A stretch of DNA of 64,000 bases. It comes from Pseudobdellovibrionaceae bacterium. GTDB lineage: Bacteria; Bdellovibrionota; Bdellovibrionia; Bdellovibrionales; Bdellovibrionaceae. Position 1 is the first letter of the stretch, and every line of letters starts with the position of its first letter. The stretch is taken from assembly GCA_013359135.1 (NCBI GenBank), contig JABWCN010000001.1:1-64000 (forward strand), read 5' to 3'. The notes beneath the pieces are model-generated. The model had not been told where the DNA came from, ran no database searches, and saw nothing but the letters and a program-made list of their open reading frames with translations. Both the position numbers and the translations under genes were made by a program. This document shows positions 1 through 64,000 of this stretch, piece after piece.

Positions 1-55
1 ATCTACAAGCTCTTCTGTTTTAACCACGGATAAATTAAATCAATTTGGCCAAAAA

Positions 56-2089
56 TTAACAACTCAAATTTAGGGAATTATTTTTTGGAATTGGTATTAC
101 TACTGATCCAGGTGTTCCACTCGCTGTATAAACTCCCGTCGTCGCATTAATTGAACCTAAACCAGAATCAACTGAATAGGTGTAACCAGGCTGTCCCCCT
201 TGTGCTTGAAAGGTGTGAGACTGAGAGACCCCCAACATTAATGGTTTTGTTACCCCAAGCAAAGGACTTAATTTAAGCGGTCCAGCTGTACAGTCAGCTC
301 TATCCTTCAATGCTACAGCATATTTTGATGCTAGATAACACTCAAGTTTTTTCTGATTAGCATCGGAAAGCGATTCTTTATATCCTATGATCTCTGCAAT
401 ATCTCCTTTAAAATGGGAACTTCCCATCCATTGAGCTCCCACTCTTAATGCAAATGTTCCACTAGTATAATGAGTATTTAAAGTAATATTGCCAGACCCA
501 ACCAACTCTCCATTGATGTATATTTTGTCAGTAGTGCCATCAAATTTTTGAAGAATAACCATTCTTTCGGAATTGGGTCCAACTTTTGAAGCCAACGATG
601 CTGACGAAAGATAAGCAGGAAAAGAATAAGACTGACTATGATAATGAGTTCCAATTCCTAGACCTTTTGTGGTTTGCGAGAACGGAGATTCAAATGTTAA
701 TGCATAAGTTGATCCATAAAAGAAAGTATCTCCCATAGTGAAAACATGCTGCGAAGTTCCCAGTGTGGCATCTCCATTTGCTATTACCGTGGCAAAGGTT
801 CTAGCTTCGTTTCCAGTTGCTGGATTTAGTGAAGTTAGTAAATAAGTTCCTGAACCATCAAATCTTATAACTGGTTTATTATTAATAATGTTTCTTTTAA
901 AAATGGGTTTATTTGCATCAGTACTTTGAGTGGCATTCCATCCGCCACCAGAAGCATCATTCCAAGAAGCTACTAATGCATTATCTGCTAAAGCCAAAGA
1001 GTCAGCTTTAAACCAAACTTTAAGATTACCGGCCTGTGCTAGTCCATCAATAGCTACAACCTCAACTGTGGCCGTACTAGTGGAACTAGCACCATCAGTT
1101 ACTCTAATTGTCACGGTACCTGGGGTATTACCTGCCTGAAAGGTTGTCGAAGAGGTAGTCAAAGGTGTTAAACTCGATCCCGTTGTGTCAGCAATCAAGT
1201 TAAAATTATATGGAGCCTGTCCCCCTGTCACAGAATACACAAGGGTGTCTCCTGAAACTAAAATATTTACCTTGGGTGTAATAACTAGCGGAGCTAAAGA
1301 ATCATCATCGGTAATTGAAATCGTATGTACCTTAGTTGTCCCTAAGTTAGCATCACTGGTAGCAAGACTATCTATCGTGATAATAATCGTTTCTGTTCCC
1401 TCTATTGTTGAGTCATTGATCAGTGTTAAAGGAATATCAACATAAGTCAGCCCTGCAGAAATGGTTGCTGAACCATTTGACAAACTGTGATCAACTAAAC
1501 TAGTAGCCGTTCCTGAAACAGTATAAGTAAAACTAAAATCATGCGCCAGAGGGGTAGATAATTGAACTCGTGCTGTTGTTGAACCGGAGTTTTCCAAAAT
1601 TGTCTGTAATGCACTTGTAAAATCTAAGCTTGGTTTTAATTCATCATCAATGAGATTAAAATCAAAAGTCTTATATTGATTACCACTTCCAAAATTAATG
1701 GCTTTGCTATCAGAACTAAGTTTAAGAGAAAAGGTCTTTGTTCCACTATAAACTAAGTCATTTATAGGCTTGATTTGGATCATCGCTGTTTCTGCATTTT
1801 CATCAATGTGAATATTACCACTAACTTCCTGAAAACTGGCGGCTGGTAACTCTCCAGTAATTTCCCAAGTTAAATTTATCTTCTCCGGAGTTTTATCGTT
1901 CAACAAAATAATAATATTTGTATTTGCATTTTCTTGTACTTCAAATGGTGGAACATTTATCGAAAGCTTTCCTAATAAGTCAGATCCATTACTCACATCT
2001 AAGGGACTGATTGTTGCCGAAAGAGTGCAACCAATTCCAAAATATAAAATCATCACCTGAAAAAAAACTAAAACACTTTTTTTAACCAA
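56..2089 (-). CDS. Surface lipoprotein with Calx-beta, Ig-like and LamG-like domains
   Basis: Predicted 677-residue exported protein. The N-terminus is a short basic segment, a hydrophobic stretch and a lipobox-like FGIG-C with Cys21, so it is probably an outer-membrane lipoprotein. Residues about 150-265 read as a Calx-beta repeat (acidic, ending in a DDD linker). Residues about 270-345 form a putative Ig-like repeat (GGQAPYNF ... GTVTIRVTDG). A concanavalin/LamG-like domain follows (LKVWFKAD ... IRFDGSGTYLL ... IAEIIGY). A second Ig-like repeat begins near residue 615 (GGQPGYTY ... GTPGSVVI) but stops after that strand, about 12 residues before the TAA, whereas the first copy runs on as IRVTDG. 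The C-terminus may therefore be truncated. The role is probably surface attachment or ligand binding (inference from domains). It lies downstream of ilvA on the same strand but behind a strong terminator. Confidence 0.75.
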   Translation of the reverse strand: MVKKSVLVFFQVMILYFGIGCTLSATISPLDVSNGSDLLGKLSINVPPFEVQENANTNIIILLNDKTPEKINLTWEITGELPAASFQEVSGNIHIDENAETAMIQIKPINDLVYSGTKTFSLKLSSDSKAINFGSGNQYKTFDFNLIDDELKPSLDFTSALQTILENSGSTTARVQLSTPLAHDFSFTYTVSGTATSLVDHSLSNGSATISAGLTYVDIPLTLINDSTIEGTETIIITIDSLATSDANLGTTKVHTISITDDDSLAPLVITPKVNILVSGDTLVYSVTGGQAPYNFNLIADTTGSSLTPLTTSSTTFQAGNTPGTVTIRVTDGASSTSTATVEVVAIDGLAQAGNLKVWFKADSLALADNALVASWNDASGGGWNATQSTDANKPIFKRNIINNKPVIRFDGSGTYLLTSLNPATGNEARTFATVIANGDATLGTSQHVFTMGDTFFYGSTYALTFESPFSQTTKGLGIGTHYHSQSYSFPAYLSSASLASKVGPNSERMVILQKFDGTTDKIYINGELVGSGNITLNTHYTSGTFALRVGAQWMGSSHFKGDIAEIIGYKESLSDANQKKLECYLASKYAVALKDRADCTAGPLKLSPLLGVTKPLMLGVSQSHTFQAQGGQPGYTYSVDSGLGSINATTGVYTASGTPGSVVIPIPKNNSLNLSC

Positions 2090-2189
2090 TGTTTCTCCCG
2101 ATCCCGTTTGTTTTCAAATAACAAAACGGTAACAGTACTTTTATCGGTATTTGCCAAAAAATGTTAATATCTTTTACGAAAAAATTTAT

Positions 2190-2231
2190 GTATCTCATTA
2201 AGAGACACGTTTGTATCTCTTAATGAGATAC
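2190..2231 (-). terminator. Rho-independent terminator of ilvA (16-bp perfect stem)
   Basis: The arms at 2190-2205 (GTATCTCATTAAGAGA) and 2216-2231 are perfectly complementary over 16 bp around a 10-base loop. The stem starts 4 bases after the ilvA stop codon on the minus strand. A run of six T follows a few bases beyond the stem in that direction, as expected for an intrinsic terminator. Confidence 0.85.
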
Positions 2232-2235
2232 AATA

Positions 2236-3453
2236 TCACTTTAAAATTTTTCCACCAAATTGTTCCATCTCTTTTTCAATGCGATGGATTTGGTCAAAGC
2301 TAATCGTCTCTAAAACAAAATCTATCCGAGTTTCTCTTAAAAATAATCCCTGCGCTACCCGATCATGATGAACTTCTAGAATGTTGGCATTTTGATTTGC
2401 AATAATCTGGGTTAGTTTCTGTAAAGTTCCTGGAGTATCATCCACAACAACAGACATTTTTACTAATCGTCCTCTTTGAATTTGCCCTCTTTCGATGACT
2501 TTAGAAATGATATTTAAATCAATATTTCCCCCACAAAGTAGCACACAAGTTTTTTCACCCAACTCTAATTTATTTTTTAAAACTCCAGCAAACCCTGCGG
2601 CACCTGAACCCTCTGTCACGGTTTTTACTCGCTCAATAAGATACACGATGGCCTCGGCAATTTCATCGTCAGTGACGGTCACGACCTCGTCAACATACTT
2701 TGAAATAAATTGTTCATACATAAACTGGCTCGGTTTTTTAATTGCGATTCCATCAGCAATGGTTGTGATTTTTTTTGTTGGACTTATTAAATTTTGATGA
2801 TGAAACAGTTGACTCATCCCAGGAGTCTGAGCTGATTGCACACCATATATTTTACACTGAGGTCTTAAAGTTTTAATCGCTATACCAATACCACTAATAA
2901 GGCCCCCACCACCAATAGGTACCACGATGCTATCCACATCAGGAAGCTGCTGCAAAATTTCTAAGCCAATAGTCCCTTGGCCTGCAATAACCAAAGGATC
3001 TTGATAGGGATGAACAAAAGTATAGCCCTCTTTTTTTTCTAATTCTTTTGCGTACTCAAAGGCCTCGTCATAAATTTCACCTTTTAAAATCACTTCAGCT
3101 CCATAGTGCTTGGTTGCCGAGATCTTATTTAAAGGCGCCGTTTCTGGCATAACAATAACAGATCTAACACCTGCTAGTTTTGAGCTTAGGGCCACACCCT
3201 GGGCATGGTTACCAGCCGAGCTGGCTACCACACCTCGTGATTTTTCTTCTGTTTTTAAATTCATAATACGATTATAAGCACCACGAATTTTAAAACTTCC
3301 AGTTCTTTGGGTGTTTTCAAATTTAAAGTAGACCGATTTTCCAATGCGCTCACTTGCTGATGGCGAAAAGTCTAATTCTGTATTTTTAACAATTGGCTTC
3401 AACAACTGATGTGCTTTTTGAATATCCGAAATGTCTACTTTAAATTCTGTCAT
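2236..3453 (-). CDS. ilvA: Threonine ammonia-lyase (threonine dehydratase)
   Basis: PLP-dependent enzyme deaminating L-threonine to 2-oxobutanoate, the first committed step to isoleucine. It has 405 residues, the length of the short form with one C-terminal ACT domain. The PLP-binding lysine is Lys55 in the motif SFKIRGAYN. The phosphate-binding glycine loop is VVPIGGGGLISG near residues 180-190, and SSAGNHAQGVA near residue 80 is also typical. Residues about 330-405 (MSVVVDDTPGTLQKLTQII...) form the ACT domain, which in relatives senses amino-acid effectors. No other isoleucine genes are nearby, so a catabolic TdcB-like role cannot be excluded from sequence. The gene ends in a strong intrinsic terminator. 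Confidence 0.93.
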   Translation of the reverse strand: MTEFKVDISDIQKAHQLLKPIVKNTELDFSPSASERIGKSVYFKFENTQRTGSFKIRGAYNRIMNLKTEEKSRGVVASSAGNHAQGVALSSKLAGVRSVIVMPETAPLNKISATKHYGAEVILKGEIYDEAFEYAKELEKKEGYTFVHPYQDPLVIAGQGTIGLEILQQLPDVDSIVVPIGGGGLISGIGIAIKTLRPQCKIYGVQSAQTPGMSQLFHHQNLISPTKKITTIADGIAIKKPSQFMYEQFISKYVDEVVTVTDDEIAEAIVYLIERVKTVTEGSGAAGFAGVLKNKLELGEKTCVLLCGGNIDLNIISKVIERGQIQRGRLVKMSVVVDDTPGTLQKLTQIIANQNANILEVHHDRVAQGLFLRETRIDFVLETISFDQIHRIEKEMEQFGGKILK

Positions 3454-3512
3454 AACCTACCTTTTAGAACTATAATAACACTTTATTATTAATCAATAAA
3501 CTCTTCACTTAA

Positions 3513-4889
3513 TTAAAAGCGATAAGAAACTCCTGTATGAATTCCTAGGGCGCTAATTTCATATTTTCCCTTAGGTGAAGTTGTAGCACTGGCGGGAGTA
3601 TCAGAACTATTTCCACTGACTGTGGTGTAATCAAGAGCCAAGTTTAACTCTAGGGGTTGGTCACCAGCTTTAAATTCTTGTCCAGTACCTAAAGTATAGG
3701 TTGCTGCCGCACCTGGAGGTGTAAAACTAGCTCTTGCGTAATCAGCGTTAGATACTTGTGAAGTCCAAATATATCCAAATCGGATCGGCCATGAGATTCC
3801 TGAATACTCACCAGCTAACTTAACTTGATGTTGGTCTTTCCATTTTTGCTCAATATCAGAAATCTCAGTTGTTGTTGTTCCCAAGGTGATATTTCCGTCA
3901 ACAACCACTTTATCAATTCTTGAGTACTGAGTGAAAACATACTCAGCATACATTTTCCATGCCTCTGAGAATGTAATCTCTGTTCCTAAGCCAATCGCCA
4001 TTGGCAAATAGGTTTCAACATCAGCATCAACTTCAGAGACTGGCAAAGTTCTTTCTACATAAGTTGAACCCGAGGTGTTAACTAATGTATTCAAAGATCC
4101 TGAAGCTTTTCCTTTGGCCTTTAACTTGGTTTCTGTACGAATCATCAATCCCAATTTAAACATCTCATTTAAATCGTATTGAGCACCTAATCTCAACGAG
4201 TCGAGTTGATTAGACTTAATATCTTTTAATTCTATATTGGCAATCGCACCCGTAGGACCAGAGGCACTAGGCACATAAGATAAAGAGCTAAACTCAGCGG
4301 TGGTCATCGTGTATCTAACAGATGCTCCTAGTCTAAAACTATCACTGACTTTGTACCCCAAGCCTGCTGCAAATTCAGTGATACTAATTTCTGAACCTAC
4401 CTTGGCTTGAAAAGAACGTGGAGCCATATCAATATTTTCATAGACAGCGCGAGTGCCGCCAACCGCATAGTAACCTAATCCAAAGGAAAAATTATCAGAC
4501 AACTTCATGCTATAAGTTATTCCTGGAATCAAAACGCTTGAGCTGTCAGCAGAAGCTTGATTTTCAGCATGTGTAAATACAGCTGCAGAAGGTGGTGTTC
4601 CAGCAACTAACAAAGAAGTATTTGGAACAATTGGGCCTTTCGCTTGTGATGAAGATTGAGATAAATTAAAAACAAATTCGCCAAACTCTGAACTTTTAAC
4701 TAATCCCGCAGGATTATAAAATAGGGAATCAGAACCCTTCACTCCAGGAGAACCTACTCCAGCAACCCCCGAATACTTTCCACCCCACAAAATTCCTTTT
4801 TCATAACCAGATGCTTGAACTAAACTAGCTCCCATGGTCAGGCTCACAAGGACATGAAGTAAATGACTTTTCTTATTTGCACTTTTCAC
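3513..4889 (-). CDS. OmpP1/FadL-family outer-membrane transport protein
   Basis: Predicted 458-residue outer-membrane beta-barrel of the FadL/OmpP1/TodX family, which passes long-chain fatty acids or other hydrophobic compounds across the outer membrane. The signal peptide ends near ASLVQASG. The mature start carries the family pattern KYSGVAGVGSPGVKGSDSLFYNPAGLV (N-terminal hatch with NPAG). The rest alternates polar and hydrophobic strands (GLGYKVSDSFRLGASVRY and similar), and the chain ends in an aromatic residue (YRF), the usual barrel-insertion signal. The start is GTG, preceded by GGAG five bases upstream. It appears to be a single-gene unit. The substrate cannot be read from sequence. 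Confidence 0.85.
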   Translation of the reverse strand: MKSANKKSHLLHVLVSLTMGASLVQASGYEKGILWGGKYSGVAGVGSPGVKGSDSLFYNPAGLVKSSEFGEFVFNLSQSSSQAKGPIVPNTSLLVAGTPPSAAVFTHAENQASADSSSVLIPGITYSMKLSDNFSFGLGYYAVGGTRAVYENIDMAPRSFQAKVGSEISITEFAAGLGYKVSDSFRLGASVRYTMTTAEFSSLSYVPSASGPTGAIANIELKDIKSNQLDSLRLGAQYDLNEMFKLGLMIRTETKLKAKGKASGSLNTLVNTSGSTYVERTLPVSEVDADVETYLPMAIGLGTEITFSEAWKMYAEYVFTQYSRIDKVVVDGNITLGTTTTEISDIEQKWKDQHQVKLAGEYSGISWPIRFGYIWTSQVSNADYARASFTPPGAAATYTLGTGQEFKAGDQPLELNLALDYTTVSGNSSDTPASATTSPKGKYEISALGIHTGVSYRF

Positions 4890-5008
4890 ATATTCTCCTT
4901 TTTGATAAAATTATCTTCTTTTTCAAGATAACCTAGAATTATCAAATTAGAGCTGCAACTCAAGATAAAAGCTCTTAATAACCATCTATTTAACTTTTTG
5001 CGTTGGAG

Positions 5009-5251
5009 TTATTCTTCCATAATCCAGTAACTAGAAAGACCTTTCAAAGGAGGATACTCTGAATGAGGAAGCCGTGATTTGAATACAACATCTTTAGGGG
5101 GAGAACATAGGCCCATTGCGGATCTTTCGTCAAAATACAAATAGGGTAACAATCTTTTTTCACAATGAAAACATTGAGTCACTAATTCGCCAATACACTC
5201 ATTCATGGTTCCACAAACATGACATCTTCGATAATGAACTTTGATACTCAA
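5009..5251 (-). CDS. Small zinc-ribbon-like protein
   Basis: Short protein of about 80 residues with two Cys pairs, CHVCG near residue 10 and CFHC near residue 25, which probably bind one zinc ion as a ribbon or knuckle. I prefer the TTG start at 5251 because GAGAGG precedes it by about six bases and because residues upstream of it (a hydrophobic WVTLFLK stretch) do not fit. The C-terminal half (YLYFDERSAMGLCSPP) is not recognised. There is no operon partner. Function unknown. Confidence 0.6.
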   Translation of the reverse strand: MSIKVHYRRCHVCGTMNECIGELVTQCFHCEKRLLPYLYFDERSAMGLCSPPKDVVFKSRLPHSEYPPLKGLSSYWIMEE

Positions 5252-5287
5252 GCTGACCTCTCTTTTTAGAAAGAGCGTCACCCACAC

Positions 5288-5637
5288 CCTTTCAGTCTAC
5301 TTGAAGTCATTGCAAAATAACATCCCACTTATCAATTTAGACCATAATCAAAAAAACAGCTGAAAAATAAGAACTTTGTTGAAATCACGAACGACACACC
5401 TATTATTTTTTGCGTCAAGTCATTAGGCAATTTATGCCAATTGTCCGCAATTATACCCTTTTCTATATAGAGAACTTAGAGACATCGGCGGTAGTTTTTG
5501 AGAATATAATTGGTATCACTATTCTTTTTCTAATGGCGCATTTGTTGCGTATAGGAAAGGAGAGACACCAGTAACCATTTAAGGGTTTAATTTTGTTAGC
5601 AAAACTTAATTTAACACTTTGAAAAGAGTCAAAGATG
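5288..5637. other. Intergenic stretch without a recognisable gene
   Basis: AT-rich DNA between the zinc-ribbon gene and the transposase remnants. The only open frame here (minus strand, 5463-5798) overlaps the transposase remnant and has no recognisable protein or ribosome-binding site. I see no clear IS terminal inverted repeat. Confidence 0.5.
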
Positions 5638-6489
5638 TACCAGTTGCGAAATCTACTTAGCAAGATAATGCCAAGGCTAGCTAAAGAAGCCAACAGATTA
5701 AGAAATAAAGAGGCGCGAAGTCGATGAATGAAGATGAGATTGATTACGATGTCGCCAAAATCATTATCAAAAGCCTGTGCATCTAATGGATGGTCCATGG
5801 ATACCTACTCTAAGTGGGGTACTAGGCTTCGGAAGCAGCCTCGTGTAGAGAGTTTGTTTTCTAAATCACGCAATCCATTTCGATCACCAAAAAAAACCAA
5901 GCCGAAAAAAGAAAAAAAAGTAGTTCAACTTAGACGTGCCCAGCCCAGCTATGGAGTAGAACGAATCTCCCAAGACTTAAAGCAACTTTTTAACATTAAT
6001 GCTCCCCCTAGGATTTATCCTGAGAAATCTACTTTTTTTGTGATGAAATTTTTAAGTGAATTAAAAAGAATTTGTCCGTTTCCTATACAAGAAATCCAGA
6101 CTGACAACGATACAGCATTTACCGATAAATTTAGTTCTGGTGTAGGCGTTACGGGTGAGCACGCAATGGATTTATGGTGCACTAAGAATGAGATTAATCA
6201 CCGACTTATTCCTGTAGGAGTAAAAGAGCTCAATAGCAAGGTGGAAAACACGCACAAGAAGGATGATCTAGAAGGTCCCTATGAATCAGAAGCAAAAATT
6301 AGTTTAAATGTAACCGGCTACAATCAGCGCTGGAACCAAACGCGCAGAACAAAGGCTCTTAAATGGAAATCACCAAATGAGACTATTAACGATGCTTACA
6401 TCAAAGCCCTAGCTCTTGCAGAGATGCCAAAACAAATGCAGACAAAACCGATCAAAATCCAGACCCAAAAAAATAAAGTTAGGGGTTGA
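5638..6489 (+). pseudogene. Decayed rve-type (DDE) transposase with internal deletion
   Basis: Remnant of an integrase-core transposase of the IS481/IS3-like type. From the ATG at 5728 the frame has a helix-turn-helix-like part (TYSKWGTRLRK ... LFSKSRNPFR), the segment QPSYGVERISQDLKQLFNIN, then the second half of the rve core: IQTDNDTAFTDKF with Asp126, and VKELNSKVENTHKKD with Glu173. The part carrying the first catalytic Asp is absent. The sequence jumps from NINAPP directly to YPEKSTFF near residue 95, which looks like an in-frame deletion. The same frame is open further upstream but is cut by TGA at 5725-5727. The element is therefore non-functional. Its 3' end touches the IS630 remnant. 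Confidence 0.7.
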
Positions 6490-6782
6490 ATGAGTCTCCA
6501 GAGTGTCCAAAAATCCGTTTCAAATCCAAAACGAGAGGCCGGCTGCAACAGATCTTTCAGTAAAGATTTCTGAATTTTATCGCTGAATTATTTTGGCCGT
6601 CCTCTTCTCATTTTGGGTTTTAAATTTTCTAAATTTTTTGCCTTATGGTACTGCTGCAGCCAACGATGAATGTTTGACCGATCAAATTTTAATGCCTTTG
6701 AGACCGAGTCTATGGATTGGCCAGAAAGAACCGCTTTAACTGCTCTTATTTTTAGATCGTAGTTGCTATGCTTGTTACTCAT
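6486..6782 (-). pseudogene. IS630-family transposase fragment with in-frame stop
   Basis: The first 64 codons encode the N-terminal helix-turn-helix of IS630-type transposases (DLKIRAVKAVLSGQSIDSVSKAL ... IHRWLQQYHK ... RRGRPK). A TAA at 6588-6590 interrupts the frame. The same frame continues with clear family sequence (KDLLQPASRFGFETDFW, then TLWRLIQ) to about 6486, where similarity stops at the end of the neighbouring rve transposase remnant. The downstream DDE catalytic domain is missing. It is therefore both a nonsense-mutated and a truncated copy. The open part alone could make a 64-residue HTH peptide, but I consider it dead. Confidence 0.75.
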
Positions 6783-6840
6783 CCATTAGGGATAAACAAA
6801 CTAGAATGTATTGCGATACTTATGAATTTATCTATAAGAA

Positions 6841-7665
6841 TTATTTTTTAAACAAGTCACAACAAAATACCACAACCTCCTCGGTACCTGACGAAATAGC
6901 CAATGCATTTAAATTTTTCAAAGACTCCAAAACTAGGGTTTTAATCTTTGAAAAATCTGACTTTGAAACTGAATAAACTCCAGAGAAATGAACACTCTCT
7001 ATCGAGTTTTTCAGTTGGGTATCTAACATGGCTTGTTGGCGCCAATTATTGTGATGGTTTCCAACAAGTGTTGATTCGGCGTCGACATGCAGATGTCTCC
7101 CCGAATGTAGCCAAAGTCCTTTTTCTCGTTTAACGAGGCCCATATTTTCAAGTTCAGACAAAATATTGAGAGTAGCTTCCCCGGGAAGGTTAATTTTTTG
7201 AGAAATAGACTCAGTTGATTGAAATTCAGGAATGCTGGTCAAAATGTGAATATAAGAAAAAAGCCAACTACTGTAAAACTTAACCAATGATTCTTGATTT
7301 TCTGATTTAGGCCGATCAAGAATATTGCCGATATCAAGCGAAGATTTTTGCATCGATTTGATTTTCTCACTTAACAAACCCTTCAACTCTTTCGACGATG
7401 CACGTTCATAATCGACAAGATAAAGAAAGTAATCTCGTTCTTTTGGACTCAATAATAACATTTGAGCAATTCCTAGTGTTTGATCTGGCGTTAGTTGAAT
7501 TTTTGATCCTTTACGCATAACCTGCGAAAGATAGCTAGGCTGACAATTCGCGGCCATAGCCAGTTCTTTATACAGACCACGCCTCCTTCCATTTACTCCA
7601 ATCAACGAAGCAAGAAATCGTTTATAATCTACGAAATCAAATATATTTACTGATTTTATATCCAT
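6841..7665 (-). CDS. TIGR02147-family transcriptional regulator
   Basis: Protein of 274 residues with the layout of the TIGR02147 family, which is expanded in Bdellovibrio and Fibrobacter. The N-terminus has the typical IFDFVDYKRFLASLI followed by a helix-turn-helix-like region (YKELAMAANCQPSYLSQVMRKGSKIQLTPDQTLGIAQML). The phrase LSPKERDYFLYLVDYERA matches the family core. A predicted winged-helix part follows (ISQKINLPGEATLNILSELENMGLVKREKGLW). It is transcribed away from the secreted-protein gene at 7893 across an AT-rich gap of about 230 bases. Family members often sit beside the exported protein genes they may control, so regulation of that neighbour is a reasonable inference. The effector is unknown. 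Confidence 0.82.
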   Translation of the reverse strand: MDIKSVNIFDFVDYKRFLASLIGVNGRRRGLYKELAMAANCQPSYLSQVMRKGSKIQLTPDQTLGIAQMLLLSPKERDYFLYLVDYERASSKELKGLLSEKIKSMQKSSLDIGNILDRPKSENQESLVKFYSSWLFSYIHILTSIPEFQSTESISQKINLPGEATLNILSELENMGLVKREKGLWLHSGRHLHVDAESTLVGNHHNNWRQQAMLDTQLKNSIESVHFSGVYSVSKSDFSKIKTLVLESLKNLNALAISSGTEEVVVFCCDLFKK

Positions 7666-7892
7666 TTTATAAAAATGATATACTTAATAAAGTTAAATAG
7701 TTATATATATTTAATTATTTTTTATAAATTTAAAAATTCTAAAATAATAACAAATAAATAGTTAAAATTAACGCTTTAAGTTATAAATATTTCGAAAGCT
7801 ATTCCGGATAGTTAAAAAACAAATAACTGGACTTTAGATTGCTGCCCAATGCATGTGCTGCAATTTGAGGTCTAAAAAAATGGAGATATTTT
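7666..7892. promoter_or_regulatory. Divergent promoter region of the TIGR02147 regulator and secreted protein
   Basis: Very AT-rich gap between two divergently transcribed genes, so it must hold both promoters. The plus-strand gene has a GGAG about seven bases before its ATG. I cannot place -10/-35 boxes with confidence because near-consensus AT hexamers are abundant. Confidence 0.4.
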
Positions 7893-8903
7893 ATGTTTAA
7901 GGTAATTTTATCCTACGTTCTTATTCTAAATTCTATTCAATTTGCACACGCTGGACCAGGGAACACCGGTGGCGGTGACAGTGCCTCACAGGAACTATTT
8001 AGTCTAATCAAGGCAGCACCAGCAATTGTAGCAGCAAAAGGGTCAAATCTATTTCCCAATCTAAATTTGGAAGAACTTGCTGATTTCGTAAATAACACCC
8101 CAATACAGGTAGAACTTGATACTGATATTAAGTTCTATGGAAAGAAAAAGATGTCTCGATGTTTTGCTGAGAATGGAGTCTATAAAGTGACTCTTGATCC
8201 AGATATGTGGTCAGAAATGGGAAAGCGTAGCGATTCAACTATCGCTAAACGCGCCCATGCATTTCATGAACTTTTATGCTTAATGGGTAAAGAAAAGAAT
8301 AACGATTATTCTATTTCTAGTAAGCTATTTGGAATTGAATCCCTAACGTTTGTGGGCATCAAAGCCGGAAAAAACCAGATTCTTCCTGGCAACCTATTCA
8401 GCAAGGAGGTAATTTTTTGGACTGAATCTGATTCAAACCACAAAACATTTTTCTATTGTTCAGATCGTGACAATGTAAGCTCATGCAGAATAATTGGAAA
8501 CAAATCTTATTCAAAAAAAGAATTAGACCAAATTCAAAAGAAACTCATGGACGAAGTAGCTTCAATCAAAAAAACCAAAGGAAGTTGGGCTGCGGCTGCT
8601 TGGGTGCTGGTGGCAGTCATTGTTATCGGTATTCTCGGCTCGCCAGCTCTCGCACTAATTCCTATTGCTGAAGCTCTATCTGGTGGTATGCTTATTGGAG
8701 GTTTTTTCGGAGCAGCTATTACGGCAACCGTCGCAGAAAGCCATGGACGGGAAAGTACAGCTTCACAAGAACTCGCTGCGCTAACAGGTACTTCAAAGGA
8801 CAATAATCTTGCTGATCTCGCGCAATTACTTCACAAACGCTTTTTAACTATCGACCAAGAACGAGCAGGCAGCTCAAGTAGTCTACTTATTAGCAAACCA
8901 TAA
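7893..8903 (+). CDS. Secreted protein with C-terminal hydrophobic hairpin
   Basis: Unrecognised 336-residue exported protein. The signal peptide cleaves plausibly after FAHA, exposing GPGNTGGGD, a Gly-rich start seen in many Bdellovibrio secreted proteins. The middle contains KRAHAFHELLCLMGKEKNNDYSISSKLFG. This resembles a motif of Bdellovibrio exported proteins (HE..... KND(Y)xISSRL, from memory), but HELLC lacks the second His of an HExxH zinc site. Residues about 228-275 are strongly hydrophobic with Gly/Ala (AAAWVLVAVIVIGILG ... GGMLIGGFFGAAITATV), forming two membrane-like segments. Two Cys pairs could form disulfides. The start is supported by GGAG upstream. It is likely co-regulated with the divergent TIGR02147 gene. 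Confidence 0.6.
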   Translation: MFKVILSYVLILNSIQFAHAGPGNTGGGDSASQELFSLIKAAPAIVAAKGSNLFPNLNLEELADFVNNTPIQVELDTDIKFYGKKKMSRCFAENGVYKVTLDPDMWSEMGKRSDSTIAKRAHAFHELLCLMGKEKNNDYSISSKLFGIESLTFVGIKAGKNQILPGNLFSKEVIFWTESDSNHKTFFYCSDRDNVSSCRIIGNKSYSKKELDQIQKKLMDEVASIKKTKGSWAAAAWVLVAVIVIGILGSPALALIPIAEALSGGMLIGGFFGAAITATVAESHGRESTASQELAALTGTSKDNNLADLAQLLHKRFLTIDQERAGSSSSLLISKP

Positions 8904-9885
8904 TCTCTTTGACAGTTGGTGGTGCTGCAACCAGAAGTCGATGGGTTCGTTTTTGTCACTCAGTTCATAGCAGCCATCGACAAAGAGTTGATGAAATAGG
9001 ATCGCTTTACTGACAGATGGGTTAGAGCGGCGGTCCGAATTCACGACTTGGATGCGCTAACGCCATAGGTGAGGCCAGATGCACGAACCTTTTGGTCTCG
9101 GCCATTCCCTGCGACCAGAAAAGCTCATTAGCGATGATCGACCACTGCCATTTATCCATTCTTCTGATGAACACACGCCGATCCTCCTAGATTCTCTATG
9201 AAGAAAGAGCGACGTTCCAGTATAACATTTAGACAGTTGTACAGCGATATCCTGCTTTTGCTTCTATTTGAATATTTAGAATTTTTCTGTATTTAGCCTC
9301 TCCAATTTTTCACGGGGTCACAGTGTAAACAGATCATCAGTTCGAAGGCGATCCTTGATAATCCTGATCGTCCTAGCTTTGCAAAAAATATTGAGATGAT
9401 TTTTTATTTTTTCCAGGAAAATTAGCTTACGGAGGAAGAACAATAATTCTTCGGGTGAATCAATCAGTAAAGGAGGTGTTAAAGAAGATAGAGGGTTTGC
9501 AGTTCCCGGGATTTGATGCTGCTCGAATATTTTCCACATCATAAATGTGGATAACGATCGAGTTCTCTGACGATTAAATAGTAAAACTACTACAGGTAGT
9601 GGAACTAGAAAAATTGAGGAGGATTTGAACTCGCAAAAGCTTAGACAATTCCACCATTTCGCAAGGAGTTTAGTTGACTTTATTATCACAACACCACTCG
9701 ACCGGACCTGACGTTGGGCACTCCGCCTGTAAGTCCACCCATCACACGAGGTCATCAGTCAAAGTTTTGGGCATGACAAAGCCTACGGCTGCACACATGC
9801 AGCTTCGGATACATAAATATTTTTTTGTAAATTTTGAAATCGAAAAACCACTCATTTGATGCAGCTTATCCGCGAATTTGGATTT
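8904..9885. other. Gene-poor region of decayed, possibly foreign DNA
   Basis: Nearly 1 kb without a convincing gene. Roughly 8930-9200 is visibly richer in G and C than the flanks, and its minus strand has short protein-like stretches in different frames (MDKWQWSIIANELFW..., SKAILFHQLFVDG...) broken by stops, as expected of a decayed gene. A minus-strand frame at 9318-9755 is open, but it runs through a tRNA-like fragment and has no family features, so I do not call it a gene. I recognise no parent element. Confidence 0.5.
9613..9663 (-). pseudogene. tRNA-Leu-like fragment
   Basis: Read on the minus strand, the segment begins GCGAAATGGTGGAATTG, like the 5' acceptor and D-arm of bacterial tRNA-Leu. 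It ends with GCGAGTTCAAATCCTCCTC, like a T-arm (GTTCAAATC). The anticodon arm and variable arm are missing and the T-stem pairs poorly, so it cannot be an active tRNA. It may be the scar of an integration or deletion at a tRNA gene. Similarity was judged by eye. Confidence 0.35.
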
Positions 9886-12800
9886 CTAAGAGAGATGATG
9901 AGGCTCTCTATCTCTTTCCAGACGACTCATTAGCAAATACAGACTTGGAACTACGATCAGAGTAAAAAATGTAGAAACTAAAGTTCCTCCGATGATAGTT
10001 AAACCCATCGGCATTCTTGTCTCTGACCCCATGCTATTACCTAAAACTAACGGCAGTGCTGCCAAAATGGTAGCAACAGAAGTCATCAAAATAGGCCTTA
10101 GTCTGACAGGACAGCCGTCTAAGAGTGACTGAATAACAAGATTTCTGTCTTTATAAATGGATTTTTCACCTTGATGCTTTTCCAGGAGTCGCTCTCGCAT
10201 TTGATTTGTAAACTCAACCAAAAGAATTGAATTTTTCTTAGCGATCCCCATCAAAACAATAATTCCTATAAAACTAAATAAATTCAAAGAAACTCCTGAT
10301 AGCCACAACGCCAAAAAGGCCCCTGTGATACTAAACGGTAAGGCAACTAAAATCACAATCGGATGAATAAAGGAATTGAACTGAACCGCCAAAATCATGT
10401 AGGCAACAACAATACCAATAAGTAAGGCACTGGTTAAACTTCGAAAAGCTTCATTCAATCCAGAAGCAGCCCCTTCTAAAGCAAACTCATAGCCAGCAGG
10501 AAGGATTTCTGAGGCATACTTCTGCGCTTTTTCAAGAACGGTACTTTGAGATAAGCCTTGAGGTAAACTTCCAAAAACTGAAATAACTCTTTGGCGATTA
10601 ATTCTAGTGATAGTTTGCAAAGCCCCTTTAGTTTCCATATCAACAGCCCGCTCTAAAGGAATCAAGTTTCCAAAAGAGTTGCGCACCACTAAGGAACCTA
10701 TATCTTTTTCTGAACTGACATCTTGATCTGGAACCTTAATACGTATGTCATATCGTTTGCCATCGGCAGTGTAACGCCCCTGTCTAATTCCACCAAGAGC
10801 TGCATTCAATGTTTTAGAAACACTGTCCTTTGTCAAACCTAAGTTATATAATTCGCCTCCTGATTTTGGTTGAACCAACAACTCTGGCAAGCCCACCTTA
10901 AAATCAGTATCCAAATCTTGAGCGATTTTTTCATCAGTTAATCGCTTCATAAGAACTTCTGACTTTTCTCTTAAGACATTCAGATCAGGGCCTCGTAAAT
11001 TAAATGCCACAGGAAAAGATCTGCCAGAGGTAATACCCCTAGCAGAAATATCTCTCATTTGCACCCGAACACCCTTAATATCTTTAAATTTAGCGCGGAA
11101 TTGATCCATTAACTGCAGATGCGTTACTGATCGCTCGTCTTTAGGTTTTAAAAACATTGAGATAGTGATATTATTTACGGCCGTACTCAACCCACCTAGT
11201 CCAACGCTAACGATGTAATTTTGAATCAGTGGATTATCTTTAATAACAGCTTCAACCTCTAAAGATTTTTGATAAGTCGCCTCTAAAGAGCTCCCCGGAG
11301 GCGTTGTTGCTGATAGTAAAATTACATTTTGATCCTGAGGAGGCAACAACTCCTTTTTTACCAACTTCACCAACTGCAACGATCCAATAAAGAAAAGAAT
11401 AGAAAATAATAAAATAGATTTAGACCAATTTAAAGTAAACTTAAGTAACTTTTGATATTTATGAGCCCAAGATTCTGAAATGTCATCCAACCTTTTTTCT
11501 AGATTAGTAACTTTTGGATTTCCAGATAAAAAAGCAGCCGCTCTCATCGGTGTGATCGTCACTGCTTCTGCCAAAGATAACAAAATGGCTGAAGACATAG
11601 CGATTCCGAACTGAAAGAAAAACTTTCCGTAGATTCCTTCCATAAAAATCACTGGTAAAAATATCGCTACAACAGACAAAGAGGCTGCAATTGCGGAAGG
11701 AAGAATTTCTTTTGATCCATCACTTGCGGCACGAACTGCACCCTTACCCATACGATAATGCCGTACAATATTCTCTAGCAACATAATGGCGTCATCAACA
11801 ACTATAGATATAGCCAAGGTCAAAGCTAATAACGTAAACAAATTTAATGTCATCCCCGAGAAGTAAAGGATCGTGAAAGTTCCTAATATTGAAGTCGGAA
11901 TTGAAAATAAAATGTTAATTGCCGAGTTAAGACTTCCCAAAAAAGCGAAACAAATTAAAATTGTAATAATTCCCGCAACAACTAACTTCTCTAAAGTAGA
12001 ATGAACCGTCGCTTTCGTTGGAAGGGTGAAATCAATATTTACCTGGGTATGAAATCCTGGAGGTAAATTACCCTTTAATTCATCCATTTTTTTTCTAATA
12101 TTTTCAGAAAGGCTAACCTCATTTGATCCACGCTGTTTTTTGACACTAATGAAAATGGCTTCCTGTCCTTTAATTCTTGCCATTCTTCTAACGTCACTTA
12201 ACCCATCTTCAACCTTGGCAACATCCCTAATTTTAATTGCAGTTTCAGGCTGAACAATCTGCCCACCCCTTTTTAAAATCCTAATTTCTGAAAATTGCTC
12301 TGGACTTAACAACTCTCCTAACCAACGAACGCGGAGCTCTTTATCTTTGGAAACATATTGCCCTGCTGCGGACTCTCGATGCTGAGCTGCGATGGCATCT
12401 AAAATATCGACAATTGTTAATTCATATTTTTTTAACTTTTTTGAATCTATCCAGACTCTTAAATTACGGATAGCAAACCCTGCTACCGACACTTCGCCAA
12501 TATTACGAACAAAGCGAATCTTATCGATATAAAAATTTTCAATCCAATTGATAGTCTCTCTAATACCTTTATCCGAAGAAATACCTAAAATCATAATAGG
12601 ATCTTCTTCTGGATTTGTTTTTTTAATAACCGGAGGATCTATCTCAGAGGGAAGGACTAATTGACTCAAATTAGATTGAACTTCCTGGAGGGCAACATCA
12701 ATATTTCTGTTAATATCAAACTCTAATCTCACACTTCCAGTTCCTTGCCTGGCAGTTGACTTCATTTCCTTAATACCCTCAATGTTCAATAACTTTTCTT

Positions 12801-13002
12801 CGATAGGATCTAAAATTTCAGTTTCAATCAACTCCGGAGAAGCTCCTTCGAAATTTACTGTAATATCAAGTATAGGAAAATCTACATCTGGTAATTGACT
12901 GACCCCCAACTTACTTAAAGAAATAGCACCAAAAATAATAAGTGCACTCATTAATATCCAAGCAAAAACAGGTCTTTTAATTGATAAATCGATTAAGTTC
13001 AT
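9886..13002 (-). CDS. RND-family efflux pump inner-membrane permease
   Basis: 1038-residue AcrB/MdtB-like proton-driven transporter of the hydrophobe/amphiphile efflux group, exporting substrates from membrane or periplasm through a tripartite pump. It has the standard start (LSIKRPVFAWILMSALIIFGAISLSKLGVSQLPDVDFP), a first transmembrane helix, and two large periplasmic halves. The proton-relay Asp pair in TM4 is present at about 403-404 (ISIVVDDAIMLLEN). The matching Lys of TM10 is in MGIAKKNSILLVEF near residue 930. The C-terminus ends soon after TM12. GGAAG precedes the ATG by three bases. No membrane-fusion protein or TolC gene is adjacent, so its partners must be encoded elsewhere. The substrate is unknown. 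Confidence 0.9.
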   Translation of the reverse strand: MNLIDLSIKRPVFAWILMSALIIFGAISLSKLGVSQLPDVDFPILDITVNFEGASPELIETEILDPIEEKLLNIEGIKEMKSTARQGTGSVRLEFDINRNIDVALQEVQSNLSQLVLPSEIDPPVIKKTNPEEDPIMILGISSDKGIRETINWIENFYIDKIRFVRNIGEVSVAGFAIRNLRVWIDSKKLKKYELTIVDILDAIAAQHRESAAGQYVSKDKELRVRWLGELLSPEQFSEIRILKRGGQIVQPETAIKIRDVAKVEDGLSDVRRMARIKGQEAIFISVKKQRGSNEVSLSENIRKKMDELKGNLPPGFHTQVNIDFTLPTKATVHSTLEKLVVAGIITILICFAFLGSLNSAINILFSIPTSILGTFTILYFSGMTLNLFTLLALTLAISIVVDDAIMLLENIVRHYRMGKGAVRAASDGSKEILPSAIAASLSVVAIFLPVIFMEGIYGKFFFQFGIAMSSAILLSLAEAVTITPMRAAAFLSGNPKVTNLEKRLDDISESWAHKYQKLLKFTLNWSKSILLFSILFFIGSLQLVKLVKKELLPPQDQNVILLSATTPPGSSLEATYQKSLEVEAVIKDNPLIQNYIVSVGLGGLSTAVNNITISMFLKPKDERSVTHLQLMDQFRAKFKDIKGVRVQMRDISARGITSGRSFPVAFNLRGPDLNVLREKSEVLMKRLTDEKIAQDLDTDFKVGLPELLVQPKSGGELYNLGLTKDSVSKTLNAALGGIRQGRYTADGKRYDIRIKVPDQDVSSEKDIGSLVVRNSFGNLIPLERAVDMETKGALQTITRINRQRVISVFGSLPQGLSQSTVLEKAQKYASEILPAGYEFALEGAASGLNEAFRSLTSALLIGIVVAYMILAVQFNSFIHPIVILVALPFSITGAFLALWLSGVSLNLFSFIGIIVLMGIAKKNSILLVEFTNQMRERLLEKHQGEKSIYKDRNLVIQSLLDGCPVRLRPILMTSVATILAALPLVLGNSMGSETRMPMGLTIIGGTLVSTFFTLIVVPSLYLLMSRLERDREPHHLS

Positions 13003-13071
13003 ACTTCCATCAAATAGGTTTCAATTTTTGAAGTCAAATTTTATCTTAAAAATTCTAAATACTGATGCTCA

Positions 13072-13091
13072 AAACAGTTAAACAACTGTTT
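13072..13091. promoter_or_regulatory. Short palindrome upstream of the RND pump gene
   Basis: AAACAGTT, a 4-base spacer and AACTGTTT form an 8+8 inverted repeat about 70 bases upstream of the pump start, in the gap shared with the divergent kinase-like gene. It could be an operator. No regulator gene is adjacent, and a match this short may be chance. Confidence 0.25.
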
Positions 13092-13249
13092 AAACTTATT
13101 ACAGGTTTTTTTATCTAACTTTAAACTCACATTTATTAATTTTTGAACTTTCACCTCTGCTAGTTCCAAAACAGAACCGTCTGGAGTATATCATCCAAAA
13201 TTTGAACTACAAACCTATAAGTCAAATAGATGAATATAGTGAAGGACTT

Positions 13250-14884
13250 ATGCCTGCCCTAAGTCAAAAATACTCAAAGAAGTGTTTGAGTTCTTTAGAA
13301 AGAGAAATAAGGGATTCAAATTTGCATCAACTTCATATGATGGAACTGTTGATGAAATGGCACCTATTACTTGTTATAATATTTCAATTTTTTTGGGTTG
13401 AAATAGGAAAATCCGATGAGGTAAACACCTCCCCAATTAACAGATTCTTTTTCTTTGAACAGGTCCGATATACAATAACCAACTATTTTTCATCCGGTGG
13501 AATAAATCACCTTTTTTTAGCCGCACCCTTGATACCCCAATCCTCCAAACCTAATTTGGTGGTAAAAATAATAAGTAAAGAACAAACTCCAATAATCAAA
13601 TCTCATTTGCTATTATATCAAAGAAGTCTCTACTTAACTCCGACACTAAGATTTGCGCCCCTACCAGTCACTCCAACCGAATTGCAAAAGTATGAATTAT
13701 GGTTTGCTTCACCTTTGGCTAAATTTGATTTAGTTGCTGCTTTTAGGGAAAAAGAAAAAAGCCACTGGACGATGAAAGAAAAAATCAATTTTTTAAATTT
13801 AGTGCTGAAAGATTTACTTCAAGAACTTACTATCATGGCAAAACTTAGGTTAGCTCATAATGAGATTAAACCAGGAAATATACTTGTTAGTGCTGACGGC
13901 CATTTTGGCTTAAGTGATTTTGATGCTGTCACCAGTTGGCTTCATAAAACAAGATTTTTCTCTTCAAATTATGTTGCTTTCGAATCTTTGAATCCCATTG
14001 GCTCTGACCCATTATCTGATATTTATAGCTTGGCTGTGACCCTGGCCCAGTTGATGTTTTCCGATAATCTTGATCATGTGATGATGACTCTGGACAACCC
14101 AAAACTGGTTAAGTTTTTCCAAGGACAGCAGAGAATTTCACTAGTTGATGTCCGACTCTCTTTTAAAGAAATTGAATCAAAATTACTCTCGCTTGAAGAT
14201 TCAGAACTCAAACAAAAATTTTCTTTACTTAAGAGATTTATTATTGCCGGCATTGAAGAGGATTATCATCAAAGAAGAGCACAGATTAGACTTTTAAAAA
14301 ACAAAGAACTTGAATTCATTTTATCTGAGATAGAAAAAGAAGAACTGAAACTAGGACCTTTAAATCCCTATTCAGATAAAGATATTTGGATCAAGAAAAA
14401 GAAAACTGACACGGAACTTGAAATTGATCGATTGATCGGAAAATTAGCCCAAGGTATTGACTTAAAAAAAGTAACTGAGCATTTACAGGAAAGAGAGCTT
14501 TCAGCAAAGCATCACATAAAACTTTTATTACTACAGAAAATCAATAACACTCGAACCAAGCAAGAGGTGAGACTGTGTGCCAGTGAGTTACTTCTGAAGG
14601 AAAAAATTGTCAACTTTCGGTCTATCTTAATATTTTCAGAGGGTCTAAAAGCAGCCTCATCCAGTGATGATCGAAAACTTCTTGAGAACAAAGTAGCACT
14701 GCTATTGCAATACTATCATCCAACTCCAAAAGAATGGTCCTATCTGAAAAATCAACTTAATGATTTTAAATTATTTGAAATTCTTCAAGGTCTTCTACAA
14801 ACACCGCAACACAGCAGCGCAAAAATAAAACAGGATTCCATTTTAAAAATAAAAAAATTATATTGTTATCGAAACTACCTGTGA
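13250..14884 (+). CDS. Kinase-fold protein with altered catalytic motifs and an N-terminal membrane segment
   Basis: About 544 residues from the ATG at 13250, preceded by GAAGGA five bases upstream; the frame is open further upstream without a ribosome-binding site. The N-terminal 33 residues are followed by a hydrophobic segment (WHLLLVIIFQFFWVEIG). A protein-kinase-like domain follows: a glycine-loop-like FSSGGINHLFLA, a VVK lysine near residue 106, HNEIKPGN near 203-210, SDFDAV near 222-227, and SDIYSLAVTLAQLMF near 256. In canonical kinases these read HRDLKPxN and DFG. Here the catalytic-base Asp is Glu and DFG is DFD. The C-terminal part is Lys/Glu-rich, helical and unrecognised. The ORF overlaps the convergent gene at 14875 by 10 bases. 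It could be a pseudokinase or a weak kinase. Topology is unproven. Confidence 0.65.
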   Translation: MPALSQKYSKKCLSSLEREIRDSNLHQLHMMELLMKWHLLLVIIFQFFWVEIGKSDEVNTSPINRFFFFEQVRYTITNYFSSGGINHLFLAAPLIPQSSKPNLVVKIISKEQTPIIKSHLLLYQRSLYLTPTLRFAPLPVTPTELQKYELWFASPLAKFDLVAAFREKEKSHWTMKEKINFLNLVLKDLLQELTIMAKLRLAHNEIKPGNILVSADGHFGLSDFDAVTSWLHKTRFFSSNYVAFESLNPIGSDPLSDIYSLAVTLAQLMFSDNLDHVMMTLDNPKLVKFFQGQQRISLVDVRLSFKEIESKLLSLEDSELKQKFSLLKRFIIAGIEEDYHQRRAQIRLLKNKELEFILSEIEKEELKLGPLNPYSDKDIWIKKKKTDTELEIDRLIGKLAQGIDLKKVTEHLQERELSAKHHIKLLLLQKINNTRTKQEVRLCASELLLKEKIVNFRSILIFSEGLKAASSSDDRKLLENKVALLLQYYHPTPKEWSYLKNQLNDFKLFEILQGLLQTPQHSSAKIKQDSILKIKKLYCYRNYL

Positions 14885-15588
14885 GCAGGCTTTAAAACTT
14901 CTTTAACAAAACGAAAAGCTAACTGACTGTATCCATTTGCCTCAATAACAGGAGATAAACTACCTTCAGTGAACCATGCTGTAAACTCGGGGACGTTCTG
15001 AATTTTCTTTAGAACCATTTCTTCTTCCCACCAAGGAACCTCTGCACTTAATATATCTCCAGTTAGTAAACTGACTTTAATTTTTCCATCAGAATTAATC
15101 AAATCAATATGCTTTTGTTCACAAGCCGTTTTACAAATAAAGATCAACTCACCCAATGTAATCCCATAATCTATCGGATAGGGCATTGAATTCATCTTTC
15201 TTAACGATACACTGTCTCTTGAATTCCAATTTTTAAATTCTAGAGGAACTGAAATTAAAAAATTCTTCTCAGCATTCCAACCTTGAATTTTTATCACTTG
15301 CAAAGAATTAAAATCATTTACCCAAATAAAAACATCAAATACGGTAACACCTTCAATTTTAACAACCTCCGATACAATACTTGCTATTTTTCCTTGAAGT
15401 TCGTCTTTATTCACCTCCCAGTTCACGGCAGATGAAGAAAAACTATAGGTAGTCTCTTTTTCACAAAAATTGTAATCCATTAAAGAGGTACAACCAACGT
15501 GCTGCTGTGCCTGAAGTGAAAAACTGCCAAACAATAAAAGCAGAACCGTAACTAAAGCAGACTTAGATTTCTTCCTATTTGTTCTCAA
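14875..15588 (-). CDS. Secreted protein of unknown function following nrfA
   Basis: 237-residue protein not recognised. It has a clear signal peptide (KKSKSALVTVLLLLFGSFSLQAQ, cleavage after QAQ). The mature part has four Cys (two near the start, CTSLMDYNFC, and two in CKTAC), suggesting disulfides or metal binding. It has no CxxCH haem motif. The start is TTG at 15588, with AAGGA seven bases upstream, overlapping the 3' end of nrfA by 14 bases. It is therefore almost certainly co-translated with nrfHA and probably serves nitrite reduction or its assembly (inference from position only). Confidence 0.6.
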   Translation of the reverse strand: MRTNRKKSKSALVTVLLLLFGSFSLQAQQHVGCTSLMDYNFCEKETTYSFSSSAVNWEVNKDELQGKIASIVSEVVKIEGVTVFDVFIWVNDFNSLQVIKIQGWNAEKNFLISVPLEFKNWNSRDSVSLRKMNSMPYPIDYGITLGELIFICKTACEQKHIDLINSDGKIKVSLLTGDILSAEVPWWEEEMVLKKIQNVPEFTAWFTEGSLSPVIEANGYSQLAFRFVKEVLKPAHR

Positions 15589-16978
15589 CTGGTTTTCCTT
15601 TTTTATTTTCGTCTTTGACTTCTTGAAGCTTCTTTTGTCCTTTTCTCACGTTATCGATTGATAAACCCAAAATTCTGGCGGCCTCTTGTGGAGCATGGAA
15701 TCCAGAAGAGTTTTCTGCCTCGACAAAGTCGAATAAAAACTGAGCTTGTCTTTGGAAATCTCTAGCTTCAATTAATTTCTTATTTCCTGTTTTCTCAGTA
15801 TCCTCATCCTTATACTCTTTAAGATTATTTATATAATCCACCAAAGCGTCAAAGGCGACATTTCTTAACTGCATATGTCGATCTTGAATCGTTTCTACTC
15901 GATCTTTTAAGTCCTTTTCCGGAACATTATGACAGGTTTGACAGGCTCGGTTGATATTCAATAATGGACTCCTTACATGATGATCAGTGACCTTCATGGC
16001 ACCAACCCGTTGAAATGGCATATGGCAATCTACACAAGAAACACCAGCCTTAGCATGAGTTCCCTGATTGAACATTTCAAACTCTGGGTGTTGTGCTTTC
16101 AATACAGGAGCCGAAGTTTCTTTATGTACCCAATCTTTATGTTTATTTTCTTGATAATAGGATAAGATTTGATCAGCTTTCAAACCATTATGCCATGGAA
16201 AAGTTAACTGCTTATCTGGACCTTTAAAATAGTATTCCACATGACATTGGCCACAGACAAAACTTCTCATTTCCTGACGAGTGGCCATTTTATTTATGTC
16301 ATACTCTTTTATTCCCTGCCTTAGTTTGAAAGCTTTCATTCCCTCTATAAATGCAGGGCGAGTAATTCTTAAAGCCATTGTTTGCGAATCGTGACAATCG
16401 ATGCACGAAACAGGATGCTTCACTTTTTGCACTACCTCTTTATATGGAATTTTATTCATTTCATAAAAACCTTTATGGATATCGCCAGCTCCTAAGTTTT
16501 TCATTAGATTATAAGTTGAGGCATGACAATTCAAACAAGCACCTGGTTGTTTGACAACATTCTGTCTTTCCGTAAGAATTTGATCGGCCAGCATGTATGC
16601 ATGCCCACGCTCTTCTCTAAAATCGGCCGAAAACGCATATCCCATCCACATAGTTTTAAGTCTCGGATCTTCATCTAATTTTTGTTGAGACACTACCCCA
16701 CGAGGGTCCTTTTCTGTAGGAATGTGAGGTACAGCCTCTGAACCTCCATATTTAGTTCTAACCATATCAGCTGTTTTTAAATAAGAATCATATTGATGAG
16801 GAAAATTTTTTCCCCAAATGGCTGGATCTTCGGTATCATCAGTAATCTCTACAACTCGATAAAATGGATTTTTTCCCTCTTGCTTACGTTCAAAAATATT
16901 CACAACAACAGCAGCTATCACCAAAGTTCCCAAGAAAATTCCTGCCGCCAGAAGCAATTTATTATTTATCCCCTTCAT
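15575..16978 (-). CDS. nrfA: Ammonia-forming cytochrome c nitrite reductase, catalytic subunit
   Basis: 467-residue pentahaem periplasmic enzyme reducing nitrite to ammonium with six electrons from NrfH. Five haem-binding motifs are visible: CLNCH 148-152, CIDCH 192-196, CGQCH 242-246, CVDCH 315-319 and CQTCH 346-350. The first, which holds the active-site haem, is CxxCH rather than the CxxCK of E. coli NrfA; this variant is known from some other proteobacterial NrfA. The family motifs QCHVEYYF (Ca-site Tyr) and TFPWHNG are present, as is HPEF...GTHAKAGVSC. The N-terminus is an uncleaved-looking signal or anchor (LLLAAGIFLGTLVIAAVVV). It lies 9 bases downstream of nrfH and overlaps the secreted-protein gene after it. 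Likely role: nitrite respiration or detoxification. Confidence 0.92.
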   Translation of the reverse strand: MKGINNKLLLAAGIFLGTLVIAAVVVNIFERKQEGKNPFYRVVEITDDTEDPAIWGKNFPHQYDSYLKTADMVRTKYGGSEAVPHIPTEKDPRGVVSQQKLDEDPRLKTMWMGYAFSADFREERGHAYMLADQILTERQNVVKQPGACLNCHASTYNLMKNLGAGDIHKGFYEMNKIPYKEVVQKVKHPVSCIDCHDSQTMALRITRPAFIEGMKAFKLRQGIKEYDINKMATRQEMRSFVCGQCHVEYYFKGPDKQLTFPWHNGLKADQILSYYQENKHKDWVHKETSAPVLKAQHPEFEMFNQGTHAKAGVSCVDCHMPFQRVGAMKVTDHHVRSPLLNINRACQTCHNVPEKDLKDRVETIQDRHMQLRNVAFDALVDYINNLKEYKDEDTEKTGNKKLIEARDFQRQAQFLFDFVEAENSSGFHAPQEAARILGLSIDNVRKGQKKLQEVKDENKKGKPVENK

Positions 16979-16987
16979 TAACTCCCC

Positions 16988-17506
16988 CTATTTACCGTGT
17001 CCCACTTGTTGATGACAATTAAGACAATTCAAATCATTTTTTTGAAATTGATTTTTATGGACGCTGATATTGGCCGTCATCGGCTCATGACAAGAAATAC
17101 AAGAATTCAAAACTACGCTGCGACTGTGTTCTTTAATTTGGATTGGATCCTTGAAGTTTTGTAAAGTAAATGCTGCCGAATGATTAAACCCATTCACAGC
17201 CTTGATAGCATATTTACCAACAACATTATGAGGCAGATGACAGTCATTACACTTAGCTACATGGTGATGGGTAGATTTTTGCCAAGAATCCATCTGATCC
17301 TGCATCACGTGACAATTCACACAAGCATTAGGATCATCTGACATATAGGAATAACCTTTGGCATAAAAAAATCCATAACTGGCTAGTCCCAAAAAAGCAG
17401 AAATTAAAATTAATAAAATATCGCTACTTTGTAATTTCATCCACTTTATAGTGACAAATGAAATTAACTTTTCAACAAAATTCCAACGAAGTCCAGAATT
17501 CTTCAT
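16988..17506 (-). CDS. nrfH: Cytochrome c nitrite reductase small subunit (quinol dehydrogenase)
   Basis: 172-residue NapC/NirT-family tetrahaem cytochrome. A single transmembrane helix (ILLILISAFLGLASYGFFYAKG, about 30-51) anchors it, and four motifs bind haem: CVNCH 62-66, CNDCH 86-90, CISCH 136-140 and CLNCH 161-165. The phrase SDDPNACVNCHVMQ is typical of NrfH. It takes electrons from menaquinol and passes them to NrfA. It is first in the unit nrfH-nrfA-secreted protein. The 35-base gap to the divergent gene at 17542 leaves little room for two separate promoters. The first 24 residues are unusually long for NrfH; Met23 is an alternative start. Confidence 0.9.
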   Translation of the reverse strand: MKNSGLRWNFVEKLISFVTIKWMKLQSSDILLILISAFLGLASYGFFYAKGYSYMSDDPNACVNCHVMQDQMDSWQKSTHHHVAKCNDCHLPHNVVGKYAIKAVNGFNHSAAFTLQNFKDPIQIKEHSRSVVLNSCISCHEPMTANISVHKNQFQKNDLNCLNCHQQVGHGK

Positions 17507-17541
17507 AGCTTATTGTAATTTATTATGCTAGCACCTTCATC

Positions 17542-18054
17542 ATGGAAAAACAAAGCTGTATCATGTGCCAAAAAACTAAATCCTTACTTGAGTGTGGTCA
17601 CTGCCATGAGCCGGTCTGTAAATACTGTGCTGAAATTATGCCCGATGATAGTTTTTCATTTTTAGCGAAAATTCCTACAGAACTGTCGCATTCTGTTTAT
17701 TGTGGTCCTTGTTTTAACGACAAAGTCGCCACAGCTTTGAATTCTTACAATAAAACTTTAGATCAAGCTAAAGAAATTCGTATTTTTGATACTAACCAGG
17801 GAAAACAAACTCGCTTTATCAGAAGAATTGAAAAACCTCTACAAATTGAAAACTGTGCAGATAGAAATGAAACTGTACTTAGACTTGCTTTTTTAGCTGC
17901 CCAGGCCGGATTCAATGCCCTTGTTGATGTTGAAATTTCTTCAAAAAAAATTCGTAATGAAGCTTATCAAACTCTTGAGTGGAGCGGACGTGGTGTCCCT
18001 GTCACTTTAACCCCAGGACAACTCAGAAAAGAAGATATCCAAGATGGCAATTAA
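17542..18054 (+). CDS. Zinc-finger protein with YbjQ-like C-terminal domain
   Basis: 170-residue cytoplasmic protein. The first 60 residues hold Cys/His pairs (CIMCQ, CGHCHEPVCKYC, CGPC) in the spacing of a treble-clef or B-box-like zinc finger. The C-terminal half (ETVLRLAFLAAQAGFNALVDVEISSKK...YQTLEWSGRGVPV) resembles the YbjQ/heavy-metal-binding-type fold by pattern. Function unknown. It is divergent from nrfH and convergent with tpiA, with 29 bases between the stops. The TxxGRGVPV ending and family similarity are judgments by eye. Confidence 0.6.
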   Translation: MEKQSCIMCQKTKSLLECGHCHEPVCKYCAEIMPDDSFSFLAKIPTELSHSVYCGPCFNDKVATALNSYNKTLDQAKEIRIFDTNQGKQTRFIRRIEKPLQIENCADRNETVLRLAFLAAQAGFNALVDVEISSKKIRNEAYQTLEWSGRGVPVTLTPGQLRKEDIQDGN

Positions 18055-18083
18055 AACTTGCGTTCATGCCACTTAGAAAATCT

Positions 18084-18866
18084 TTACAAACTCAAACTAT
18101 TTTCAATCAAAGTAGCAAATGTTGTTGGTTCTAAGGAAGCCCCCCCAACCAAAAAACCGTTTACATCAGAAATACTTATAAGTTCGCTGGCATTATCAGC
18201 TTTTACAGACCCACCATAAAGAATCGGAGTCTCTGTAAACCCTTTTTCATTCAACCATTTTCTTAAAAAAGCATGTGTCTCTGACACCTGAGCAAAGCTT
18301 GCAATTTTCCCTGTACCAATAGCCCAAACTGGCTCATAAGCTATAACCAAATTCTCAGAGCTCACATTCTTTAAGCCTTGGGCCAACTGCTCTGAAAGGA
18401 TTTTTTCTGTGGCTCCACTCTCTCTATCTTGAAGAGTCTCTCCTATGCAGTAAATAGGAAGAAGAGACCTCTTCTGTAAACTTAAAATCTTTTGATTCAA
18501 AAAATCATTGGTTTCTTTAAAATAAGTTCTGCGCTCTGAATGTCCAACAAGACCTGAGATTCCACCAAGAAGTGACATCACTGAAGAGGAGTTCTCTCCT
18601 GTAAAAGCCCCTTGAGATTCTACATAAATATTCTGAGCGCCCCAAGAAAGAGCTAGGTGACTATCCAGTTTGTCATTGATAGCTTTAATGCTATCACCTG
18701 TGGCTTCCCAACTCGAAGCTGGTGGAAAAAACATAACCTCAGCTTTTGTGGCTTTGATTCGAGAATAAATAGCAACAAAAGACTTTTCAAAATTCTTAAA
18801 AAAAGAACGCGTTTCTTCAGGAGTTTTATTTAATTTCCAATTAGCAGCAAAAATGAGTTTTTTCAA
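18084..18866 (-). CDS. tpiA: Triosephosphate isomerase
   Basis: 260 residues, normal for the family. It interconverts dihydroxyacetone phosphate and glyceraldehyde 3-phosphate in the cytosol. Catalytic residues are visible: Lys11 in NWKLNK, His109 in GHSERR, and Glu178 in AYEPVWAIGTGK. The phosphate-binding ends GGSVK and GGASL are also present. I place the start at TTG 18866, because GGAAGGA lies just upstream and the protein then begins KKLIFAANWK as in relatives. It is the third gene of gap-pgk-tpiA, 62 bases after pgk. Confidence 0.95.
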   Translation of the reverse strand: MKKLIFAANWKLNKTPEETRSFFKNFEKSFVAIYSRIKATKAEVMFFPPASSWEATGDSIKAINDKLDSHLALSWGAQNIYVESQGAFTGENSSSVMSLLGGISGLVGHSERRTYFKETNDFLNQKILSLQKRSLLPIYCIGETLQDRESGATEKILSEQLAQGLKNVSSENLVIAYEPVWAIGTGKIASFAQVSETHAFLRKWLNEKGFTETPILYGGSVKADNASELISISDVNGFLVGGASLEPTTFATLIENSLSL

Positions 18867-18928
18867 AAAATTTCCTTCCACACAATTTCACACCCTTAAA
18901 AAAAGCCTGTACTATAAAAGCAAAGCGG

Positions 18929-20128
18929 TTAACCTCTTATCTTGAACCGTAGAACTTCCAAACCTGGAAGTTTATCACCTTGAAGGTATTCAAGACTTGC
19001 ACCACCACCAGTTGAGATATGAGTCATTTTATCAGCATAGCCACTCATCTCTGCAGCCGCTGCACTGTCTCCACCACCAACTATTTTTAAAGATTCAGAC
19101 TCAGCAATAGCTTTTGCTAAACCAAAAGTTCCTTTAGAAAACTCTGCAGTTTCAAAAACTCCCATAGGTCCATTCCAAAAAATAGTTCCAGCTTCCTTAA
19201 TAAGAGTTTGAAATTTTTTAAGAGTTTCAGGCCCAATATCAACACCCAACTCATTTTCATTAATCATCGAAGAATAATGTGCTGATTTCGTGTCAGAAAT
19301 TGAAGTTGTCACTAAATGATCCACAGGAAGTAAAACAGTTTTATTTCTGGCTTCAATTCTCTCTAACATTTCTTTAGCATATTTTAACTTGTCATTTTCA
19401 ACTAAAGACTTACCAACAAATTGTCCTTGGGCTTTTAAAAAAGTATAGGCCATGGCTCCACCAATTACAAAAGCATCCACAATATCAATAAGTTTTTCTA
19501 TCACCGCAATTTTATCAGAAACCTTTGCTCCACCCAAGATGGCCACGTAAGGACGTTTAGGATTATCTAATAATTTATCCAACATGGTGATTTCTTTTTC
19601 AATTAAAAACCCAATACCTCGAGAAGGAATCAATTGTGGTAAAGCATGAATCGTTGCATGAGCTCTGTGGGAAGCACCAAAAGCATCATTGATATAAATG
19701 TCTGTGTAAGAAGCTAGTCTCTGAGCAAACTCTTCGGAATCTTTGGTTTCACCCTCTTCAAAACGCACGTTCTCTAATAAAATAAACTGATCTTTTCTAA
19801 GTGTATGCAACAACTGTTTAACCGCTGTTGCATTTGGATCTTCGATCAAAATCACTTCCATATTCAGTTTTTCAGTCAATTTTTTTGCAACTGGCTCTAA
19901 GGAATACTCTTTATCCTTAGCTGATTTTGGCCGACCAAGATGAGAAGCTAAAACTAATTTAGCTCCTTTTTCATGAATATACTTTATAGTTTCAAGTGAA
20001 GCATCAATGCGAGTGTCATCAGTAATATGACCTTTATCCATGGGAACGTTTAAATCTAAACGTAAAAAAACCACTTTATCTTGAAATTCAAAATCTCTAA
20101 CCGTTTTTATTCCTTTTAAACCTGACAT
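18929..20128 (-). CDS. pgk: Phosphoglycerate kinase
   Basis: 399-residue two-domain glycolytic enzyme transferring phosphate from 1,3-bisphosphoglycerate to ADP. Substrate-binding motifs are FLRLDLNVPM...TDDTRI and SHLGRP in the N-domain, and INDAFGASHRAHA. The nucleotide domain has GGAKVSDKI, FWNGPMGVFE and GGGDSAAA. The start at ATG 20128 is chosen because AAGGAG lies six bases upstream; an ORF extension of nine codons upstream has no such site. It lies 38 bases downstream of gap in the same operon. Confidence 0.96.
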   Translation of the reverse strand: MSGLKGIKTVRDFEFQDKVVFLRLDLNVPMDKGHITDDTRIDASLETIKYIHEKGAKLVLASHLGRPKSAKDKEYSLEPVAKKLTEKLNMEVILIEDPNATAVKQLLHTLRKDQFILLENVRFEEGETKDSEEFAQRLASYTDIYINDAFGASHRAHATIHALPQLIPSRGIGFLIEKEITMLDKLLDNPKRPYVAILGGAKVSDKIAVIEKLIDIVDAFVIGGAMAYTFLKAQGQFVGKSLVENDKLKYAKEMLERIEARNKTVLLPVDHLVTTSISDTKSAHYSSMINENELGVDIGPETLKKFQTLIKEAGTIFWNGPMGVFETAEFSKGTFGLAKAIAESESLKIVGGGDSAAAAEMSGYADKMTHISTGGGASLEYLQGDKLPGLEVLRFKIRG

Positions 20129-20166
20129 CTTCAACTCCTTATTATTCAGCGACACTCTAGAAAAAA

Positions 20167-21174
20167 CTATAAACCCTTTTGAGCCATGTATTTTACAAAA
20201 TCAACCATACGATAAGAAAACCCAGTTTCATTATCATACCAAGATAACACTTTAGCCATTTTAGGACTAATAACCATGGTACTTTCCATATCAATGATAG
20301 AGGAATGAGGATTTCCATTAAAATCAACAGAAACAAGCTCCTGCTCTTCACAATATAAAATATTTTTTAATTCTTTTTCAGAAGCGACTTTAAAAGCCTT
20401 GTTAATAGCCTCAACAGATAAAGCATTTTGTGAAACAAATGTAAAATCCACAACACTTACATTAGGAGTTGGCACACGAATAGAAATCCCGTCAATTTTA
20501 CCTTTGAGTTCTGGAAGTACTAATCCAACAGCTTTTGCAGCCCCCGTAGTTGTAGGAATCATACTAACACCTGCCGTTCTTGCTCTTCTTAAATCCTTAT
20601 GGGTCGAATCCAAAATCCTTTGATCGTTGGTGTAGGAGTGAATTGTCGTCATAGTTCCATTTTCAATTTTAAAGTTCTCATGAAGAACCTTAACTAGGGG
20701 AGCCAAACAATTAGTCGTACAAGACGCATTAGAAATAAACTGATGTTTAGAAGCATCATAACCTTCATGATTTACCCCATAAACAACGGTTAAATCGACA
20801 CCATCAGCAGGTGCCGAGATAAAAACCTTCTTAGCTCCAGCTTGTATGTGTTTTTGATAATCCTCACGATTTTTCAAAGCGCCAGTACACTCAAGAACCA
20901 CATCAACACCCAATTCTTTCCACGGAATTTCAGCAGGATTTTTATGAGAAACATACTTGACTTGTTTCCCATTCACAAAAAAATCTTTATCATTATGAGT
21001 TACTTCACCTTTAAATTTACCATGAGTAGAATCGTATTTAAGTAAATGAGTCGCACCACTTACCTTATCCAAAGAATTAACAGCCACAATATCAAGCTCT
21101 TCAAAACCGGCACGAAATAAAACTCTACCAATTCGACCAAAACCATTAATCCCAACTCTTATTTTTTTTGACAT
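20167..21174 (-). CDS. gap: Glyceraldehyde-3-phosphate dehydrogenase, type I
   Basis: 335-residue tetrameric NAD-dependent enzyme oxidising and phosphorylating glyceraldehyde 3-phosphate. The Rossmann start is VGINGFGRIGRVLFR. The catalytic Cys152 lies in SNASCTTNCLAP, and the paired His is in TIHSYTNDQ. The C-terminus has the usual WYDNETGFSYRMVDFV. ATG with AAGGAG eight bases upstream. It is first in gap-pgk-tpiA, so the glycolytic promoter should lie in the 155 bases upstream. Confidence 0.96.
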   Translation of the reverse strand: MSKKIRVGINGFGRIGRVLFRAGFEELDIVAVNSLDKVSGATHLLKYDSTHGKFKGEVTHNDKDFFVNGKQVKYVSHKNPAEIPWKELGVDVVLECTGALKNREDYQKHIQAGAKKVFISAPADGVDLTVVYGVNHEGYDASKHQFISNASCTTNCLAPLVKVLHENFKIENGTMTTIHSYTNDQRILDSTHKDLRRARTAGVSMIPTTTGAAKAVGLVLPELKGKIDGISIRVPTPNVSVVDFTFVSQNALSVEAINKAFKVASEKELKNILYCEEQELVSVDFNGNPHSSIIDMESTMVISPKMAKVLSWYDNETGFSYRMVDFVKYMAQKGL

Positions 21175-21329
21175 TTGTAAGCTCCTTGCGAGATTTTAAT
21201 TATTAAACTTTTATTGACTCGTCATAGTACGATTTTGGAATTTTCTCAATATTGTTAGCTTTTTAACACCAAAAAGACTTGATGCGAAACAAGCTGGATG
21301 AAATTAAAGCTCTAATGGTCATCCTGTAA

Positions 21330-22466
21330 CTAGTCACAAATCTCCTGCGCCGAGGCGGATTGAAAACCATCCGCGCAATAAATGCCTTTTGATTTTTTAA
21401 TTTTCCAAGTCAGCGCATCACTTCCAAGCTCTCTGGCCCCTAGCTGTGCAAATTCCTTCAATCGCTCTTGGACTTTGTCTCCTTCAAGCAGACTCACTTG
21501 GGTATGAGTTTTAGTTAAAACTTGAAATTCAACGGCTTCTATCAAGGTTTGTGCTGAACTTAACGAGTCATTCTTAGAATATACCAATTTGGCAAACATA
21601 CCCCAATCAGCTCCGCCCCTTTTTTTGGTGATATCAGCAGATCCCAACATCAAATAGTTTCCTAAAGAGTAAAAGATAAGCTTATTTTTATACCTACTAA
21701 TTGGTCGAACGGCATGTGGATGGTGCCCAATAATCAAATCTATGTCCGCATAATCAATCGCATATTCGTAATATTTTTTTTGTCCCTGGTCTAGACTTAC
21801 CTGACCTTCAGTTCCAAAATGAATAGATAAAATCTTTAAATCTACTTTCAAGGCTCTAAAGCTTTTAATAAGCTCGTGATAATCCTCCCGTGAGCGAATA
21901 TCCAGCAATCCAATCTTGGAAGATGTGGCCCTGTATTTAGGATCTACAATTGAAATAGCAGCAAAGGCAATAGAGTAGCCATTAATAACAAACACTTTAG
22001 GCTTAAGTAACTCATCTCTAGTCCCTAAACCATGATAATAGACATCATGTGTGCCTAAACTTTTAATGTGCGTCAAAGTTTCTATAAACCCTTGTGGTCC
22101 AAAATCGTAGGCATGATTATTAGCAAGACTAAAAAAATTGAACCCTATAGAAATGAGATGCTCAATCGCAGATGGATGGGTTCTAAATTTAAATTTTTTT
22201 TCTTCCTGCTTAATACTATTATCATCAGAAATAACGGTTTCAATATTGGCAAAATTCAAATGCCCTTTTAACAAAGGAGAAACCTTCTGGGTGAAATAAC
22301 TCCAAGGAATAGCATCTTCTGCCGTAAAAGAATTACTTGGAGAAAAGCCCAACGAATGACTTTTAAAACTGGTTTTATTAAAATTAATATCGCCACCTAA
22401 AGTGATCACCAACTCTGCACGAGCGCAAAAAGAAACAACAAAACATAACAACGACATGTATTTCAT
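21330..22466 (-). CDS. CapA-like (PGA_cap) metallophosphatase-family secreted protein
   Basis: About 378 residues, belonging to the CapA/PgsA calcineurin-like family linked to poly-gamma-glutamate capsule. After a signal peptide (MKYMSLLCFVVSFCARA) comes VITLGGDINF, the first metal-binding motif. Further family features are NIETVISD, SLANNHAYDFGPQG, LKILSIHFGTEG and IIGHHPHAVRPISRYKNKLIFYSLGNYL. There are no capB/capC genes nearby, so a capsule role is doubtful; in many bacteria these are stand-alone proteins of unclear function. The exact start is uncertain among several nearby Met codons. I chose the last one before the hydrophobic core. Confidence 0.82.
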   Translation of the reverse strand: MKYMSLLCFVVSFCARAELVITLGGDINFNKTSFKSHSLGFSPSNSFTAEDAIPWSYFTQKVSPLLKGHLNFANIETVISDDNSIKQEEKKFKFRTHPSAIEHLISIGFNFFSLANNHAYDFGPQGFIETLTHIKSLGTHDVYYHGLGTRDELLKPKVFVINGYSIAFAAISIVDPKYRATSSKIGLLDIRSREDYHELIKSFRALKVDLKILSIHFGTEGQVSLDQGQKKYYEYAIDYADIDLIIGHHPHAVRPISRYKNKLIFYSLGNYLMLGSADITKKRGGADWGMFAKLVYSKNDSLSSAQTLIEAVEFQVLTKTHTQVSLLEGDKVQERLKEFAQLGARELGSDALTWKIKKSKGIYCADGFQSASAQEICD

Positions 22467-22679
22467 GAACCCCATCCCCATCTATATTGACTTGCAGCTT
22501 ATTAGCAGTCGTAAACAAAGCTGGTGTTATATATGAATCTATTTTTTTTTCACAGAAAACTTAACGTTTAGAAATTATTCTAGGGGAATACACTTTTTGT
22601 CTAAAATCACGACAGCAAAATTTTTCAAAAAACCTTCCTATCGGAATCCACAGTTAGGACATTTCATATTAATTTTAAT

Positions 22680-24359
22680 TTACTGAAGATCCCAATTTTC
22701 CACTTTAAGAGTTTCAAAATACAAGTGCCCAGTCATTTTAAAATTCTTCATAGCTTTAGGTAAAACTGAATTTTCAGCTCTATAGTACAAAGGAATCACA
22801 GGAATCTGACTAGTAAAAATTTTTAATATTTCATCATTAATTTTTTTTCTTTTATTTTCATTAAACTCACCTTCATAGGCATCTAAAAGACGATCAACCT
22901 TAGCATTTTTGAAGCTCGTAAAATTTTGACCTGTCCAAGTATTTTTTTCATTAGGAATACTAAGAGAATTTAAAACCCCCTTTTGAGAAATTTCAGGAAG
23001 ACTTATCCAGGCAAACATTGCTAGGTCAAATTTTCTCTTTGGGATTACTTCAGTGAAAAGAAATCTGGCGGTCTCTGATCTTATTTTCAAGTCAACACCA
23101 ACAGTTTTCCATTGTGCTTGAATAATACTAGCTAGTGTTTCATTCACCTTAGCTTCTGTATCCAAGCTCAAAGTTAATGATAATTTTTTTCCTTTTTTGT
23201 AGCGAAAGCCATCTTCAGCCAGCTTCCAACCTGACTCATCTAAAGTTTTTTTGGCTTTTTTCTTATCCGCATTGTAAATGCTGATGATCTTCGGATCAGC
23301 AGTATACAATCTATCTAAAGGAGCTGTGTAATGAAAAGCCTCTGCTGCTTTACCTTCAAAAAGTGAATTCACCATCTCCTGTTTATTTAAAGCATAGGAC
23401 AAAGCCTTCCTAACTTCTAAGTCTTTCAGTATTTCATTTTCAAGATTTACATCAATATGATAAAAAGTAACTCCTTCTTGGAAATCAACTTTAAAAGGAA
23501 GATCTTCTGCTTTTATTTTTCTATCCAAAACAAGAGCCTGATCTAAATCAAGACCAACTCGAGACACCATATCGATATTATGCGATCTTAGATTAGCCTC
23601 TAAAGCTCCTGAGTTAGTAATCATACGCACTACGATTTTTTTAATTTTAGGTTGAGGGCCTAAATAATTTTTATTAGCAATGAAAATCAAATGAGATCCT
23701 AATTTTGCTTCTGATATTACATAGGGGCCATTCCATAAACCTTTATTAAACGGGTCTTTTTGATAATTGGAATTTCTATCATATCCCTCTTTGTCTTTGC
23801 CAAACTGATTCAAAACCTTTTCTTCAAGATGTGATGGAATCGGGGATGGAGTTTTGAAATAAAAATCCCACTTTGCTGTTTTATATTTAACTACACACTT
23901 TTGTGGTGTTTTTTCAGTCCACTCTATACTTTCTATATCATCGTACTCGTCCCTGCTAGCCACAGAAACGGTGGGTGTCATACCAACTTGCCAAGAGAGT
24001 TTCATGTCTTTACATGTAATTAAAGTCCCATCTCCCCACTTTAACCCTTCTTTAAACTCCCAATTAGCAACTAATTTTTTTACTCCTTTTTCAGTGATAA
24101 ACTCTGCAGACTTATCTTTTAGGTTGGGAATCTTTTTTACTATTAAAGGTGATACTCTGTTCTGATGATCAAAATAAACTAATGGCCTATAAGCTAAATA
24201 AATAATATACCTTGAAACTGCGGTAGTAGATAAGAGAGGATGCAAAGTCTCATATTCAGCATTGACCCCAATTTTCAATTCTTCGTTTGACACAGCAAAA
24301 ACGTCTAAACTTATAACCAGTGAAATAATAATTCTAAGAAAAAAAACTCTGGAGCTCAT
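22680..24359 (-). CDS. Family 5 extracellular solute-binding protein (second tandem copy)
   Basis: About 559 residues with a signal peptide (SSRVFFLRIIISLVISLDVFA). It matches the SBP_bac_5 type (peptide/nickel ABC systems): EYETLHPLLSTTAVSRYI, then KWGDGTLITCKDMKLSWQVG (family pattern W.DG.P.TA.D) and VRKALSYALNKQEMV. It starts at ATG 24359, and its ATGA overlaps the stop of the upstream paralogue by four bases, so the two are translationally coupled. It is closely similar along its full length to that neighbour, indicating tandem duplication. No ABC permease or ATPase gene adjoins. It lacks a lipobox, so it should be free in the periplasm. Confidence 0.85.
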   Translation of the reverse strand: MSSRVFFLRIIISLVISLDVFAVSNEELKIGVNAEYETLHPLLSTTAVSRYIIYLAYRPLVYFDHQNRVSPLIVKKIPNLKDKSAEFITEKGVKKLVANWEFKEGLKWGDGTLITCKDMKLSWQVGMTPTVSVASRDEYDDIESIEWTEKTPQKCVVKYKTAKWDFYFKTPSPIPSHLEEKVLNQFGKDKEGYDRNSNYQKDPFNKGLWNGPYVISEAKLGSHLIFIANKNYLGPQPKIKKIVVRMITNSGALEANLRSHNIDMVSRVGLDLDQALVLDRKIKAEDLPFKVDFQEGVTFYHIDVNLENEILKDLEVRKALSYALNKQEMVNSLFEGKAAEAFHYTAPLDRLYTADPKIISIYNADKKKAKKTLDESGWKLAEDGFRYKKGKKLSLTLSLDTEAKVNETLASIIQAQWKTVGVDLKIRSETARFLFTEVIPKRKFDLAMFAWISLPEISQKGVLNSLSIPNEKNTWTGQNFTSFKNAKVDRLLDAYEGEFNENKRKKINDEILKIFTSQIPVIPLYYRAENSVLPKAMKNFKMTGHLYFETLKVENWDLQ

Positions 24360-26059
24360 AAGCTCCACTCTTCTACTTGAAGTGAATCATAAAATAAATG
24401 GCCAACCAGTCTAAAGTTTTTTAAATTCTTAGGGACCACTGCATTCACAGATCTGAAATAGACAGGAAGTACAGGTAATTCTTCGGTATAAATTTTCAAA
24501 ATATCTCTCATAATTTTCAATCTTTTATTTGCATCAAATTCTCTTTCATACTCTTCACAAAAGCGATCAATTTGAGCATTTTTAAAACCTGGAAAATTTT
24601 GTCCCGTCCATGTATTTTTAGCCGTAGGAATATTTGAAGAATGTAATACTGACATTGGTGATTGCTCTGGAAAGCTTGACCAAGAAAAAAAGGCCATTTC
24701 AAATTTTCTCTTTGGAAGAGTTTCTGAAAATAAAAATCTCCCAGTTTCATTTTTGATTTGAATATCAACGCCTATACTTTTCCATTGAGATTGCATAATA
24801 GATTGTAAAGTCTCATTCACCTTAATACCGCCGGCGGCTGTTAAATTCAAAGAGAGTTTTTTACCACTTTTGTATCTATAACCATCAACATTAAGTTTCC
24901 AACCTGCTTCATCTAGTAGTTTTTTTGCCATTTTTTTATCTGACTCATAGATTTTTACTATTTTTTTATCATCGGTATAAATTCTATCAACCGGAGCCGT
25001 AAGGTGATGAGCGATAGTAGCCTTTCCTTCATAAACTGTCTTCACAATCTCTTCACGATTCAGTCCATAAAACAAAGCTTGACGAACTTTCTGTTCTTTC
25101 AAAATTGGATTATCAAGATTCAAATCTATATGGGCATAAGTTACACCCTCTTCGAATTTAATGTTAAAAGGTAACTTCTCCTCAGTTAACTTTTTTTCAA
25201 ACGCTAAAGCTTGATCTAAACTTAAACCTAAATGTGAAATCATATCCACATTACCAGAACGTAAATTAGCCTCCAAAGTTCCAGTATTAACTATAAACTT
25301 TAGCACAATCTTTTTTATCGCTGGTTTTTGTTTTCCATAATAAAATTCGTTTGGTGTTAAAATGATATGAGAACCAATTTTTGCTTCTGAAATCACATAA
25401 GGGCCATACCATAGACCTTTCTTTGTAGGATCTTTTTGATACATAGTATTTCGATCATAGCCTTGAGGTTCTTTTGAATATTTATTATAAATTTCTTCCT
25501 CAATATGTCGAGGCAAGAGCTCTGGCATCTCCAAGAAAAAATTCCACAAAGCCTTTTTGTATTTAATTGTACATTTTGTAGGGGATTTTTCATTCCACTC
25601 AATTGACTCAATATTTTCAAATGTTTCTTTACTCGGCAAAGAAACATTTGGGTTTAGCCCGACTTGCCAAGAGAACTTCCAATCAGCACAAGTGACAGGA
25701 ACCCCATCACTCCATTTTAAGTTATCAACAAACTCCCACTCAGAGATTAACTTCTTAGAACTCCCCTCACTAACAATTTTTAAAGACTTATCTTTTAAAT
25801 TAGGAATTTTCTTTACAATTAAAGGTTTAAACTGTTTGTCTACTGCCAAGTAAGTAGCTGGCCTATGAGCAAAATAAATCATATACTTAGCAGCTGCCGT
25901 TGTAGCTAATAAAGGATTTAGAGTTTCATATTCTTGATTTAACCCTATCTTTAACTCAAGGTTAGTTGGGGCTGCATTTATAGAGACAGTGCCCATCATT
26001 AAAAGCATAAAACAAATACCAAACTTTTTAATACCGTTAATTTTACTAAGTTTTTCCAT
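24356..26059 (-). CDS. Family 5 extracellular solute-binding protein (first tandem copy)
   Basis: About 567 residues from ATG 26059, which begins a standard signal peptide (KKFGICFMLLMMGTVSINA). The open frame extends 40 codons upstream, but that part overlaps tatD and lacks export features. Family features are EYETLNPLLATTAAAKYM, KWSDGVPVTCADWKFSWQVG and VRQALFYGLNREEIV. It is the first member of a coupled pair with the gene at 22680. Such proteins bind oligopeptides or other small solutes in the periplasm; in a predator they might capture prey-derived peptides (inference). Transport partners are not in this window. Confidence 0.85.
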   Translation of the reverse strand: MEKLSKINGIKKFGICFMLLMMGTVSINAAPTNLELKIGLNQEYETLNPLLATTAAAKYMIYFAHRPATYLAVDKQFKPLIVKKIPNLKDKSLKIVSEGSSKKLISEWEFVDNLKWSDGVPVTCADWKFSWQVGLNPNVSLPSKETFENIESIEWNEKSPTKCTIKYKKALWNFFLEMPELLPRHIEEEIYNKYSKEPQGYDRNTMYQKDPTKKGLWYGPYVISEAKIGSHIILTPNEFYYGKQKPAIKKIVLKFIVNTGTLEANLRSGNVDMISHLGLSLDQALAFEKKLTEEKLPFNIKFEEGVTYAHIDLNLDNPILKEQKVRQALFYGLNREEIVKTVYEGKATIAHHLTAPVDRIYTDDKKIVKIYESDKKMAKKLLDEAGWKLNVDGYRYKSGKKLSLNLTAAGGIKVNETLQSIMQSQWKSIGVDIQIKNETGRFLFSETLPKRKFEMAFFSWSSFPEQSPMSVLHSSNIPTAKNTWTGQNFPGFKNAQIDRFCEEYEREFDANKRLKIMRDILKIYTEELPVLPVYFRSVNAVVPKNLKNFRLVGHLFYDSLQVEEWSL

Positions 26060-26124
26060 TTTTTTTTCTTTTCTCTTCTCTAAATTAATAAAGCTATTTA
26101 TTTTCACGATTTTAAAAACCTCAT

Positions 26125-26895
26125 TTAATTGGCTATTTTGGGGAACATTTTTTCCGCATTTAATTGGGTTTGTAAACATAATTCCTCCAAAGAAACTTTT
26201 TTTAGTTCTGCTACTAATTTGGCTGTATGAATAACATAAGCTGGAGTATTCTCTTTACCTCGCATAGGTACTGGTGCCAGAAAAGGAGCATCTGTCTCCA
26301 CATGCAGCCGATCTAAGGGAATTTTAGCAACAGTATCTCGTAAACTCTGCGCATTTTTAAATGTCACTACACCTGAAACTGAAATATTAAATCCCAAGTC
26401 CAGACATTGACTAGCCAACCATTCAGTCCCAGTAAAACAGTGAATCAATCCCGTGACATCACCTTGAAAGGATTTAAGAATTTCCACAGTATCTTGTTCT
26501 GCATCACGAGTGTGAATTTCCACTGGCATCTTTAAATGTTTAGCAATTTCCAATTGCTCTCTAAATGCCTGCAACTGCTCTGCCTTTGGAGATTGTTCAT
26601 AAAAATAATCAAGGCCAATTTCACCAATAGCAATCACTCTGGGGTGATTAGCTTTGGACATAATAAATTCACCTACATCTTTAGAGTAAGAAACTCCATC
26701 ATGTGGATGAATTCCTAAAGTACAGTACACATGAGGGGCCCATTTTTCAGCAAGCTCAATAACTACGGGCAAATCTTTTGGCTCAGTACCTATTGTCACC
26801 ACTTTATGAACACCAGCCTTAAGAGCTTCAATAATTGCCTGTTCTGCACCCGCTTCTAATTTATCAAGATGAGCATGCATATCAATCCACTTCAC
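26125..26895 (-). CDS. tatD: TatD-family metal-dependent hydrolase (DNase)
   Basis: 256-residue TIM-barrel hydrolase of the TatD/YcfH family, with 3'-5' DNase activity in characterised members. Metal-binding motifs are visible in order: DMHAHLD near residue 5, AIGEIGLDYFY near 92, IHTRDAEQD near 130, LIHCFTG near 155 and ETDAPFLAP near 205. The start is GTG at 26895 with GGAG upstream, and the ORF overlaps the holB stop by 14 bases. It is third in the unit tmk-holB-tatD, an arrangement common in bacteria. YcfH-type naming would also fit this context. Confidence 0.92.
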   Translation of the reverse strand: MKWIDMHAHLDKLEAGAEQAIIEALKAGVHKVVTIGTEPKDLPVVIELAEKWAPHVYCTLGIHPHDGVSYSKDVGEFIMSKANHPRVIAIGEIGLDYFYEQSPKAEQLQAFREQLEIAKHLKMPVEIHTRDAEQDTVEILKSFQGDVTGLIHCFTGTEWLASQCLDLGFNISVSGVVTFKNAQSLRDTVAKIPLDRLHVETDAPFLAPVPMRGKENTPAYVIHTAKLVAELKKVSLEELCLQTQLNAEKMFPKIAN

Positions 26896-27877
26896 TTAAA
26901 ACTCTCCTTTGAAAGATAATTTTTTCAAGACTCAGTATGGGATCAGGGCTCCACTTTATTTCTTTTTGCAAAAGATTAAAGCCATCAAATAACATTAGTA
27001 GGACTTCTTCCTTTGCTTGGGATAAATGACTCAGCTGTTCAGACAAATCAGACAGTATTAACAAATCTTGGCTATTCGGATACTTTTGTAAAATCAGAGC
27101 ATCTCTGAGAATCAAAGGTCCCAACGAAAGTAACTGGTGAAACCAATTTTTATCTTTAAACTTAACTCTCCACGATGAATCACAGATGAGCTCTGGTATG
27201 AATAAAATTTCATCAATAAAAGCAATCATTTCTGAAATAACAGAAGCTGGTTTTTTTTCACCTACTACAAGTAATTCTTCAATAAATTTCAACTGTCCTC
27301 TTTGAAGAAAATTATTCGATTCATAGCCTAATTCAAGGGTTATTCTTCTAGTCTCACTTAACTGAAGAGCTTTAAAACGAATCACTCGAGTACGAGAACG
27401 AATCGTGGTCAACAAAGATCTAGGCTGGTGTGTAATCAATATGAAAACAACTCCAGAAGTTGGCTCCTCCAAAGTTTTTAAAATAGCATTGGCAAATGAG
27501 GAATTCATACAATGGGCGTTATCAATAATAATAAATCTTTGCTCAGATAAAGACTTCAATCTCAAATACTCTTTTATTTTTTCGGCCTCATCCATTTTTA
27601 TAATTTGATTTTGAGGCTCTATAAATAACAACCCCTCATGTTGATGAGCTAAAATACGCCGACAAGGACCACAAGTTCCACAAGCAGAATGACTTAAACA
27701 AAAACTCTTCTGAACTAAATTGATAGCTGTTTTTTTCTTACCTACGGCCTCAGGACCAAGAAATAAAAAAGACCCTGATCTGGCCTCTTTTAAAAGGGTA
27801 TTCTCTAACATCACTCTGATGTTCTCGTGACCTATAAGTTGATTGACGCGTTTAGATTCCGAAACAGCCAAAGCCAT
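26882..27877 (-). CDS. holB: DNA polymerase III delta-prime subunit
   Basis: 331-residue clamp-loader subunit of the replicative polymerase. The nucleotide-binding-like loop is FLGPEAVGKKKTA. The zinc-binding Cys set is visible in CLSHSACGTCGPCRRIL. IIDNAHCMNSSFANAILKTLEEPTSGVVFILIT is the characteristic Walker B / sensor 1 region. The start codon follows the tmk stop directly (TAA then ATG), so translation is coupled. It works with delta and tau/gamma subunits encoded elsewhere. Confidence 0.93.
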   Translation of the reverse strand: MALAVSESKRVNQLIGHENIRVMLENTLLKEARSGSFLFLGPEAVGKKKTAINLVQKSFCLSHSACGTCGPCRRILAHQHEGLLFIEPQNQIIKMDEAEKIKEYLRLKSLSEQRFIIIDNAHCMNSSFANAILKTLEEPTSGVVFILITHQPRSLLTTIRSRTRVIRFKALQLSETRRITLELGYESNNFLQRGQLKFIEELLVVGEKKPASVISEMIAFIDEILFIPELICDSSWRVKFKDKNWFHQLLSLGPLILRDALILQKYPNSQDLLILSDLSEQLSHLSQAKEEVLLMLFDGFNLLQKEIKWSPDPILSLEKIIFQRRVLSEVD

Positions 27878-28513
27878 TTACTTAATCCATCCTTTATCTG
27901 TGAGCTTAGTTATGACTAGCTTCAACATCTCTTCTGTTTTTAATGCCGCAGAAACAATAAGCCAATGTTCAGGATTATGTTGTGCTTGCTCTAAAAATGA
28001 ATGTCGAACCTTTTGATGAAAGTCATCTTTTTCAGATTCTATACGATCTTCAGCCTCACCGGTCTGCTGGGCTCTTGATTGGCGTCGTCTGCGGGACTCT
28101 TCCACTGACACATCTAAAAGTATGTAGAGATCAGGTTCTAATAGCTGAGTAGCAAAATCATTTAACCACTTCACTTGTTCGCTGGGTAACGCCCGTCCAC
28201 CACATTGAAAGGCAATCGAACTGGCAGAAAAACGATCTGAAATAACCCAATTTTTTTTTGCTAAATGAGGGCGAATAAATTGCTCTACAAGTTGAGCTCT
28301 GGAAGCTTCATAGAGCAAAAGCTCTGCCCTTGGCAGTGGGGCTGTATCTGCTTTGGTTACGATAAGTTCACGTAGCTTATCCCCCAAAGGAGTACCTCCA
28401 GGTTCTCTGGTTGTTACAAAAGAAATTTTCTTTAAGGTCAACTCGGCGGTCAAAGCTTTCATCAATGTACTTTTTCCAGAACCATCTAACCCTTCGAATA
28501 CAATGAATGCCAT
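27878..28513 (-). CDS. tmk: Thymidylate kinase
   Basis: 211 residues, normal for the family. It phosphorylates dTMP to dTDP for DNA synthesis. The P-loop is FEGLDGSGKST at residues 5-15. The nucleotide/substrate motifs TTREPGGTPLGDKLR and VISDRFSASSIAFQ follow, and the lid region near residue 145 is Arg-rich (ESRRRRQSR). It heads tmk-holB-tatD. Confidence 0.95.
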   Translation of the reverse strand: MAFIVFEGLDGSGKSTLMKALTAELTLKKISFVTTREPGGTPLGDKLRELIVTKADTAPLPRAELLLYEASRAQLVEQFIRPHLAKKNWVISDRFSASSIAFQCGGRALPSEQVKWLNDFATQLLEPDLYILLDVSVEESRRRRQSRAQQTGEAEDRIESEKDDFHQKVRHSFLEQAQHNPEHWLIVSAALKTEEMLKLVITKLTDKGWIK

Positions 28514-28646
28514 TCCCTATATCTGTCACAGTTCCGTGTAAAATATCTAGAGAAATAAACTAAAAATAATTTTAATGCATGGTGTAATTTATTGTGAAAT
28601 CCAAAATAAATGATGATATGTTTCACTTACAACTACGGAGATATAC

Positions 28647-29084
28647 ATGATTGGTTTTCTTACAGTGATTCACATCTTAATTGCCGTTTCTTTATGCGCT
28701 TTAGTTTTAATTCAAGATTCTAAAGGTGGTGGTGCCCTTGGCATGGGTGGCGGTGGCTCTAATTCCATCTTAGGTGCTACAGGTGCTCAGACCCTAGCTG
28801 CCAGATTAACAAAAATAGTGGCTATTTTGTTCGCAGTTTCCTGCGTAGCTTTGACTTATTTCCTAGCCCATGAAAACAGAAGTGTTGTGGATCAACTTGG
28901 AGCTCAGACTTTAACAGCACCAACGACTGAAACAAAAGTAAACTCAGATAAACCTGCTGGAACTGGCGAAGCGAACACTGCAAATCCTAGTAATTCGCAA
29001 ACAACAACAGCGCCTGCAGAAACCTCGACAAAAGAAAGCTCTACAACTACATCTGGACAAGCTCCTGTAAATGTTAAAAAATAG
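28647..29084 (+). CDS. secG: Preprotein translocase subunit SecG
   Basis: 145 residues. The first 75 are the conserved SecG domain: two transmembrane helices (FLTVIHILIAVSLCALVLIQ and IVAILFAVSCVALTYFLA) joined by the loop DSKGGGALGMGGGGSNSILGA. It stimulates export through the SecYE channel. The remaining 70 residues are a low-complexity Thr/Ser/Ala/Glu tail, longer than in E. coli SecG (110 residues) and probably disordered. GGAG precedes the ATG by about six bases. Five bases separate it from the next gene. Confidence 0.93.
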   Translation: MIGFLTVIHILIAVSLCALVLIQDSKGGGALGMGGGGSNSILGATGAQTLAARLTKIVAILFAVSCVALTYFLAHENRSVVDQLGAQTLTAPTTETKVNSDKPAGTGEANTANPSNSQTTTAPAETSTKESSTTTSGQAPVNVKK

Positions 29085-29089
29085 TTCTC

Positions 29090-29875
29090 GTGATCAAAGA
29101 GAATATTTTCACATTTTTGTTCTTACTTCTAGGGATAGGTTTTGTGTCAGTTGCCTATCTCTTGACACAGTCTTCTCAGAAAAAACTCCCATCACAAAAA
29201 AATTTGGCGGTACTCGAAAGCCTAAGTGATGAGGTTTTTCTTACTAAAAAATTTAAATTAAAAAGTAAGCTGGTTTCCGAAAGAATCTCCTTAAACACCC
29301 TAGATACCGTTGAAACCTCTGAAAAGGGTAAAGCGGAAATTGAATTTCCAACAGGCGAAAAAATTCGCTTATTAGAAAACTCTAAAATTCTTCTTGATGA
29401 AGAAGGCAATTCACTCAATTTGATCTTACAACGAGGTGAAATTGAAATTGAAAATTATGGCAGCAAAGAAAACTTTTTCATTTCCTATCAAGGACTGCGA
29501 ATGCTTCTTAGAGAATGGGATGCTTTTAAAAAACACAAAGTTCTTTCCTACGAAGACCAAAAAAAATCACTTCAATCGTTCCAATCAGACCATAGACTTT
29601 CAGAAAGTTACGTTGCAGAACTTATCCAAAACCATAAGCAAAAGTTTCTTCAGTGCTATAATAAGCTATTACAAAAAACCCCTGGAGTTATGGGCTCTGT
29701 CACCCTTTCATTTACTATTGAAAAATCAGGGAAAATATCCAACCCTAATATTGCAAGCTCTCAGCTTTCAGACATGGACTTCAGATCTTGTATTTTTGAA
29801 GTTTTAAAAAGAATCGAGTTTAAAGCTTTTGAAGGGGATCCCATCTCTACAGTTATTCCTCTTAATTTTGAATAA
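29090..29875 (+). CDS. FecR-like protein with AgmX/TonB-like C-terminal domain
   Basis: 261 residues with a GTG start, five bases after secG. A transmembrane or signal-anchor helix occupies residues 7-25. Residues about 65-125 resemble a FecR domain (EKGKAEIEFPTGEKIRLLENSKILLDEEGNSLNLILQRGEIEIEN). The C-terminal about 80 residues (HKQKFLQCYNKLLQKTPGVMGSVTLSFTIEKSGKISN...DFRSCIFEVLKRIEFKAF) resemble the AgmX/PglI or TonB-C type domain frequent in myxobacteria and Bdellovibrio. It is probably an inner-membrane-anchored periplasmic protein. Its function is unknown. Pairing with secG may only reflect shared transcription. Confidence 0.7.
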   Translation: MIKENIFTFLFLLLGIGFVSVAYLLTQSSQKKLPSQKNLAVLESLSDEVFLTKKFKLKSKLVSERISLNTLDTVETSEKGKAEIEFPTGEKIRLLENSKILLDEEGNSLNLILQRGEIEIENYGSKENFFISYQGLRMLLREWDAFKKHKVLSYEDQKKSLQSFQSDHRLSESYVAELIQNHKQKFLQCYNKLLQKTPGVMGSVTLSFTIEKSGKISNPNIASSQLSDMDFRSCIFEVLKRIEFKAFEGDPISTVIPLNFE

Positions 29876-29888
29876 TTTTATAATACAG

Positions 29889-30935
29889 CTATCTGTATTC
29901 GTTAATATAATCAATATGCTCTTGAACCCATGCCTCTTCTATGAAGTATTTTTTATCAAAAATATTATGTGATGGCTCATATGAAGAATGAAGTAAGCCT
30001 TTCTCTACAAACTTAGCTTTTAAATCCTTAAAAGCTTCTTCATTTAAAACTCCTCGGCGAATCAAATCGTCAAAACTCTTCATCAGCTCTTCGGCGGTGA
30101 AATGATAATTATAAATCATATCTTGAATAACTTCGTAAACACCATCAAAGTTGATTTTCTTATCTTGATATAAGTCTAACGTTACCTGAAAAGTATTATA
30201 CGTAGGCAAAGTTCTTCTGCCAAATTTAAGATAGTATTCAGGATCCGTATCTGTTGCCAGATTGATATAAATTTTTTCTATAGGATCACAAGTTGGGATT
30301 TGAGCTTGTAAGTTCAAAATAACATCAACTTGATCACCTGTTACATAAAGTTGCTCTAAGACATTACGGATATCATTTGGGCTTATACGACGAGCACATA
30401 TATCCGAAAATAAATTATAAATAATAGCATCACTTTCACTATCATCCCCCCAACAGATTTGCTTAACCGACTCTCCCAACATAGTTCTTAACTGCATTAA
30501 AGCTTGCAATTTATAACCAACTTGCTTAGTCAGACGCCACATTCTACTGGGTCTTAGATTTTTCAGATTATCCTTATAAAAACAACCTAGTGGATTTATG
30601 TTATCAATATAAAGTTTCTCTGCAATACGATCCTCAAGTTGTGGTGGACTTGCAGTAATAAAGTAAATAGGAAAGTATTCAGAGCCTCGGTTTTCAGCTC
30701 GATATTGAGCTAAATTTCTTAAAAGAGTATCTGTGCCAGGCACATTTTTTTTATTCAGTGCTTTTTCCATGATCGTTTTGAAAAGCCCCTGGAGGGAATC
30801 AATACTCGTATCTAAATAGGTTTTATCCAAATCCCAAACAAAAACCTCATTTAGCCCCTTTGTCACTCCCTCAGGAGCATATCTAAAGAAAACAACATCC
30901 CCATTTATTTCCGCCGTTTTTCGCCAATCTGCCAT
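29889..30935 (-). CDS. App1-like HAD-family phosphatase domain protein
   Basis: About 348 residues. VFVWDLDKTYLDT gives the DxDxT motif of HAD phosphatases. YFPIYFITASPPQLEDRI and QICWGDDSESDAIIYNLFSDI match motifs II and IV as arranged in the App1 (phosphatidate phosphatase) conserved domain. The C-terminal 130 residues are helical and unrecognised. It has no signal peptide if started at Met 30935 (MADWRKTAEINGD), the most natural start, although no good ribosome-binding site is seen for any candidate. It may dephosphorylate a lipid or other phosphomonoester. It is convergent with the FecR-like gene. Confidence 0.72.
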   Translation of the reverse strand: MADWRKTAEINGDVVFFRYAPEGVTKGLNEVFVWDLDKTYLDTSIDSLQGLFKTIMEKALNKKNVPGTDTLLRNLAQYRAENRGSEYFPIYFITASPPQLEDRIAEKLYIDNINPLGCFYKDNLKNLRPSRMWRLTKQVGYKLQALMQLRTMLGESVKQICWGDDSESDAIIYNLFSDICARRISPNDIRNVLEQLYVTGDQVDVILNLQAQIPTCDPIEKIYINLATDTDPEYYLKFGRRTLPTYNTFQVTLDLYQDKKINFDGVYEVIQDMIYNYHFTAEELMKSFDDLIRRGVLNEEAFKDLKAKFVEKGLLHSSYEPSHNIFDKKYFIEEAWVQEHIDYINEYR

Positions 30936-31007
30936 AATAAAATGGTAATGTAATTGATTTCCTGTGTCTGCAAAAATAACGAGACCCATGGACAAAAAAT
31001 AAGCCTT

Positions 31008-31859
31008 ATGTTACCACGTCATCTTATGCAAACAACAGAGCTGATACATAAATCGAGTTTAAAGTGTCTTTTTCAAATCCATCCTAGATGGGAAGAAAAT
31101 AAAAAACCTTCGGTTTTATTAAATATTGCGATAGATCAAGTTGGCTTTACTATTCAAAGTGATGATGAAAATTATTTTCACTTTAAAAATAATCCAACTC
31201 AAGACTCTACAAAAAATACCAAGATATTTAGTCATTTTTTTCCAAATTTGACTTTCGTTGATCTTATTATGGTACTTGAATTCCTAGAGCTTCACAAATC
31301 TGTAATTTTCACGCCTGACGAACTTTTTAAAGCGTATCAGATTCCTTTTCATCAAAGATACAGAAGTCTAGCCACAGAAATTCTAGCTCTTGAAAACAAA
31401 AACCTTCTTGCTTGGATTTCAGAAAAAAAAGTTAAGCCTCAAGAGTTGATTTTTTTATTTAATCTTAATTCAAGGGACCGAGAAAAAATTTTAAATGTCG
31501 CTACAAACTCTTTACTTTCAAAAACACAAACCTTGCAATACATGGAATGGTTAACTGACTTACAGCTGTTAAAATGTGATCTAAACAATTCTTTTTATGA
31601 AAAAGTTAATGAATCCAAACTTGAAGAACTTAAAAATCAACGATTTCCAAATAGTTTTTTGAAACATCCTCTTCTTGAAAAAAAAATAACTTGGGGCAAT
31701 CAAATTCAAGCCCAGTTTGTTAGAAAAAATGATCGTGCTGGATTTCAAATTCAAACTTTTGTTTCTAGCCCTGAAGAGCTTGCTAAAACAATCACTCAAC
31801 TTAACAAATCACTTGAAAATTGGACCAGCAATCCAAACGACTGTGAGGCTTTAAAATGA
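31008..31859 (+). CDS. Unknown protein coupled to an SPL-like radical SAM gene
   Basis: About 283 residues from ATG 31008; the open frame extends further upstream into the promoter zone of the divergent gene. It has no signal peptide or membrane segment. The first 130 residues are unrecognised. The middle part (IFLFNLNSRDREKILNVATNSLLSKTQTLQYMEWLTDLQLL) is helical. The end (WGNQIQAQFVRKNDRAGFQIQTFVSSPEELAKTITQLNK) loosely resembles the C-terminal dimerisation end of ParB-type proteins by pattern, which I treat as a hint only. The stop overlaps the next start as ATGA, so it is translationally coupled to the radical SAM gene and likely acts with it. Confidence 0.55.
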   Translation: MLPRHLMQTTELIHKSSLKCLFQIHPRWEENKKPSVLLNIAIDQVGFTIQSDDENYFHFKNNPTQDSTKNTKIFSHFFPNLTFVDLIMVLEFLELHKSVIFTPDELFKAYQIPFHQRYRSLATEILALENKNLLAWISEKKVKPQELIFLFNLNSRDREKILNVATNSLLSKTQTLQYMEWLTDLQLLKCDLNNSFYEKVNESKLEELKNQRFPNSFLKHPLLEKKITWGNQIQAQFVRKNDRAGFQIQTFVSSPEELAKTITQLNKSLENWTSNPNDCEALK

Positions 31860-32998
31860 AAGATGTGATATTAGATAAAATTTTTATTGAAAAAAATTCT
31901 TTAAAATCCAAATTAGCTCAACGAATGATACAAATTTTTCCCAAAGAAAAAGTTGAAATATTAGAATCTGAGTATGATCTTAGCCATAAAGGACAACTCA
32001 GCAAGGAACAGTTTGAATGGAGTAAAAAAAATCTGCTAATTACTGAATTTAAAGGTCACTTTTTTAAAAGATGTCCTGGCGCCACTCAAAAAAAAACAAT
32101 CACCTGCTGTAATTACTATGTTTTAAACCTAGGATCTCAGTGTAATATGAATTGCAGCTACTGTTATTTGCAAAGTTATTTAAACACTCCTATTATGAAA
32201 GCCTATTCTAATATTGATAAAGCCATAAGTGAACTTAGAGAAATGATGATTGAATTCCCTCAACTTCCTTACAGGGTTGGAACAGGTGAAGTGATTGACA
32301 GCCTTAGCTTAGATCATCTAACTCTTTTTTCACGTGAACTCATTCCCTTATTCAAAGAGTTTCCAAATTGGACTTTAGAGTTTAAAACAAAATCTAATCG
32401 TGTCGATCAATTCCTAGATTTAGGACCTTGCCAAAACGTTCTTGTTAGTTGGTCAATAAATCCTCCGCACATTATCCAAAGTGAAGAGCATGATACTGCT
32501 TGTTTTGAAGAACGGATAGATGCCGCAAAAAAATGTCGAGAAAAAGGCTTCCCTCTTTCCTTTCACATCGACCCCATCATTTGGCATCCAGAATGGAAAG
32601 AAAATTACAGTTACTTAGTAGATGAGATTATCAAAAACTTTTCACCAGAAGACATTAAGGTTTTCTCTTTAGGAACTTTACGATTTCAACCGGAACAAAG
32701 ATTCATGATGAAAGAACGGTTTGGTATGAACTCTTATGTAAACAACTCAGAAATGTTTTTATCTGAATCTGGTAAAATGAGGTATGATTGGCATCTACGT
32801 AATGAAATGTTCCAATTTGTTTTCAAGCGGTTTAAAAATCATAATCCAAAATGGAATATTTTTCTTTGTATGGAAACACCAGAAACTTGGGCTACATCGG
32901 TTAACGTTTCACCAATGAATGTTCCTGGATTAAAAGATTTTTTTAGACCTCTTCCAAAAATCAAAAATGAATTATCAGAAGAATCAATAGGAGATTAA
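31856..32998 (+). CDS. Spore photoproduct lyase-like radical SAM protein
   Basis: 380 residues. The radical SAM cluster is CNMNCSYC, with Cys96, Cys100 and Cys103, inside GSQCNMNCSYCYLQSYLN. This closely follows spore photoproduct lyase, as does the upstream KRCPGATQ...TCCNYYVLNLG. SPL repairs the thymine dimer 5-thyminyl-5,6-dihydrothymine in spore DNA. This organism does not look like a spore former, so the substrate may be another DNA lesion or unrelated. It is coupled to the upstream unknown gene by a 4-base overlap and followed one base later by a DUF3015 gene. Confidence 0.82.
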   Translation: MKDVILDKIFIEKNSLKSKLAQRMIQIFPKEKVEILESEYDLSHKGQLSKEQFEWSKKNLLITEFKGHFFKRCPGATQKKTITCCNYYVLNLGSQCNMNCSYCYLQSYLNTPIMKAYSNIDKAISELREMMIEFPQLPYRVGTGEVIDSLSLDHLTLFSRELIPLFKEFPNWTLEFKTKSNRVDQFLDLGPCQNVLVSWSINPPHIIQSEEHDTACFEERIDAAKKCREKGFPLSFHIDPIIWHPEWKENYSYLVDEIIKNFSPEDIKVFSLGTLRFQPEQRFMMKERFGMNSYVNNSEMFLSESGKMRYDWHLRNEMFQFVFKRFKNHNPKWNIFLCMETPETWATSVNVSPMNVPGLKDFFRPLPKIKNELSEESIGD

Positions 32999-32999
32999 A

Positions 33000-33512
33000 A
33001 TGAAAACTGCCATTATTTTTTTAATTTTTGTGTTTTCTGAGTTATATCTTATTAATTCATATGCAAAGGTAACTAATCCTGGACTAAAACCTCAGCTAAC
33101 TGGCAATGGACAATATGGAATGGCCGGCTGTGGCTTTGGCTCTATGGTTTTCGAGCCAAAAGAAAAAACTTTTTTTGCCATAACTTTAAATCATATCACG
33201 TCATCTCAAGTTTTTGGCATTTCTTCAGGCACCTCGAACTGTCATCAGCCACTCCCTCAAACTATCAATCAAGCTCAAAAACTGCCAGAATTTATTGAAA
33301 ATAATAAAGATAAAATATCACAAGATGCAGCTAAAGGATCCGGAGAAACCATAAAGGTTTTATCCGTCATTTTACAATGCGACTCGAAAGAAGTCAGCAC
33401 TGTATTGAAAGAGAACTACAAAAAAATATTCATCGACACAAAAATGCAACCAGCAGCCATTGAAGCTAATATAAGCAATTTATTAACAGATAACGATAAG
33501 TGTACAGAATAG
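33000..33512 (+). CDS. DUF3015 family secreted protein
   Basis: 170 residues with a signal peptide (TAIIFLIFVFSELYLINSYA). The mature start YGMAGCGFGSMVFEP and the following NHITSSQVFGISSGTSNC match the DUF3015 family, with conserved Cys probably forming a disulfide. It is a periplasmic or surface protein of unknown role, common in Bdellovibrio and other Gram-negatives. It begins one base after the radical SAM gene stop, so it is co-transcribed, although its secretion makes a shared function with that gene unlikely. Confidence 0.8.
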   Translation: MKTAIIFLIFVFSELYLINSYAKVTNPGLKPQLTGNGQYGMAGCGFGSMVFEPKEKTFFAITLNHITSSQVFGISSGTSNCHQPLPQTINQAQKLPEFIENNKDKISQDAAKGSGETIKVLSVILQCDSKEVSTVLKENYKKIFIDTKMQPAAIEANISNLLTDNDKCTE

Positions 33513-33558
33513 AAATAACTAGAAACTTCTAATAATCTTTCGTTACCTATTAAAGTCG

Positions 33559-34530
33559 TTATCGATTTATTTGACGAAATCTTAAACTTTGAATTTTAGC
33601 AACAAACTGAGTCAGCATTTGAGTGTGAAGATCAAATTTTTGATTTTCTTCATCAACTTCACCTTCATAAGTAAAACTTAAAGCTTGATAGTTTTCATAA
33701 AAATAATCTTTACTTGTTCCTATAGCAGAATAACCTAAAATTTTTGGAGTGGTTCCTACACGAAACTGTTGACCCATAATATTTTTGAAAACACTTCCAA
33801 AATCTTGGAATAGTGCTAAAAAATTTGCGGGCAATTCAGGTGCTCCACGATACGACCAAGGATAAAGCGCTGCTCCAATACAACAATGATAATCTATAGT
33901 CAGACTTAAACGTTTGTTATCTTTTTGCAAAATATTTTGCAAAAAGTCCCTGAAAAGCTGCGTTTCAATTTCCTTAAAGCCAACATAGTTAGCCTGTTTC
34001 ACTGTGTAGTCACGATTTAAATCAATTCCTCTTGAGTTCTCTCTTCGTCGAGTATCATAACCATCAGGATTGAAAATAGGAATGATGTATATGACTCCTC
34101 CCGTTTTGAAATAACTATCTAGCGTATGATTTTTCGGAGCTTGAGCTGCAAACCATTCTGGTAAACGATCTTCTATATTTAAATACTCATTACCATGAGT
34201 TGCTCCTGTTATTAGAATTGCTGGTCCTACTGACGACCTTGTTACCAAAAATCGTTGCGGATAAGCTATTCTTAAGGCTAAAAGAGGACGCTTTTTAGGA
34301 GTCATTCCATAATTAAAAAGCTGAACTTGCTCTGGATATTTTTGTGGTAAAGTTGAAAAATACCTAACTAACTCTGCATAACTAGGCCCTTTGATTCCAG
34401 AATCACTTTCTTTACCCAAAGACTTCAAAGAAGATGTTGGAAGCATCTGCGCAATTATGTTTTGGCAAATAAAAAATACTAAAACAAAGATGGATCTAAA
34501 GAAAATAGAAGATAAATTTATTTTTTTCAT
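33559..34530 (-). CDS. M14-family zinc carboxypeptidase, secreted
   Basis: 323 residues with a signal peptide (FFRSIFVLVFFICQNIIAQ). Zinc ligands of the M14 fold are visible: His and Glu in GATHGNEYLNIED, and the later His in TIDYHCCIG. The substrate-binding Arg/Asn lie in NPDGYDTRRRENSRGIDLNRDY, and the catalytic Glu in FTYEGEVDEE. It cleaves C-terminal residues of peptides or peptidoglycan stems; the specificity class cannot be set by eye. A secreted carboxypeptidase is consistent with prey digestion or wall remodelling (inference). It lies 43 bases after the DUF429 gene. Confidence 0.85.
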   Translation of the reverse strand: MKKINLSSIFFRSIFVLVFFICQNIIAQMLPTSSLKSLGKESDSGIKGPSYAELVRYFSTLPQKYPEQVQLFNYGMTPKKRPLLALRIAYPQRFLVTRSSVGPAILITGATHGNEYLNIEDRLPEWFAAQAPKNHTLDSYFKTGGVIYIIPIFNPDGYDTRRRENSRGIDLNRDYTVKQANYVGFKEIETQLFRDFLQNILQKDNKRLSLTIDYHCCIGAALYPWSYRGAPELPANFLALFQDFGSVFKNIMGQQFRVGTTPKILGYSAIGTSKDYFYENYQALSFTYEGEVDEENQKFDLHTQMLTQFVAKIQSLRFRQINR

Positions 34531-34573
34531 GACACTATTTTTATAATTAAAAATAGAACACTGTAAACTAAAA

Positions 34574-35443
34574 TTAAACTTTTTCCCAATTTATTTCTAA
34601 CTTTGGAAACTCAATCCAAGCTTCTTTTTTCGGAAAACCTTCTGGACGCTCTTCAGTTTGTTTGAAAAACTTTAAAAACCCGGTCATCGCACAAACAAAT
34701 GCCTCAAAGGCATGATTATTACTAATCATAATTTTGATATCTTGATCGTATACAAATGCCAATTTTTTTTCACTCAAGGCTTCCAAAATAATCTCCCTAG
34801 ACTCATCACCTCCGACGGCATGCCTATGAAACTTAAGGTGAGACTTACTAATACCAAGTGAACGTCCCAATCTCCATAAAGAAAGTTTTGGAAAAACTTC
34901 AATCCAATCTAAAGAAATTCTTTTTTTTAAAAATGCAGCTCTAGCCAATAACGGAGCCACGTTAGAACCCATACCATGATTCATTAAAAAACTTTCTTCT
35001 AATTCATTATTGATATAGATCTCACAAGCTCTTTGAGTATATGGGGTAAAAAGCTTTTTTGGCTTTTTTTGTTTATTAATTTTTAGATTGATCTTATGCA
35101 TCCACTTTATAGGCTCTTGTTCACAGGCTTCAAACCCAGGACAGTTAAGTCTACAATCAAGACATAGTGGTAAGTTCCAAGGCACATCTACAGCAAAATA
35201 CTCTGTGAACTCTTTGTATTGGTTTATAACCTGTATAATTTTTTGATCAGCAGAAATAGTTTCTTCATTCTTTATCTTATCATAAATCTTTGTTAGAAAA
35301 ATTTTATGATATCTTGGAAAATATTCGACAACTGCAAGACATGCCTTATCCGTTTTACCTCCGGCCAATGACAATCCAATAAAACGATGGAGCACATCTT
35401 TGTCTTTTAAATCTTCTTTTGTTTTTCTTTCACCTTTTGCCAT
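34574..35443 (-). CDS. DUF429 family protein (RNase H-like fold)
   Basis: 289 residues. The start FIGLSLAGGKTDKACLAVV resembles the first strand of DUF429 proteins, which have a predicted RNase H-like fold. VDVPWNLPL, EVFPKLSLWRLG and the end NNHAFEAFVCAMTGFL (usually D..DA.VCA) agree. The Cys-rich piece CLDCRLNCPGFEAC near residues 95-110 is an unusual insert that could bind metal. It follows the GHMP kinase by three bases and is probably last in the ABC-transporter operon. The biochemical role is not known. Confidence 0.7.
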   Translation of the reverse strand: MAKGERKTKEDLKDKDVLHRFIGLSLAGGKTDKACLAVVEYFPRYHKIFLTKIYDKIKNEETISADQKIIQVINQYKEFTEYFAVDVPWNLPLCLDCRLNCPGFEACEQEPIKWMHKINLKINKQKKPKKLFTPYTQRACEIYINNELEESFLMNHGMGSNVAPLLARAAFLKKRISLDWIEVFPKLSLWRLGRSLGISKSHLKFHRHAVGGDESREIILEALSEKKLAFVYDQDIKIMISNNHAFEAFVCAMTGFLKFFKQTEERPEGFPKKEAWIEFPKLEINWEKV

Positions 35444-35446
35444 AGA

Positions 35447-36436
35447 TCACAAGTCCACAGGTGCTGAATTAAGGATAGAAAAACCCTCTTCTTCACACGC
35501 TTTGATGACTTTACTTCTATCCTGAGATTCTACCCAAATAAGAACACAGCCACCACCACCGGCACCACAAATTTTGATAGCTTTGGCTCCATGGGACAAA
35601 CTGATATCTTTCAGTTTTAATATCTCTGGACTAGAAAAAGCTGAAGTTAAATGCAGTCTGTATTTGAATTCTAAATTGAATAACCTTGGAATTTCATTCC
35701 AAGCTCCAACTTCACAAATAACTCTTGTTTCAGCAGCTATCTCGTTTAAAGAGTGTAAAGCGGAAAGAGTTACTTTGTCTTTACTAACTGCTGATTTTAA
35801 TACTTCAAAATTATTAATTCCAGAGTGATGACTTTTTCCTGTATAAACTAAAAGAAAATTATCTTTAAGCGGCGACTGCCCTACTGAAATTACTTTTTGT
35901 TCAATACCTTTAGCCGTGTAAGTTAGAAGGTTTAATCCCCCACTATACGCTGGATAATAATCTTGAGTACCAGTGGGAGTCATCAACATCTGAGCCTCGA
36001 GGTTATGAGCCAAATAAACCATTTCATGGCTATCACGCATGGGCAGTTCTAACAGATTATGAAAAGCTTTTAGCACTGAGATCAATAAGCTAGAGCTTCC
36101 ACCAAGTCCACCACCAACAGGACTTTGAGATTTTGTATGTAACTCAAACCCCACAGTTGGAACAAAAAAATTTAAAATTGGCTTATAAAAAGATAGTTCT
36201 TGGTCTTTGCAATTCAACAAATCTGATAAATTAGAAAATACTTTTTTATAATTCAGATCCCAAGAATGTATCACTATTTGCTGATCCGCTCTTGGGACTA
36301 TTTTAGCTTCAGAATAGACATCAATAGCTACATTAATCGTTTGCGCCTTCCCTAGAAAACTATAGAGAGGCCAAAGATCTAGCGTTCCCCCTGCCAAGTC
36401 GACCCTTGTTGGTGATTTAACTATGATTTCACTCAC
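35447..36436 (-). CDS. GHMP-family sugar kinase
   Basis: 329 residues. N-terminal SPTRVDLAGGTLDLWPLY and the ATP-binding SPVGGGLGGSSSLLISVLKA (about 105-124) define the GHMP fold. The C-terminal motif KICGAGGGGCVLIW completes it. The pattern is closest to heptose/fucose/galactose-type kinases of LPS or glycan pathways (HddA-like), but the substrate is not fixed by sequence. GTG start. It lies between the DUF4340 and DUF429 genes with 23- and 10-base gaps or less, so it belongs to the same operon. Confidence 0.82.
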   Translation of the reverse strand: MSEIIVKSPTRVDLAGGTLDLWPLYSFLGKAQTINVAIDVYSEAKIVPRADQQIVIHSWDLNYKKVFSNLSDLLNCKDQELSFYKPILNFFVPTVGFELHTKSQSPVGGGLGGSSSLLISVLKAFHNLLELPMRDSHEMVYLAHNLEAQMLMTPTGTQDYYPAYSGGLNLLTYTAKGIEQKVISVGQSPLKDNFLLVYTGKSHHSGINNFEVLKSAVSKDKVTLSALHSLNEIAAETRVICEVGAWNEIPRLFNLEFKYRLHLTSAFSSPEILKLKDISLSHGAKAIKICGAGGGGCVLIWVESQDRSKVIKACEEEGFSILNSAPVDL

Positions 36437-36459
36437 GGGGAATCCCTTCTTTTTCGAGG

Positions 36460-37836
36460 TTATTTTTTTTCTTTCACTGTTGTTAACTGATTAAGTTGTA
36501 ACTTCTCAAGTTCAGAATCTTCAATATAAAATGGTTCTGCAAATAAATTGGTCTTTGCCATTCTTAAACTTTTTTCTTGATCACCAATCTTTTTCTTAAA
36601 TACTTCGGTAAACTGAATTTCAAAAATTAATTTTTTTTCTAAATCACTAAAAGTAATTTTTTGTAAGTCTTTATTTTTTTTAAACTCAGAGTCTGACGTA
36701 TATAGAAAAACACTTAAATCTTTAATTTTATCTAACATTGTTTTTATATTTTGTTGCTCTACTTCTATGTTTTCAACCTTATCAGCTGAAAGTTTCCAAA
36801 TAGAAGATTCTTCAGAAAAAAGATTCTTCTTTAGCTTTGTTTCTACACCTATGTGCTTTACTTTAGATTTGTCAAAACTGACAAATGGCAACCTGGCATC
36901 ACGATACTCTTCTAACTTAACTTGTTTGAACTTGTCATAAAAACCACTATCCACTTTGACAATTAGTCTTGGTTCATTCGTCAAAAGAATAGTATTTTTT
37001 TCTTTAGTTTGAATAACATTTGCTTCCCACTTTTTGTCTCCTAAAGAAACTTCTATTTTAATTTCTGGAGATAAAAAATTATACTTTTCTTTCTCTTTAT
37101 CAAAGTCTTTAGTATCAACTAAAACTTCAGTAAAGACTGTATCATTTAGCCGTGCAATACTCTCTCTAACTTTATTTTGATCTAATAACCATTGAGATTG
37201 TTTTGGACTAATCCATTTCGCCTCTTTATTTTCAAAAGAAAACTGATTACTTTTATTTTTGATAGAGAAACTCTGAATATTGGAAATTTGATGCCTAAAA
37301 ATTCTCTTATTTCTCAAATCAAACAGTTTTTTTCCAATGTGATTGTGCCAAGTTGCAGCTCCCACATAAATTTTATCTTCGCCTGGAATTCTTAGAAAAG
37401 AATTGCCTTCAAAGTTTTTCTTTTCAGAAACCTCTACAGTTATACTTTTGCCTAAATTTGACGAAAGAGTTAGCTTAGTAAGATTCTTATCAAACCCAAA
37501 GAAATTCCACTGAATGTCTTTACCTTGAACAGCAATAGTTAAAGATTTTTCATCAGCTAACTGTTTAATCCAAGACTCAATCGCTTCATTATCAGCTGAA
37601 TCAGAAACAGGCTCTATGACTTGCCATCCTTCAGGAGTCTTATTTAAAAGAATCCTATCTTTTGTGCCCTCTAACAAAATTTGATTTAGCTGTTCAACTT
37701 TGATTTCTTTGAAAAATTTTGCTTCAAAATCTTTTGTCTCTTTTTCTTTTTCTTTGCCCTTATACTCACCAAAATAGGCATAAGAAGAAAGTAAAATGAC
37801 AACGACAAATAAAATCCATGTCCCTTTGTTTCTCAT
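36460..37836 (-). CDS. DUF4340 domain protein, ABC-operon accessory
   Basis: 458 residues. A single N-terminal transmembrane helix (TWILFVVVILLSSYAYFGEYKG) is followed by a long Lys-rich periplasmic region with repeated beta segments typical of DUF4340 (ILLNKTPEGWQVIEPVSDSADNEAIESWIKQLADEK). These proteins usually sit right after GldG-like ABC auxiliary genes, as here, with a 14-base gap. The role in the complex is unknown. ATG with AAGGAG seven bases upstream. Confidence 0.85.
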   Translation of the reverse strand: MRNKGTWILFVVVILLSSYAYFGEYKGKEKEKETKDFEAKFFKEIKVEQLNQILLEGTKDRILLNKTPEGWQVIEPVSDSADNEAIESWIKQLADEKSLTIAVQGKDIQWNFFGFDKNLTKLTLSSNLGKSITVEVSEKKNFEGNSFLRIPGEDKIYVGAATWHNHIGKKLFDLRNKRIFRHQISNIQSFSIKNKSNQFSFENKEAKWISPKQSQWLLDQNKVRESIARLNDTVFTEVLVDTKDFDKEKEKYNFLSPEIKIEVSLGDKKWEANVIQTKEKNTILLTNEPRLIVKVDSGFYDKFKQVKLEEYRDARLPFVSFDKSKVKHIGVETKLKKNLFSEESSIWKLSADKVENIEVEQQNIKTMLDKIKDLSVFLYTSDSEFKKNKDLQKITFSDLEKKLIFEIQFTEVFKKKIGDQEKSLRMAKTNLFAEPFYIEDSELEKLQLNQLTTVKEKK

Positions 37837-37850
37837 TCCTATCTCCTTTT

Positions 37851-39371
37851 TTATGCGTGTCTTCTTCTAAACCAAATCACAATTGAGGAAATCAACATAA
37901 TCAGAGGTAAAGGTATGATTATCCCAAAGTAAAATAAGGCTTGTCTAGTTTGTGAAGGGTCCAACTCAGTTTTAGTTAATTCTTTTGGGCTAATACTAAT
38001 TTGATTTTCATCTTTAGCCATCTGAGAAAAGGAATTCGCCACTAAATCTTTATTCATATTAGCATCAATTAGCTCATTATTAAAAATATCTGCATCACCA
38101 TATAAAATCATTTGGAAATCATTTTTAGCATCACTGGCCATTTTTCCTTTGGCATAAAAAACAGAAGTGAACGTTCCTTCAGCAGAAGCCTTAGTCGCAG
38201 ATAAACTCTCAAGTGCCACGGCTGGACCCACTTTGACCAACTCATCATACGTGATAGTTGCTGGAGGTGTTGCTGTTTTTTTAATAGCCTGAGGAAGCAA
38301 AAAGAGTGAAATTTGATTTTTTTCAAACATCTTGGTCACTTCACTAGTTGCAGAATACTGATAAGCAAAAGTAATTCCCTTAGGGAGAGGAGAGTTAGCA
38401 ACACTTATTAAGTAGTTATTCTCAGTTTGAAGTCCATAAGAAGCCACCCACTTATCTAAACCTGAATTATTTTTTTGCTCTAACGCTATTATTAAATTGC
38501 CACCTCGATTAACGTAGTCAGTTAAAGCTTTAATTTCATGCTCTAGAAAACCTTGCATTGGCCCAATCAGAGCAAGAACATCAGCATCATCTGGAACCTT
38601 ACCGGTTTGAGCTAAAGCTACAGTTTTGACTTCATAATTTTTTGATTCCAAAATAGTTTTTAATCTTCCCAATCCTTTAGGGTTTTGTGCATCCGAAAGA
38701 GAATATTCAGAATGTCCTTCTGTAAAATAAATCTTCTTTGTTTTATCACTCATAACTCTAACCAAAGCTTGTGTGATATCCTGTTCATCTACTTTTTCAA
38801 TACTTTGCTTTTTGCCTTTATATTCTAAAAAAACAATGCCTTTACCTTGTTTAACACCGTATGCTTCCGCTAAATCTGGACGTTCATTAACCTCAATGAA
38901 TTCCAAATTGATTTTATCTGTGTGATCCTGATACTTTCTAATCATCTCTCTAAAAGCTTTTCTCGTTTCTTCTGTACCTTCTTGTTTTTGATGGTAAAAA
39001 AACCTGACTTTAAGCTCTTGATCCAAAGACTTAATGATTTTCAAACTTTGCTCAGACAAAGAATTTCTTTGCGCTTGTGAAAAATCAAATGTCTTTACAT
39101 TTCTAGAACCTATAAAATTAATAGCTAGCAAAAGTACAAACACGAGCAAAATCATCACTCCCATATTCATACCATTTTTTGTCGTTTTCATTGAAAAAAA
39201 ATCTCTATAAAAAGTGCGATCGACAAAAACAGCAGCCACTAGAAAAAATATGATTAAACCCGCAAGAACCCAATAAAAGGGGTACCATTCTCTGATGAAA
39301 AATCTTGTGATCCCAAAAGCAGCTAAAGTTAAACCTGAAAATAATAAACTTAATTGTCCTAACTTACTCAT
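37851..39371 (-). CDS. GldG-like ABC transporter auxiliary protein
   Basis: About 506 residues from ATG 39371, which has a perfect GGAGG four bases upstream. It has two N-terminal transmembrane helices, a third near residue 75 (MNMGVMILLVFVLLLAINFIG), a large periplasmic domain (TKKIYFTEGHSEYSLSD...DDADVLALIGPMQGFLEHEIKALTDYVNRGGNLIIAL) of the ABC_transp_aux/IFT52-like type, and a C-terminal helix ending in WFRRRHA. In Bacteroidetes GldG belongs to the gliding-related GldAFG ABC system. Here it likely forms a complex with the permease and ATPase upstream. The exported or remodelled substrate is unknown. Confidence 0.87.
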   Translation of the reverse strand: MSKLGQLSLLFSGLTLAAFGITRFFIREWYPFYWVLAGLIIFFLVAAVFVDRTFYRDFFSMKTTKNGMNMGVMILLVFVLLLAINFIGSRNVKTFDFSQAQRNSLSEQSLKIIKSLDQELKVRFFYHQKQEGTEETRKAFREMIRKYQDHTDKINLEFIEVNERPDLAEAYGVKQGKGIVFLEYKGKKQSIEKVDEQDITQALVRVMSDKTKKIYFTEGHSEYSLSDAQNPKGLGRLKTILESKNYEVKTVALAQTGKVPDDADVLALIGPMQGFLEHEIKALTDYVNRGGNLIIALEQKNNSGLDKWVASYGLQTENNYLISVANSPLPKGITFAYQYSATSEVTKMFEKNQISLFLLPQAIKKTATPPATITYDELVKVGPAVALESLSATKASAEGTFTSVFYAKGKMASDAKNDFQMILYGDADIFNNELIDANMNKDLVANSFSQMAKDENQISISPKELTKTELDPSQTRQALFYFGIIIPLPLIMLISSIVIWFRRRHA

Positions 39372-39373
39372 AA

Positions 39374-40144
39374 TTACCTCCAACGATGAGATTCAACTAC
39401 TCTCTCATTTAAAAATAAAAATAACCCAATAGCACTGAAGAAATAAATTAAAGAATTTGTTCTAATCGTACCCTCTATAAGACCTGAAATATGAAAACTA
39501 AGAGAAATATGCTCTAGAAAATTTCTAGCCCATTGAGTGTCTGCAAACTCCACTGCCTGAGAAACAAACCAAACTGCAATATTAAGAATCGCCGAAGTTA
39601 CATATGAAATTAAAATACTCTCTGATAAACTAGAACAAAATAAGTTCATCGCCGCATATACTGCCGCGATTAAATATATTCCCAAAAACGCAATTAATAA
39701 TGGTGCCCAATTCAGCTTAGCAAAAAGAGCCGTCCCAAGAGGATAAAGAAAAGCAATAAGGAAAATAACAAATAGCGCTAGTAGAGCACCAATATACTTA
39801 CCTATCACAATTTCATACGACTTCAGTGGGCAAGTCAGCAATAAATCAAAAGTTCTGAGTTTTTTTTCTTCGGAAAAAAGTCTCATTGTGATTGCTGGTA
39901 CTATAAAAATCAAAATTAAATTCAAAATTTGCAAATGATTTAAAAACACTGCGTAGTGTATATTAGCTTGTCCTGCAGCACCAGGTTGCATCATCGCCAT
40001 AGCACCCATTTGAAAAAATCTTTGGAGTTGCATGGTAAAAAGAGCACTTAATATCAAAGTGAGCAAAGTCATCATGATATAAAAAGTAGGATTTTTAATG
40101 AAACTTTTAAATTCTTTAAAGGCTATCGTTAATATATTCGACAT
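39374..40144 (-). CDS. ABC-2 type permease, GldF-like
   Basis: 256 residues with six predicted transmembrane helices, in the ABC-2 permease layout (NILTIAFKEFKSFIKNPTFYIMMTLLTLILSALFT...). The Gly/Met-rich periplasmic loop near residue 40 and the LRTFDLLLTCPLKSYEIVIGKYIGALLALF segment are typical of GldF/NosY-like subunits. It lies 22 bases after the ATPase gene and 2 bases before the GldG-like gene. AGGA precedes the ATG. Confidence 0.88.
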   Translation of the reverse strand: MSNILTIAFKEFKSFIKNPTFYIMMTLLTLILSALFTMQLQRFFQMGAMAMMQPGAAGQANIHYAVFLNHLQILNLILIFIVPAITMRLFSEEKKLRTFDLLLTCPLKSYEIVIGKYIGALLALFVIFLIAFLYPLGTALFAKLNWAPLLIAFLGIYLIAAVYAAMNLFCSSLSESILISYVTSAILNIAVWFVSQAVEFADTQWARNFLEHISLSFHISGLIEGTIRTNSLIYFFSAIGLFLFLNERVVESHRWR

Positions 40145-40166
40145 AGTTTTATCCTTTCCTAGATAG

Positions 40167-41147
40167 TTATACAGTCACATGACTTGAAACTTGAGCGGAC
40201 TTTTCGCTGGACTCTATTTTATTGTCCGAGCCATAGGTTAACTTCAAGAAAACATCTTCAAGATCAACTTTTGATGGACTAAGTTCTATAAGACCCAAGC
40301 CACTGGATACAATTTTTTCTGAAACTCTTCCAATGACTTCTTCATCACCTTTGTAATCAACTTTCCATTCCTTTTTATTGGCACCATTATCGACACCAAT
40401 AACTCCCTGAACTTCTTTCAACAAACCCGCTAAATCTTGAATTTCTTTTCTCAGACGAATGAAAACTTTCCCTTGTCCTCTTTCTAATGTAGACAAATTT
40501 TGAATGGTATCTTGAGCTACAATTTTTCCTTTGTTTATAATTACTACTCGTTCACAAGTAGCCTGAACTTCGGGTAGAATGTGAGTCGAAAGTATAATTG
40601 TATGTTGTCCCCTTAGCTCCTTAATCAAATCCCTAATTTCTGCAACTTGCTTTGGATCTAAACCAACAGTTGGCTCATCTAAAATTAAAACTTCTGGATC
40701 AGAAACAATAGCTTGGGCAATCCCTACTCTTTGCTTAAATCCTTTAGAAAGATGATGAATCAACCGGTGTGATACTTGATTTAAATTGGTTTTTTCAATG
40801 GCTCGATCTACGAAAGAATTTATTTTTGCTTTATCAACTTGTTTTAAACTGGCCACATACCTCAAGTAGTCACGAACAAACATATCTGAATATACTGGAG
40901 GAGTCTCTGGTAAATATCCTATTCTTTTTTTCACTTCAATAGGGTTTTCAAATACATCAAAGCCGGCTACAGAAGCGCTCCCGGAGGATGGTGCCATAAA
41001 GCCAGTTATAATTTTCATTGTGGTCGACTTACCGGCTCCGTTAGGCCCAAGAAAGCCAACAACATCACCCTTTTGAATTGAAAAAGTGACATTGTCTATG
41101 GCTCTTATATTTCCATAATCTTTGCAAAGTTGCTTCACTTCTATCAT
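40167..41147 (-). CDS. ABC transporter ATP-binding protein, GldA-like
   Basis: About 326 residues from ATG 41147 with GGAAGG upstream. Walker A is GPNGAGKST, the ABC signature LSKGFKQRVGIAQAI, Walker B VLILDEPTVGLDP, and the switch His is in ILSTHIL. A C-terminal extension of about 90 residues is typical of ABC-2 drug/polymer-type ATPases and GldA. It drives the permease encoded next. First gene of a probable operon of six (ATPase, permease, GldG-like, DUF4340, GHMP kinase, DUF429). Confidence 0.92.
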   Translation of the reverse strand: MIEVKQLCKDYGNIRAIDNVTFSIQKGDVVGFLGPNGAGKSTTMKIITGFMAPSSGSASVAGFDVFENPIEVKKRIGYLPETPPVYSDMFVRDYLRYVASLKQVDKAKINSFVDRAIEKTNLNQVSHRLIHHLSKGFKQRVGIAQAIVSDPEVLILDEPTVGLDPKQVAEIRDLIKELRGQHTIILSTHILPEVQATCERVVIINKGKIVAQDTIQNLSTLERGQGKVFIRLRKEIQDLAGLLKEVQGVIGVDNGANKKEWKVDYKGDEEVIGRVSEKIVSSGLGLIELSPSKVDLEDVFLKLTYGSDNKIESSEKSAQVSSHVTV

Positions 41148-41223
41148 TTTCACCTTCCTGTTTAAAAATCATGCGAAAATTATTCTCGTAGAAGTTAGTT
41201 TCAACTGTCAAGTCCTTAGACCT

Positions 41224-42576
41224 TTATTGGTTTTTAGAAATTTTCCATCTAAAAGATCGTTCTTGCGAATAGTTGACTCGACCTAATTTATCTCCTTTTA
41301 TAGGTTTGACATACCGACACTCAGTGTAGATGACATCCATATCAGTGACTATCGAGGTTTTTTTATTTCTAAAAGACTCCTTTACAAACCAGTCAATAAC
41401 TTTAATTAGTTCGACTTGAGAAAGGGAATAGTTTTTATTTTTTCTGACAATAACAAAAGAGCTTGGAATATCACGAAAATGAAACCACAAATCCCAAGAC
41501 TGAGATTCTTTTAATAATTTCATGTTTTCACTAGCATTTTTTCCCATATAGGCGATTGCTTGTTGACTTATATCTAATTTACGCAAGGACATTTCTTTTG
41601 AACTCAGTTTTGAAATATTATGTTTCTTTTTCTGAAGATAATCCTCATAGGTTTGACACTCAAGTAAAGAAATTTCTTTTTCTAAAATATGTATCCTTTC
41701 CTCAGCGCCCTCTCTTTTCTTTTGCACATTTTTTGCTTTTTGGAATATATTTTCACGGTTCCAACTCTTTGATTTCGAAAAATCAATAAAACTATTCCAT
41801 TCTTTTGGAAGCAACTCAAGAGAATGGGTTTTTAAGAACTCTCCCACTTCATAATAATTTTTTTCTTGATTTGAAATAACTGACTCTTTTATTTTTTCAA
41901 TAGCCATTTTTTTCTTAGCTATATCTTTTTGATTTTTTTCAAACCAAAACTCTTTATCATCCTTTACCTTTACTTGATTATGAGAAGCATTTCCATCTCC
42001 TGATTTTGCATAACTAGAAAATAAGCCACTATCTAACCACTCTTCTAAAATAACTTCAGGAGAACGAAACTCATCTGCTGTAAAATCGCCTTGTGTTGAA
42101 TATCTATCTTGATTCAGCTGTGAAAAATCTTTAACTTTATTCCAAGAGATCTTCTTATCCATTGCTCGAGCTATAAAATTAGGATTGTTCGGAATCAATA
42201 TCAAGTCACAAAACAAATTTGAATCTTGGACTTTTGATTCCCCTTCTGGTTGTATTGAAAAATCCAAAATTAAACGTCGTCCCCAACCAGCCTCATAACA
42301 TACAGTTTTTAAATATTTATTTTTAAAATGAGAATTAATAAATAAGGTCAATGGTTTTGGCTTAGGACTTTTTGCTATTGGTGGCTTTGTTTTATCAAAT
42401 AACAATATCACAGGCTTTGCCGTAAGCTCAATAAGCAACCACATAGGTCTACGTAGGTAAAAGCCCAGTACCAGCCCTCTCTCAAAATGAAATACTTCTT
42501 GAAGTTGAGCCCCACACAACTTAGACCTTAAATTGTCAACAATTCGCTCAAACTCTTGGAAATTAATACTCTTCAT
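41224..42576 (-). CDS. NFACT-family protein (RqcH/Rqc2-like)
   Basis: About 450 residues from ATG 42576. The N-terminal NFACT-N domain reads MKSINFQEFERIVDNLRSKLCGAQLQEVFHFERGLVLGFYLR and is followed by a Lys/Glu-rich coiled coil. The C-terminal NFACT-R (DUF814) domain has GKNASENMKLLKESQSWDLWFHFRDIPSSFVIVR. Bacterial RqcH binds obstructed large ribosomal subunits and adds alanine tails to stalled chains. The family's DLWFHxxxxPSSHVI is kept, with Phe instead of the usual His. The open frame upstream adds a hydrophobic leader that does not fit a cytosolic protein. Confidence 0.82.
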   Translation of the reverse strand: MKSINFQEFERIVDNLRSKLCGAQLQEVFHFERGLVLGFYLRRPMWLLIELTAKPVILLFDKTKPPIAKSPKPKPLTLFINSHFKNKYLKTVCYEAGWGRRLILDFSIQPEGESKVQDSNLFCDLILIPNNPNFIARAMDKKISWNKVKDFSQLNQDRYSTQGDFTADEFRSPEVILEEWLDSGLFSSYAKSGDGNASHNQVKVKDDKEFWFEKNQKDIAKKKMAIEKIKESVISNQEKNYYEVGEFLKTHSLELLPKEWNSFIDFSKSKSWNRENIFQKAKNVQKKREGAEERIHILEKEISLLECQTYEDYLQKKKHNISKLSSKEMSLRKLDISQQAIAYMGKNASENMKLLKESQSWDLWFHFRDIPSSFVIVRKNKNYSLSQVELIKVIDWFVKESFRNKKTSIVTDMDVIYTECRYVKPIKGDKLGRVNYSQERSFRWKISKNQ

Positions 42577-42664
42577 AGTCCAGATCATACCATTATGAGA
42601 AGAAAAAAGAGCAGCAAAAAAAAATAAAAAAACAGGTCTTTTTTTAGCAAAAAAAAGTAAAGCG

Positions 42665-42955
42665 ATGAAAAAAATCACCGATATTTTTTTTATGGATGAT
42701 AAACAAGTACTGATTGAATTAATAATTACTTATTTAAAAGATTCAACGAACATTAATGAAACCTCTTCTCAATTTGTTAAACGAATCAGAGATCAGTACA
42801 TCAAATACCTTTTATTATCTAATACCATTCCTGCTCCCGCTTTTCGTGATGTATTACAAGACATTGAAGAGGAAGTTGTAGATATCTATCGCAAAAAAAC
42901 CTATGGATATCAGTCCCTGAAAGAATTTAGAATTGCTAGAATTTTAAAAAACTAG
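42665..42955 (+). CDS. Small protein of unknown function
   Basis: 96 residues, mostly helical and hydrophilic (VLIELIITYLKDSTNINETSSQFVKRIRDQYIKYLLL...). Not recognised. It has no Cys, signal peptide or membrane segment. It is divergent from the NFACT gene and convergent with the methyltransferase gene 22 bases away. The ribosome-binding site is weak. Its amino-acid make-up looks protein-like, but the call rests on the open frame alone. Confidence 0.5.
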   Translation: MKKITDIFFMDDKQVLIELIITYLKDSTNINETSSQFVKRIRDQYIKYLLLSNTIPAPAFRDVLQDIEEEVVDIYRKKTYGYQSLKEFRIARILKN

Positions 42956-42976
42956 ATATGCGTCTGCTTACCCTAA

Positions 42977-43852
42977 CTAGATCTTTGTTAATAGACTAAA
43001 AAAAATCGGCCCAAAACCAACTCTATCTGGCAAAAAGATATATCCATTACTTGTTTTTTCTGGTTGCAAACTACCAACGGACCATTGAATAGTCTCGACT
43101 CGAATATTCTTTTTTTTCTTGATTAATTTTTGAACAACTTGATCGTTCTCCATAGGATTAATGGAGCAAGTTGAATACATGATCTGCCCACCAGGCTTTA
43201 GAGCTAAGTAAGCCGAAGCAAGTAAAGAATACTGCCTAACAGCTAACTTTTCAGATTTCTTTATAGACCAAGATGAAATTTCTTTTTGACTTTCCATCTG
43301 ATGGCGCTCCCCAGAACAAGGGGCATCTAATAGCACCTTATCAAAGCTGTCCGGCATTTTTAATCCAAAAAACTGAGCATCCCAACCTTTAACCCATATA
43401 TTCTGTCTAAGCTCCTTAGGAATATAATTCTGAACAACTTTTATCAAGCGACTTCTTCTGGTTTCTGATAGCTCATTAGCTATAAGCTCTCCCTGACTAA
43501 AAATCTTTTCAGCCAAAATAAGCGATTTTCCACCAGGGGCCGCGCACATGTCCAAAACTTTATCCGTCTGCATGATAGGAAAGTGCAGCACTGCTAAGTA
43601 ACTAGCAGGATCCATAATATAATAATCAAAAATCTGATTCTGATCTCGAAGTAATTCTTTTTGATGAGCTTGAAACTCCTCATTCATCCAATAAGCTTGT
43701 TCAAAAGCGTGCTTCAGCCCATAGGTTTCTTGACTTTGGCTAAAAAAATTCTTCCTTAGAACTTGCTTTTCCTTAACCAACAATGCTGACCTCAATAAAG
43801 GCCAACGCTCTTTATAAATTTCAGAGAAATATTTATCAAATTCAGAGATCAT
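42977..43852 (-). CDS. RsmB/NSUN-type RNA m5C methyltransferase
   Basis: 291 residues. SAM-binding motif I is DKVLDMCAAPGGKSLIL (about 98-114). Motif IV DAPCSGERH carries the release Cys, and motif VI YSTCSINPMENDQVV the nucleophile Cys. It lacks the N-terminal NusB-like domain of full RsmB, so it is closer to RsmF/NSUN-type proteins. The exact RNA target (16S rRNA or other) is not fixed. It starts 10 bases inside the 3' end of phoR, so it is co-transcribed with the pho genes. Confidence 0.87.
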   Translation of the reverse strand: MISEFDKYFSEIYKERWPLLRSALLVKEKQVLRKNFFSQSQETYGLKHAFEQAYWMNEEFQAHQKELLRDQNQIFDYYIMDPASYLAVLHFPIMQTDKVLDMCAAPGGKSLILAEKIFSQGELIANELSETRRSRLIKVVQNYIPKELRQNIWVKGWDAQFFGLKMPDSFDKVLLDAPCSGERHQMESQKEISSWSIKKSEKLAVRQYSLLASAYLALKPGGQIMYSTCSINPMENDQVVQKLIKKKKNIRVETIQWSVGSLQPEKTSNGYIFLPDRVGFGPIFFSLLTKI

Positions 43853-45335
43853 TTTTTTTCTCCATGTCTCTTAATGGAAAAATACAAATAAACTCAGATC
43901 CTAAACCTAACTCACTTTTCACATGAATGCTTCCACCGTGAGAAATCATAATATGTTTTACGATAGCCAAACCAAGTCCCGTACCACCTTGATCTCTGGA
44001 TCTACCTTTATCTACACGATAAAATCTTTCGAATAATCGAGAATGATGCTCTGATGGAATCCCAGGACCATTATCGATGACCCGCAGAACGGTTTGTTTT
44101 TTATCATTATTTTCCCAGATAACTTGAATTTGTTTTTCTTCAGAAATGTATTTAATCGCATTCGTAACTAAATTTCTTAAAACTTGTTCGACTTTATTAA
44201 AGTCAGCATAAAAGTCACTGACTTGACTTTGAATGCGAATAACCTGACCTTTAGATTTAGCTAAAAAAGCTAGATCTGAAATCACCATATCACTGATCTG
44301 CATGGGATTCACTTTTTCAATTTTTAACTGACTGTGTGACTCAAGAGAAGATAAAGTTAAAAGATCGTTCACAAGCTCAATAAGTCGATTCACATTTCTA
44401 GAAATAATTTGAAGAAAAGCATCAGCTTGCTGCATTTGTCCTTTTTTTACATCATCCTTTAAAGTATCTACATAACCTTTTACTGAAGTTAATGGTGATC
44501 TTAATTCATGTGATGCATTGGCGACAAAATCAATCCTTACCTGCTCTAATTTTTTGATATCAGTGATATCATGAAAAACTCCAATAACACCATAAATTTG
44601 ATTACTTTTTGTTTTTCGCAAAGGAGCCAAAGAAACCAAAAAATTTCTCTGAGTGTCTTCTAGTTTGGTTTCCATTTTCATAGTAGCCTTCTGAGTCTGA
44701 CCTGTCTCAAGAACTTTTTTAAAAGAAGCATATATCTCTGGAGTTCTAAATATATCGGTCAGAGAAAGAAATGGCATTTGTATTTTTTCTGAATCTAAAA
44801 ACAGTGTTGCAAACTGAGAGTTAAAAAAGATAACTTTTTCATCCAAACTCACATTAATCAAACCCTCTTGGACAGAGCTCATAAAAGCTTGCATTTCTTC
44901 ACGTTCTCGTTGCAATTGATCTTTTCTTTTTTTTAACTTTTTTTGCAAGCGATCAAGGCCGTGCTCCAACTCCGCAAACTCTCCAAATTGCTCTTCAGTC
45001 AAATCTTCAAAAGTCTCTAATTCTACAGCATTTTTCTTATCAGATAAACGCAGAGTTTTTAAATATATCTTATAAATTGGGTAAGAAAAAACATATGAGG
45101 TGAACAAAAACAAACCGATTGAAAAAACCGAAAAATTCAAGGCTAGTTGCCAATAATACTGAAAAAACAGAACTAAAATCCAAAGCAAAGTACTAGATGC
45201 AAAAAACTGAACTAAAAAATATCTTGAGAACACTCGCCAAGGAAAACGCCCAAGCTTACTTGTCCATTTATTATTAGGACCCTGCTCCTCACTACTCCAA
45301 CTTAACCCGATAGCCAACTCCTCTAATCGTTTCAA
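43842..45335 (-). CDS. phoR: Sensor histidine kinase, PhoR-like
   Basis: 497 residues. Two transmembrane helices (about 40-60 and 66-85) with a very short periplasmic loop are typical of PhoR. Then comes a linker, a PAS domain (about 145-260), the HisKA box with His276 (VANASHELRSPLTSVKGY), and the ATPase domain (QVLRNLVTNAIKY, VIDNGPGIP, GTGLGLAIVKHI). It is predicted to sense phosphate status through PstSCAB/PhoU and phosphorylate PhoB. The first codon is TTG, with GGAG eight bases upstream. It overlaps the phoB 3' end by 44 bases, unusually long, so a later start is possible. The pho assignment rests on the phoU neighbour. Confidence 0.88.
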   Translation of the reverse strand: MKRLEELAIGLSWSSEEQGPNNKWTSKLGRFPWRVFSRYFLVQFFASSTLLWILVLFFQYYWQLALNFSVFSIGLFLFTSYVFSYPIYKIYLKTLRLSDKKNAVELETFEDLTEEQFGEFAELEHGLDRLQKKLKKRKDQLQREREEMQAFMSSVQEGLINVSLDEKVIFFNSQFATLFLDSEKIQMPFLSLTDIFRTPEIYASFKKVLETGQTQKATMKMETKLEDTQRNFLVSLAPLRKTKSNQIYGVIGVFHDITDIKKLEQVRIDFVANASHELRSPLTSVKGYVDTLKDDVKKGQMQQADAFLQIISRNVNRLIELVNDLLTLSSLESHSQLKIEKVNPMQISDMVISDLAFLAKSKGQVIRIQSQVSDFYADFNKVEQVLRNLVTNAIKYISEEKQIQVIWENNDKKQTVLRVIDNGPGIPSEHHSRLFERFYRVDKGRSRDQGGTGLGLAIVKHIMISHGGSIHVKSELGLGSEFICIFPLRDMEKKNDL

Positions 45336-45987
45336 TGTGATCGCTCCATGATCCCAACTTTTTTCTTAAACCAAAAACATGGGTATCTACGGTCCTACCG
45401 ACTACATTTATCCCTTCTCCTTGGATATTTTCAATCAATTTTTCTCGAGTCAAGACTCTGCCTTGATTTTGCACCATCAAAGCTAATAATTTGAATTCGC
45501 TAGGAGTTAAATGAAGCTTCTCTAGATCAACGAAAACTTCGTAGGTTTTAAAATTGATAGATAATCCAGCAATTTTTACCTCTTCATCTTCGATATGAGC
45601 CTGGGAAATTAAAGATCTGCGTAGTAAAGCCCTGACTCTAGCCATAAAAATATTAGGATCAAAGGGCTTAGTCAGATAATCATCAGCACCCTTTTCTAGG
45701 CCATAAACAATATCCTGTGGTTCAGTTTTAGCAGTTACCATCAAAATTTTAGATTCTGGACTTTTTGCTTTTAAAACATCAATAAAATCAACACCACTCA
45801 TACCAGGCATCATCCAATCAAGGACAACAAGATCAAACACTTTATTTTCAAGAACGGACTGAGCTTCGAGAGGATGAGCGCATTCCACAACCTTAAAACC
45901 CTGACGAAGCAAGTGCAACGCCATCAGTTCGCGGATTTCTATTTCATCCTCAACAATCAAAACATTATGCTCCGCTCTTACCACCAT
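45292..45987 (-). CDS. phoB: PhoB-like response regulator
   Basis: About 231 residues from ATG 45987, overlapping phoU by 23 bases; GAGAGG lies nine bases upstream. The receiver domain has acidic residues in VLIVEDE and the phosphoacceptor Asp57 in VVLDWMMPG, with Lys in LTKPFDP. The C-terminal winged helix of OmpR/PhoB type reads LHLTPSEFKLLALMVQNQGRVLTREKLI ... VDTHVFGLRKKLG. It activates phosphate-starvation genes when phosphorylated. Confidence 0.9.
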   Translation of the reverse strand: MVVRAEHNVLIVEDEIEIRELMALHLLRQGFKVVECAHPLEAQSVLENKVFDLVVLDWMMPGMSGVDFIDVLKAKSPESKILMVTAKTEPQDIVYGLEKGADDYLTKPFDPNIFMARVRALLRRSLISQAHIEDEEVKIAGLSINFKTYEVFVDLEKLHLTPSEFKLLALMVQNQGRVLTREKLIENIQGEGINVVGRTVDTHVFGLRKKLGSWSDHIETIRGVGYRVKLE

Positions 45988-46630
45988 GTCGAACATCCTC
46001 TCCTGTGAAGGCAAAGATGACATCTTCTGCAATATTTGTTGCATGATCTCCTAACCTTTCTAAATTTCTTGCTATCAAAATTAAATCGAGACTAGCATCC
46101 ACATCCTGAGGATTTTTCTTCATATGCTCACATAACTCTCTGAAGACTTTATTTTTTAAATCATCCACTTCATCGTCCATGAGTAAAATTTGTCTTGAGT
46201 GATCAGCATCTCCTTTAACAAAACAGTCCAGAGATTCCTTCACCATTTTTCTAACAAAATCTCCCATTTGCGTGATCATAGACACTTGAGCTAATGGTGG
46301 ACGAGTTAAATAATCACCAGTCGTATAGGTGATATTCATCACCTGATCACCCATTCGTTCCAAGTCCGTATTAATTTTAAGCACAGATAAAATCAACCTT
46401 AAGTCCTTTGCTACAGGACTCTGTTTGGCTAAAATAGTTAAACAAGTTTCATCAATCTTTATATGATCTTCATTAATTTTCTGCTCAATTTGATGAATAT
46501 TTTTTAGCTTTGAAGCATTACGCGTGGCTATGGCCTGAGTGACCTCCTGAAGAGCCATTTCAACACTTCCACCCATGATCAAAATTAACCTTTTAACTTC
46601 ATCAATTAAATTATCCAATGCTCTTTCCAA
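45965..46630 (-). CDS. phoU: Phosphate signalling protein PhoU
   Basis: 221 residues, all-helical, with the two PhoU repeats: MGGSVEMALQEVTQAI ... LTILAKQSPVAKDLRLILSVLKINTDLERMGD and LILIARNLERLGDHATNIAEDVIF. The repeated E(R)xGD motifs are the metal-binding sites. It restrains PhoR when phosphate is plentiful. TTG start with GAGGA upstream. It heads phoU-phoB-phoR-methyltransferase. The pst transporter genes that often adjoin phoU are not in this window. Confidence 0.93.
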   Translation of the reverse strand: MERALDNLIDEVKRLILIMGGSVEMALQEVTQAIATRNASKLKNIHQIEQKINEDHIKIDETCLTILAKQSPVAKDLRLILSVLKINTDLERMGDQVMNITYTTGDYLTRPPLAQVSMITQMGDFVRKMVKESLDCFVKGDADHSRQILLMDDEVDDLKNKVFRELCEHMKKNPQDVDASLDLILIARNLERLGDHATNIAEDVIFAFTGEDVRHGGKSGA

Positions 46631-46767
46631 TACATCCTCACTTGCTAATTACCCATATTTTTTTTTAAAGGCAAACCCCTATTAGTGTATACCTAGATCT
46701 TAACGATTTCCTAACAAATTATAAAGGTGAAACTCTCTTTTTAGATGCAAGGCTGCAGAAATAGAAA

Positions 46768-47823
46768 CTAAAAGCTTCTTCTTAATCCCGCAAACCCAAA
46801 TTCGACCTCTGGAGAGTATTTAGAATGGTTCTCCTGATAGCTTGTCTTTGAGTAACCAACCAAAAAACGATTCAACGAATGACTTCCATAACTGAACACC
46901 ACCTGCTGGGAATTAATTTCGTCTTGCTTTTGCTCTGTGTATGGATCCAAATAATCTGCTTTAAGCATCAAAGAATGTCTGTCACTAAAAGAAATTATTG
47001 TCCACAAAGATCCTCCACGAGCATTAACGATGGTCTCTGGAAATTGTGTACTGTCCCATCCTTCAGCTCTTTTATAATCTGAAATTCCAATTGCTGGATC
47101 CTGAGAGGAAAATACCTCCATGCCTAGCTTAAAAAAATCGAAGCTGTATCCCGCTTTCAAAATAAGTCTCTCTTTGAGATTAAATGGTTTTTCGTATTCA
47201 TCATAACCACCTCTGAGATATAAAAAAGCCACCCTAAAAAAATCATCATTGAAGTCTAAAAGAAAATAGGCATCTTTTTGATTTCCATCTTCTTCTTTAC
47301 GATTCTCTTCACCATTAACTACTCCCACCCCGGTGCTTAAATAGGAGCTTAAAAAATATTGCCATTCAACTCCTAGATCAGCAGTTGCCAAATATCCAAA
47401 GCGTCTTGAAGCTGAGTTTAACTCATTAAAAAACTCAAAGTTAAAATGCTCAGACTCTCCTTCGTGAAAAAAATTTCTAATTAAACCATAACGAACCACC
47501 TGAGAAGAGTCTTCCGCCATCCACTGATAAAAAGCCCTCACCATTTCTGTCTGAAATTTATGATTTAAGTTGTCTCGATTTGCAGAAAGCTGAAGCTCCA
47601 TAAATAAAAAGTTATTATCATCAAACAGGGCAGCAAAATTAACTATAGAGGAAGGTGCTAAGAAGGCAACTTGGCCTTGCTTTGACGTTGGCTTAGAACT
47701 TACTTTAGTGAAAACATTTAATTCTCCCCCCACTTGAACTTGAACTGATGGTATTTCGGTTTGGGCTTGAAGATCGAACACACAAAAAAATAAACAACCT
47801 ATGATAACTTTTTTTAAATACAT
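46768..47823 (-). CDS. Outer-membrane porin-like protein in the phosphate cluster
   Basis: 351 residues. The signal peptide ends near FDLQAQ. The mature chain alternates strands and turns (FRVAFLYLRGGYDEYEKPFNLKERLILKAGYSF) and ends in RRSF with terminal Phe, so it is a beta-barrel. The layout (VQVQVGGELNVFTKV near the start, YGLIRNFF) recalls phosphate-selective OprP/OprO-type porins, but I cannot confirm a family by eye. Its position between phoU and a Ppx/GppA gene suggests anion or phosphate uptake. No clear Pho box was found. Confidence 0.65.
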   Translation of the reverse strand: MYLKKVIIGCLFFCVFDLQAQTEIPSVQVQVGGELNVFTKVSSKPTSKQGQVAFLAPSSIVNFAALFDDNNFLFMELQLSANRDNLNHKFQTEMVRAFYQWMAEDSSQVVRYGLIRNFFHEGESEHFNFEFFNELNSASRRFGYLATADLGVEWQYFLSSYLSTGVGVVNGEENRKEEDGNQKDAYFLLDFNDDFFRVAFLYLRGGYDEYEKPFNLKERLILKAGYSFDFFKLGMEVFSSQDPAIGISDYKRAEGWDSTQFPETIVNARGGSLWTIISFSDRHSLMLKADYLDPYTEQKQDEINSQQVVFSYGSHSLNRFLVGYSKTSYQENHSKYSPEVEFGFAGLRRSF

Positions 47824-47880
47824 CTAAAAAGACTGCCTGAAGGCTTTACAACTAACAACATTTGATAGATGATGTCATCG

Positions 47881-48804
47881 ATGAATAAATTTTTCTCATC
47901 TATTGATATCGGATCTAATGGCATCAGAATGATGATTGCTGAAGTTATTTTTGAAAACCAAAAGCCTGTTCGTTTGAATGAGGTAAAAAAGATTAGAACC
48001 CCTGTCAGACTAGGAAAAGACGTATTTTTGGATCAACCAATATCAGAACAAAATATAGTAGAATCAATCGAGACTTTTCTACACTTTAAAAACCTTAATC
48101 AAAAGTATCAAATTTCAAAATGTAGGGCCGTTGCAACCAGCGCATTGAGAGAAGCCAAAAACAAAGAAGACTTCATAAACCGTATTGAAAAGACTTCTGG
48201 TATTAAAATTGAACTCATAGATGGACTCGAAGAAGCTAGACTTATTTTTCTTGCTATTTCTAAGGAAGTTTCACTACAAAATGTCACTACAGTTTTAATT
48301 GACGTGGGTGGTGGTAGTGTTGAAATTACATTCTGTGAAAATGGAAAGTCTATTTCCAGTCAAAGTTTTCCAATAGGGACGGTGAGAATTCTTGATCACT
48401 TGATCAAAAGAAAACTTACAGAACCTAATCTTAAAGTAGTTTTTGGCGATTTTATCACACCAATAGCAAAGTTTGTAGCTAACACCCCAACAAATGACAA
48501 TGTTGCCTTTGCTGTCGGAACTGGTGGCAATCTTGAGTGCATGTCTCGTTTAAAACTAGACCTTTTAAAAAAAACCACAAATACCTATTTGACCTTAAGC
48601 GAGCTTGTTGAGATTTACGAAAAACTTTCTCATATGTCTATAGAAGAACGGGTTCACAAATTAAAGCTTCGTCCTGACAGAGCAGACGTCATTTTACCTG
48701 CTATTTTGACGGTAAAAACTATCATGAGACAAGCTCAAACACAAAAGATATTAATCCCCTGTGTTGGACTAAGAAATGGTGTCCTTTGGTCGATGCTTGA
48801 ATAA
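47881..48804 (+). CDS. ppx: Ppx/GppA-family exopolyphosphatase / pppGpp phosphatase
   Basis: About 307 residues; an alternative start lies 12 bases earlier. The actin-like ATPase fold of the Ppx/GppA family shows in FSSIDIGSNGIRMMIAEV, VLIDVGGGSVEITFCENG and FAVGTGGNLECMSRL. It contains only the N-terminal catalytic half (E. coli Ppx has over 500 residues), as in short Ppx1-like proteins. It hydrolyses polyphosphate or pppGpp. Its place beside phoU-phoB-phoR fits phosphate storage. The promoter region overlaps that of the divergent porin gene, with only about 50 bases between starts. Confidence 0.85.
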   Translation: MNKFFSSIDIGSNGIRMMIAEVIFENQKPVRLNEVKKIRTPVRLGKDVFLDQPISEQNIVESIETFLHFKNLNQKYQISKCRAVATSALREAKNKEDFINRIEKTSGIKIELIDGLEEARLIFLAISKEVSLQNVTTVLIDVGGGSVEITFCENGKSISSQSFPIGTVRILDHLIKRKLTEPNLKVVFGDFITPIAKFVANTPTNDNVAFAVGTGGNLECMSRLKLDLLKKTTNTYLTLSELVEIYEKLSHMSIEERVHKLKLRPDRADVILPAILTVKTIMRQAQTQKILIPCVGLRNGVLWSMLE

Positions 48805-48940
48805 CTCCCTAGTATAAATTTGCTTTTTTGATAATTTATTTGACAGTTCTATTTTTGAAACAAACATTTCATACTCTTTTATTTCTATTTAAAATTTTCT
48901 AATTAGATAGACTTAAGTCTCTCCAATTCAAATCCGAGTA

Positions 48941-49723
48941 ATGGACATGGGCATGTTAGATAGATACAAAAAAAAGACAGGTTTTATTCAGTTACTTAAT
49001 CTGCTTGAGACTTCAAGTAAAACCAAGCAAGAACAATTTTTAAATCTTATTCACCAAGAAAACCCCCACTGGGAAGAGGCTTTAAAAAAACGAATTTTGA
49101 ATATCGATAGAATTGTTTCTTGGAACAAGGAAACTCTTGCTGAAATTATAAGTCGTGTTCAGCCTCTCACTCTAGCTGTTGCTCTAAGGCATTTTTCAGA
49201 AGAAAAACGTAATAACATCCTTGCCGTTATCTCACAAAGTGAACAAAGAAAAATACATAATTTAGTGACCGAAACTAATCCAACACCTGCTGAGGTTGCC
49301 ACATGCATCTCAAAAGTCGTTGTTGAAGTACGTACGTTAATACAACAAGGTATTATTAAGTTAGAAAAAATTGACCCTGAATTATCCATACCTGAAAACA
49401 TTGAAGAATTATTAAGTCAAAAACAAGTTTCAACTCATAACTATACCGAGCAACAAAATTCCCCCTCTACAAATCAGCAAGAAACTACTGAAAGTAAAAT
49501 CTCCGAAGCAGAAACTAATCTTGATTTTAGTGGTTTTTTTCAAAAGACAAAGGCATCTGGGGCATCGAGTTTAGAAGAAAAATCAGAAGTTCCAAAAAAT
49601 AATAAGGAAGAATTAGACTTTTTAAAAAAGAAAGTTAACTTATTAGCCTCAGAAAATACACAGCTTAAACAAGAGCTTTCAATTTTGAGAAATAAACTAG
49701 AGCAAATTAAAAAAATTGCTTAA
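48941..49723 (+). CDS. Stand-alone FliG-like protein with coiled-coil tail
   Basis: 260 residues. Residues about 10-145 resemble a FliG middle/C-terminal unit: FIQLLNLLETSSKTKQEQFLNLIHQENPHWEEALKKRILNIDRIVSWNKETLAEIISRVQPLTLAVALRHFSEEKRNNILAVISQSEQRKI, then EVRTLIQQGIIKLEKI, like the end of FliG. After a Ser/Gln/Glu-rich linker, the last 40 residues are a heptad-like coiled coil (LDFLKKKVNLLASENTQLKQELSILRNKLEQ). No flagellar genes adjoin. FliG normally couples the rotor ring to the stator. This may be an alternative rotor part or a scaffold derived from it. Confidence 0.7.
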   Translation: MDMGMLDRYKKKTGFIQLLNLLETSSKTKQEQFLNLIHQENPHWEEALKKRILNIDRIVSWNKETLAEIISRVQPLTLAVALRHFSEEKRNNILAVISQSEQRKIHNLVTETNPTPAEVATCISKVVVEVRTLIQQGIIKLEKIDPELSIPENIEELLSQKQVSTHNYTEQQNSPSTNQQETTESKISEAETNLDFSGFFQKTKASGASSLEEKSEVPKNNKEELDFLKKKVNLLASENTQLKQELSILRNKLEQIKKIA

Positions 49724-49817
49724 ACTTTGAATACACAAGATAAGCTAAATCAGGTTATAACTGAGTTTTAGTGTCTAAAAAGGTTGATTTAACTAAAATT
49801 TATCAGTATTTTAAACC

Positions 49818-50840
49818 ATGTTTTCTAGCTCATTAAAGAATAATTTTTTTTTTATTTTCAAACTAATTTTTTCTAGTCAATTTTTGTTGTTAGTCTGTTC
49901 TGCAAAAACTTTTGAAACTCCGCATATTGATACTATCTTGGATTCAAAATCTTTCAGGTCTATTACATGGAGTAAAAAACTTATACCTAATACTCATTTT
50001 ATTATAACAGACTCTTCTCAACAAATTGTTGGTTTGGCTCAGCTAAAATCTCAAAATCAGATTGAAAATGGAAAATTTGAGAATATTTTTTTTCTACTTA
50101 AAGTCATAGACAATCAAATCATCCAAATAGGTGATGAGCTTTCTGAAATGAATTTGAGTTCATTCAATGAGAACTACAAAGGAACTACAGAGTTATTGGT
50201 CCGAAAACCTACCAACAATGTGTCTTCTCGCTTTAAGCCCATCTTCACTCAAGGTGTTGTTGCTGGAGACACTGCTGAAACTCTAGAAAAAGATGAATTT
50301 ATAATAACCTATCTTGGACAAGTCTATTATGGTTTTTTTCCTAATCTGACCCTAGGGACTGCTGCCCCTTTGAATGCCGCAGGGGGATTGAACTTTGTTT
50401 CCAAAATTAAATTTTTTAGCTCTGAAAACAACACACTAGCCTCTGGAATCAGCTTCACACGTATGCCACAAACTAGTCAAAGCAATTTAAATTTAACTTT
50501 TCTTTGGGACTCTTATAGTAATTCCACCATGATCACTCACAATTATTTAAGTTTAGCTGTTTTATCCTATGATAAAGCTGCGGAAACAACAGCGATTAAA
50601 TCTTTTGCTTCTAGTTCTATTCAATCTGGATATGAGTTTATTCTATCTAACTGGGATCGTGTTTTATTGGGACCAAACTATAATTTTGAGAAAAAAAGTA
50701 TTGGTGGCTATTTATCCTATGTAAAAATTTGGGATAGACTTCATGCCTATTTCAGTTTGAACACTATTGATATTAGAAAAACTCAATGGTCTTACACAGA
50801 AGGATACTACTTCTTTTTAGATGTCTATTGGCGATTTTAA
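49818..50840 (+). CDS. Putative outer-membrane beta-barrel protein
   Basis: 340 residues, not recognised. A signal peptide (FFFIFKLIFSSQFLLLVCSA) leads to a region rich in beta segments (SSENNTLASGISFTRMPQTSQSNLNLTFLWDSYS...), and the chain ends in FLDVYWRF with a terminal Phe, the usual barrel mark. The first 120 residues could form a small periplasmic domain. Function unknown. The next gene is convergent, 3 bases away. Confidence 0.6.
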   Translation: MFSSSLKNNFFFIFKLIFSSQFLLLVCSAKTFETPHIDTILDSKSFRSITWSKKLIPNTHFIITDSSQQIVGLAQLKSQNQIENGKFENIFFLLKVIDNQIIQIGDELSEMNLSSFNENYKGTTELLVRKPTNNVSSRFKPIFTQGVVAGDTAETLEKDEFIITYLGQVYYGFFPNLTLGTAAPLNAAGGLNFVSKIKFFSSENNTLASGISFTRMPQTSQSNLNLTFLWDSYSNSTMITHNYLSLAVLSYDKAAETTAIKSFASSSIQSGYEFILSNWDRVLLGPNYNFEKKSIGGYLSYVKIWDRLHAYFSLNTIDIRKTQWSYTEGYYFFLDVYWRF

Positions 50841-50843
50841 AAG

Positions 50844-52046
50844 TTACTGTGGGCAAGAATACTCACTGAGGGTAACTTTAGTTCCAACTGGAAGTTTTTT
50901 ATTAAATTTTATCAAATTACCTACAACCTCATAAGAAATACTAGAGTCTGACGTTGCCACTGTAACACTAAGACCTGAAGGATTAGCACATTCAATAGCT
51001 ATATTATCCACAATGGCTCCAGAAACTTGATTAAATATATCATATAGTTGTCCTGAATAGTCATCACTGCAAATATCGCCGAGAACCATTTTAATGCTCT
51101 CTAAGTTTTTTGCCTTTCTTTCAGCATTAACAATATTTTGTGCTTCTTTTCTAGCATTATCATATTCATAACCATAGGAGCCATTAACTACATTCAAAAG
51201 TTGCTTAGCCTGAACAGGTAAGCAATATTCATCTGCGACAATTATGGGATGAATACCAAAATTTTTATTAGGGAACTGAGTTCTTATGTTTTGAGCTAAA
51301 TTCACTCCTTTGTCCATTTCAGTAAGAGCATAGTTAGCCTCCGAGAAATACAACTGACTTCTCTCGTCCTCATCAGATAAAAAAATTAATTGAAAATCAG
51401 CATCATCTCTTAAGAAGCTATCAGGATTATTTTTTATCACAAGATTAGCTGCATATATTCCACGTTCATCACCACTTGGACAATTATTATAATATTCCAA
51501 GTTATAATTTCCTTCATTAATTTTTTTTCCCGAGTTTATCCAGTTTCTAATAAAATTTTCACATGTCAATGTCTCTGGTCTCTTGATAGCTGAATTAAAA
51601 ATATTAATTTTTTCCGCTATAGTGCCATCTCCAGAGCTTAGAAACTTCTTACCATTACTTAACGAAATTAGATTTCCGTCTTGTAAACCTCCGTTTTGAT
51701 TAATATCTCTAGCTTTATTTTGTGTGCTAGAGATATCTGTAGTTGTAAAACCAATACGATAGTTTATATTCTTTTTTTCTAGATTATTTATAAACTGTCC
51801 AAATCGATCAGCCATACGTTGCTGTTCAAAAGACATTGAAGCAGAGTTATCATTAACAATAAGAATATCGACATTTCCACCTTCTATAGTAACTACTTTG
51901 CTGGGATAAACAGCTTTACCATTTTGTACAACACAAGTCCCTTGAGCTTCACACTCGTAATGCTGTGAAAATTTAACCTCCGAGCAAGCGCTTACGAATA
52001 GAACTAATAAAAAAGTTGTTATAAGATACTGTATTTTTACCAACAT
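50844..52046 (-). CDS. Lipoprotein with von Willebrand factor A domain
   Basis: 400 residues. The lipobox is LFVSAC with Cys21. The VWA-type domain starts at VDILIVNDNSASM near residue 58, whose DNSAS fits the metal-dependent adhesion motif DxSxS. It continues through residues about 60-330 with FTTTDIS and FLSDEDERSQL. Several Cys in the mature chain may form disulfides. Surface VWA proteins bind other proteins or extracellular ligands. Similar VWA lipoproteins are frequent in Bdellovibrionota. No operon partner. Confidence 0.8.
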   Translation of the reverse strand: MLVKIQYLITTFLLVLFVSACSEVKFSQHYECEAQGTCVVQNGKAVYPSKVVTIEGGNVDILIVNDNSASMSFEQQRMADRFGQFINNLEKKNINYRIGFTTTDISSTQNKARDINQNGGLQDGNLISLSNGKKFLSSGDGTIAEKINIFNSAIKRPETLTCENFIRNWINSGKKINEGNYNLEYYNNCPSGDERGIYAANLVIKNNPDSFLRDDADFQLIFLSDEDERSQLYFSEANYALTEMDKGVNLAQNIRTQFPNKNFGIHPIIVADEYCLPVQAKQLLNVVNGSYGYEYDNARKEAQNIVNAERKAKNLESIKMVLGDICSDDYSGQLYDIFNQVSGAIVDNIAIECANPSGLSVTVATSDSSISYEVVGNLIKFNKKLPVGTKVTLSEYSCPQ

Positions 52047-52268
52047 AGGAAGTCTCCTAACTTACTTAGTAACAAGAATGATACCAAGCAGGAGAGTCTA
52101 TATTCGTTTTAATCCTCACGCTCTCTCATAGCGCCTAGAAATGTCCCCAGCTGAATAATATATTTACAAATCACCATTTGTTTTTTTATTGTTTGTTAAC
52201 TTTTGATGTTTCTTATTTTAGACATTAAATGTGAAGTTGAAATGAACTAGTAGCGAAAGTTGACTAAA

Positions 52269-52297
52269 AAAATGATGGGCGAAATGCTCATCATTTT
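52269..52297 (-). terminator. Probable intrinsic terminator
   Basis: A 12-base-pair stem (one G-U pair) with a 5-base loop. On the minus strand the stem runs into TTTTTAG. It lies about 170 bases downstream of the small secreted-protein gene that ends at 52464 and would end its transcript. Confidence 0.6.
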
Positions 52298-52416
52298 AGA
52301 AGTTTATATCACCCCATTTTAAAGTTATAAAATTATGCTTTTATTTTTATGTTGATTGATTTGATAGCTTTATGAAAATAAGAATATTGAATACAGTGAC
52401 TTTTGCTATTTACACT

Positions 52417-52453
52417 GATGGCTTTTTTCAAGTCATTTAAGAAAAAAACCATC
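52417..52453. repeat. 13-base inverted repeat after the small secreted-protein gene
   Basis: GATGGCTTTTTTC (52417-52429) pairs with GAAAAAAACCATC (52441-52453), with one mismatch, around an 11-base loop. It lies about 10 bases past the stop of the gene at 52464. No U-tract follows in either direction, so it may be an mRNA-stabilising 3' hairpin rather than a terminator. Confidence 0.45.
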
Positions 52454-52463
52454 GTCTGTAGAG

Positions 52464-52826
52464 TTAGTCGAGTAAAATTGCTTTTAAAGAACATTTTTGA
52501 ATATTATCATTTTCAATGTAAACATTAAAAATAAGACTCCCTTCAATGCTCTTATTTGTACGAGTGTTCATAGCACTAAACCTTTGGGACATAGAAGTTA
52601 GTCCTGCGAATAAATTTGATTGAAAATACTGTTGATCATGACTTCCCACAGAAGTATTAATTACATCACCAGGTTCAACCAATTCATCATTATTCTTAAT
52701 TATATTAACTATTGCAGCTTTGTATTTGTCTATATTGCACTTAGCTGTTGAGAATTCCTTAGCATTCGCAGCTAGAGTTAATGTCATAAAGTTAAAAAAG
52801 AATAAAACTCTAAAAATATTTTTCAT
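52464..52826 (-). CDS. Small secreted protein of unknown function
   Basis: 120 residues with a clear signal peptide (FRVLFFFNFMTLTLAANA, cleaved before KEFSTAKC). The mature protein has two Cys (CNIDKY near the start and IQKCSLKAILLD at the end), possibly one disulfide. Not recognised. It is a single gene followed by hairpins. Confidence 0.6.
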   Translation of the reverse strand: MKNIFRVLFFFNFMTLTLAANAKEFSTAKCNIDKYKAAIVNIIKNNDELVEPGDVINTSVGSHDQQYFQSNLFAGLTSMSQRFSAMNTRTNKSIEGSLIFNVYIENDNIQKCSLKAILLD

Positions 52827-53064
52827 ATCATCTCCTAATTTAAAAATTATTATTTAAGTATAAAGCATCAACATCTATACTTTGATGCAAGATCAAAACC
52901 ATTTATTAAAAGTTAAACGATTTTAAAGAAATAATACTACACTAATTGACTAAAATTATTAGACAGCTGTATAAATAAAAACCACAAACATACAAGCTCC
53001 CCCTCCAAGTCAAACTTAATTGTTGTTTCCTTGAAGAGAAAGCCTGGTCTTTTAAGAAATAATT

Positions 53065-56000
53065 TTATTTTAAAAAAGTTCCTAGCAAACTTTTACAACT
53101 AGTTGTTGTCCAATCTGGACAAAAACTAGTATTATAAGAAGCTCCATTTTTTACATAAACATTTGCGGGAAGCTTAATAAGACTTGAATTATAGAGAAGG
53201 CCACCAAGCTCAATATAAGAGTTGTTAACATCATCTAGCTTCAAGATTCCATTGCTTTTATAATTTAAAATTAATGGCAACAAAGTACTGTTATCATTTA
53301 TGACTAAATTAGAGCTTTCCAACTTTAAATAATAACCTATATATTGACTATTAAGTTTAACTTTAGCCGGTAAACTCTTAGCTATAGTAATACGTGGATG
53401 AATTTTAACAAACTCCTTAACATCAGCTCCATCTTTAGTATAATATATGTTAGAATCAATATAGGAATCTGTACTTCCAACCATACGAACTTCAGTAAAG
53501 CTCTCTAGGTCTGTAACATTATCTGCGAGAAAATAAATACTCTCTCTTTCGATTGTTCCGCTATCAGCATAGACATTTCCTTCCACATTTATTTTTCCGC
53601 CTGAGAGAAAACCTTTCGCAGTATAACCAGCTGAGCCAAAAGACAGATCTCCACTCAAATTAAGTACAGAATCTGCTAGATCAAATTTACAATTAGCCCC
53701 TACAAATTCCACATGCTTAAACTGATTCTGATTTTGACTGATTTTAATTCTGGTGGTTGAATTGGCATAACATGTAAAATTAGTTTTAAAATCAGAACTA
53801 ATTTTTCCAGAATTGACAATGACATCTTTCATAAAAAAGTTATCATTAGCGTAGACTAACGACGAATTCTCATCTTTATTCACTATAAGATTATACCCAC
53901 TACTACCTGCTGAGTATACTTTTTGCATATTAGAACCAATAGCAACAAGGGTATTGGCCATATTATATGGATATTGGTTATTCAATGTGGAATCGTAAAG
54001 ATCTTTTTTGAATTCAATATTTGCTCCAGTCACTGATGTAGAGTTTTTCATAGTTGAGCCTGAAGCTATATTAAGATCTCCATTCACAATTATCTTATTT
54101 TTAATAGTTAGTGTAGAATAAACTTCAGAAACTAAACCTAAATTTCCATTAAACTCAAAACCTTCTGGAACATCAATTGTACCGTATTTAAAAGTCAGCC
54201 AACCAAATTTTTGTAATTGGGCTTTAATGATTTTAAAATTTCCACCATAAAAGCTTTGATCATCTGAGGAAACCAAAGTTACTTTGCCATCGGTATTAAA
54301 AGTAATATTTGGGCTTCTTCCGTAGAATGAAACCTCATGGGTATCATTTACTCCACCTTGCATATATACCATGGTAGTGCCTCCACTTGAGCCACCCGCA
54401 CCTGAAGCAAAATTTTTCAAATCTAATTTTTTGGAAAGATAAATATCTTTTCCAACAAGGGATCCTCCTGCTGGATCTGATCCCGACAATTCTTTTGCAT
54501 AAAAATCTGATTCAAAATTCCAAGATGAGCCATAACCGTAAAACTCAGCTCTATCAAATTCAACCTTACCATTTTGATTAGTTGTATCAATCACGATTGG
54601 AGAGTATTCCCTAGGACTAAATTTAATAATCGACCCAAGTGTACTAACTTTACCGTTTTTATAGACAAATTTAGATTGAATATTCATAGAACCAGAAATA
54701 TTAACCATTCCTTGTGTATCTATAATAATGCCAGAAACATAGGGAATAACACCAACATCTGCAGATACAGAAATCACAGAATCACTACCTCCTGACAAGA
54801 TAATATCGGAAGATCCAAGTTTTCCAGCAGCGGTCAAATTTAATTTCTTACTAACAAGGTATGAACCACCAGTAATTGTTCCAGATGATATAGCATCTGC
54901 TAGAGTTAAATTCACAACTTTTACAGACTTTGAAGATTCATTCTGAATAATGCCACCATAGCCTTGCATTTTTAAATTAAAAAATGTTACATCTGAAGCA
55001 TTTAGTTTAACAATGCCTAAGTACAACAGGGGATCAAGAATGACATTGCCGTTATTAGCTTCAAATCCTTCTTTTTTAGCTATATATAAATTTTGCGAAA
55101 CACTTAGCTTGTAAGGATTAAAATCATCACTTGCTGATCTATACGCCTTAAAAACACCGTCTTTAATAATTAACTCAGCAACCGCAATGTCATGATTTTG
55201 CGAGAATGCTCCTGCAGAAAGAATCAACTTGTAAAAATTTATAGCTCTTGTGTTCTTAATTTCACAATTCGCACTACATGTATCATCTAAAATGACGGTA
55301 GAACCTGCAAATGAATTCGACTTCTGTTTTGGTAAGTCCGCACTCGAAGTAAGACCATTGCATGTGTTCGTAGACAAATCTACACTACCACACCAGTTTT
55401 TTAGGTTAGACCACTCAGAACTGACTTTTCCAGTCCATGTGTGCTTAGTCATAATTGTAACTTTAGCGCTAGCCATAGAAATTTGTCCATACTGATCGTG
55501 GAATGAATAAGTTAAACTTTCGCTACCAATATTATCCAAAATAATTTCTGATGTGGCACTTTCAACTGAAGCCTTTGGTGTGTAATTAAGCTTTCCACTA
55601 GAACTTACAGAAAAAGAGCTGCACTTACTACATGTTCCCTGGGCTCCAATATAAGTTATAACTCCATTGTCTGAAGTGGCTGTATCATTAGCAAATAAAT
55701 CTGCAACAATAGTTTGTCCATCTTCAACATAATAAGGTCCATCGTTATTAAGACTAGGAGGAGCAACGCCAATAGTTTTTTTCACTAACAAAGAGTCACT
55801 GTTCGTCTGAGGCGTTGCTGGATTGATCGGATTAGACTCAGTAATTACAGCATTTAATTTATAAAAATCGTTGTTAGATAATTTAAATCCAGAGGCTATG
55901 TTAAATTTGTTAAGATTTATTTTAGCACTCCAACGGCCAGTTGAATTACATACGACTTTAACTTCATCAGTTTTTTCCGTTGGCTTCATCGAGTTAGTAT

Positions 56001-57513
56001 TTACAGCAATTAATGAAATACTAGCATTGGTCTCGGAACACTCACCCCCAACTTGAAATTCCTTAACAGCGTCCTTAGTAACCACATAAGCTGCAGCTTG
56101 ATTGATAGAACTAATTGGAAAATCAATCGATATAAATAAGTTTCTATCAATTGTTGTGTTATATATCAAAGTAACAGGCTGATCTGTTGAATCAAATGTC
56201 AAAAACTGCAATTTTAAAGGACCTGACGGTTGTGATGAAAAATCAACGTTCATCGTAAATTTGCCGTCTGTATTACACATCACTTTACTTAAAACATTCA
56301 TTAAGTTAGCAAAGGACTTCACACTCACTTCTTTATTTGGTGTCGGACAATTACCATTAAATAAATAGTTTGTTATGCTGGATTTAGTAATTACAGGATT
56401 ATTTGCCGGATAAGTAATCTTGAAGCTACTATTTACATAAGTTCTAGCCAAAGCATTAGAGACATCATTAGAAAGATCATACTTATTTTTTAGTACGTTA
56501 GCTTTAATTGAAACTTGGATTAAATCAGCAGTAGGTTTAACTTGAATTACCTTTTTAAAAACATCAATTTGTCCAGAAGCATTTTTAAAATCCTCTATAG
56601 ACTCAAACTGTCCACCTTTTATATCTATATGAGAAGCATTCATTGGACCACCAAGTGTCGACCAAGGAATACTAAACGTTGCCACAACTTTAAATGGTCC
56701 CGTAACCTCAGCCGGAGCTTCGGATGTCAAAGTTATAACTGGTTTTGTAGATTGGAATTTTAAAGAAAGTTCATTAGATTCTTTGTTTTCTATATTCCAT
56801 TTGTTTTTAAAGATAGCTTTAGGGAATTTTACCTTTACAAATTCTCCTATTTTTTTTGATTCAGGAGAAACCGTAAACTTATACTTACATAAACACAATT
56901 CATCAAGTACCACTAAGTTTTTAACAGTAGCATTAGTAACTATGAGATCATCCAAGGTTGTCATTTTATATGGCTTAGAAAAGGTAATAACTGTTTCAAA
57001 GTCATCATCAACAGTTTTGATATCCTTAACTAGGGTCTCTATCGCTACTTCTGGAGCAAAAGTACCAACTCTTTTCGAAATTACGTTACTGACTTGATTC
57101 ATCATCTTAGATTTTTTCTTTTTAACTGTTCCTTTTTTTATTTCTAAAGTGACATCAATTCCAGTAGGTAAAACTTCAATTAAATAGAGCCTTCCAGAAC
57201 CTTCAATTTTAGTTATTTTACCATTGGTTACATTAATCATTGAAGCATCTAAAGACTCAACCTCTTGGGAAAAGTTAGCTTCTACGGTAAACGGAGTTCC
57301 CTCGTCGTCTAAGTCTTGGGAAGATGACGAACTTAACTTTGTATCAAAACCATCAGATGCTAATATTGTAAGATCAAGACCAGCTTGCTGTGAGCAGTTT
57401 TGAAATAAGAGAATAAAAAAAGAAAACATTACCGAGAAAAGAATAAAAAATTGTTTTTTAGATTTTATTATTTTCTTTTCAAAAAATATTAAAAACGTAC
57501 TTGGTAGTTTCAT
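53065..57513 (-). CDS. Giant surface lipoprotein with Ig-like and beta-solenoid regions
   Basis: 1482 residues. A 20-residue basic leader, a hydrophobic stretch and LFQNC (Cys40) indicate a lipoprotein. Residues about 50-380 consist of repeated Ig-like units (FTVEANFSQEVESLDASMINVTNGKITK ... VVATFSIPWSTLGGPMNASHIDIKGGQFE). The middle has a cadherin-like segment (VEDGQTIVADLFANDTATSDNGVI). A long second half, rich in Asn/Ser/Gly and short beta strands, is predicted to be a beta-helix. Cys pairs such as CSKC and CSANC are scattered through it. GGGGGA lies a few bases before the ATG. It is probably an adhesin or prey-contact protein (inference); no catalytic motif seen. Confidence 0.75.
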   Translation of the reverse strand: MKLPSTFLIFFEKKIIKSKKQFFILFSVMFSFFILLFQNCSQQAGLDLTILASDGFDTKLSSSSSQDLDDEGTPFTVEANFSQEVESLDASMINVTNGKITKIEGSGRLYLIEVLPTGIDVTLEIKKGTVKKKKSKMMNQVSNVISKRVGTFAPEVAIETLVKDIKTVDDDFETVITFSKPYKMTTLDDLIVTNATVKNLVVLDELCLCKYKFTVSPESKKIGEFVKVKFPKAIFKNKWNIENKESNELSLKFQSTKPVITLTSEAPAEVTGPFKVVATFSIPWSTLGGPMNASHIDIKGGQFESIEDFKNASGQIDVFKKVIQVKPTADLIQVSIKANVLKNKYDLSNDVSNALARTYVNSSFKITYPANNPVITKSSITNYLFNGNCPTPNKEVSVKSFANLMNVLSKVMCNTDGKFTMNVDFSSQPSGPLKLQFLTFDSTDQPVTLIYNTTIDRNLFISIDFPISSINQAAAYVVTKDAVKEFQVGGECSETNASISLIAVNTNSMKPTEKTDEVKVVCNSTGRWSAKINLNKFNIASGFKLSNNDFYKLNAVITESNPINPATPQTNSDSLLVKKTIGVAPPSLNNDGPYYVEDGQTIVADLFANDTATSDNGVITYIGAQGTCSKCSSFSVSSSGKLNYTPKASVESATSEIILDNIGSESLTYSFHDQYGQISMASAKVTIMTKHTWTGKVSSEWSNLKNWCGSVDLSTNTCNGLTSSADLPKQKSNSFAGSTVILDDTCSANCEIKNTRAINFYKLILSAGAFSQNHDIAVAELIIKDGVFKAYRSASDDFNPYKLSVSQNLYIAKKEGFEANNGNVILDPLLYLGIVKLNASDVTFFNLKMQGYGGIIQNESSKSVKVVNLTLADAISSGTITGGSYLVSKKLNLTAAGKLGSSDIILSGGSDSVISVSADVGVIPYVSGIIIDTQGMVNISGSMNIQSKFVYKNGKVSTLGSIIKFSPREYSPIVIDTTNQNGKVEFDRAEFYGYGSSWNFESDFYAKELSGSDPAGGSLVGKDIYLSKKLDLKNFASGAGGSSGGTTMVYMQGGVNDTHEVSFYGRSPNITFNTDGKVTLVSSDDQSFYGGNFKIIKAQLQKFGWLTFKYGTIDVPEGFEFNGNLGLVSEVYSTLTIKNKIIVNGDLNIASGSTMKNSTSVTGANIEFKKDLYDSTLNNQYPYNMANTLVAIGSNMQKVYSAGSSGYNLIVNKDENSSLVYANDNFFMKDVIVNSGKISSDFKTNFTCYANSTTRIKISQNQNQFKHVEFVGANCKFDLADSVLNLSGDLSFGSAGYTAKGFLSGGKINVEGNVYADSGTIERESIYFLADNVTDLESFTEVRMVGSTDSYIDSNIYYTKDGADVKEFVKIHPRITIAKSLPAKVKLNSQYIGYYLKLESSNLVINDNSTLLPLILNYKSNGILKLDDVNNSYIELGGLLYNSSLIKLPANVYVKNGASYNTSFCPDWTTTSCKSLLGTFLK

Positions 57514-57888
57514 TAAGGTCCCCCAATTAGAATTGGTCTATACAATAATAACCATGGATTAAATTATCTTACATTCTATCGGTATTTTTAAGTAAAGCAT
57601 AATCACCACTTTGAGATACAAAAGCATAAGTGGTTGAATCTAGATCTAATTCGAATTTTTATTTTCATTTTAAGAATTTTATAATGACTTATTTTGATAC
57701 TTTTAAAGTTTTTATTTGGAATAAAAACATTAAATTATTTCATTTCTTTTGAAAGTTTTTCTACACATCCTAGTCTTTGCTTCTTTTAGAAAAACTAGAC
57801 TTAAGTACAAAATTGAAGCGAAGGCCTAAAGTCTGAAGCCTTTAGTCCGAACACCTGTACAGAAACTAACCTCAAGTCTGGAGAAGCT
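57514..57888. promoter_or_regulatory. Divergent promoter region between two lipoprotein genes
   Basis: 375 AT-rich bases between the giant lipoprotein (minus) and the lipoprotein at 57889 (plus). A short inverted repeat, CTAAAG/CTTTAG, lies at 57827-57846, about 45-60 bases before the plus-strand ATG. No gene seen. Promoter boxes are not assigned. Confidence 0.4.
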
Positions 57889-58710
57889 ATGAGAACAAAA
57901 ACTAGCATTCCTTATAAAGCGCAACTTAGGTCTAAAACTTATTTCACTTTGCTCTTATTGGGAATTTCAATCACATTACCCCATTGCTCGTCTGGAAAGT
58001 TTGACGCTCAGACCTCTATTGAATCGTCAAATAACAAATCAGCACAGGAGCTGCCTGGAAATAACGACACCCAAGATCCTCAAAATAGAGAACGCAGAAA
58101 AGAGCTCGCAGCCACCATTGAAAGTTCAAACTTTGATGGTTACGTTTCACAAGGCTTTTCTTCAAGTAACACTGTTCCCGTGTTAAGTTTCGATAAAGTT
58201 AAAGGTGAATTTAAGATCAGAATTCCAATGCCCTTATTTGCCAACCTTGTAGCTTTTGAAATGATCGTAAAAAAGTATCCTGATATTAAACTCGTTGGTG
58301 AGAAAATCAATAGCCTCTCATATGTTGCCATTATCTTTCCTACTAAGTACTTATTGCACAATGTCACAGAGGCACAGGTAACTCTACCAAACGGTGAAAT
58401 TCCCTACTTCCCTTCGGGTGAACAGATTAGTAGCGCCTTTCTTTTAACTCCAGACGCTTCCGAGAAAATATATCTTTACCTTAACGCAGAGGCCATAGGG
58501 GTTTTTGTAGAAACTAAGTTTGATCCAACAAACCTAGGAGATATTTCCTTAACAAAATTAATCTACTCGGTCACAAACAAAGAGAAAACAGCTGTAATGG
58601 GTTATTTAAGTCTTATTTCTGCAAAAAATAACAACAAAGGTGGATTTTTTATGTCCTATCGCCTAGATCCAAAACTAAGTCGGATACTTGAGGAGTACTA
58701 TCTTTATTAA
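57889..58710 (+). CDS. Lipoprotein of unknown function
   Basis: 273 residues. The leader has a hydrophobic core and LPHC (Cys33), a plausible lipobox. A Ser/Asn/Gln-rich linker is followed by a folded domain of mixed strands (GEFKIRIPMPLFANLVAFEMIVKKYPDIKL...). It has no Cys in the mature part. Not recognised. GGAG lies five bases before the ATG. The next plus-strand gene begins 80 bases later. Confidence 0.6.
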   Translation: MRTKTSIPYKAQLRSKTYFTLLLLGISITLPHCSSGKFDAQTSIESSNNKSAQELPGNNDTQDPQNRERRKELAATIESSNFDGYVSQGFSSSNTVPVLSFDKVKGEFKIRIPMPLFANLVAFEMIVKKYPDIKLVGEKINSLSYVAIIFPTKYLLHNVTEAQVTLPNGEIPYFPSGEQISSAFLLTPDASEKIYLYLNAEAIGVFVETKFDPTNLGDISLTKLIYSVTNKEKTAVMGYLSLISAKNNNKGGFFMSYRLDPKLSRILEEYYLY

Positions 58711-58789
58711 TAATTCCTTGCCGTTATTTTCTTCCTCAGATAGCATAAATTGGTAACAACAATTTTGAATACACCTGAAGGAGTTTTTA

Positions 58790-59377
58790 ATGGCTAAGTC
58801 TAAAGCAAAAAAATCAGCACCTAAAAAAGCTGCTAAAAAACCAACAACAAAAAAAGCAACTAAGGCGGCCTCAAGTAAAGCCGCTCCAAAAAAAGTAGCT
58901 AAAGCACCTAAAAAGAAAGTTACTAAAAAGGCGGCTAAAGTCGCAGCTAAAGCTTCAACTAAAAAAATAGCTAAAGCTCCAGCAAAAAAAGCCGCACCTA
59001 AAAAAGCTGTTGTAAAAAAAGCTCCAGCTAAAACAGCCAAAAAGGAAACAAAATCTAAAAAAGAAAAAATAGCTAAAGGTGCAGCTGTAGCTGCTGCTTC
59101 TGCCATTATTATGGAAGAACTAAGTGATGAAACTTCAAAGTCTCTTGATGAGTTATCTTCTGAATTCGATGATGACAATGAAGTTGATACTATTGTAGGT
59201 TTAGACGATGAACCTTCTGCTGACGAGGCTGACGAAGATGATAGCTGGGATGATTCTGATGACGAAGATTCAAATGATGACCAGTTCGAAGCCATAGAAG
59301 ATAATGAAGACGATGACGATATAGATTCAGATGACGATGATTCTGAAGAGGATGATGGAGAAGAAGGTTATTTCTAA
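58790..59377 (+). CDS. Histone-like protein with basic N-half and acidic C-half
   Basis: 195 residues. Residues 2-100 are almost all Lys, Ala, Pro, Ser and Thr with repeated AKKAAxK/PKK blocks, as in eukaryotic H1 tails and bacterial Hc1/AlgP-type nucleoid proteins. Residues about 112-195 are almost all Asp, Glu and Ser (DDDDIDSDDDDSEEDDGEE). One short Ala-rich link (GAAVAAASAIIMEEL) lies between. The basic half should bind DNA or RNA, and the acidic half could shield it or recruit basic partners. AAGGAG seven bases before the ATG and a strong terminator after the gene suggest high expression. Its family cannot be set, because low-complexity sequence aligns poorly. Confidence 0.8.
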   Translation: MAKSKAKKSAPKKAAKKPTTKKATKAASSKAAPKKVAKAPKKKVTKKAAKVAAKASTKKIAKAPAKKAAPKKAVVKKAPAKTAKKETKSKKEKIAKGAAVAAASAIIMEELSDETSKSLDELSSEFDDDNEVDTIVGLDDEPSADEADEDDSWDDSDDEDSNDDQFEAIEDNEDDDDIDSDDDDSEEDDGEEGYF

Positions 59378-59402
59378 GTTTTTCTTTTATTATTAAGATC
59401 AT

Positions 59403-59433
59403 AAAAAGGGAGATTTTATCAGTCTCCCTTTTT
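59403..59433 (+). terminator. Strong intrinsic terminator, possibly bidirectional
   Basis: AAAAAGGGAGA and TCTCCCTTTTT form an 11-bp stem with a 9-base loop, followed by TTATTTTTA on the plus strand. It lies 26 bases after the histone-like gene. The A-run on the other side lets it also serve the convergent TonB receptor gene. Confidence 0.85.
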
Positions 59434-59446
59434 ATTTTTAAGCCAT

Positions 59447-61360
59447 TTAAAATTGACTAGTTAAGCCCACCTGCCAGTCACTTCCTCGGATATAGTAACC
59501 ATAGGACTCTTCATACTGCGTTGCTAATAGGTTGTTTGCTCTAGCAAAGACTTCTAAAGCAGAACTGATTTCATAATCGTAACTTATATTAACAATACCA
59601 AATCCAGGAAGTCTCACATAGGTAAATCCATTTTTCTGATCTTGTCTCTCACCTCGACCTACAAACTCAACATTTATACTTTGATGGTTTAATTGTTTAA
59701 GATAACCAACGCTAGCGCTATGCAAAGGTCTCTTGGTCAACCATCTCCCAGAGTTAATGTCTCTGGGCTCTTGATAAGCATACGAGGCCTTCAAATAGTC
59801 ATCAGAGGATATTTGAAGGCCAACACCACCTTCAACTCCTTTAGTAATTGTTCGATTATTGTAATACTTCAACAATCCTGTACTTGGATCAGTTCTAGAA
59901 GTAATTTGATTTTCAATATGTGTTTCAAAAAAAGTTAATGAGGCTCTTAAGTTTTCACTCAATTTAAAGTCTCTGGATAAAGTATAAGTTCTGGCAAACT
60001 CGGGACTTAAATTGCCATTCCCTTTATTAGAATACAATTGATATAACGAAGGTAGACGGTAACCTGTAGCATACTCTAACTTATAACCCCCAAAATCTAT
60101 CCCGGCCTGATAAGTGGTGACAGAATTAAAATTTAAATCTTTATCTTGCCTAACCCCTGCCGTTGCAGAAATATTCTCGCTCAAATCATGTTCTACTTTA
60201 GTAAAAACACCCGTCATCTCGTTACTTTTATCAGCTTGTAACTGTTTGAACTCTTCGTAAAGCATAGCCTCTTTTTGATAACTTAATCCAATATCAACCC
60301 TTGTCGTAGGCTCGTTTAAAACTCTTAACTCAGCTCTGACTGGTATAATCACACCTTTATATTCTTGATTTTCAGCAGTCGAATTAAAGCTATTTACTTC
60401 GTAATTAAAAATTCTATGCGTATTAACCAAACCAAAAGATAAAAATGGTTTAAAAGCGACCGTTGAATCAGAATAAACAGATACTAACTGCTGAATGTCA
60501 TTCGTCGTAACAAACCCCAAAGTATCAAGTGGTGCAAAATCTAATACAGAAACGCCAGTTAAAACTTCGTTACGATCACTGTAACGATTAGCTTTAATAT
60601 AAAATTTACTTTCATTTTGCCGAATATAGCCAATATCAAAACTATTCTGTCTTTTGTGATAATTAAAATCTGAATTCAAAACAGGACTCGGTTGTAAAGA
60701 AATTTGATAATCAGAATTAAAAAATAGGGATTGATCTTCTGATACGCTTTTATTCAAACTAACAAATCCAGATAAGTTTTCTCTTAAAACATTATCCTTT
60801 TCAGGAAGTTTATTATTCCTATTAGGAACACCACTCACTAACTGCACTGAATTATTTTGTTCATAAATCTTTGGTAAAGTTTCAATTTTAATCACTGCAC
60901 TTAATGCTTGACCGCCATACCACACCGACTGACTCCCCTTGATAACAGTGATCTTTTTTATACTCTTAATGTTTAAAGAGTTTAAATTAAAAGACCTTTG
61001 AACTGTGGACGGATCATAAACTGGTAATCCATCTACAAGAATTAAAATTTGTCCGGAGTCACCACCTCTCAAAAAAAGAGAATTAGGTTGGAAAGCTGAA
61101 TTTGTTACAGAAATATTAGCTTGAGTCGAAATCAAGGTCCCCAAGTTATTTGCTTTGGATTTTTTTATCTGCTCTTCATCGATCACTGTTTTGGTTGAAG
61201 ATAAAAAAGACCTCTCTATAATTTTTGTTTCGTAACTTTGTAATTTTAACTCACTAGCAAAAACATAGTGTGATCTTTCGCAAAATAAAACCGAAAAAAT
61301 ATAGCTGATTTTAAGGAGTAAATAACTGCTTTTAGAATATAGATTATATTGTTTTTTCAT
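59447..61360 (-). CDS. TonB-dependent outer-membrane receptor, BtuB-like
   Basis: About 637 residues from ATG 61360, where the signal-like region begins (MKKQYNLYSKSSYLLLKISYIFSVLF). The plug domain is clear: TVIDEEQIKKSKANNLGTLISTQANISVTNSAFQPNSLFLRGGDSGQILILVDGLPVYDPS. The barrel fills the rest and ends in WQVGLTSQF with a terminal Phe. The length and plug style are those of BtuB/vitamin or siderophore receptors. I do not see a cobalamin riboswitch upstream, so the substrate is open. It is downstream of the sigma-54 activator gene on the same strand. Confidence 0.85.
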   Translation of the reverse strand: MKKQYNLYSKSSYLLLKISYIFSVLFCERSHYVFASELKLQSYETKIIERSFLSSTKTVIDEEQIKKSKANNLGTLISTQANISVTNSAFQPNSLFLRGGDSGQILILVDGLPVYDPSTVQRSFNLNSLNIKSIKKITVIKGSQSVWYGGQALSAVIKIETLPKIYEQNNSVQLVSGVPNRNNKLPEKDNVLRENLSGFVSLNKSVSEDQSLFFNSDYQISLQPSPVLNSDFNYHKRQNSFDIGYIRQNESKFYIKANRYSDRNEVLTGVSVLDFAPLDTLGFVTTNDIQQLVSVYSDSTVAFKPFLSFGLVNTHRIFNYEVNSFNSTAENQEYKGVIIPVRAELRVLNEPTTRVDIGLSYQKEAMLYEEFKQLQADKSNEMTGVFTKVEHDLSENISATAGVRQDKDLNFNSVTTYQAGIDFGGYKLEYATGYRLPSLYQLYSNKGNGNLSPEFARTYTLSRDFKLSENLRASLTFFETHIENQITSRTDPSTGLLKYYNNRTITKGVEGGVGLQISSDDYLKASYAYQEPRDINSGRWLTKRPLHSASVGYLKQLNHQSINVEFVGRGERQDQKNGFTYVRLPGFGIVNISYDYEISSALEVFARANNLLATQYEESYGYYIRGSDWQVGLTSQF

Positions 61361-61402
61361 GTCGAGTTGATAACAGCGACATAACTTAAAAACAAGAAAA
61401 AA

Positions 61403-61424
61403 AGGGACTTTTATGAAAGTCCCT
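61403..61424 (-). terminator. Intrinsic terminator/attenuator before the TonB receptor gene
   Basis: AGGGACTTT and AAAGTCCCT pair over 9 bp with a 4-base loop. On the minus strand the stem is followed by TTTTTTTCTTG. It lies 66 bases past the stop of the sigma-54 activator and only 43 bases before the receptor start. It either ends the activator transcript or controls read-through into the receptor. Confidence 0.75.
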
Positions 61425-61489
61425 AAAACTGACAACGTACTTGGTAGATTTTGGATTTTATGACGAAACGTGCTGTGGTTCCAAAAAAT

Positions 61490-62560
61490 TTATTTCATTG
61501 GTTTTGTATGAACTGCAAACTTATCAAACTCTCCATACTCATGAAGTTTATTATAAAGAGTTTTGATGGTAATTCCTAAGTTATTTGCTGCTTGTGTTTT
61601 ATTTCCGCTAAAATGAGCTAATGCTTTAAGAATATATTTCTTTTCAATATCATATAAAGGAATTGTTGGATCGTATTCCAAAAAGTCGATTTCAACGTCG
61701 GGGTTTTTAATATTATCTGGTAAATCACCAACTTCAATTTGATGTCCATCCGAAAGAATTTGTAAACGTTCGCAGACATTTTGCAACTCTCTTATGTTTC
61801 CTGGCCACTCATATTTCATCATAGCTTGAACAGCCTCAGGGCTCATTGTTTTGAGTTTTCCATATTGAGCTTGAGTTGATTGACTCATGAAGTGTTGGAT
61901 TAAGACAGGTATATCTTCTTTTCTTCTTCTTAAGGGAGGTGCATTTACCACAATAGTATTGATACGATAAAACAAGTCTTCTCTGAAATTTCCCTTTTGT
62001 ACTTCTTGATCTAATTCACGATTGGTAGCGGAAATCAAACGGATATCTACTTTAATTGGATCTTTTCCTCCAACTCTAAATATTTCACCCTCTTGAATGA
62101 ATCTCAAAAGTTTAGCTTGAATTCCAGGTGAAAGCTCACCGATTTCATCCAGAAATAAAGTTCCACCATTAGCAACCTCAGCAAGGCCTGATTTTTTTGT
62201 GTAAGCTCCAGTAAAAGAACCTTTTTCGTGGCCAAATAATTCACTTTCTAATAAAGTTTCTCTAAGAGCACCACAATTGATAGCAACAAAAGGTTTATTT
62301 TTTCTCAGTGATCTTTCATGAACTGCCCTAGCTAAAAGTTCTTTGCCTGTTCCTGACTCTCCAAGTACCAAAACATTGGCATTCGAAGGAGCCACTCGGT
62401 CAATCATCTTGATTAAACTAGACATCGCCTCTGACTGATAGATAATAGTCCTAGAAGTTTCTGAGGGCTTTGCTGTTTCCATTGGTTTACCCCAAAGAAT
62501 CTGATTCTGGGCCTGACTTGTGGGCAGGACCTGAGAAGAGGGTAAAGAATTATCGTTCAT
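61490..62560 (-). CDS. Sigma-54-dependent transcriptional activator without receiver domain
   Basis: About 356 residues from ATG 62560, preceded by AAAGGTGG. The N-terminal 40 residues are Ser/Gln-rich and hold no receiver or GAF domain. The AAA+ domain has Walker A GESGTGKE (about 67-74), Walker B GGTLFLDEIGEL, and GSFTGA (about 114-119) in place of the usual GAFTGA loop that contacts sigma-54. A Fis-type helix-turn-helix ends the protein (YILKALAHFSGNKTQAANNLGITIKTLYNKL). It may be constitutively active or be controlled by a partner protein. Its genes are not evident nearby. Confidence 0.88.
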   Translation of the reverse strand: MNDNSLPSSQVLPTSQAQNQILWGKPMETAKPSETSRTIIYQSEAMSSLIKMIDRVAPSNANVLVLGESGTGKELLARAVHERSLRKNKPFVAINCGALRETLLESELFGHEKGSFTGAYTKKSGLAEVANGGTLFLDEIGELSPGIQAKLLRFIQEGEIFRVGGKDPIKVDIRLISATNRELDQEVQKGNFREDLFYRINTIVVNAPPLRRRKEDIPVLIQHFMSQSTQAQYGKLKTMSPEAVQAMMKYEWPGNIRELQNVCERLQILSDGHQIEVGDLPDNIKNPDVEIDFLEYDPTIPLYDIEKKYILKALAHFSGNKTQAANNLGITIKTLYNKLHEYGEFDKFAVHTKPMK

Positions 62561-62755
62561 ACGTGCCACCTTTCTATGATATTCTTTAAACAACATGTTT
62601 TCTTTTTTAGCTCAGCCTTTAAATTTAGTAAAAGCTCTAGTAAAAAGCCGTAGAGGCAGGAGTCTCTAAATGACTCAATGCATTTACGCTTTGCAATATA
62701 CTCATTCCTGTGAAGATTTTGCAAGAGAATTTTTGCATGGTGTTAAATTTTTTTT

Positions 62756-63688
62756 ATGAATTCCATTAAATTTGACCTAACTAAGGTCCAAAAAGAAATA
62801 GCTAACTATCTAAAATATATGGAAAATATAAAAATTTCATCCCCTCACACCCTACGGGCGTATAAAAATGACTTAGCTGAGTTTTTTCCAAAAGATCATG
62901 AAAGTATTACCGAATTAACTGACTTAAAAAGTTACATTTATAATCAATTAAACGTATGGAAAACTTTAAAGTTATCGTCAAGAAATCGTAAAATTGGCTC
63001 TCTAAAAAGTTTTTTAAATTATTTGTTTGATAGAAAGCTCATAGACACTCGACTTTCAGAAACTGTTCCCACTCCCAAAGTTCCTAAAAAAGTTCCCCAT
63101 TTTATTTCATTTGATGAAGTTCAAAGTTGTCTCAATTTTCTCAATGAAACGGTTAAAAACCCACAAGTTCAAAATTCAGAATCCACAAATCGTAAAAACT
63201 TGCCTCAGCAACAATTACTACTATTTTTACTGTTATACGGCGGAGGTTTAAGGATTTCAGAGGCTTGTGAACTGCAATGGGAACAAGTTTCCCTTTCTCA
63301 ACGTTCGTTAAGAATCACTGGTAAAGGCAGCAAACAAAGAATTGTTGTACTACCTGAACCAATTAACGAACATTTAAAACGGTATAAACAAAATCAACCA
63401 TTTCAAACTAAATTTTTATTTGGTGAGTCTTCCTTAAATCCTAGAATTGGCTACAAATGGATAAAAGATATTGGCCTTAAAACAGGATTAATAAATCACC
63501 TGCACCCTCATGCTCTTAGACACAGTTACGCTACTCACTTACTTTCAAGCGGAGCTAATTTAAGAGTCATTCAAACTCTATTAGGACACGAAAGTCTTGC
63601 TGCTACGGAAAAATATACACATTTAAACCTTAACCAACTCTATCACACTCTTGAAAACAACCATCCACTAGGAAAAAAAATAAAATAG
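62756..63688 (+). CDS. Tyrosine recombinase, XerC/XerD type
   Basis: 310 residues, the normal Xer length. A SAM-like N-terminal domain (residues about 10-105) precedes the catalytic domain. The active-site residues are visible: Arg166 (LRISEACEL), Lys190 (TGKGSKQR), His252 and Arg255 (HPHALRHSYATHLL), His278 (LLGHES) and Tyr287 (EKYTHLN). It probably resolves chromosome dimers at dif. The context here (no phage or integron genes) favours a housekeeping Xer. XerC and XerD cannot be told apart by eye. No dif site was found in the window. No clear ribosome-binding site precedes the ATG. Confidence 0.88.
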   Translation: MNSIKFDLTKVQKEIANYLKYMENIKISSPHTLRAYKNDLAEFFPKDHESITELTDLKSYIYNQLNVWKTLKLSSRNRKIGSLKSFLNYLFDRKLIDTRLSETVPTPKVPKKVPHFISFDEVQSCLNFLNETVKNPQVQNSESTNRKNLPQQQLLLFLLLYGGGLRISEACELQWEQVSLSQRSLRITGKGSKQRIVVLPEPINEHLKRYKQNQPFQTKFLFGESSLNPRIGYKWIKDIGLKTGLINHLHPHALRHSYATHLLSSGANLRVIQTLLGHESLAATEKYTHLNLNQLYHTLENNHPLGKKIK

Positions 63689-63702
63689 AACACCACAGGT
63701 TT

Positions 63703-64000
63703 TTATTGTCGAATGTAGTGTTCTATCGTTGATTCAATAACCGACATATTAATTTTATCTGTTTCAATTCTTTCACGAAGCTTTTCATGCGCTGACAAAC
63801 TTTGTTGTAAATATGGTAACATCCAAGATTCCAAAGACAGAACTCCCTGCTCTGATAAAAATTTTAAATAAAACTGTAATTTAAGAATAAGTAAATCACT
63901 AGTTTTAATGAGATTTTCTTTGTTTAAATTTTTAAGACTATGACCTAGTAGATTATACAAGGCTTCTGAGTCTTGAACACCCTCTTGACTGACTCTTAAG
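63703..64000 (-). CDS. recO: Probable DNA repair protein RecO, C-terminal part (cut by window edge)
   Basis: The frame is open from the window edge to the stop at 63703, giving about 98 residues of a longer protein whose start lies beyond the window. QEGVQDSEALYNLLGHSLKNL ... LLILKLQFYLKFLSEQGVLSLESW resembles the helical C-terminal region of RecO (EALYxLL...LLRFELRLLxxLG), which loads RecA via RecR. The zinc-type Cys cluster of some RecO proteins is not visible. Identity is a judgment by pattern and is uncertain. Confidence 0.4.
   Translation of the reverse strand, partial: LRVSQEGVQDSEALYNLLGHSLKNLNKENLIKTSDLLILKLQFYLKFLSEQGVLSLESWMLPYLQQSLSAHEKLRERIETDKINMSVIESTIEHYIRQ

Follow-up and report, generated by a model that had tools for sequence, protein, structure and literature searches.

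Does a bacterial protein with the fold of a protein kinase act outside the cytoplasm, and does it still transfer phosphate? The question is raised by a gene in the 64,000-nucleotide stretch of Pseudobdellovibrionaceae DNA analyzed here (the window). Kinase signalling in bacteria is commonly taken to be cytoplasmic. A preliminary description of this gene had proposed a kinase-fold protein carrying HNE and DFD in place of HRD and DFG, possibly facing the periplasm, as either a pseudokinase or a new kinase-like enzyme. We favour an ATP-binding pseudokinase over a kinase-like enzyme.

The kinase-fold gene and its motifs

The longest reading frame in the open reading frame list, 13202-14884 (+), encodes 560 amino acids from a TTG and is open throughout. 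We infer a start at the ATG at 13352, with alternatives further upstream at 13202, 13250 and 13337, because textbook signal-peptide order is found there, in the position, with respect to the kinase domain, that it has in two sister proteins described below. The features of the gene are as follows.

13352-14884, plus strand: gene of the probably exported kinase-fold protein, 510 codons and a stop (open reading frame list and alignment with the sisters)
13352-13414, plus strand: predicted signal peptide MKWHLLLVIIFQFFWVEIGKS, or uncleaved signal anchor (sequence reading; predicted cleavage before D22)
13418-14350, plus strand: predicted protein-kinase-fold domain, both lobes (AlphaFold, Foldseek, and Pfam PF00069 on the C-lobe)
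13490-13516, plus strand: degenerate glycine loop SSGGINHLF (alignment; SGGFGHVY in the sisters)
13565-13567, plus strand: VAIK-type Lys, kept, in VVK (near-invariant column in an alignment of 39 kinases)
13856-13864, plus strand: HNE replacing HxD, catalytic-base Asp changed to Glu (Asp in 10 of 12 family members)
13877-13879, plus strand: metal-binding Asn of HxDxKxxN, kept (invariant alignment column)
13916-13924, plus strand: DFD replacing DFG, metal-binding Asp kept and Gly changed to Asp (motif comparison)
13973-13984, plus strand: VAFE replacing xAPE, Pro lost (near-invariant in the alignment)
14015-14035, plus strand: SDIYSLA, helix F Asp kept and the next Gly changed to Ala (alignment; SDIYS at 14015-14029)
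14351-14863, plus strand: C-terminal tail, predicted to be all-helical (low-confidence model, pLDDT 55)
14864-14881, plus strand: C-terminal cysteine tag CYRNYL, of the form C-x-x-Phi/N-[F/Y] (Cys sixth residue from the end)

Codon bias was positive in-frame across all parts of the gene, at 0.09-0.13 compared with 0.22-0.34 in its neighbours. Both flanking genes sit on the opposite strand, which leaves no operon to interpret; no partner gene was evident beside it, and its surroundings lack synteny with the loci of the sisters. The gene was absent from the three searched genomes of the same genus (G001-G003), a search for a phage origin of the protein gave no match, and no curated NCBIfam name scored above its cut-off. 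Elsewhere in the window, the translation of 5728-6489 (+) resembles an IS3-type transposase fragment, and 15575-17506 (-) presumably encodes adjacent multi-haem proteins resembling NrfA/NrfH nitrite reductase.

An AlphaFold model built from 39 kinase domains covered both lobes with pLDDT 82 and pTM 0.84; a first run with four sequences reached pLDDT 55, and the fold claims do not rest on it. All 50 listed Foldseek matches in the PDB were protein kinases, including FGFR2 (4j95, E 1e-11, probability 1.00) and PknB (5u94, E 1.8e-10), and the first of these scores excludes a chance resemblance to kinases. Pfam Pkinase (PF00069) matched only the C-lobe, at residues 198-289, with 39.5 bits (cut-off 31.7). 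The modelled fold is that of a protein kinase, and the unrelated fold named in the preliminary description as counter-evidence was not obtained. The tail that follows the domain is about 430 amino acids long in the sisters.

The motifs on which the preliminary description was based (HNE, DFD, the Lys of VVK, and SDIYS) are all present. Its list of preserved kinase landmarks holds for VVK and SDIYS, but not for the glycine-rich loop: SSGGINHLF has just two adjacent Gly and departs from GxGxxG. Two losses were missing from it, namely APE to AFE and SDIYSLG to SDIYSLA. In the 39-row alignment, the window protein departs at 3 of 13 invariant or near-invariant positions (D152E, P191F and G209A), and Lys53, Asn157 and Asp170 are retained (numbering of the modelled domain). 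Compared with an active eukaryote-like kinase, the protein thus lacks the HxD base, the DFG Gly and the glycine loop, and has the VAIK Lys, the catalytic-loop Asn and the DFx Asp. Retention of binding residues together with loss of catalytic and structural landmarks is the pattern of an ATP-binding pseudokinase, short of proof, and the window protein is probably no longer active as a kinase itself. No milder change of the base exists than Asp to Glu, and some residual activity could persist with Glu as a weak base. No orthologue with HNE was found among the homologues searched, and the Glu therefore rests on one assembly.

A probably exported kinase clade in Bdellovibrionota

A peptide-pattern search of 84,980 species with the window protein alone returned no close relatives. 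An alignment query then recovered two sisters, from Bdellovibrionaceae UBA2316 and UBA2351 (Pseudobdellovibrionaceae under NCBI taxonomy). A clade of 12 kinases, window copy included, patchily distributed in Bdellovibrionota, emerged from sequence searches within the order, from profiles run against about 360 genomes of the phylum, and from one Silvanigrellales locus (L050). In the second profile search, 11 members (window copy counted) scored E 1e-28 to 1e-108, and the next matches were ordinary Ser/Thr kinases at E 6e-25 and weaker; nine of these 11 were in the query alignment, leaving two G287 proteins as the independent finds. The 12 members formed one group in a tree of 80 kinases (SH-aLRT 95), a quick tree made without bootstrap and with long branches, in which relations within the group are unsure. 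The branch of the window copy measured 1.84, compared with 0.05-0.09 for the tips of the two sisters, whose shared stem was 1.33; the longest branch, 2.8, belongs to G038, which has HGG and no catalytic Asp.

The preliminary description had treated HNE and DFD as a joint feature, to be sought across homologues, and here the two came apart. At the third place of DFx, 10 of the 12 members carry Asp (G102a and G102b have DYG), as does only 1 of the 121 other kinases that these searches gave once family members and G200 were removed; a p-value of 1.5e-10, computed before that removal, is too small a figure given the relatedness within the clade. The catalytic Asp of HxD is likewise present in 10 of 12 members, missing only in the window copy (Glu) and G038 (Gly). 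DFD is therefore an inherited family trait and HNE is private to the window copy, so that the conservation looked for was found for DFD and not for the Glu. Read from these alignments, the clade is not uniformly made up of pseudokinases, the window copy and G038 apparently having lost the Asp independently.

The hydrophobic segment that had been noticed ahead of the domain is real, and is best read as a signal peptide starting at the ATG at 13352, downstream of the position 13250 at which the earlier description began: MKWH is followed by 12 hydrophobic residues and EIGKS, then by DE after the predicted cleavage. All 12 clade members have a signal-peptide-like hydrophobic N-terminus immediately ahead of the kinase domain, as judged by eye and by hydropathy criteria; in G285 the start is unsure, with no ordinary start codon ahead of the segment. 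This supports the extracytoplasmic location suggested earlier. Export looks like a trait of the whole clade and is the probable fate of the window protein as well.

Outside the clade lie the other kinase-like matches in the window's own genome (ABC1, APH-like and one ordinary Ser/Thr kinase), which were set aside. A further exported kinase outside it, G200 (L274; G200:C88), has HLD and DLD, with KCEGDF straight after the signal peptide, and may represent an independent origin of an exported kinase.

A terminal cysteine tag

The preliminary description made no mention of the C-terminal cysteine tag. It is found in 11 of 12 clade members (L050 is without it), with the Cys 4-15 residues from the C-terminus in a C-x-x-Phi-[F/Y/L] setting; the window copy, CYRNYL, has Asn as the fourth residue, and the other forms are CQSFYH, CHSFYR, CPDLFPL, CRDLFGR, CKFIFSGY, CVLLF and four looser ones. 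The tag Cys is mostly the sole cysteine of the mature protein in the clade, the window protein having a second. Of 113 ordinary kinases whose C-terminus was readable, not one ends in the tag.

The tag also marks, at either terminus, exported ABC1-kinase-like, Fic and MoxR AAA+ proteins across Bdellovibrionales. Signal-peptide-bearing ABC1/UbiB-like proteins of about 700 amino acids from some 30 Bdellovibrionales genomes (L221-L250) end in it (CEMVFN, CQAVFQ, CRNLFL, CAKFYAK and similar), the Cys being present in every copy with a readable C-terminus and nearly always the sole cysteine of the mature protein. In exported Fic-domain homologues (L297:1253-3562 (-), L355-L366), the tag follows directly after the signal peptide in 12/12 copies, as CEYVF, CDYVF, CIAIF or a near variant. 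Exported bpMoxR AAA+ proteins (L196, L332-L345) carry N-terminal CEDLF, CSEIF or CEALF in most copies; the conserved tag of the copy in the window's own genome (G000) is N-terminal CEDFY.

Several observations were made alongside. The ABC1-like copies of G000 lie at L179:8765-11137 (+) and L319:13702-15726 (+), and examples from these and L221-L250 include CEMVFN, CLGHYSI and CVSFYGR. One exported Fic homologue retains HPFVDGNG and the remaining copies are degenerate. The exported bpMoxR ATPases are mostly 900-1400 amino acids long, and the G000 copy, L196:2937-5180 (+) (G000:C12), is apparently shortened by a frameshift; its CIKIF end was rejected as a tag, since longer homologues show that the frame is cut off there. 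UBA2316 encodes a neighbouring pair of exported proteins with their lone mature Cys in C-terminal tags (CRQFY / CSKFY): a 2081-residue protein with an ABC1 domain (L161:5061-11306 (+)) and one of about 720 residues with no Pfam family (L161:2876-5050 (+)). Further tagged exported proteins of G000 are L200:12256-13368 (+), weakly trypsin-like; L319:12545-13522 (-), with no assignment; and L321:16251-17504 (+), weakly peptidase C1-like.

We counted the motif in one-cysteine proteins of sampled stretches from the window's own genome, UBA2316 and G010. It occurred near a terminus in 16/58 exported proteins and inside in 2/58, compared with 4/131 and 4/131 in non-exported ones; these counts come from heuristic gene calls and signal peptides, include homologous, non-independent proteins, and use a motif defined partly on proteins later counted. 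The same pipeline gave 0/7 in other phyla, a sample too small to exclude the tag there. The likely role of the tag, in our view, is to attach the mature protein outside the cytoplasm, or to sort it there, by way of the cysteine.

Exported kinase-fold proteins are already known as a kind. A literature search returned neither exported Bdellovibrio kinases nor a description of such a cysteine tag; subscription journals were mostly outside its scope, so this negative is weak evidence of novelty. The tag may be a weightier discovery than the pseudokinase itself.

Possible functions and known systems

We lean towards an exported ATP- or metal-binding pseudokinase that regulates a partner and is tagged via its C-terminal cysteine. 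Such a protein would leave via Sec and fold outside the cytoplasm. The family would bind ATP through the VAIK Lys, the catalytic-loop Asn and a DFD with both acids holding metals, as argued from RNase L and WNG1. With Glu as the base, and without an intact glycine loop, the APE Pro or the helix-F Gly, the window copy would most likely transfer no phosphate; as an ATP- or metal-responsive pseudokinase it might bind and regulate a partner through its kinase domain and helical tail, comparable with Fam20A and Fam20C, while the tag cysteine would hold or sort it outside the cytoplasm. By analogy, a DFD that tightens metal-ATP binding could be a sensible adaptation to an ATP-poor compartment.

The tagged proteins (kinase folds, ABC1, Fic and AAA+) typically need ATP, suggesting a destination with some ATP, such as prey. 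More tentatively, an undescribed Bdellovibrionales tag, C-x-x-Phi-[F/Y] with a single Cys close behind the signal peptide or close to the C-terminal end, might sort or covalently attach exported proteins of folds that ordinarily use ATP in a cytoplasm. These would be effectors bound for a second, ATP-containing compartment such as a prey cell, with the window pseudokinase among them. Bdellovibrio secretion has been called largely unexplored (PMC12622784). The shared tag, if real, would give a simple means of predicting which proteins of predatory bacteria are specially sorted, possibly into prey, and an exported kinase clade with a motif that in other systems goes with tight binding of metal and ATP would allow phosphosignalling or ATP sensing beyond the cytoplasm to be put to the test.

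An exported kinase that is still active, with Glu as the catalytic base and DFD compensating for low ATP, seems unlikely to us. The window protein keeps the Lys, Asn and DFD Asp, most relatives keep HxD, and the secreted kinase WNG1 cannot do without its acidic third residue if it is to be active (PMC6442604); against this, the base, glycine loop, APE Pro and helix-F Gly were lost together on a long branch. Transfer of a non-phosphate group (AMPylation or glutamylation, as in SelO or SidJ) is likewise improbable: such chemistry is known on kinase folds, according to references within PMC7948968, and an exported Fic-type protein bears the same tag, but the Pfam matches of the window protein included neither SelO nor SidJ, and the ordinary HxD of the sisters speaks for a phosphotransfer ancestry.

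The long branch, the weaker codon bias and the absence from the same-genus genomes would all suit a decaying gene or a sequencing error without function. We nevertheless hold this to be quite improbable, given an intact 510-codon frame, a confidently predicted fold, and the retention of metal-binding residues, signal peptide and tag alike. It is harder still to credit that the hydrophobic segment anchors the protein in reverse, leaving the kinase domain in the cytoplasm; the cleavage site is non-canonical (GKS) and longer N-termini are possible, but the charges flanking the segment are ordered as in an N-in signal peptide, and the sisters have clean cleavable ones (e.g. ...SATSVYA, cleaved before VKT).

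The tagged pseudokinase that we favour can be set beside several known systems. With PF00069 Ser/Thr kinases such as PknB, the window protein shares the two-lobed fold, the VAIK Lys, the catalytic-loop Asn, the DFx Asp and the SDIYS helix F; unlike them, it has a signal-peptide-like N-terminus, HNE, DFD and the cysteine tag, and lacks an intact Gly loop or APE. Bacterial PASTA kinases keep their kinase domain in the cytoplasm. Among the Pfam matches of the window protein (E up to 10), there was no Fam20 or CotH profile. Fam20A, reported only in vertebrates, is a secreted kinase-fold pseudokinase that binds ATP, is catalytically dead and activates Fam20C (PMC7948968); the likeness would be one of working mode. 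The pseudokinase of RNase L has DFD, with both acids coordinating Mg, and binds ATP at about 1 uM, and the Toxoplasma kinase WNG1 has no Gly loop, keeps the HRD Asp and carries an acidic residue for the DFG Gly whose loss abolishes activity (PMC6442604). Both share the acidic residue at that place with the exported clade; they are eukaryotic, whereas the clade is bacterial and tagged. PF03109 (ABC1/UbiB) is absent from the Pfam matches of the window protein. The exported ABC1/UbiB-like proteins of Bdellovibrionales differ in belonging to that family, in their HSDLHQGN motif and in being far more widespread, and share with the window protein a kinase-related domain, a signal peptide and the lone C-terminal cysteine tag.
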